Source: a virus. From it: 21,054 bases of DNA. The notes under the pieces are model-generated. The model was not told where the DNA came from and made no database searches. It saw nothing but the letters and a program-made list of their open reading frames with translations. Location: IMG/VR virus record IMGVR_UViG_3300005435_000060, positions 1-21,054 of that record; one strand, given 5' to 3'. Position numbers and translations under genes: made by a program. Positions 1 through 21,054 of the stretch are shown piece after piece; position 1 is the first letter of the stretch, and every line of letters starts with the position of its first letter.

Positions 1-212
1 ATGCAGGCGGGGGGTCTAATTTGCGACACCCCTCCCCCGGTCTCAAGGGACTCGTGGAGGACCCGTGGCGCGACGAGTCATTATGTTAGGACAAGGAAAG
101 TAAAAGTATGTCGATTGCCAAGCAGACAATCAGCCAACCGACAGACCAACACCTGATCTGTCAATCGACTGACTGCCTACTGGCAAGCGGCATGGTGTGG
201 TAGTGCGTTCAA
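1..212. other. Non-coding end of the minus-strand operon
   Basis: No minus-strand gene is visible beyond the stop at 213. The stretch holds a foldable inverted repeat: GTCGATTG at 110-117 pairs with CAATCGAC at 162-169, with ATCAG (129-133) facing CTGAT (153-157) inside it. A G/C-rich partial inverted repeat lies near 9-40. Neither is followed by a clear T tract, so a terminator role is only possible. On the plus strand a 31-codon frame (108-203) starts with ATG 7 bases after AAGGAAAG. It would converge on the operon, and nothing else supports it as a gene. Confidence 0.4.
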
Positions 213-473
213 TCAGACTGGCTCGTTTACTACTACGGATGGAACGACAACCATCTTGTAAAGTCCACCGTTCTCATCCACAATGTCTTGCATAGCCTGT
301 TCGTATGCAAGACTCTGATCTGCTTCGGACAGTTCGTCTGATGTTCTTACCACACGACCCAGATACGCCAGCGTATTGTAGCCAGCTGCTTGATCCCAGA
401 TGTTCCACTCATTGTATTGAGTCACTGGATCGAATGGGTTGTCCACTGTGGTAAGCATGTGTTCATCTGTCAT
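213..473 (-). CDS. Small acidic phage protein, function unknown (86 aa)
   Basis: The start ATG overlaps the stop of the upstream RNA-polymerase-like gene as ATGA (470-473), so the two are probably translationally coupled and this is the last gene of the operon. The protein is acidic and has no membrane segment. It reads as mostly helical, with a Trp/Tyr-rich N-terminal half (EWNIWDQAAGYNTLAYLGR) followed by a helix rich in Glu and Asp. I do not recognise a domain with known function. It resembles small conserved proteins I associate with actinophage genomes, but that is from memory. A role as an accessory factor to the polymerase encoded immediately upstream is plausible from the coupling alone and is not shown by the sequence. 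Confidence 0.8.
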   Translation of the reverse strand: MTDEHMLTTVDNPFDPVTQYNEWNIWDQAAGYNTLAYLGRVVRTSDELSEADQSLAYEQAMQDIVDENGGLYKMVVVPSVVVNEPV

Positions 474-3136
474 GCATCACCTTCAGTAAGACTACGTTTC
501 AGGGTCGTGACAGAAACGCCAAGCTGTTCGGCGACCTGTGCTTGAGTGTAACCGTTCTGAAGCATTGTGATGGCACGGCGCATTCCGTTGACATCCAACT
601 TCTGACGAGACTTCGGTGTTGCCAGTTGCTTAATGGCATCGAGGTCTGCGTTGTTCAAGATCTGCGTCAACTTGTGGTTAGTGATAGCGCCGGCCTGAAT
701 GGCGGCCCATTCATCGTCCGTGATTTCGATACGGGTCTTCTTAGCCCCGGTACGAAGACGGGCTTCAGTTAGGGCCTGTGCTTTGAGCTTCTTGATGTCC
801 GACGGTTCCAGATCTGGGTTGGCTTGAATTTTCTGCCTAATCACAGTGTTCGCTATGATCTGCGCCTGACGTTCCAACGGACTGTTCCTCAATGCCAGAT
901 TAAGCTTGGCTTCGAGGGACTTGACTTGATCTGCGTACTTGGCTTTCGCTTCAGGCGAATACGAGATAGGCTTGATGTTGCTGGCTTCAAGCCTGGCTTT
1001 GTTTGCCAGACCTTTCAGCGTATTCGAGTGATCCGCGTAGATCTTCTCGATAGGTGTTCCAGACGACAAGGTATGTGCGTTGTTGGTTTCGGCCAAACGC
1101 TTTGACTTGAATGTGCGAGGAACTTCTTTGCCATAGCGGTTGGTGAATGTCGCGCCGGTGGGAACGAATACTTTCTCGCCGGTCTTCTTGTCGATCGGTC
1201 CGCCCTCGGATACAGGACGAGGCTTTCTTTCAGGAACATGCACTTCTGCACCAGCTCTCGAGATGAGAGTCGATGCGCCAGCGTTCTTCCTACCTTGATA
1301 CTTCTCTTTGAGCTTGGGGATGCCATTGTCGATCGCCGATCGTTTCCAATCGAGACCGTGTTTCTCAGCATCGATCACAACCATGGAGTGTCGAACTGCT
1401 GCAGCTAGCTCGGATGCGGAAGCTCCACGAATCGTCATGTCGGTGATGAGATTCGAAACTATACCCATCTCGACTTGTTTGGTTCTGGCACTCATCTTGG
1501 TCATACCTTCATAGCCAGGATAAGCACGCTGAGGATCGAAACCCTTAAGACCTTCGAGTGCGGGTGCTGTCTTGATTGATCGGTTGTTGTTCGGGATTAC
1601 CAGAACCGTGTCACCGTCGAAGTCTGCACCAGACAAGCGAGCAGCAACCTTACTGTGGATACCAATCGCATCTTTGGCATTAGTTCCAATCAGCTTCTTC
1701 GCATCCGGATGGTTGTTGTTGACCGTGAGTTCTGGAATCTCGAAGATACCGCCGTGTGGATAGCGAACGAGAACAACCCTTTCGCCATTACGGAAGTTCG
1801 GTGCGTATACTTCCGTTTCTTTCATCGTGTTAACCGGTAGTATGACGTGTGAGCCTTGACGTGGCAAAGCTGCAGCCTTCAGATGAACAGCCGAAGAATC
1901 AGCGTCATCAGCAAAGGAATCAAGAAGCTTCTTTCTGACGGCGGGGTTGTCGAGAGCTTTGATTTCGTCGAACTCTCGCATCTTCCGCTCAGCAGCCATT
2001 TCAAGTTGCTTCTGAGCGAGCTTAGGACTCTGCTTAGATAGCATCTGAGAAGACAACGTCTTCGACCACTTTTCCCAATCACCTTCCTCGTTGACGAGGT
2101 TCATGACTGAGGTGAGCTTCTTCTTCCCATCACTACCGATTTCGCCAATCTGCCGTTTGATCACAGCTCCAAATGGAGTGTCTGGATCGTCTTTCATTGG
2201 CTTCATGGCGTCGAGTTTGTTTCCGGTTGACTTCTTGTTCGTGTTGAACATGATGTCGGTACCAGCGGGCAGACCATCTTTGTACATGGCCATACCCTTG
2301 AGGTAGTGCGTTCCGTCAACAGCTACACGAACTTGGGCATACCTTGCACCACCCAACGATACGTCCTTGACTCCAGGACGAACGTAGATGACTCCGTCGG
2401 CGTCTGCGCCCCCCTCTTCTGCATAACGCACCGAAACGCGCTTAGAATCGATCGAGAGGGGCGGCATAATACGATCGTAGGATCGCCCGCCATCTTCGGA
2501 GTAGTTCGTGATCTGTTTGATGTTCCCACGATTCCGATAAACTTCGGAGTACGGGGTATCGGGTGCAGCCAAGACCTTGATGGTGGTCTTCTTTCCAGTC
2601 CCCAACTGTTCAACGTGAACATAGTGAACTGTGTAGCCCTCTTCTTGCAGCCGAGCCACAGCCGTGCTCAACTTAGTGGAACTGATTGCCAAGTGATGCT
2701 CGACGCCGCTTCCGATGTCGATGTAGCCCTTTTCAGCTACCTGCTCTTTGAGCATATTCGACGTAGCCTCGAGGATATCGGCCTTATCTTTCTCACCTGG
2801 AGCCAACAGCGCACGTACCGAAGACTCGTTCAACCCCATACGCTTGCCGATGGCTACGTTTGAGTATCCCTTGTCCTTTAGGCGTTGAGCCATGTTGATC
2901 TGAGCCTGCTTCTCAGCATTCTTAGCGATCGATCTGGCAGCGCGAAGTTCCGTTGTGGTGAGATTGAAACCTTTAGCAATTTCGGTTTCGCTGAGTCCCT
3001 GCTTACGAAGATCGTCCACCACTCCCAGGAAAGTGCGATTCCGCTCTTCCTGTGTCTTGCCGGATCCCCACGGGTATCGACCCGATCTACGAAGAATACC
3101 GTAGTGAGCCAACCATTCTTGCTCATCGAATTCCAC
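470..3136 (-). CDS. YonO-like single-chain RNA polymerase (DFDGD) with terminal HTH motifs
   Basis: The 888-residue product contains LSGADFDGDTVLVIP, with DFDGD at about residues 505-509. This is the metal-binding signature shared by the bacterial RNA polymerase beta-prime subunit, eukaryotic RNA-dependent RNA polymerases such as QDE-1, and the phage SPbeta polymerase YonO. Around it are a double-psi-barrel-like stretch (about 425-505, with RYPHGG near 458-463) and a conserved helix after it (MGIVSNLITDM). The length is close to that of YonO-type enzymes. Unusually, two helix-turn-helix-like segments lie at the N terminus (about 45-70 and 88-112) and one at the C terminus (about 862-883, with QAQVAEQLGVSVTTLKRSL). 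The start was set at GTG 3134-3136 because GGGGGAGG lies 8 bases upstream; the GTG at 3143-3145 overlaps that site and has no spacing. It is probably the phage's own transcriptase for a later gene class, which is inference. An alternative is a template-independent or RNA-copying enzyme. Confidence 0.8.
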   Translation of the reverse strand: MEFDEQEWLAHYGILRRSGRYPWGSGKTQEERNRTFLGVVDDLRKQGLSETEIAKGFNLTTTELRAARSIAKNAEKQAQINMAQRLKDKGYSNVAIGKRMGLNESSVRALLAPGEKDKADILEATSNMLKEQVAEKGYIDIGSGVEHHLAISSTKLSTAVARLQEEGYTVHYVHVEQLGTGKKTTIKVLAAPDTPYSEVYRNRGNIKQITNYSEDGGRSYDRIMPPLSIDSKRVSVRYAEEGGADADGVIYVRPGVKDVSLGGARYAQVRVAVDGTHYLKGMAMYKDGLPAGTDIMFNTNKKSTGNKLDAMKPMKDDPDTPFGAVIKRQIGEIGSDGKKKLTSVMNLVNEEGDWEKWSKTLSSQMLSKQSPKLAQKQLEMAAERKMREFDEIKALDNPAVRKKLLDSFADDADSSAVHLKAAALPRQGSHVILPVNTMKETEVYAPNFRNGERVVLVRYPHGGIFEIPELTVNNNHPDAKKLIGTNAKDAIGIHSKVAARLSGADFDGDTVLVIPNNNRSIKTAPALEGLKGFDPQRAYPGYEGMTKMSARTKQVEMGIVSNLITDMTIRGASASELAAAVRHSMVVIDAEKHGLDWKRSAIDNGIPKLKEKYQGRKNAGASTLISRAGAEVHVPERKPRPVSEGGPIDKKTGEKVFVPTGATFTNRYGKEVPRTFKSKRLAETNNAHTLSSGTPIEKIYADHSNTLKGLANKARLEASNIKPISYSPEAKAKYADQVKSLEAKLNLALRNSPLERQAQIIANTVIRQKIQANPDLEPSDIKKLKAQALTEARLRTGAKKTRIEITDDEWAAIQAGAITNHKLTQILNNADLDAIKQLATPKSRQKLDVNGMRRAITMLQNGYTQAQVAEQLGVSVTTLKRSLTEGDA

Positions 3137-3151
3137 GGACGACACCTCCCC

Positions 3152-3712
3152 CTAGACTAGCTCGTCTTGCTTCCACGCTTCGATTCGCTTGTCGAAGGTG
3201 ATTATCTTGTCCATGATGTGAACGATGACATCGGGATCGGCTTCGTAGATTCGAACTTCATCGTTCTGGTAGATTCGAAGTTCCGTTTCGATCTCGTGTG
3301 GCTTAACGAGGTACTCAAGGCAGAAGAGTGCTGCGTAAACCTCGAGTTGATGCTCAGAGGATCTAGTTACACCGTTCTTGAGATCGTGAATCCGGAGCTT
3401 ACCCTTTCGGAACGAGATCGTGTCTGCAGTTCCATAACAGTTCGGCGAGTAGAACAGAATTTGTTCAGGAACCATCTTGAAACCGATAGCATCGTTCACG
3501 TACAGGTTAATCGTCACAGGAGCGTCAGGGAGCTTCACACCGAGCCTGATAAGGTCGTAGGCCAGTTGATGCATCTCGACGCCTCTACGGGCCGCCTGTG
3601 ACGTCCTGAAGGCATGCTCGAGCTTGTCGTCTGTGTAATTGATCCAGTGATAGTTACTGGCGCCGAGGAACGCATGAGTTCCGGCAAGATTCGAATGCCT
3701 GTTGAAGAGCAC
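3152..3712 (-). CDS. PD-(D/E)XK nuclease, RecB/Cas4-like
   Basis: This 186-residue protein shows the ordered motifs of the RecB/Cas4-type PD-(D/E)XK nucleases: RGVEMHQL (43-50, with the N-terminal His), YGTAD (93-97, metal-binding Asp97), IHDLKNG (108-114, Asp110 and Lys112 of the D-x-K core) and EHQLEVYAALF (120-130, the Q-xxx-Y motif). All active-site residues are present, so it should be an active single-strand or end-processing DNase. Start GTG 3712 is chosen because GGAGGAA lies 7 bases upstream. The gene overlaps the VRR-NUC gene by 59 bases and is followed directly by the RNA-polymerase-like gene. Phage relatives work with replication helicases and primases in recombination-dependent replication. 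A Cas4-like iron-sulphur cluster is not evident, since the typical C-terminal cysteine cluster is absent. Confidence 0.82.
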   Translation of the reverse strand: MLFNRHSNLAGTHAFLGASNYHWINYTDDKLEHAFRTSQAARRGVEMHQLAYDLIRLGVKLPDAPVTINLYVNDAIGFKMVPEQILFYSPNCYGTADTISFRKGKLRIHDLKNGVTRSSEHQLEVYAALFCLEYLVKPHEIETELRIYQNDEVRIYEADPDVIVHIMDKIITFDKRIEAWKQDELV

Positions 3713-3974
3713 TCAGAACTTCCTCCGCATTAGAAGGGTAGATAAGCGCGGCGAAGGACATCTCATTAAGTTGTTCGATGTAGTAATCCTGGTTCGGGCG
3801 CTTTGAAGCTTTGGCGTCCTTCTTGACCTCTAGCATGGCCCAACACGGTCCCCAGAATATCACGAGGTCCAGAATGCCTTGCATGTAGTTGGGGTCGTTC
3901 TTCAGGATGACACACTCAGGGAACATCTCGCGAAGACGCTTAATCAGCTTCGGCTGAAAGTCTCTTTCTAACAT
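3654..3974 (-). CDS. VRR-NUC domain nuclease
   Basis: This is a compact 106-residue VRR-NUC (PD-(D/E)XK superfamily) protein. Visible motifs are an N-terminal helix (ERDFQPKLIKRLREMFP), QGILDLVIF (32-40, with Asp36 in the place of the family's G-x-P-D Asp), MLEVKK (47-52, the E-x-K core with Glu49 and Lys51) and Gln68 in the following helix. Stand-alone phage VRR-NUC proteins are thought to cleave branched DNA such as Holliday junctions or to assist SF2 helicases, and an SF2 helicase is encoded two genes upstream. Start ATG 3974 has a modest GAAGG about 10 bases upstream. The 3' end overlaps the next nuclease gene, so two PD-(D/E)XK nucleases are expressed from overlapping frames. Confidence 0.82.
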   Translation of the reverse strand: MLERDFQPKLIKRLREMFPECVILKNDPNYMQGILDLVIFWGPCWAMLEVKKDAKASKRPNQDYYIEQLNEMSFAALIYPSNAEEVLSALQQAFESCRNSCVPRRQ

Positions 3975-4025
3975 GAATGTACTGCCTTCGCTGTGGTATG
4001 CAAAAAGCGTATCCTACACCTTCTA

Positions 4026-4559
4026 TCATATGCTGCGATTGCGACGCGACCTAATATCTGTGTAACCGTCGATCAGCCGAAAGTGTTGCTTAGTCGGCCA
4101 GACCTCGGTTTGTTCCATCGCCGCAATCAACACGGACGTGGCAAGCAACCCGTACTTGAAGGCTGCCTCCCAATGACTGTAAAACTTCTTACCTGTTTCC
4201 ATCTCTTGGACTGGGCGTTCTACTGCCAGTGAAGGTTCATCGAATTGGCGGAAGTACTTGGTCGCGAACCATCTCGGGCGCCAAGCGAGATTCCAGACGT
4301 TGTTGTTGAGCCGATCACCGTTGAGGTTTATCGGTGTATCGAACGAATCGTGGATGCGAAACTCGAGGAATGCATTAGCGACCAGAAGAGCCACCGATCG
4401 CTTGTACTGCTTGCACTTCTTGGTCAGTCCGACATTGACTACTCCGGACTGGTTAACCAACAGCGTCAGCACTCGGCCAGTCTCGTCGTTTCGGACGTAA
4501 CCGGTTTCGCTGACGGAGTAACCCGGGAAGGACGGTATCGGGCGCCACTCAGTTGGCAT
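4026..4559 (-). CDS. NUMOD4/HNH-type protein with degenerate HNH core
   Basis: The 177-residue protein starts with a NUMOD4 motif (TEWRPIPSFPGYSVSETGYV, residues 3-22), continues into an HNH_3-like region (ALLVANAF 57-64, then PINLNGDRLNNNVWNLAW 76-93) and ends in a NUMOD1-like DNA-binding segment (PVQEMETGKKFYSHWEAA, 116-133). Active homing-type HNH enzymes carry H-x-D-G-D-R-x-N-N in the central motif. Here the His and first Asp positions are Asn78 and Asn80, so nuclease activity is doubtful while the DNA-binding parts look intact. Start ATG 4559 puts NUMOD4 at the N terminus, as is usual. A longer frame starting TTG 4676 would read through the inverted repeat and has no ribosome binding site. 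It may be a decayed homing endonuclease or a repurposed DNA-binding protein, possibly acting on the adjacent repeats. Confidence 0.72.
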   Translation of the reverse strand: MPTEWRPIPSFPGYSVSETGYVRNDETGRVLTLLVNQSGVVNVGLTKKCKQYKRSVALLVANAFLEFRIHDSFDTPINLNGDRLNNNVWNLAWRPRWFATKYFRQFDEPSLAVERPVQEMETGKKFYSHWEAAFKYGLLATSVLIAAMEQTEVWPTKQHFRLIDGYTDIRSRRNRSI

Positions 4560-4649
4560 TAAGGTTTCGCTCGCTTTCCTTGATGCAAGGAAGCTATACA
4601 ACTGGTGCACAAAGGACGCCGCTGATCGGATTAGGACAGAACGACTCCC

Positions 4650-4765
4650 CTTGTCAAATGTCAAATCTGAAACCAAAAACTTTTTATTATTGCAATCCTA
4701 ATATCTATAGATATTGGAACTTCCGTGAAAGGGTTATTTTTCAAAAAGATTTGACATTTGACAAG
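4650..4765. other. Candidate replication origin or operator: symmetric dyad
   Basis: Two perfect 19-bp inverted arms, CTTGTCAAATGTCAAATCT at 4650-4668 and its reverse complement at 4747-4765, flank an AT-rich core. The core contains the perfect 16-bp palindrome AATATCTATAGATATT at 4700-4715. The arms and the central palindrome share exactly the same centre (4707.5). Each arm holds two TGTCAAA units 7 bp apart. The DNA between is not otherwise symmetric, so the common centre is unlikely to be a by-product of one long hairpin. Iterated sites around an AT-rich element fit an origin bound by an initiator. A bidirectional operator is the alternative. Confidence 0.6.
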
Positions 4766-4965
4766 ATCGGGGCGACAAAACGGACATAATTACGGAGTCG
4801 AGGCTGCGATCAGCTGTTTTTCACAAGATCATCGTTGTCAAATCCGTTGTCAAATCCATGATCGCTTGTCAAATATTTGACATATGATCATGAACGACTC
4901 GGACATAACACCTAGATCAGACACCCGCTGTCAGATCCGTTTCAGATTTGACAGAGGATTTGACA
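4652..4965. repeat. TGTCAAA/TTTGACA iteron-like array (10 copies)
   Basis: Exact copies of TGTCAAA lie at 4652, 4659, 4836, 4848 and 4867 (first base). Copies of the inverse, TTTGACA, lie at 4750, 4757, 4876, 4947 and 4959. GTTGTCAAATCC is repeated in tandem at 4834-4845 and 4846-4857. TGTCAAATATTTGACA (4867-4882) is a perfect 16-bp palindrome. GATTTGACAG occurs at 4945-4954 and 4957-4966, again 12 bp apart, inside the last codons of the SF2 helicase gene. A degenerate TGTCAGA lies at 4929-4935. Two further 9-bp direct repeats, GAACGACTC (4639, 4892) and CGGACATAA (4781, 4900), occur in the same stretch. The non-coding part (4560-4916) has no gene. Confidence 0.8.
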
Positions 4966-6131
4966 GTCCTCGAACGAAGAAATTCGGCTTCGTTGAAGCT
5001 CTTTTTCCCCCGAAGGCACTTCATCACAGCTTGATCGATCGCCGAATCCGAGAGTAAAACGTAGTAGTAAAGATCCCAGAATGGGGTGTTTAGTCGATCA
5101 ATCCGTCCGAATGCCTGATGCCAGTTTTTGTACGAATATGTCAGCGAGTAGAAAACCTCCGCATTAGTGCTCGTACAGTTCCATCCCTCCGATCCGGCGA
5201 CGTACTGAACCAGGTACAGCCACCGATCGGTCTCTGGGATTTCCTCGTGTTTGTGACCGTTCCACTCCGCAATCGTTACTTCTTCGGCGAGCTGTCGCAA
5301 AGCTTTCAGCTCATAATCGAAGTTGTAGAACACGATCAACCGCGGATGTTTAACCATCAAATTCCGAACCATCTCGAGGCGCGACGGGTCCGAATTAACT
5401 ACTTTGCGTGCTACGTAGAACAACTCTGAAACGTTTCTGATCGGTCGATCCTCATAGACGTGCCATCGATCCTTGAACACCCGGTCGCGTAAGGTGCTGT
5501 CGTGATCGACGTGAAGCGTCTTAGTATGACGGATCGTGTGACGCTCATAGGGCATGTGTACCAACAACTGATTCCGTAATCGCACGAGTTTTCCGACGTT
5601 CGTGTAGCGGTCGATCTTCGGAAATTTTGTATACGTGTTGTAGACTACGTGATCGCGCTTGAACTCCGTTCTATTTTGATAGAAGCCATTCGCGATGAAG
5701 ACCGGGACGTAATCCATCCAGGTGTCACCAGGTGTTGCACTGACAAGAATCCAGTTATTGCGCTTGGCGATGAATTCGAAGCTTCTCACCCATGCGCCAC
5801 TACCTACAAGGCGTTGCTCGTCGAAGATGAAGAACGCGCCCTTGACGTTCTTGTACTTCGCTATGTTGTTCCAAGAATCCACCCTTAGAACGCCAGCCAC
5901 GGTCGCGTCTTTGCTTTTGTACACGCCGTATTTGACGAACTCTCGCTCCCAATCAAGGGAATCGCGCTTCTTGGCGGTGGTAATGACATAGACGTCCTTC
6001 GGCGCTTCCTTCTCCATATAATAGGCTGCTGCCGTGAGCGACTTGCCAGTCCCGACCCCGCCCCAGAGAATTTTCCCGTTGCTTAGGCGGTCTACTGCTG
6101 TCCTCTGGTGTGGGTACAGGTCCACTACCAT
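4917..6131 (-). CDS. SF2 DNA helicase (phage DEXH/SNF2-like)
   Basis: The 404-residue protein has a complete SF2 motif set: YPHQRTAV (6-13), Walker A GGVGTGKS (24-31), motif II FDEQ (103-106), motif III SATP (131-134), motif IV LIVFYNF (265-271), motif V VAGSEGWN (311-318) and motif [13 protein letters not shown] (338-348). The arrangement matches the short phage helicases that accompany replication primases and polymerases. They are ATP-driven DNA translocases used in replication or recombination. Motif II is DEQ-R rather than DEAH/DEAD. Start ATG 6131 follows GGAGAAG closely. The last 50 bases of the gene carry two GATTTGACAG units of the repeat array, so the C-terminal tail may be constrained by a DNA site. 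A VRR-NUC gene lies two genes downstream, a common pairing in phages. Confidence 0.88.
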
Positions 6132-6145
6132 GACTTCTCCAGTTG

Positions 6146-6760
6146 TTAGGCTGCGTCACCCGTGGGGTGAGTGAACGCAGTCTTGAGTGAGTCGAGTAAG
6201 GTCTCTATGAAGTTTTGTATCTTGCTGAGGCTTTCGCCGGGGACACGGCGAGGAAGCCTTCTGAGAGGCCTGACACCACTCCTAGGTGGTACAGGTGTGG
6301 TTGCGTCGCTGAGGTCCCTTACAGGGCTGTCAGGCGCCGTAGGAGCTCCATCAGACGAACCTTCAACAGAGTCCTCCGAGGTATCTCCAGAGCCACCGGA
6401 ACCCCCTTCAGGATGCCCAGTGACATCGCCACTCCCTGAATCTTCCTCACACTCTCCGGTGTCGCCTTGCTCTGCAGTCTCAGGATTATCAAATCCGGAT
6501 TCTGTCTCGACTTCGGCTCGTTCTGTACCGGAATCATGTTGTAGTACCTCCTCCTCACCATCGCCGTCCTCTCCGAAGTAAAGCGTCCAGCCACGGCCGG
6601 TGTCGCCGTTCTTGAGCGGCTGCACGTCCTTCAAGGGTATACATGCCACCAGCCCCCATACGAACCTCGTAGGACCGATCAGGAGGTCCTGGTAGTACTT
6701 GTTCTCTCCGCTTTTCTCATACTCCTCGACAAGTTTGTCGAATATCGGTGTTGTATCCAT
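6146..6760 (-). CDS. Protein with N-terminal domain and long acidic Gly/Ser linker
   Basis: Not recognised. From ATG 6760 it is 204 residues: a folded-looking N-terminal domain of about 65 residues (with [20 protein letters not shown]), a very acidic Gly/Ser/Asp/Glu linker (about 66-135), a basic Pro/Arg patch ([13 protein letters not shown]) and a C-terminal amphipathic helix ([17 protein letters not shown]). A flexible acidic linker with a terminal helix suggests a tethering or recruitment protein, perhaps for replication proteins. It lies 14 bases before the SF2 helicase start. The start is uncertain. GTG 6850 has CTGAGG 6 bases upstream and would add 30 residues, whereas ATG 6760 has only a weak site but a more natural N terminus. 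If ATG is right, 6761-6858 is non-coding and contains a GGGGCG/CGCCCC stem. Confidence 0.72.
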
Positions 6761-6858
6761 GATGTTCCAATCTCTAGCGAACAGAGAGCCAGTAGGATAG
6801 GGGCGCAGATACTCCCTTGCCCCACGCCCCAAATCCCACTGGGAACACACAATCAACC

Positions 6859-7152
6859 TCAGAATTTCTCAGGCCATGGTTTGAATATGGTGTTGAATTC
6901 CTTGTTGTCGTAAACCTTGAAGCCGTCCGGATCGAGTATTACCCATTCCCCGACATACGCACGTTTTGCTGTCGTACCGCCAGTGCGCAAGGCAACCGGT
7001 ACTTCGATGTACAGTCGATCTACGCCGTCGATCCGCGCACGCTTGACTCGCCCACCACACCAGGCAGCGACTTTATATAGGTTCTTCTCGCTTACCTGAA
7101 CAGCTTCGCATCCGTAGTTTCGTCGAAGATACGGTGTGGATACACTACTCAC
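6859..7152 (-). CDS. WCGG-domain small phage protein, copy 2
   Basis: A 97-residue protein sharing a pattern with its upstream neighbour (7149-7577): a short lead with a Val-containing helix, A-A/N-W-C-G-G (residues 29-33 here), a beta-rich middle (LYIEVPV) and a GEWVILDPDGFKVYDNKEF end. Many phages encode proteins with this W-C-G-G ... G-D/E-W-I-V ... pattern. Their function is unknown to me, and they are often near replication genes. Start GTG 7152 overlaps the TGA stop of the upstream copy (GTGA), implying coupled translation. The two proteins differ strongly outside the shared pattern, so this is an old duplication or a recruited family member. Confidence 0.8.
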   Translation of the reverse strand: MSSVSTPYLRRNYGCEAVQVSEKNLYKVAAWCGGRVKRARIDGVDRLYIEVPVALRTGGTTAKRAYVGEWVILDPDGFKVYDNKEFNTIFKPWPEKF

Positions 7153-7577
7153 CAGAGTGACTCTATGATCTTACGAGTCGTGTGTTCGGCAGCATCAGCT
7201 ATGATATCGAAATCCTTGATGACTTCTCCGGTCAACACCGACATCATGGCTTCAACCACCAAAGCCTGGATCCTGTCGAACCGCTCAAGACGGTTTGCAC
7301 CAATTCGCTGAATCTCTCGATAGGCGCCGTCCTTGAACACTCTGAATTCGCCATTACGCTTGACGATCCAGTCGGTTTCGAAAGCCAGAGTGTCCTTGTT
7401 GATCTTGATGTAGAAACACCTGCTTTGTGGGATGACCAGCCCACCAGGGGTTACACCGTCCGTCTCACAAATCGTTCCGCCACACCAGTTCGCGATCGAT
7501 TCCATGTCGTCGCGAGGAACCTGGTATGTTTCTACAGCGCCTTCGCCAAGAATGAAATTGATGTCTTCTTCATCCAT
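7149..7577 (-). CDS. WCGG-domain phage protein with C-terminal extension, copy 1
   Basis: A 142-residue protein. Residues about 18-90 carry the same pattern as the next gene: SIANWCGGTI, a beta-strand stretch (CFYIKINKDTLAF) and DWIVKRNGEFRVFKDGAY. It then has an extra helical domain of about 50 residues (GANRLERFDRIQALVVEAMM onwards) that the downstream copy lacks. Start ATG 7577 is well supported by GGAGGG 5 bases upstream. The function is unknown. The compact basic/aromatic strand region suggests a small binding domain, and the extension may mediate oligomerisation. It overlaps the downstream paralogue by 4 bases. Confidence 0.82.
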   Translation of the reverse strand: MDEEDINFILGEGAVETYQVPRDDMESIANWCGGTICETDGVTPGGLVIPQSRCFYIKINKDTLAFETDWIVKRNGEFRVFKDGAYREIQRIGANRLERFDRIQALVVEAMMSVLTGEVIKDFDIIADAAEHTTRKIIESLW

Positions 7578-7587
7578 GCGTACCCTC

Positions 7588-7851
7588 CTAGTAACGCAGA
7601 GCGTGTCGTGCCCCGGTCCATGCGGGATTCTTGATCTTCTTGGCCTCAGCCCGTCGTTCGAGCCAGTCGAAGTACTTCTCCTTCAACCACGACGACCAGG
7701 CCTTGGTACGGCTGATCTTCGTGACGGTCGGCTCGATCTCACCCATCCAGACCTTGAACTTGTACTCGAGCTTCTTGTTCTCCGCGATGCAGATGGCGGC
7801 GATCAGGAGAGCCAGGATGCTGTCCATGGCCCCCATGATTATGAACAACAT
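7588..7851 (-). CDS. Small single-pass membrane protein (87 aa)
   Basis: The first 24 residues form a hydrophobic segment (MLFIIMGAMDSILALLIAAI), followed by a long basic cytoplasmic-type tail rich in Lys, Arg and Trp (TKAWSSWLKEKYFDWLERR). This is probably a membrane-anchored helix with a positively charged cytoplasmic part. Start ATG 7851 has GGAG 7 bases upstream. It sits 10 bases before the WCGG gene pair and 11 bases after the gene at 7863-8051. No family is recognised. Small membrane anchors inside replication operons can tether replication complexes or modify the host membrane, but nothing here decides between these. Confidence 0.75.
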   Translation of the reverse strand: MLFIIMGAMDSILALLIAAICIAENKKLEYKFKVWMGEIEPTVTKISRTKAWSSWLKEKYFDWLERRAEAKKIKNPAWTGARHALRY

Positions 7852-7862
7852 CCTTTTTCTCC

Positions 7863-8051
7863 TTAGATTCCGTACAACTTCTTGGTTTCCTCAGCCACGA
7901 CGTTCCAAATCTTTTTGATGACTTCGGAATCGGTCACGTTTTCGCCCTCGAGCATCGCCTTGCAGATGAGCTCGCTACAGCGTACTTGCTGCCAATGGAT
8001 GATGGCAACAATGTCGAGATCTATTTCTTTCTTATCTTCTTCCACACCCAC
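7863..8051 (-). CDS. Small helical protein (62 aa), unknown
   Basis: A short protein made of two predicted helices (IDLDIVAIIHWQQVRCSELI and DSEVIKKIWNVVAEETKKL) with no membrane segment. Start GTG 8051 is chosen because GAGG lies 7 bases upstream. A longer reading to 8126 would overlap the upstream gene extensively and has no binding site. Its start overlaps the 3' end of the 8021-8188 gene by 31 bases. The function is not recognised. Confidence 0.6.
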   Translation of the reverse strand: MGVEEDKKEIDLDIVAIIHWQQVRCSELICKAMLEGENVTDSEVIKKIWNVVAEETKKLYGI

Positions 8052-8188
8052 TCGACGTCCTCTAAAATCACGCAGACGATTTCGTAGTAACGGGCGACGA
8101 TCCATTCCCGACGCTTCCACACCCACTTACTGAAGTCGTAGACGACACAGCCGATCACTACCGAGAAAACGACCTCCAAGTCAGACAT
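8021..8188 (-). CDS. Small membrane-associated Trp/Lys-rich protein (55 aa)
   Basis: An N-terminal hydrophobic segment (MSDLEVVFSVVIGCVVYDF) is followed by an amphipathic, Trp- and Lys-rich tail (KWVWKRREWIVARYY and VEWVWKKIRKK), typical of interfacial membrane binding. The start ATG shares one base with the TGA stop of the SSB-like gene (TGATG), so translation is likely coupled. There is no independent ribosome binding site. The longer open frame upstream (to 8413) is Arg-rich and antisense-like, and is not the gene. Confidence 0.65.
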   Translation of the reverse strand: MSDLEVVFSVVIGCVVYDFSKWVWKRREWIVARYYEIVCVILEDVEWVWKKIRKK

Positions 8189-8715
8189 CAGTAGTCGATC
8201 TCGTCGAGATCTTCGTCCGGCTCCTCGGGAAAGTCGGACCGCCCACCGATCTCGCGAACGTTCGCGTACTTCAGTTCCAGCGCGTCCTCGTGGATCGTGA
8301 CGTAGATCGACTTGAGGTACGCGCTTATGCCGGTTTTGCCGTTGACCGTGTACTTGTACGGCTGGATGATCAGGTCGCTGGACTCGATCTCGGCCACGTC
8401 GAGCATCTGGCACAGATCCTCGTCCAGAGTCGTACGTCCGCGGCTCGTGAGCATGACGATGCGCGGTGGCCGACCCTTGAAGCTGACCTTTACCTTGAGG
8501 AAACGGAATTCCTCATCTCCGTCCTCACGCGGCGGCTTGCGCTTGACGTTGTATCCCTTGCGCTCGAGGTCGTCGGCCTGCTCCGCGGTCAGCACGACGC
8601 AGAAGTTCCGATTGCCCGCGGTGTTCATCGGGCCTTCCTTACCTTCGAAGTTGCGGAAGACGATCCGCGCTTCCTCGAACATCTCGCTACGGTCCTCGTA
8701 GCCGTTATTAACCAT
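8188..8715 (-). CDS. Probable single-stranded DNA-binding protein (phage type)
   Basis: A 175-residue protein of a family that recurs in phage replication clusters. The N terminus has EEARIVFRNFEGKEGPMN, and the core shows alternating strands such as FLKVKVSFKGRPPRIVMLTS and ISAYLKSIYVTIHEDALELKY. It ends in an acidic tail (DFPEEPDEDLDEIDY), as in SSB proteins, where the tail recruits partners. The beta-rich core plus acidic tail fits an OB-fold SSB, though I recognise the family mainly from memory and no defining motif is visible. Start ATG 8715 has AAGGA about 6 bases upstream; the longer frame to 8790 is Arg-rich and without support. Its place just downstream of the polymerase block supports a replication role. 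An alternative is a recombination mediator. Confidence 0.6.
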   Translation of the reverse strand: MVNNGYEDRSEMFEEARIVFRNFEGKEGPMNTAGNRNFCVVLTAEQADDLERKGYNVKRKPPREDGDEEFRFLKVKVSFKGRPPRIVMLTSRGRTTLDEDLCQMLDVAEIESSDLIIQPYKYTVNGKTGISAYLKSIYVTIHEDALELKYANVREIGGRSDFPEEPDEDLDEIDY

Positions 8716-8749
8716 CGTTTTCCTTCTTCGTAGAGATTGAGAACGTCTC

Positions 8750-9133
8750 CTAGGCGTACGTACCGTTCCGCAGCGTGCTGTCAGGAACACAGACGTTGTC
8801 GATCTTGCGATAGGCGTCGATGTAAGTCTCGCCCTTCTCGCCGTTGTGGGTGATCTCGATGTAGATGTTGTCCGGTCGCGTCGTCGCGAAGAGACCCTTC
8901 CAGTTCTTCAGGGTCTTGCTGAACCACACGCAGTAGACCTCGTATGCCGGCAGCTCGGCGCCATTGGTGTTGAAGCTCCACTGTGTGTCGTACCAGGTTC
9001 TGACGAGCTCCTTGCCGAGGCGTATGTAGTCCATCTGGTTGTCGCCCGACAGAACCTCGTCCTCGAATTCCTTGCCGACAACGGGCAGGATCGCCGTGGT
9101 GTCGTTTCCGTTCGGACGATCTCGCATCTGCAT
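8750..9133 (-). CDS. Conserved phage protein resembling DUF6275
   Basis: A 127-residue protein whose C-terminal half matches a phage family I recall as DUF6275: KELVRTWYD, then YEVYCVWFSKTLKNWKGLFA, then IYIEITHNGEKGETYIDAYRK. The function is unknown. The compact strand-rich domain is usually encoded near replication or regulatory genes. Start ATG 9133 is chosen because AAGGAGAG lies 5 bases upstream. The frame is open up to GTG 9307, which follows GGGGG by 6 bases and would give 185 residues with a hydrophobic start. However, the added codons have less G/C at third positions, so I treat the extension as non-coding. If the extension is not translated, 9134-9372 has no gene. Confidence 0.72.
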   Translation of the reverse strand: MQMRDRPNGNDTTAILPVVGKEFEDEVLSGDNQMDYIRLGKELVRTWYDTQWSFNTNGAELPAYEVYCVWFSKTLKNWKGLFATTRPDNIYIEITHNGEKGETYIDAYRKIDNVCVPDSTLRNGTYA

Positions 9134-9372
9134 GATCTCTCTCCTTCGTGCCCTTTCGGCATCGTGGTCTTCAGTAATCCAACTCCCCAACACCACGTCG
9201 GTTTCCCCCTCCATGAAACAACTATCGTATGTCTTACTAGCGCCAATTCTGTAACAGAACAGCAGAAACGCGCCCCATAGGAATTTTCGATCCTTCAGAT
9301 TAAGCACGTTATACCCCCGAATGGGGAGATGAACGCCTGAGTGCGGCAGACGCCCACCTCCCCGGTCTGTGG

Positions 9373-9453
9373 TTACTTCGAGAAATGCTTGTACAGCTTG
9401 GTGATGCGTATGCGGTGCCAGATGAGCGCACCGAGTAGAGACATGAACCTCAC
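9373..9453 (-). CDS. Very small basic/hydrophobic peptide (26 aa)
   Basis: A 26-codon frame starting GTG 9453, 4 bases after GGAG, or ATG 9444, directly after the 60-residue gene whose TAG stop overlaps that binding site. The peptide has a short hydrophobic stretch (MSLLGALIWH) followed by a basic tail (RIRITKLYKHFSK), like a membrane-active or anchored micro-protein. Support is the ribosome binding site, the tight operon spacing and the similar architecture of neighbouring small proteins. No family is recognised. Confidence 0.4.
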   Translation of the reverse strand: MRFMSLLGALIWHRIRITKLYKHFSK

Positions 9454-9460
9454 GGTTCTC

Positions 9461-9643
9461 CTACGGGTTGTGACGACGGAGGATGCCGATCAACTGATCG
9501 CGGAGAGGAGTGTCCTTGTCGAGCTCGATGACGACCGCCACGTCACATTTCGGATCGTCCGACGGCTGCTCGATGGTGGCTTCGCCGATCTGAGTTCTGG
9601 CACCGGCAACGTAGACGATGAGTGGAACTCTACGCCGATTCAT
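9461..9643 (-). CDS. Small hypothetical protein (60 aa)
   Basis: A soluble 60-residue protein with two predicted strands (RVPLIVYVAGA and CDVAVVIELD) and a basic C-terminal helix (LRDQLIGILRRH). It overlaps the end of the upstream gene by 14 bases and has only a weak binding site, so it is probably translated by coupling. No family is recognised. Confidence 0.6.
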   Translation of the reverse strand: MNRRRVPLIVYVAGARTQIGEATIEQPSDDPKCDVAVVIELDKDTPLRDQLIGILRRHNP

Positions 9644-9962
9644 CGCGCAGCTCGTGTTGCGTGTTCTTCCGGATCCGGCAGGCCGAGCACGTGCATCCCT
9701 CGTAGTTCTCGAAGTGCCCGTCGTTCTTGCTTCGCCGGTAATCGTCGATCGCCTTGAGTGCCCAGAGCTCGACCTCCTCGACGTACAGGAGAGCCTGCCC
9801 CTTGCCGAGACCCTCCGGCAACACCTTGTTCAGGAGTTCGGCCGTGAACCGCAGCTGGCACGTCACGTCGTGCGTCATCTTGCCCGGGTTCGTATCCTCG
9901 TTGAACTCGAACTCCTGGCCGAAGATCGGGAAACGCTTGTCGATCTCTTCCTTGTCGAGCAT
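9630..9962 (-). CDS. Hypothetical protein with C-x-C-x-x-C motif (110 aa)
   Basis: A 110-residue soluble protein. The N-terminal part reads EIDKRFPIFGQEFEFNE, the centre is a long helix (GQALLYVEEVELWALKAIDDY), and near the C terminus is CTCSACRIRK (C-x-C-x-x-C). Three closely spaced cysteines suggest a half zinc-binding site that would need a fourth ligand, perhaps the preceding His or dimer formation. Start ATG 9962 is supported by AGGAGG 4 bases upstream; the longer frame to 10073 lacks such a site. Function unknown. Confidence 0.75.
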   Translation of the reverse strand: MLDKEEIDKRFPIFGQEFEFNEDTNPGKMTHDVTCQLRFTAELLNKVLPEGLGKGQALLYVEEVELWALKAIDDYRRSKNDGHFENYEGCTCSACRIRKNTQHELRDESA

Positions 9963-9970
9963 CACACCTC

Positions 9971-10147
9971 CTACTTGTTCACGATGTTCAGGTACGTCAC
10001 GAGGGCTCGGACCTTGTTTCGCGTCGACAACTGGTTCAAGAAATCGAACCATTCGAGTCTGGTCGCGGTGCACTCAGACGTCTTATGGAGCTTGACGAAC
10101 CACCAAGCGTACTCGGTGGCTCGGAGTATCACGGTGTCTCCAGGCAT
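9971..10147 (-). CDS. Small hypothetical protein (58 aa)
   Basis: A 58-residue soluble basic/aromatic protein with VILRATEYAWWFVKLHKT near the start, followed by two helices. Start ATG 10147 is chosen because AAAGG lies 6 bases upstream; GTG 10153 has no spacing. It sits 15 bases after the polymerase stop and 8 bases before the C-x-C-x-x-C protein start, so it belongs to the replication operon. The function is not recognised. Confidence 0.6.
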   Translation of the reverse strand: MPGDTVILRATEYAWWFVKLHKTSECTATRLEWFDFLNQLSTRNKVRALVTYLNIVNK

Positions 10148-10162
10148 TTCCACCCTTTTTTT

Positions 10163-13100
10163 CTACTTGACGAAGTCGGCGAAATTCCCGAACTTCTCGA
10201 TAGTCTTCATCGCCTCGTCCACCAAGACTTCGTAGTAGCTGAGATCCACGATATCCGTAAGCAGACCGTCACCATTCACCGAGAAGACCATGTCCTGAAA
10301 CGTGAGTTCGTCGGACACCTCGATGTGGAGTGCTTTGACCATATCGGCTTCGAGCCATAGATAACCCTTGGTTCCGCTGACGGCATACGGCTTTTCGTCC
10401 CGAACCACAACGAGCTTGGCACCACCGGTCGACTTGAGGACCGGCACGAACAAGCCTGTACGTCCCACAAAGTGCATGCCCTTGTAGGGTGTGGCCGGCG
10501 TTGCCTCGGATTCATTGAAGTCGAGGTACATGGCCGAAGGTGCCTTGACCTGCTTGGTCTCGCACAAATCTGCGAAGGTGATCGGCTCCTCGCTGAACAG
10601 TGCCTTGAAGACCACCGGGTGCTGGAATTGAGCACCGACGGCATCCCATTTGGATCCAGCACGAGCGATGTAGACCGCTTCGTTCACGAGGCAGAACTTG
10701 TCATAGGTCTTCTCGTGCTCGAAGTCGTAGCCGTACCGCTTACCGAACTCCGTGATGAAATCGATGATCTCCGGTGTGGCATTGGGGATCTTGATCGAGT
10801 CCGTCTTGATGTGGACCACCTGGAACCCGCGCTCCTGCACTGCGTGCTTCAGGTCGATCATGAACAGAGCACCGCGCTTGGCGACGATGTTATCCTTGTT
10901 CCGAGGATCACGAAACGGGTTGTCGAAGCTGGCCGAAGTCAGACCGTAGACGATGTTGATCGCCAATTTGAGCGCGAGAGATAGTTCTGCTGCAGCCTCA
11001 GGCGTTCCAAGATAAGGCTCGAGGGCGCCTCCCAGCATGGATCGCGCTGTATCGTAATCCTTGCGCTTGATCGCGAGACGCACGTCCGTGAGAGCATTGA
11101 AATTCTTCGTGTAAGGACCAAACACATCCAATACACGAATCGAAGTCGGATGCATTGAAGCCACATCCAGAACCGCCACATCAGTGTACATCCCTGGCTC
11201 TGCATAAACATATCCTCCTTCCCCGACCTCTTCGCCCCGATATGTGCTCTTTCCGAAGTCATATACATACCCCGGGAATTCCTGGTTCAGATCGGTATAG
11301 ACGAACCGCTCCTGCGGATTCCGATCCTTGCCAAACACGATCCTCGCAGTGTGCTTCTGCGTGGTGTCGTTGACAGTCAGTCCACTCAGCTCCGCCAGAA
11401 TCTGCCGAGCCACGAAATCCTGCCGCCGCGCATCGAATGTAGCCTCGGTGGCGATGACGTCGTTGACGCAGTACTCGACAACCTTGGGCCAGAACTCTTC
11501 GGGAACCGGCTCATCCCACGGCATATCGAGCTCCATGTGGTGGAGGCCCAGTTCGATTTCGTACTTCTTCAAACTCTGCTTCTTCGAAGTGAAATCGTAG
11601 ATGTCGGTGTACGACAGGCTGTAGGCCTCGCCGAACATCGCACCCTGATTGCCGCTGATGATCTTCTTCGAGAGCTCATAGAGCTGTTGGTTGTTGTAGC
11701 CCATGAAGGCCGCCCAGAGGATATGGTTGTCATACCTCCGATTGTTGAAGCCGACCAGCTTGAACTGCATGAGCCCTTCGATTTCCTTGGGGCTCGGGTT
11801 GATCATCCGGATGACGATGTCGTCCTTCTCGTACTTCCAGCACACGACGAAGAGGTTGGGGAACACCTCGATGTCGAAGAAGATGATCGGGTCATCCTTG
11901 CGCGGCGTGGTGGGCGTGTCTTCCACTGTGACGTCCGATTTGAACTTCATCCTCTGGACCGTCTTGAGGCAGACGAGCGCATGGTTGCTGCTGTTATTAG
12001 CAAAAGCCATAATTTTCGGGCGAAGGTCCGTAACGTCATAGACCATGCCCGACTCGTTCGCGTCCTCGAGGATCTTCCAGATGAAGTCGATCGACGGTTT
12101 GGTACCGGGGTGGATCTCCTTCCTCAGGTTTCTGGCGATCAGTTCCCGAAGGCCCTTCTCGCTTTGAAGTACCTTGGGCTCGATCATCGGCTTTCTCTCC
12201 TTGAAAGGGAGCCCACTGCTTATCGTGGCGACTGCCACGTTATTGCACTTACTCAGCCTTCGTCGGAGAGAGCTGTTTCCAGTGAAGACTTTGATCTCGA
12301 TTCCAGGAGAATACTCTTTAGCGAGATCGGCCGGTTCTCCATCGTAAATATAGTGGAGATGAACACCGCCCCCAGACTTACTGAGTTCGGCGTAGGTGGC
12401 GGGCCAAGCACTTGCCGCCTCAAGATTTCGTTCGAGTACCTTGTGTCCATGCTCGTTCTTCAAATCGAAATCGATGACGATATGGTTCTCAGGCAGCTTA
12501 ACGAAATGGACACGAGAGGTATCCAAGTCGCTCAGGATTGTCGTACAGACCTGATCTGGGCGAGGTTTCTGCATAACGCCGTTGATCGGACGTTCTTCGC
12601 GATCCCAGTACTTCTCAGGGGTTTCGTCTTCCTTGCCATATTGAGCTGGCAAGTCTGCGCACATCTGGTCCAGGATGGATGTGGTTTCATCCAAGACCAG
12701 GGAGAAAGTCTTGGAATCCTGCTCCAATGGGACCTTGAACGGTTGAGCGACGAAGCCCTTGTAATAGCTTCGAACCGAGACTCCGTCCACTACAGAGCGA
12801 TCCAAGAATTCGTTGAAATAGTTCTTGAGCTCTTCGCGGAACTTGTACTGAGGCAGTTTGAACTCGAGAGAAGCCTCGGCGCAGTATTCCTTGTAGAGCT
12901 CCCACGCCTGCTTGAGCGTCGCACCGTCCTGTGCCTTGAAGATGTCGTAGTACGCCTCGATGAAGTTGAAGAACACATCTGTCTGCAACATCATGTCGAG
13001 TGGGCGATAAGTATTGTAGTAGTTTTTGCCCATCTCCCGGTAGACCTCGAGGCAGTGATGCGCGATAGCGCCCAGCTCGAAGTCGATCTGCGACATCAGC

Positions 13101-14023
13101 GAGAAGTAGTGATTCGCCTCCAGTCGCTTGCCGGTCGGCTTGACGTCGATCAGACGTCGGATGAGACCGGACTTGGCGTCGGTGATCTTCACCGGCTTGT
13201 TGGTGCCCATGAAGAGAAATGCGTTGATCCGTGATGTGTAGCCCGGCTTGTACTTCTCGTTGATAGTCATGTCCTCGTGGGACACGATCGAATTCAGTTT
13301 GCTGTTGTCCTCGATGCGAGACAGATCGCCGTCGTGCTGGATTGCGACGAGTGGATTGCTCTTGAACGCCTCGGTCGCGAAGGAGTTGTTGTTTCCGACG
13401 AGAGCCTTAGCCTCGAATGTGGTGCAGTACCCCTCGAAGAGTTTCTGCACGATGTTGAGGATTGTCGATTTACCGGTACCACCGGGGCCGTAGAAGACCA
13501 GGAACTTTTGGATTTTTTTGGAGTCCCCAGAAACCACGGCCCCGATAGCCCATTCAATCTTCGCTCGCTCCTCGGCATCGTACAGGGTAGATGTGATCTC
13601 ATCCCATGCAGGATGAGGGCCGGGAGCAAGAGAATATGGAAGTCGACGGCTGATATAATCCGTCTTCTTGACTTCTGTGTTTGCAAACGCCAGCTTCGCG
13701 TCAAGCTCGTGCGAGTTGTCGCTGACGTTTTTCATGAACGTTTTGAACTGCTTCCAAGTGTTGGTGGTAAATGAGCCAAGGATCTTAACCGTACACGAAA
13801 TTCCGTCGGCTCTGAGCTTGTCCGCGTGCTCGTTTAGAGCCTTGTCAACGAGATCTACCACGCGGTATTCATCCGTAGACCAGAGACCAGCTTCCTCGTC
13901 CCATATTCCGTAGAACGATTGAGCGCGAATCATGAGATCCTGGGATCTGCAGACGGTGAAATCGGGGAATACGCTGAGCACGCCACCCCGCTTCTCTTCC
14001 GTGCGGATTTTAAAGAAATCCAT
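10163..14023 (-). CDS. Helicase-primase-polymerase fusion: D5/SF3 helicase, AEP-like domain, family B DNA polymerase
   Basis: A 1286-residue replication protein. Residues 30-70 look like a D5_N domain (FYGIWDEEAGLWSTDEYRVV). The SF3 helicase follows: Walker A GPGGTGKST (179-187), the B region LVAIQHDGD (225-233), motif C MGTNKP (272-277) and arginines 289-290. Next comes a primase-like (AEP) domain with IDFD (517-520), SGGGVHLHY (550-558) and GIEIKVF (574-580). The 3'-5' exonuclease motifs are FFDIEVFP (715-722, Asp717 and Glu719), GFNNRRYD (758-765) and YCVND (851-855). Family B palm motifs are DVASMHPTS (953-961), KLAINIVYG (1019-1027) and IKTDS (1072-1076). Departures from consensus are His958 where most family B enzymes have the Tyr of SLYPS, and Lys1073 replacing the first Asp of DTDS. 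Start ATG 14023 follows AAAGGAGGG. The protein should unwind, prime and copy phage DNA. The order helicase then AEP then polymerase differs from AEP-helicase PrimPols. Confidence 0.9.
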   Translation of the reverse strand: MDFFKIRTEEKRGGVLSVFPDFTVCRSQDLMIRAQSFYGIWDEEAGLWSTDEYRVVDLVDKALNEHADKLRADGISCTVKILGSFTTNTWKQFKTFMKNVSDNSHELDAKLAFANTEVKKTDYISRRLPYSLAPGPHPAWDEITSTLYDAEERAKIEWAIGAVVSGDSKKIQKFLVFYGPGGTGKSTILNIVQKLFEGYCTTFEAKALVGNNNSFATEAFKSNPLVAIQHDGDLSRIEDNSKLNSIVSHEDMTINEKYKPGYTSRINAFLFMGTNKPVKITDAKSGLIRRLIDVKPTGKRLEANHYFSLMSQIDFELGAIAHHCLEVYREMGKNYYNTYRPLDMMLQTDVFFNFIEAYYDIFKAQDGATLKQAWELYKEYCAEASLEFKLPQYKFREELKNYFNEFLDRSVVDGVSVRSYYKGFVAQPFKVPLEQDSKTFSLVLDETTSILDQMCADLPAQYGKEDETPEKYWDREERPINGVMQKPRPDQVCTTILSDLDTSRVHFVKLPENHIVIDFDLKNEHGHKVLERNLEAASAWPATYAELSKSGGGVHLHYIYDGEPADLAKEYSPGIEIKVFTGNSSLRRRLSKCNNVAVATISSGLPFKERKPMIEPKVLQSEKGLRELIARNLRKEIHPGTKPSIDFIWKILEDANESGMVYDVTDLRPKIMAFANNSSNHALVCLKTVQRMKFKSDVTVEDTPTTPRKDDPIIFFDIEVFPNLFVVCWKYEKDDIVIRMINPSPKEIEGLMQFKLVGFNNRRYDNHILWAAFMGYNNQQLYELSKKIISGNQGAMFGEAYSLSYTDIYDFTSKKQSLKKYEIELGLHHMELDMPWDEPVPEEFWPKVVEYCVNDVIATEATFDARRQDFVARQILAELSGLTVNDTTQKHTARIVFGKDRNPQERFVYTDLNQEFPGYVYDFGKSTYRGEEVGEGGYVYAEPGMYTDVAVLDVASMHPTSIRVLDVFGPYTKNFNALTDVRLAIKRKDYDTARSMLGGALEPYLGTPEAAAELSLALKLAINIVYGLTSASFDNPFRDPRNKDNIVAKRGALFMIDLKHAVQERGFQVVHIKTDSIKIPNATPEIIDFITEFGKRYGYDFEHEKTYDKFCLVNEAVYIARAGSKWDAVGAQFQHPVVFKALFSEEPITFADLCETKQVKAPSAMYLDFNESEATPATPYKGMHFVGRTGLFVPVLKSTGGAKLVVVRDEKPYAVSGTKGYLWLEADMVKALHIEVSDELTFQDMVFSVNGDGLLTDIVDLSYYEVLVDEAMKTIEKFGNFADFVK

Positions 14024-14037
14024 CTACCCTCCTTTCG

Positions 14038-14571
14038 CTAGCTCTGTTCCAGTACGTAGGCGCTAAGCTGGTACCAGAGCTCTACATTTCGCTGATCCTC
14101 GTCCGGGTTTTTGAGCGGGAAGAACCCACCTTTTCCGTCTGATTCGTACTTACGGAATATCACTCGCTCCAAGATGGTGTCCACAGGCTTTTTGAGCAGA
14201 CGGACATCATCGCGATATCTATCCAGCTTGAGATTCTGAACGAGACGCCAAAACCAATAATGCGGCTCACTATCGTCTTCGAAGGCAAGACGGCGCCCGA
14301 GCCCGATCATCAGTTCCAGCATCGAACAGCCCATGTCCATCCAGTCCTGATCGATGTCATCTATCGACAAATCCTGGATGAACTCAGATCGCAGAGCCTT
14401 CCCATCCTCCGCACGGTTCTCGTCGTTTGGAATACGCCACACGAACTCTTTTGTGAAGAGGTGTTTGAGCAGCTTCCAATACGTCAGGGAAGGATCTGTG
14501 ATCTCGGGATCAGCTACTTGACTGTACAGCCATACAAAGTATGACTCGTCAAGGGGCTGATTACTGTCCAT
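14038..14571 (-). CDS. Conserved phage protein upstream of the polymerase (177 aa)
   Basis: A mostly helical soluble protein with a WLYSQV start region (13-18), a KLLKHLFTKEFVWRI segment and a distinctive NDENRAEDGKALRSEF motif (about 48-63), then helices with LELMIGLGRRLAF and HYWFWRLVQNL. The pattern of hydrophobic helix, then D-x-N-R-x-x-D-G-x-x-L-R, recurs in phages of Gram-positive hosts, in my memory usually beside replication genes. The function is not established. The gene overlaps the previous one by 11 bases, and its ATG sits in GGGGCTGGGTG, so coupled translation is likely. It is 14 bases upstream of the polymerase and may act with it. Confidence 0.78.
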   Translation of the reverse strand: MDSNQPLDESYFVWLYSQVADPEITDPSLTYWKLLKHLFTKEFVWRIPNDENRAEDGKALRSEFIQDLSIDDIDQDWMDMGCSMLELMIGLGRRLAFEDDSEPHYWFWRLVQNLKLDRYRDDVRLLKKPVDTILERVIFRKYESDGKGGFFPLKNPDEDQRNVELWYQLSAYVLEQS

Positions 14572-15280
14572 CACCCAGCCCCAAGACTTCATGTGCATAT
14601 GATCCGGCGGAGCGAGAAATCTCGAAATCCTTCTCCGCCACGAAACTCCGAACGTAGAGCGTGTTCGCATCATCAGCGACGAACAGGCCCAAGAGATCGC
14701 CGACCCAGCGATCGCGCTCGTCGCCTTCGATCACCTCGTCCTCCATGTTCGAGAGAACTTGATCTCCGGCGTAGTATGTCAGTTGTACCTGCTCGTGCCC
14801 CAGCTCATCGGCGAAGAATTGCTCCTCCGTGATCAACACGGGCTTAGCGTGATGTGTGACGCTGTGGGTGGTGTCCACCGTGTCTGCACTCTGCGTCGAC
14901 GGGATCGAGCGTTCGGGTAGCTGATAGACCGCGGCGTAGTTGATCGCGGGTACTGACGGTTTGGAGGGGATGATCGTCTCCAACGGCGTCGGATTGTTGT
15001 TGTCCGGTTGGTACGAAGTGACAACTTCTTCCACAGCAGCTCTGAGTTCGTCAACCCCCTTTTGTTCTGCTTGCGTCAGCCACTCCTCGTATTCCTTCAC
15101 GGCTTGTTCGCCGGCGGTCTCGAGCTTCTTCTCGAATTCCGCCTCAGCAGCGTCGAGCTTGGACTCCATCAGGTAGTTGTAGTGGCCCTGTAACTGCTTC
15201 AGGCCGAGAAAGTACCCCGTCGCGAAGCTCACGACCACGACGGGGACCAACGCTGGAGTTGTTTTGAACTTGATCCTCAT
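14561..15280 (-). CDS. Membrane-anchored conserved phage protein (239 aa)
   Basis: The N terminus has a basic lead and a transmembrane helix (ALVPVVVVSFATGYFLGL, about 10-27). A coiled-coil-like region rich in Glu, Ala and Lys (about 38-85) and a Pro/Ser/Thr linker (about 92-135) follow. The C-terminal domain (about 140-235) has VQLTYYAGDQVLSNMEDEVI, then DRWVGDLLGLFVADD, then TLYVRSFVAEKDFEISRS. That domain occurs in related phage proteins near similar small membrane proteins; no function is known to me. The order anchor, coiled coil, linker, domain suggests an anchored protein that oligomerises or holds a binding domain away from the membrane. Start ATG 15280 has GGAAGG 9 bases upstream. 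The longer frame to 15361 overlaps the previous gene and is not supported. Confidence 0.75.
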   Translation of the reverse strand: MRIKFKTTPALVPVVVVSFATGYFLGLKQLQGHYNYLMESKLDAAEAEFEKKLETAGEQAVKEYEEWLTQAEQKGVDELRAAVEEVVTSYQPDNNNPTPLETIIPSKPSVPAINYAAVYQLPERSIPSTQSADTVDTTHSVTHHAKPVLITEEQFFADELGHEQVQLTYYAGDQVLSNMEDEVIEGDERDRWVGDLLGLFVADDANTLYVRSFVAEKDFEISRSAGSYAHEVLGLGDGQ

Positions 15281-15284
15281 GGCA

Positions 15285-16202
15285 TCACACCTTCCGAGGA
15301 AGCAGGTCGTACACGATCCCGTCGACATTGAAGTCGAGCACCACCGACCTCTCGTTGCCATTCACGAACTGCATGGCCATGAAGCTGTCGCCGTGGAAGA
15401 TGCCGAAGTCGACGTAACCGTCGCCACCCTGCGCGCCCTTGACCCAACCGACGACCTGCCCCGCCTGACTCTTCTCGAGCCCGAGCATCTCGTAGACGTC
15501 GTTCAGGAACAGGAAGCCGTCGGCGTTCAGCTTGTCGTTCGCATAGTTTTGCTGGGACTGCAGGAACATCTGGTTGTACATCGGCGTGCGCTGCCAGTGC
15601 CGACTGCTCTCGTCGAAGATCCGGGCGTAGACCGAGCCGAGTTTGCTCGACGGAAGACCCTTCACCGTCTTGACGTCGGTCCCGTGATCCGTGTCGACGG
15701 CGATCTCACGGTCGACCAGACCGAAACGGAACTCCTCGTCCTTCTCGTTCCCGTACTCCTTGATGACTCGCTGACGGTACTCGCGGAAACCCTTGTCGAG
15801 CGCCGCGTACGCCGCGGTGATGGCCGCGTTCCGGCGAGATAGGATGATGTGCGACCCGCTCAGCGCAGCGACGGAGATCACGCCACACACGAATGCCGGG
15901 GCATACAGCTTGGCGATCTTCAGGCCCGTCTTGGCCCGGTTGAGCGCAGTGTCCTTCTTGGCGTCCTCCTCCGTGTACTCGGCGGAGTCCAGAGCCTGAG
16001 CGTCCTCGATCTGCTGCTTGTTCTTCTCGGCCTCGCCGAGGACTTCCTCCATCTTGAGCGTGGCCCGGCTTGCGAGGACCACGGTGGTGACGACACCGAC
16101 AACTCCGACACCGAAGAGCAGCGTGGGTGAGTTCTTACGCGTGACCAGGATCTGCCGTCCCACCCCGGACGTGACCTTATTCTTGATGGCCGTGAAGCCC
16201 AT
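15285..16202 (-). CDS. Two-pass membrane protein, DUF6353-like, copy A
   Basis: A 305-residue protein with two hydrophobic segments, SPTLLFGVGVVGVVTTVVLAS (about 25-45) and APAFVCGVISVAALSGSHII (about 101-120), separated by a charged helical region. Next comes RRNAAITAAYAALDKGFREYRQRVI and a C-terminal soluble domain of about 160 residues ending in a strand-rich part (ERSVVLDFNVDGIVYDLL). The architecture and the A-x-x-A-Y-x-x-x-x-x-x-F-R-E-Y motif match the protein at 19042-19812, a paralogue in the same window. I recall this family as DUF6353, of unknown function. The topology would place the C-terminal domain on the cytoplasmic side. Start ATG 16202 has AAGGAG 6 bases upstream. Confidence 0.8.
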   Translation of the reverse strand: MGFTAIKNKVTSGVGRQILVTRKNSPTLLFGVGVVGVVTTVVLASRATLKMEEVLGEAEKNKQQIEDAQALDSAEYTEEDAKKDTALNRAKTGLKIAKLYAPAFVCGVISVAALSGSHIILSRRNAAITAAYAALDKGFREYRQRVIKEYGNEKDEEFRFGLVDREIAVDTDHGTDVKTVKGLPSSKLGSVYARIFDESSRHWQRTPMYNQMFLQSQQNYANDKLNADGFLFLNDVYEMLGLEKSQAGQVVGWVKGAQGGDGYVDFGIFHGDSFMAMQFVNGNERSVVLDFNVDGIVYDLLPRKV

Positions 16203-16230
16203 CGGAAACTCCTTGATTCTTCTGGTTGAG

Positions 16231-16386
16231 TCAGTTCGAGGACTGAATGCGGCGCCGGACCGACTCGCGGTTCTTCACGATGAAGTCGACGATGCCGTTC
16301 GCGATGCTGTCGATGGACTGGTCCTTCTTCGAGTGAAGGGTGTAGCCCAGGATGATGCCGGCTGCACACACCAACACGGATCGCAT
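16231..16386 (-). CDS. Small membrane protein (51 aa)
   Basis: A 51-residue protein with an N-terminal hydrophobic segment (MRSVLVCAAGIILGYTLHS) and an amphipathic basic tail (IVDFIVKNRESVRRRI). Start ATG 16386 follows TAGGAG by about 11 bases. It sits 14 bases after the 16401-17027 gene and 28 bases before the DUF6353-like gene. Function unknown. It is one of a run of single-helix proteins of similar design. Confidence 0.65.
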   Translation of the reverse strand: MRSVLVCAAGIILGYTLHSKKDQSIDSIANGIVDFIVKNRESVRRRIQSSN

Positions 16387-16400
16387 TTGGTCTTTGTCTC

Positions 16401-17027
16401 CTAGTCGAGAGGTTCGATCTCGGGCATGACGAGAAGGTAACCGTTGCTCACACGTCGGATCCCCGCGGTTTCGAGATCCGTCCAACCGAACTTCTCGTCT
16501 GTGTTGTGGAATTCCACCCCGACTAGCTCATACAGATCCCGGACGCTGACGAGTTCGTACTTGTCCATGATCTTGTGAAGCTCGTGCAAGACCACTTCCG
16601 CTTCACGACGAGTCGGAATGATGATGTCTTCGAAGTCTCGGGAGGACCTCGAACGAGGGCGTGTGGGTCGTTCTTCGCGCTTGGGCGGAGTCGCATAGCG
16701 GGTGTAGTTCGTGTAGCTACCGCCGCCGAATGCGCTCGGGCGATTGTGTGGCCGTCGGATGTGTCCTCTTTCACCGAAGACCATGCGCTCCATACCCGTG
16801 CTGACTGCTTCGGTGATCATCTCCTTGAGCGCCGGAACGAGCACGTCACTCACGACGTTGTCGACGACATTCTTACCATCGCCGAAGAACATCTGGATCA
16901 GACGCGTACCGAGCGGCTTCTTCCGCACCACCACATTACCGTCGACGACTTTCAAGACGGGGGTTCGCTCCGGCCTTTCGCCCACAACAGGCTTCGGCTG
17001 ATGACTGTTACTGGGAAAGGGGTCCAT
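16401..17027 (-). CDS. Conserved phage protein with C-terminal domain (208 aa)
   Basis: A soluble protein of a family I recall from phages of Gram-positive hosts. A disordered basic N terminus with Pro/Lys is followed by a helical region (NVVDNVVSDVLVPALKEMI), MERMVFGERG, a Gly/Arg/Pro-rich low-complexity stretch (about 98-130), and a C-terminal domain with DFEDIIIPTRREAEVVLHEL, VSVRDLYELVGV and FGWTDLETAGIRRVSNGYLL. The ending matches a recurrent T-D/E-x-K-F/Y-G-W-T-D motif. The function is unknown; the helix plus variable linker suggests an adaptor. Start ATG 17027 follows GAGG by 5 bases. Just upstream lies a terminator-like hairpin (17054-17072). Confidence 0.78.
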   Translation of the reverse strand: MDPFPSNSHQPKPVVGERPERTPVLKVVDGNVVVRKKPLGTRLIQMFFGDGKNVVDNVVSDVLVPALKEMITEAVSTGMERMVFGERGHIRRPHNRPSAFGGGSYTNYTRYATPPKREERPTRPRSRSSRDFEDIIIPTRREAEVVLHELHKIMDKYELVSVRDLYELVGVEFHNTDEKFGWTDLETAGIRRVSNGYLLVMPEIEPLD

Positions 17028-17041
17028 ATTTACCTCGGGAG

Positions 17042-17072
17042 GGAAAAACTAAAAGGCCATGTAATATGGCCT
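17042..17072 (-). terminator. Intrinsic terminator-like hairpin
   Basis: Read on the minus strand, AGGCCAT (17066-17072) and ATGGCCT (17054-17060) form a perfect 7-bp stem with a 5-base loop, followed by TTTAGTTTTT. It lies between the small membrane gene at 17106-17237 and the ribosome binding site of 16401-17027, so it would end or attenuate the transcript starting at the promoter near 17256-17286. Confidence 0.6.
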
Positions 17073-17105
17073 AGTAGTTTGAGCTGGTACGAATGGTTGT
17101 ACTCG

Positions 17106-17237
17106 TTACTTGGCGTCGAAATGATCGTCGATTCGATCTTCGACTTTGCGTTCCATCTTGATCATGTATCCGATCGCGGTGGTGACGGCAAGGCCGAAGG
17201 CGTTCTTGACGATGAATTTCATAAGCTTGGGGTTCAA
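17106..17237 (-). CDS. Small membrane-type protein (43 aa)
   Basis: A 43-residue protein with a hydrophobic central segment (NAFGLAVTTAIGYMI) and a charged C-terminal helix (KMERKVEDRIDDHF). Start TTG 17237 is chosen because AGAGG lies 7 bases upstream; ATG 17222, five codons later, has no binding site at a workable distance. It lies about 20 bases after the predicted transcription start of the 17256-17286 promoter and is closed by the hairpin at 17054-17072, so it may form a short single-gene transcript. The function is not recognised. Confidence 0.55.
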   Translation of the reverse strand: MNPKLMKFIVKNAFGLAVTTAIGYMIKMERKVEDRIDDHFDAK

Positions 17238-17255
17238 GGGTACACCTCTCAGTTA

Positions 17256-17286
17256 GGGTCTCATTATAGGCCCAGTTTTTCCTGCG
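17256..17286 (-). promoter_or_regulatory. Promoter-like element, copy 1
   Basis: On the minus strand CGCAG (17282-17286) is followed by 13 bases and then TATAATGAGACCC (17256-17268). The spacing, the flanking A-rich segment and the last 13 bases are identical or nearly so to the copy at 20559-20589. TATAAT is the ideal -10 box. No TTGACA lies 17 bp upstream, where CGCAG-AAAA is conserved instead. Transcription would start near 17256, just before the gene at 17106-17237. Confidence 0.7.
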
Positions 17287-17289
17287 AGG

Positions 17290-17490
17290 TCACTCAGGGT
17301 AGGGCTGATCGGGATGAAATCTCTTCAGATAGTCTTCGACCGTGCATAGCTGCATGTTCTTACCGATGCAGACTTGGTCGATTTCGGGATCGTCTCGACG
17401 GTCGAGCAACCACTGAACAGTTTCGAACGGTGTTCCATTGAACAAAGGCTGCATATCTTTGCTCAGAACGGCATCGAAATATGTTCCCGT
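17290..17490 (-). CDS. Small protein with apparent ACG start (66 aa)
   Basis: A small acidic protein with the N-terminal phrase YFDAVLSKDMQPLFNGTPFE and then a helix VQWLLDRRDDPE; function unknown. The first in-frame ATG is at 17454 (54 residues) and has no convincing binding site. A near-perfect AAAGGAGGT lies upstream, exactly 8 bases before an in-frame ACG at 17488-17490, and the codons in between look like coding sequence. No ATG, GTG or TTG is suitably placed. I therefore annotate the rare ACG start, with ATG 17454 as the conservative alternative. A 5-codon minigene, ATG AAA GGA GGT AAA TAA, overlaps the binding site. The promoter-like element at 17256-17286 lies just beyond its stop. 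Confidence 0.5.
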   Translation of the reverse strand, partial: TGTYFDAVLSKDMQPLFNGTPFETVQWLLDRRDDPEIDQVCIGKNMQLCTVEDYLKRFHPDQPYPE

Positions 17491-17507
17491 TTTATTTACC
17501 TCCTTTC

Positions 17508-17987
17508 ATGGGGATTGGAAACCAGGCGGCAGGGCGGCTTTTAAGCTAATCCGATTCGCCGTTTACGTGAATTTCAACCTGCTCTTATAGCGGATTCTGC
17601 CTGGCTGTCCTGAAGAGAATCGGAATCAGCCTCGATTCTACCCAGGACGTAGATGGTGGACAGGACGTTCGAGCCGGCCGTGCATATTCATTCAGTTACA
17701 GGACTGGATGCGATGTCGCATGATCATTCCTTCCTCTGGGCAGCAGGGACATCAAGTCCGGAGAGATTCAGGGGCGCTACCATACTCGATTGCGCCAGAT
17801 CTCGAATACAGTCAGAATCTCTCCGGACGATGGGTGAGGGCGCACGTGTTTAGCTTCCCCCGGTTTTCGGTGGGGGTGACCACCGGGTCTGCACGGCTGT
17901 CGTTTAAAATCGGCATCCGGAATAAGAGAAATGAGAGACCCCTTGTAAATCTGTCAATTCCCCTTGCCGATTCCCTCAAAATGTTGA
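17508..17987 (-). other. Structured non-coding region, candidate large RNA
   Basis: About 480 bases with no convincing gene. Hairpins include a perfect 14-bp stem (17756-17769 with 17815-17828) enclosing a GGCGC/GCGCC stem (17773-17777, 17792-17796). Another is 6+7 bp (17607-17612 with 17643-17648, and 17616-17622 with 17633-17639) whose internal loop becomes two G.U pairs only on the minus-strand RNA. A further CCCCC/GGGGG hairpin lies at 17857-17876. The pattern suggests a folded minus-strand RNA, as in the large phage RNAs GOLLD and ROOL, though I cannot identify a class and no tRNA is recognisable. A plus-strand frame at 17653-17853 is judged spurious. Confidence 0.5.
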
Positions 17988-18497
17988 TCAGACGAGCTGG
18001 TTCCTACGCTGCATGGCGATCTGCATGTGCTCCTTCGTCATGTGGCGCACGTCGGTGCCGGCGATCGCCTCGAACTGAGCGTCGTCCATCTCGAGGAGTT
18101 CCTGCCTCGTGTACTCCTTCGACGCAGCCTGCGAAGTAAGGTTGGCCGGAACGATCCCGTTGACGAAGTCAGCCGCTTCTCCCTCGTTCTGGATGAGGGA
18201 CATAAAGAGCTCGGAGTATGCGTCCGAAGACATGAACTCGTCAGAGATCTCCTGGTTCTTGATGAAGCGTCCGTCATCGGTGCGCACGCCGACAGAACGG
18301 GCGATGATGTCCTTAAAGGCAGCGATGAGCATCGGGATGTTCTGAGCTTGAGAGATTGTGGTGAGATGGTGGGCCAAGCTCTCACCCGGGAAGAGCAAAG
18401 TCATCTCGGTGATCTCGGCCTTGGTCAGGTGGAACCAGAACGTCTTGGTGACGGTTTTACCATCGAAATCGATGAAGGTTATATTCTTCTTGAGCAT
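17988..18497 (-). CDS. Phage protein, possibly tail-assembly-chaperone-like (169 aa)
   Basis: A soluble helical protein. Residues 1-30 form two strands and a helix (KNITFIDFDGKTVTKTFWFH, then LTKAEITEM). A helix pair follows, then IARSVGVRTDDGRFIKNQEI, SDEFMSSDAYSELFMSLIQN and EAADFVNGIVP. The N-terminal pattern D-F-D-G-x-x-V-T ... F-x-F-x-L-T-K-A-E and the S-S-D/E-A-Y-S-E-L-F motif match a phage family I associate with tail assembly chaperones, but no tail gene lies in the window and no frameshift partner frame is visible downstream. The assignment is therefore tentative. Start ATG 18497 has AAAGGA upstream. A 6-bp hairpin (18519-18538) sits just before that site. Confidence 0.55.
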   Translation of the reverse strand: MLKKNITFIDFDGKTVTKTFWFHLTKAEITEMTLLFPGESLAHHLTTISQAQNIPMLIAAFKDIIARSVGVRTDDGRFIKNQEISDEFMSSDAYSELFMSLIQNEGEAADFVNGIVPANLTSQAASKEYTRQELLEMDDAQFEAIAGTDVRHMTKEHMQIAMQRRNQLV

Positions 18498-18538
18498 TTC
18501 TTTTTTTCCTTTCGATCAATCTCCAATCGATCGGAGAT

Positions 18539-18661
18539 CTAGAGGATGATCCAGCGGGTGCCCACAAAGAGCAGTATGGAGAACCCATAACGGCCCCGCG
18601 ACAGGGGATTGGTTTTGAGATTCGTCGCCTTGATGAGAGGACAAATCTGTGGAGTCTCCAT
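18539..18661 (-). CDS. Possible 40-residue hydrophobic peptide inside the hairpin RNA
   Basis: A 40-codon frame from ATG 18661 with AAGGG 4 bases upstream. The peptide is basic in the middle (LIKATNLKTNPLSRGR) and hydrophobic at the end (YGFSILLFVGTRWIIL), resembling a small membrane peptide. Its binding site and start codon lie inside one arm of the 31-bp stem at 18552-18685, and its 3' coding end forms the other arm. It may instead be accidental. Confidence 0.3.
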   Translation of the reverse strand: METPQICPLIKATNLKTNPLSRGRYGFSILLFVGTRWIIL

Positions 18662-18685
18662 ACTGCCCTTAGCGGACACCCGCTG
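18552..18685 (-). ncRNA. Candidate structured RNA with 31-bp closing stem
   Basis: On the minus strand, bases 18685-18655 pair with 18582-18552 over 31 positions with one mismatch. Three of the pairs are G.U on this strand and would be A-C mismatches on the other, so the fold favours the minus-strand transcript. Inside the 72-base loop are a 9-bp hairpin (AGATTTGTC, 18640-18648, with GACGAATCT, 18618-18626, one U.G) and CCCC/GGGG (18594-18597, 18604-18607). A 6-bp hairpin lies just downstream (18519-18538). It may be a regulatory RNA, or the mRNA of the overlapping 40-codon frame. Confidence 0.6.
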
Positions 18686-18696
18686 TGAAATTGCTG

Positions 18697-18990
18697 TTAG
18701 ACCTCGGCGGTCTCGTCCGCGGCCTGGCCGTTCTCGGCACGCTTGCGTGCCACGACCACCCCGACGACGATGAACGCGACGCTGGAGGCGCCGGCGATGA
18801 TCTTCGTCTTGTGGTTCTTGAGCGCGGTGCGGGTCTTGTCCTTGAGCGAGGGCTTCTCGACGCCGACCTCGGTGATCTCGTGCACGACCGCCTCGCGGTG
18901 CTTCGCGCTCTTCTGCTCGGGGATCGACGTCTGATCCGCGGTCTCGACCTCGGTGTCCGCGGCGACGTTCTTGCTGTTGGCGGTAGCCAT
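18697..18990 (-). CDS. Single-pass membrane protein with acidic N terminus (97 aa)
   Basis: A 97-residue protein with a disordered, acidic, Thr/Glu-rich N terminus (about 1-40), a basic stretch (SLKDKTRTALKNHKTK), one transmembrane helix (IIAGASSVAFIVVGVVVA, about 64-81) and a short tail (RKRAENGQAADETAEV). The layout resembles that of the gene at 20343-20540. No clear binding site precedes ATG 18990. It is the last gene before the hairpin RNA. Function unknown; it may be an abundant membrane protein of the infection cycle. Confidence 0.65.
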   Translation of the reverse strand: MATANSKNVAADTEVETADQTSIPEQKSAKHREAVVHEITEVGVEKPSLKDKTRTALKNHKTKIIAGASSVAFIVVGVVVARKRAENGQAADETAEV

Positions 18991-19041
18991 TTTCAGGGGT
19001 TTCTTTCAGATTGTGTTTTGGAAGCGGAGGTAAAGTTCTCT

Positions 19042-19812
19042 TCAACTGTAGACGGAGAAGTATCCCCGTCCAGGAGTTGTCTGGAAATTGATCGTGATGC
19101 ACGGACGGCCGTCGGGGGTCATGGCCGTGGAGTACTCGATCTCGAGCCCGGTGTCGGTGTTCCAACCGATCTCATCGGATTCCGCTGTCTTCGGGAGACC
19201 GATTAGGTCCCAGAGGTCGCTGAGTGATGCGTAACTATCGTGGATGATCCGATAGTTGATATCGTTCTGCGCCTTCTTCAAACCCTCCAAGGTGGAGTTG
19301 AAGTATCGACCAGAATGCATGTCGAGGCAGAGCGCTTCCCCGCCACCGAAGACGATGATCTCGGCCGGGGGATTCTTGTTGACGCGATCCTGGGCGATCT
19401 CGTCTCGAACAGCCTGCTCCTTCTTCTCGCCCAGTTTGGTGACGACCTTGTCCTTGTACTCCCGGAATGCTTCCTGGGATAGAGAATAGGCCGAAGCCAG
19501 AGCGGCAGCACGTCGCGTGTGGATGCGATTGGCGGCGATGATGCATGCGAACGTGGTGATGCCGGTTCCGACTGCAGGAACGTACAGAAGCCAGGTCAGT
19601 TCGACCTTCTGCTTCGGAGTCAACTCGACGGGTTCATCCTCGAGGTCGAGCTTCTCCTGTTCGATCCTCAGGACTTCGGCGGCCTTGAATGTGGCCTGTC
19701 CTGTGAGAATCGCTGTGGTCACCAGACCCGTCGCTCCGACAGCGGTCAGGATCATGGGTGTGTTGTCGGCAGTAGCCTTGCGCGCCTTGGCGATCATGGC
19801 GCCGAAATTCAT
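19042..19812 (-). CDS. Two-pass membrane protein, DUF6353-like, copy B
   Basis: A 256-residue paralogue of the protein at 15285-16202. It has an N-terminal helix, a first hydrophobic segment (PMILTAVGATGLVTTAILTG, about 19-38), a charged loop, a second hydrophobic segment (YVPAVGTGITTFACIIAA, about 77-94), RRAAALASAYSLSQEAFREY and a C-terminal domain with ALCLDMHSGRYFNSTLEGL and SYASLSDLWDLIGLP. The F-R-E-Y motif after the second membrane segment and the D-L-x-D-L-I-G-L element parallel VYEMLGL in copy A. The function is unknown. Start ATG 19812 has GGGAG 7 bases upstream, 2 bases beyond the stop of the anchored protein gene. Confidence 0.8.
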   Translation of the reverse strand: MNFGAMIAKARKATADNTPMILTAVGATGLVTTAILTGQATFKAAEVLRIEQEKLDLEDEPVELTPKQKVELTWLLYVPAVGTGITTFACIIAANRIHTRRAAALASAYSLSQEAFREYKDKVVTKLGEKKEQAVRDEIAQDRVNKNPPAEIIVFGGGEALCLDMHSGRYFNSTLEGLKKAQNDINYRIIHDSYASLSDLWDLIGLPKTAESDEIGWNTDTGLEIEYSTAMTPDGRPCITINFQTTPGRGYFSVYS

Positions 19813-19814
19813 TG

Positions 19815-20258
19815 TCAGGCTCCCTGCGAAAGATAGACAGTCGTGTTCAGACCCTCAATGGAGAAGGGGTAGCTGAGCTCGCCGTCCTTGTATGTGAAAG
19901 TCTTGGTTGCGTCCTGAGACGCTAGTATATCGCTCGACATCGCGTTCGTGTCACCCCTAGACGTCACGGCGAACGAGTTTGGAACATTGTCGAAGACAGG
20001 GAAGGTTCCGATCCAGTAGACACCCTGGATGTCACCCATCGACATGTTGATCGTGATCGTGTTCTCGGTTATCGTGGCGGTCATCTTGACGTTGGGCATC
20101 CCACTGTGCACCTGGTGCCATTGACCGTAGAGATGGACGGGGCCGGTCGGAGCCTTCTGAACCGCAGCAGCGGAAGAGCTGTCGAAGAATCGGATTCCGA
20201 AGATGATCAGTGCAGCAATGGCGCCCCCAATGATCAGAGCGATGATGCGCTTACGCAT
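19815..20258 (-). CDS. Membrane-anchored extracytoplasmic protein (147 aa)
   Basis: MRKRIIALIIGGAIAALIIF at the N terminus is a short basic lead plus signal-anchor, with no lipobox. The rest is a small strand-rich domain with VHLYGQWHQVHSGMPNVKMT, VYWIGTFPVFD and DATKTFTYKDGELSYPFSIE. I recall such domains from hypothetical proteins of actinobacteria and their phages, where they are anchored outside the membrane. A role in superinfection exclusion or cell-surface modification is possible but not shown. Start ATG 20258 has AAGGAG 6 bases upstream; the longer frame to 20297 runs through a hairpin. The 3' end abuts copy B of the two-pass membrane protein. Confidence 0.75.
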   Translation of the reverse strand: MRKRIIALIIGGAIAALIIFGIRFFDSSSAAAVQKAPTGPVHLYGQWHQVHSGMPNVKMTATITENTITINMSMGDIQGVYWIGTFPVFDNVPNSFAVTSRGDTNAMSSDILASQDATKTFTYKDGELSYPFSIEGLNTTVYLSQGA

Positions 20259-20281
20259 TACGTACTCCTTGTACGGTGGGC

Positions 20282-20319
20282 TAAAAGGAAAACCCAAAGA
20301 CCGTGTTAGGATCTGTGGG
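20282..20319 (-). terminator. Terminator-like hairpin
   Basis: Read on the minus strand, CCCACAGA (20312-20319) pairs with TCTTTGGG (20293-20300) with one mismatch and an 11-base loop, followed by TTTTCCTTTT. It lies between 20343-20540 and the binding site of 19815-20258, closing the short transcript that starts at the 20559-20589 promoter. Confidence 0.55.
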
Positions 20320-20342
20320 CTTTGAGCTTCCGATGGATCAGA

Positions 20343-20540
20343 TCAGAGCGCTTCGTTCTCCTCCGAGTTCTGGCGCGACTTGACGGCGAGCACGACGGTG
20401 ACGAAGGTGGCGGTCACGGCCGTAGCGAGGAACATCGGGTTGGTAGCGATGGTCTTCAGCTTGGCGGTGCGCGTCACCTCCGGGGTGTCAGTGGTCTCCG
20501 AGGTCTCGACAGCGGTTTCGGTGCTGGAGGTCTTGGGCAT
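20343..20540 (-). CDS. Single-pass membrane protein, Thr/Glu-rich (65 aa)
   Basis: A 65-residue protein with a Thr/Ser/Glu-rich N terminus (MPKTSSTETAVETSETTDTP), a basic stretch, one membrane segment (MFLATAVTATFVTVVLAV, about 37-54) and a tail KSRQNSEENEAL. It follows the plan of the 97-residue protein at 18697-18990. Start ATG 20540 has AAAGG 6 bases upstream. The gene starts about 20 bases after the predicted transcript start of promoter copy 2 and is followed by a terminator-like hairpin, so it may be a strong single-gene unit. Function unknown. Confidence 0.65.
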   Translation of the reverse strand: MPKTSSTETAVETSETTDTPEVTRTAKLKTIATNPMFLATAVTATFVTVVLAVKSRQNSEENEAL

Positions 20541-20558
20541 GATCAACCTTTCGGTAAG

Positions 20559-20589
20559 GGGTCTCATTATAACCCATGTATTTTCTGCG
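20559..20589 (-). promoter_or_regulatory. Promoter-like element, copy 2
   Basis: On the minus strand CGCAG (20585-20589), 13 bases and TATAATGAGACCC (20559-20571) repeat the element at 17256-17286 with the same spacing. Here too it sits just before the start of a small membrane protein gene (20343-20540) and just after the stop of the preceding gene (20621-20743). A consensus -10 without a standard -35 suggests an activated host promoter. Confidence 0.7.
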
Positions 20590-20620
20590 ACCCTTCACCC
20601 AAATACCATCCGGGGATTTT

Positions 20621-20743
20621 TTAGTCTTCGTCCTTCGAATCTGCCCCCATTATATTGATCATAATTTTGCTGGCGAAAAAGAAGAAGAATACATACCCAC
20701 CACCGAAAATGGTACCGGCAATGAAGGCGAATAAAAGTGCCAT
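20621..20743 (-). CDS. Small membrane protein (40 aa)
   Basis: A 40-residue protein that is hydrophobic over most of its length (LLFAFIAGTIFGGGYVFFFF) with a short acidic end (ADSKDED). Start ATG 20743 is supported by GGAGGG 7 bases upstream. It lies between a terminator-like hairpin (20765-20795) and promoter copy 2. No family is recognised. The TATAAT inside its last codons (minus strand) is read as coding sequence because it lacks the rest of the promoter element. Confidence 0.6.
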   Translation of the reverse strand: MALLFAFIAGTIFGGGYVFFFFFASKIMINIMGADSKDED

Positions 20744-20756
20744 CACCAGTCCCTCC

Positions 20757-20795
20757 AAAGCGAAAACCTAAACTCCTTGTTGGGGAGTTTAGGTT
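20757..20795 (-). terminator. Terminator-like 12-bp hairpin
   Basis: On the minus strand AACCTAAACTCC (20784-20795) and GGAGTTTAGGTT (20765-20776) form a perfect 12-bp stem with a 7-base loop, followed by TTCGCTTT. The T tract is interrupted, so it may be leaky, letting expression continue to the next gene. Confidence 0.6.
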
Positions 20796-20803
20796 GTTGA
20801 GTT

Positions 20804-21037
20804 CTATCGGGTCTTGGTGGTCTTGACTGCGATCTTGCAGGCAGCGCTCACAACTGTCACCGTGACGATGGAAGCGACGACTACCTTCGCTGCGGGTCTT
20901 AGGATGTCTTCGACAACGCCGTTGAGGACGTTGGCTGCGGACGTTCCTATTTCCTGCGCGATGTACTCGTCGAGGTCATCGTCCTTCGGGGACGGTGCAA
21001 GGCTGATGTCTGCGACGATTCGCTTCTTAAACTTCAC
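20804..21037 (-). CDS. Small membrane protein (77 aa)
   Basis: A 77-residue protein. The N terminus is basic (MKFKKRIVADI) and then acidic (SPKDDDLDEYIAQEIG). A hydrophobic helix ending in VVVASIVTVTVVSAACKIAV (about 50-70) follows, with a short basic tail. Start GTG 21037 has AAAGG 7 bases upstream. It is the first complete gene in transcription order in the window and is followed by the 12-bp hairpin. The upstream context lies outside the window. Function not recognised. Confidence 0.6.
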   Translation of the reverse strand: MKFKKRIVADISLAPSPKDDDLDEYIAQEIGTSAANVLNGVVEDILRPAAKVVVASIVTVTVVSAACKIAVKTTKTR

Positions 21038-21054
21038 AGCATGGCCTTTCGGTA

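Follow-up and report, generated by a model that had tools for sequence, protein, structure and literature searches.

An iteron-flanked, AT-rich dyad as a candidate replication origin in tailed phages encoding an SF3 helicase-primase-family B polymerase fusion

Genes and features of the locus

The window analysed here is the entire IMG/VR virus fragment IMGVR_UViG_3300005435_000060 (21,054 nt), the recognisable genes of which lie on the minus strand. Along that strand, these are a fusion of an SF3 helicase, a Prim-Pol-like primase and a family B polymerase (10163–14023), which is the proposed initiator and has a winged helix after its ATPase domain, at about residues 350–424; an SF2-type DNA helicase (4917–6131), the upstream neighbour of a cluster of short repeats; the cluster itself; a catalytically degenerate, conserved NUMOD4-HNH protein (4026–4559); a VRR-Nuc-type nuclease (3654–3974), found in the gene block after the cluster in most relatives; a Cas4/RecB-like exonuclease (3152–3712); and, as a co-occurring gene, a single-chain RNA polymerase (470–3145) with a DFDGD motif and a terminal HTH. 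The HNH start was assigned to the ATG at 4559, and not to an upstream TTG at 4676 that would reach the left arm described below, because the relatives begin MxxEWRxI. Relatives of the 470–3145 product are annotated as RNA-dependent RNA polymerase or HTH protein; its DFDGD motif points to a DNA-dependent, single-chain RNA polymerase of the YonO type.

Elsewhere in the window, two probable membrane proteins (15285–16202 and 19042–19812) look mutually paralogous, and the former has three matching copies in MT835485 (L141). The protein encoded at 6146–6856 contains a long acidic, Gly/Ser-rich low-complexity stretch, and has no detectable relatives in the compared phages.

Anatomy of the repeat cluster

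Between the helicase and HNH genes lies a 116-bp dyad. Its left arm (4650–4668, plus strand), CTTGTCAAATGTCAAATCT, consists of two tandem TGTCAAAT sites 7 bp apart, and its right arm (4747–4765, minus strand) is the exact inverse, the two being complementary at 19/19 positions with 78 nt between them; the same arms are found in relatives. The unstranded AT-rich core that they enclose (4669–4746) is a probable DNA unwinding element with an aligned counterpart in relatives; the 80 bp of lowest stability in the window, placed at 4675–4754 by a nearest-neighbour stability scan, lie mostly inside it. At the exact dyad centre is a 16-bp palindrome, AATATCTATAGATATT (4700–4715, unstranded), which shares with the arms the single centre 4707.5, and the spacer from palindrome to arms is non-symmetric, pairing at only 11/31 positions. 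The initial annotation had described two perfect 19-bp inverted arms, a palindrome on their common centre and an asymmetric spacer; all of this proved right to the base.

When the 21-kb window was subjected to 100 first-order Markov shuffles, a single shuffle gave a comparable inverted repeat (within 300 bp) as long as 18 bp, and the other 99 gave none above 15 bp. On this result, and on the shuffles and cross-genome arm pairings of relatives given below, chance was rejected as an explanation. In near-identical IMG/VR copies (94–99.9% over kilobases) the 116 bp are unchanged.

The dyad had been annotated as the whole feature, an extent that proved too small, as it forms only part of a cluster occupying 4650–4965. 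Each strand of the window has five copies of the heptamer TTTGACA/TGTCAAA, and all ten fall within 4652–4965, against an expectation of 2.0 per window and 0.03 per 315 bp. A second, helicase-proximal set at 4836–4965 comprises two outer groups: one at 4836–4882 on both strands, with TGTCAAA at 4836, 4848 and 4867 (plus) and at 4876 (minus), and an unstranded one at 4926–4965, overlapping the 3′ end of the helicase gene, with exact TTTGACA at 4947 and 4959, within the last codons of the ORF, and a near match, TGTCAGAT, in the 4930 region. Outside the arms there is also a second conserved element, roughly CGTCGCAAGATGTCCG or the CGGACA inverse, at 4770–4800 and 4600–4640 of the window and in many relatives, L092, L094 and L093 among them.

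Conservation among relatives

The relatives of the window are complete phages of Streptomyces (Bingvirus, Rimavirus, Scapunavirus), Gordonia, Rhodococcus, Arthrobacter and others. Comparison was made with 80 IMG/VR helicase loci and with named phages, the region behind the helicase being scanned for over-represented words. Many relatives have a lineage-specific word cluster in this region, with nearly none of the words in the rest of each locus. The typical layout is two tandem sites 7–8 bp apart, an AT-rich core of ~75–110 bp and two tandem sites in reverse order, with an outer array in addition. The word is TGTCAAAT in the window, AACTGACA in L026, TGCCAAAT in Rainydai, AGACACTT in L037, TTGCCAAG in L058, TGCCACTT in DrGrey, Psst2, Scarif, L048 and L049, and TGACTAAT in Bing. 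Word replacement between lineages is not complete, as most words, set in one frame, have a common TGYCA heart within the core motif TGYCANNT, the letters of which shift together between lineages. Bing and pSt2402 provide a close comparison: their proteins are mostly 87–97% identical and the gap spacers are conserved, with site letters that differ in concert. Such concerted change with fixed spacers is the signature expected of protein-binding sites that have to match a single partner.

A perfect 14-bp inverted repeat at 55–140 bp spacing occurs in 33/80 regions and in 0/400 shuffles, the former count including some outer-array dyads as well as core-flanking arms. When the comparison was restricted to arms on either side of the 60 bp richest in AT, a within-genome match of at least 13/14 was found in 24/85 genomes, compared with 12/400 cross-genome arm pairings. 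The central symmetry also recurs: in no fewer than 14 relatives, the midpoint of a palindrome (half-length of at least 5) is at most 1 bp from that of the arms. TATCTATAGATA is kept in many relatives, and the right half of the palindrome, AGATACC, is kept more widely, often surviving the loss of TATCTATAGATA. The layout extends to distant relatives, and the coincidence of centres is not peculiar to the window phage.

In Gordonia phage Perkunas and Rhodococcus phage ReqiPepy6, the cluster lies between the helicase and HNH genes. In Arthrobacter phages Gordon, Lewando and JEGGS and Microbacterium phage Camille, the gap behind the helicase contains no cluster; one of the same layout, built from TGCCCACTT or GTGGCCA words, immediately precedes the VRR-Nuc, exonuclease and RNA polymerase genes, and in the annotated records of these four phages the HNH gene is not at its border. 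The cluster of Curtobacterium phage JoyLin is found between an HNH gene and VRR-Nuc; its perfect inverted arms (CGTGGCCAGAAAGGGTTTTCAAACTCTTAAAA; L142, 17980–18150) surround an AT core and, at ~32 bp, are longer than those of the window. Faecalibacterium phage FP_oengus has the layout in the gap preceding its Cas4-RNA polymerase genes. In Lactococcus phages, an AT-rich core surrounded by TTCGGGA words immediately precedes the RNA polymerase gene of 1706, and CCCGGATTTT words surround an AT-rich stretch in P092. Words and AT content allowed both clusters to be identified by eye; their arms failed the automatic arm test. Since the layout is present in phages of all these hosts, the module is common to phages of Actinomycetota and Bacillota. 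The fecal contig MT835485, taken as a test of independence from the RNA polymerase, showed no clear cluster in the part examined.

Complete genomes allow confinement to be assessed genome-wide. All seven exact AAGTGGCA sites of the 56-kb DrGrey genome fall at 50950–51303, a span of ~350 bp, and six of the seven TGACTAA sites of Bing at 51183–51537. Nearest-neighbour stability scanning of both genomes places their least stable 80 bp in the core (DrGrey 51209; Bing 51429).

Candidate site-binding proteins

The first 480 residues of the fusion are predicted to fold as an SF3 ATPase followed by a winged helix. The closest solved structure to the SF3 part is the SaPI5 primase-helicase 7ola (Foldseek E 1.7e-11; VIA Z 22.4, 371 aligned, rmsd 4.7), followed by poxvirus D5/E5 and AsfvPrimPol, with E1 also having a related fold, and tblastn matches the fusion to P4 alpha (E 3e-7). 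The fusion was found in 269 phage records, from host groups that are largely those of the helicase, and is present in phages of 8/8 host genera showing the layout; on plasmids, relatives of the helicase amounted to three weak matches only. Some relatives encode, upstream of the fusion, a small ORF of about 150–260 aa matching two separate SF3 ATPase pieces, an apparent truncated SF3 ATPase paralogue (Bing gp60, Rainydai gp53, and contigs L132/L135, L130, L131 and L116).

With the other proteins accounted for, relatives that differ more in the fusion also tend to differ more in the site word (partial r 0.24, 4/1000 permutations). Residues 341–420, the winged helix, are among the higher-correlating windows of the fusion, other windows of which correlate too, and the exonuclease shows an equally high correlation with the site word (0.30). 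Coevolution of word and fusion may be indicated weakly, as a lead only, one example being position 402 of the winged-helix recognition helix, which is Asp in Bing and His in pSt2402. Two proteins had initially been put forward as the binder, the D5/SF3 fusion and the degenerate HNH protein. The former is favoured, having a SaPI5-like fold with a winged helix after the ATPase domain, and may be the cognate binder.

The HNH protein is modelled by AlphaFold at pLDDT 92 and resembles I-HmuI (1u3e; Foldseek E 6e-10, profile E 1.6e-9). Within the VDHKDG motif of I-HmuI, the Asp-His before the DG turn provides the catalytic metal ligand and general base. Both the window protein and the family consensus have Ile-Asn at these positions (PINLDG), some members keeping His at the second, which bears out the degeneracy noted from the window alone, and the NUMOD4-HNH family looks like a domesticated, non-cutting homing endonuclease. 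A whole family of such proteins, lacking the catalytic residues, adjoins the putative origin.

Interpretation and alternative explanations

We favour the reading, at a probability of roughly three in four, that 4650–4965 is a phage replication origin of the iteron/AT-rich type, melted by the SF3 part of the fusion. Computation establishes how the cluster is built, that it is conserved and occupies a single place per genome, that its duplex stability is low and that the fusion has an initiator-type fold; the origin reading is supported because the geometry is conserved in distant relatives, the sites of complete genomes are essentially restricted to this place and nowhere is the genome less stable than in the core. 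In the proposed mechanism, a phage protein would bind the paired TGYCANNT sites that flank the core in opposite orientations, most likely the SF3 part of the fusion via its winged-helix domain. The bound sites would place SF3 hexamers, or the helicase, on each side, facing the palindrome-centred core, which would then melt, allowing forks to start there, while the outer array probably raises the local initiator concentration or regulates loading. A bidirectional start is suggested by the symmetry alone. The origin first proposed for this dyad has thus gained comparative support from geometry, confinement and the weak core, with the function, the binder and the bidirectionality still to be read as inference.

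Several results count against an origin. The arms are weak or undetectable in some relatives; the cluster lies ~5 kb from the SF3 gene; and it almost always precedes a gene block whose last member encodes the RNA polymerase, a position that also fits a control region. GC skew, suggested at the outset as a check, and AT skew show no turn at the cluster in the window, DrGrey or Bing, and are uninformative here because the genes are co-directional. A packaging site was considered and set aside, the cluster being internal and the relative GoblinVoyage having 3′ sticky ends (PMC11385150).

The main rival is an operator or promoter region, in which the sites would bind a regulator (the HNH protein, the HTH of the RNA polymerase, or another) controlling the HNH-nuclease-exonuclease-RNA polymerase block. 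The gap lies directly upstream of this block or of the polymerase gene in phages of Streptomyces, Gordonia, Rhodococcus, Arthrobacter, Microbacterium, Curtobacterium and Faecalibacterium and in Lactococcus 1706, transcription passes through the cluster, and there is a 9/12 sigma-70-like match, albeit one per strand only. However, the gene that follows the cluster varies (HNH, VRR-Nuc, a nuclease-side ORF or RNA polymerase), with a small ORF and endolysin coming first in P092; the sites are absent from the other promoters of the complete DrGrey and Bing genomes; and a regulatory array leaves unexplained why a symmetric core should be the weakest DNA of the genome. The TTGACA within the window's word was rejected as a −35 box, as the word becomes TGCCACTT, TGACTAAT and others in relatives with the same geometry. 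We regard a purely regulatory role as unlikely, and origin and operator functions could coincide.

Should the binder be the degenerate HNH protein, a domesticated homing endonuclease would have become a site-specific origin or operator protein. Its position beside the cluster in Streptomyces, Gordonia and Rhodococcus phages, its confident resemblance to the DNA-binding I-HmuI and its consistent lack of the catalytic pair all fit such a role, but it is not at the cluster border in Lewando, Gordon, Camille, JEGGS, FP_oengus, Lactococcus 1706 or P092, which excludes it as a required binder. Furthermore, near-identical HNH proteins accompany different words (Bing and pSt2402 at 91% identity, and L021 likewise), and HNH distance is unrelated to word distance (partial r 0.02). 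The HNH protein, one of the two initiators first suggested, is therefore disfavoured, and a binding role of this kind seems very improbable. Hardly any weight can be given to the remaining explanation, that the arms act by base pairing, whether as a stem-loop of the transcribed RNA or as a cruciform extruded from the DNA. The transcribed strand does fold better than shuffles (z −4.7), but in many relatives pairing is limited to 7–8 bp per site across a 75-nt loop, arm numbers can be unequal (two sites and one in DrGrey), and the word is also present in the outer array, which forms no long stem; Rfam gave only a below-threshold microRNA-family match (26.5 bits, with 83 required).

The origin reading can be extended, tentatively and with the odds somewhat against it, to one clade-wide origin type of Actinomycetota and Bacillota tailed phages, in which a single SF3-primase-PolB polypeptide would recognise paired iterons to either side of the core, melt that core, prime and polymerise, and the rapidly drifting words may set replication compatibility during co-infection. 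The open-access literature searched contained no origin published for these phages. If the cluster is an origin, it provides a compact, conserved and testable candidate for a group of about 250–270 sequenced phages, and the fused replicase could be studied biochemically on this region as a small, defined substrate.

Comparison with known systems

The SF3 ATPase fold relates the fusion to proteins of the papillomaviruses (E1), poxviruses (D5/E5) and asfarviruses (AsfvPrimPol), and the SV40 and papilloma origins contain inverted pairs of short sites. In these viral systems, however, the sites are packed within a few bp, and there is no sequence relation to the window DNA. P4 alpha, likewise an SF3 primase-helicase initiator, is similar in sequence to the fusion but has a different domain order. 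P4 replication combines iteron recognition with AT-rich melting, and requires a second, distant site, crr.

The window's word also recalls the TGTCAAG-like core of Cluster A-type stoperators, such as 5′-TGTCTATTGTCAAG in Rhodococcus cluster CA phages (PMC13313380). Stoperators of Cluster A actinophages are dispersed through the genome in one orientation, whereas the window sites form a single cluster in both orientations; with 7/7 sites of DrGrey inside 350 bp, and 6/7 of Bing similarly grouped, a stoperator or repressor array was rejected.

The closest parallel is with the SaPI/PICI origins, which 'always' comprise two iteron sets flanking an AT-rich region (PMC6092414). Both have opposed sets of short iterons around AT-rich DNA of comparable length, words that differ from element to element, and an SF3 primase-helicase encoded by the same replicon, that of the window having a fold closest to SaPI5. 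They differ in that the PICI origin is immediately 3′ of rep, whereas here the SF3 gene ends at 10163 and the cluster begins at 4965, after the SF2 helicase; in the SF3 part being here the N-terminus of a fusion with primase and family B polymerase; and in the centred palindrome of the core. PICIs are helper-dependent satellites, whereas the relatives of the window are complete phages with head, tail and terminase genes, one of which, Scarif, has been described as strictly virulent (PMC11536984). The cluster thus resembles a PICI origin in anatomy and initiator fold, yet is not a PICI. In 2018, the PICI-type layout was said to be absent from other known bacterial replicons (PMC6092414); if the origin reading is true, this layout extends to tailed phages with a fused helicase-primase-polymerase, and bears on the sharing of replication modules between satellites and phages.
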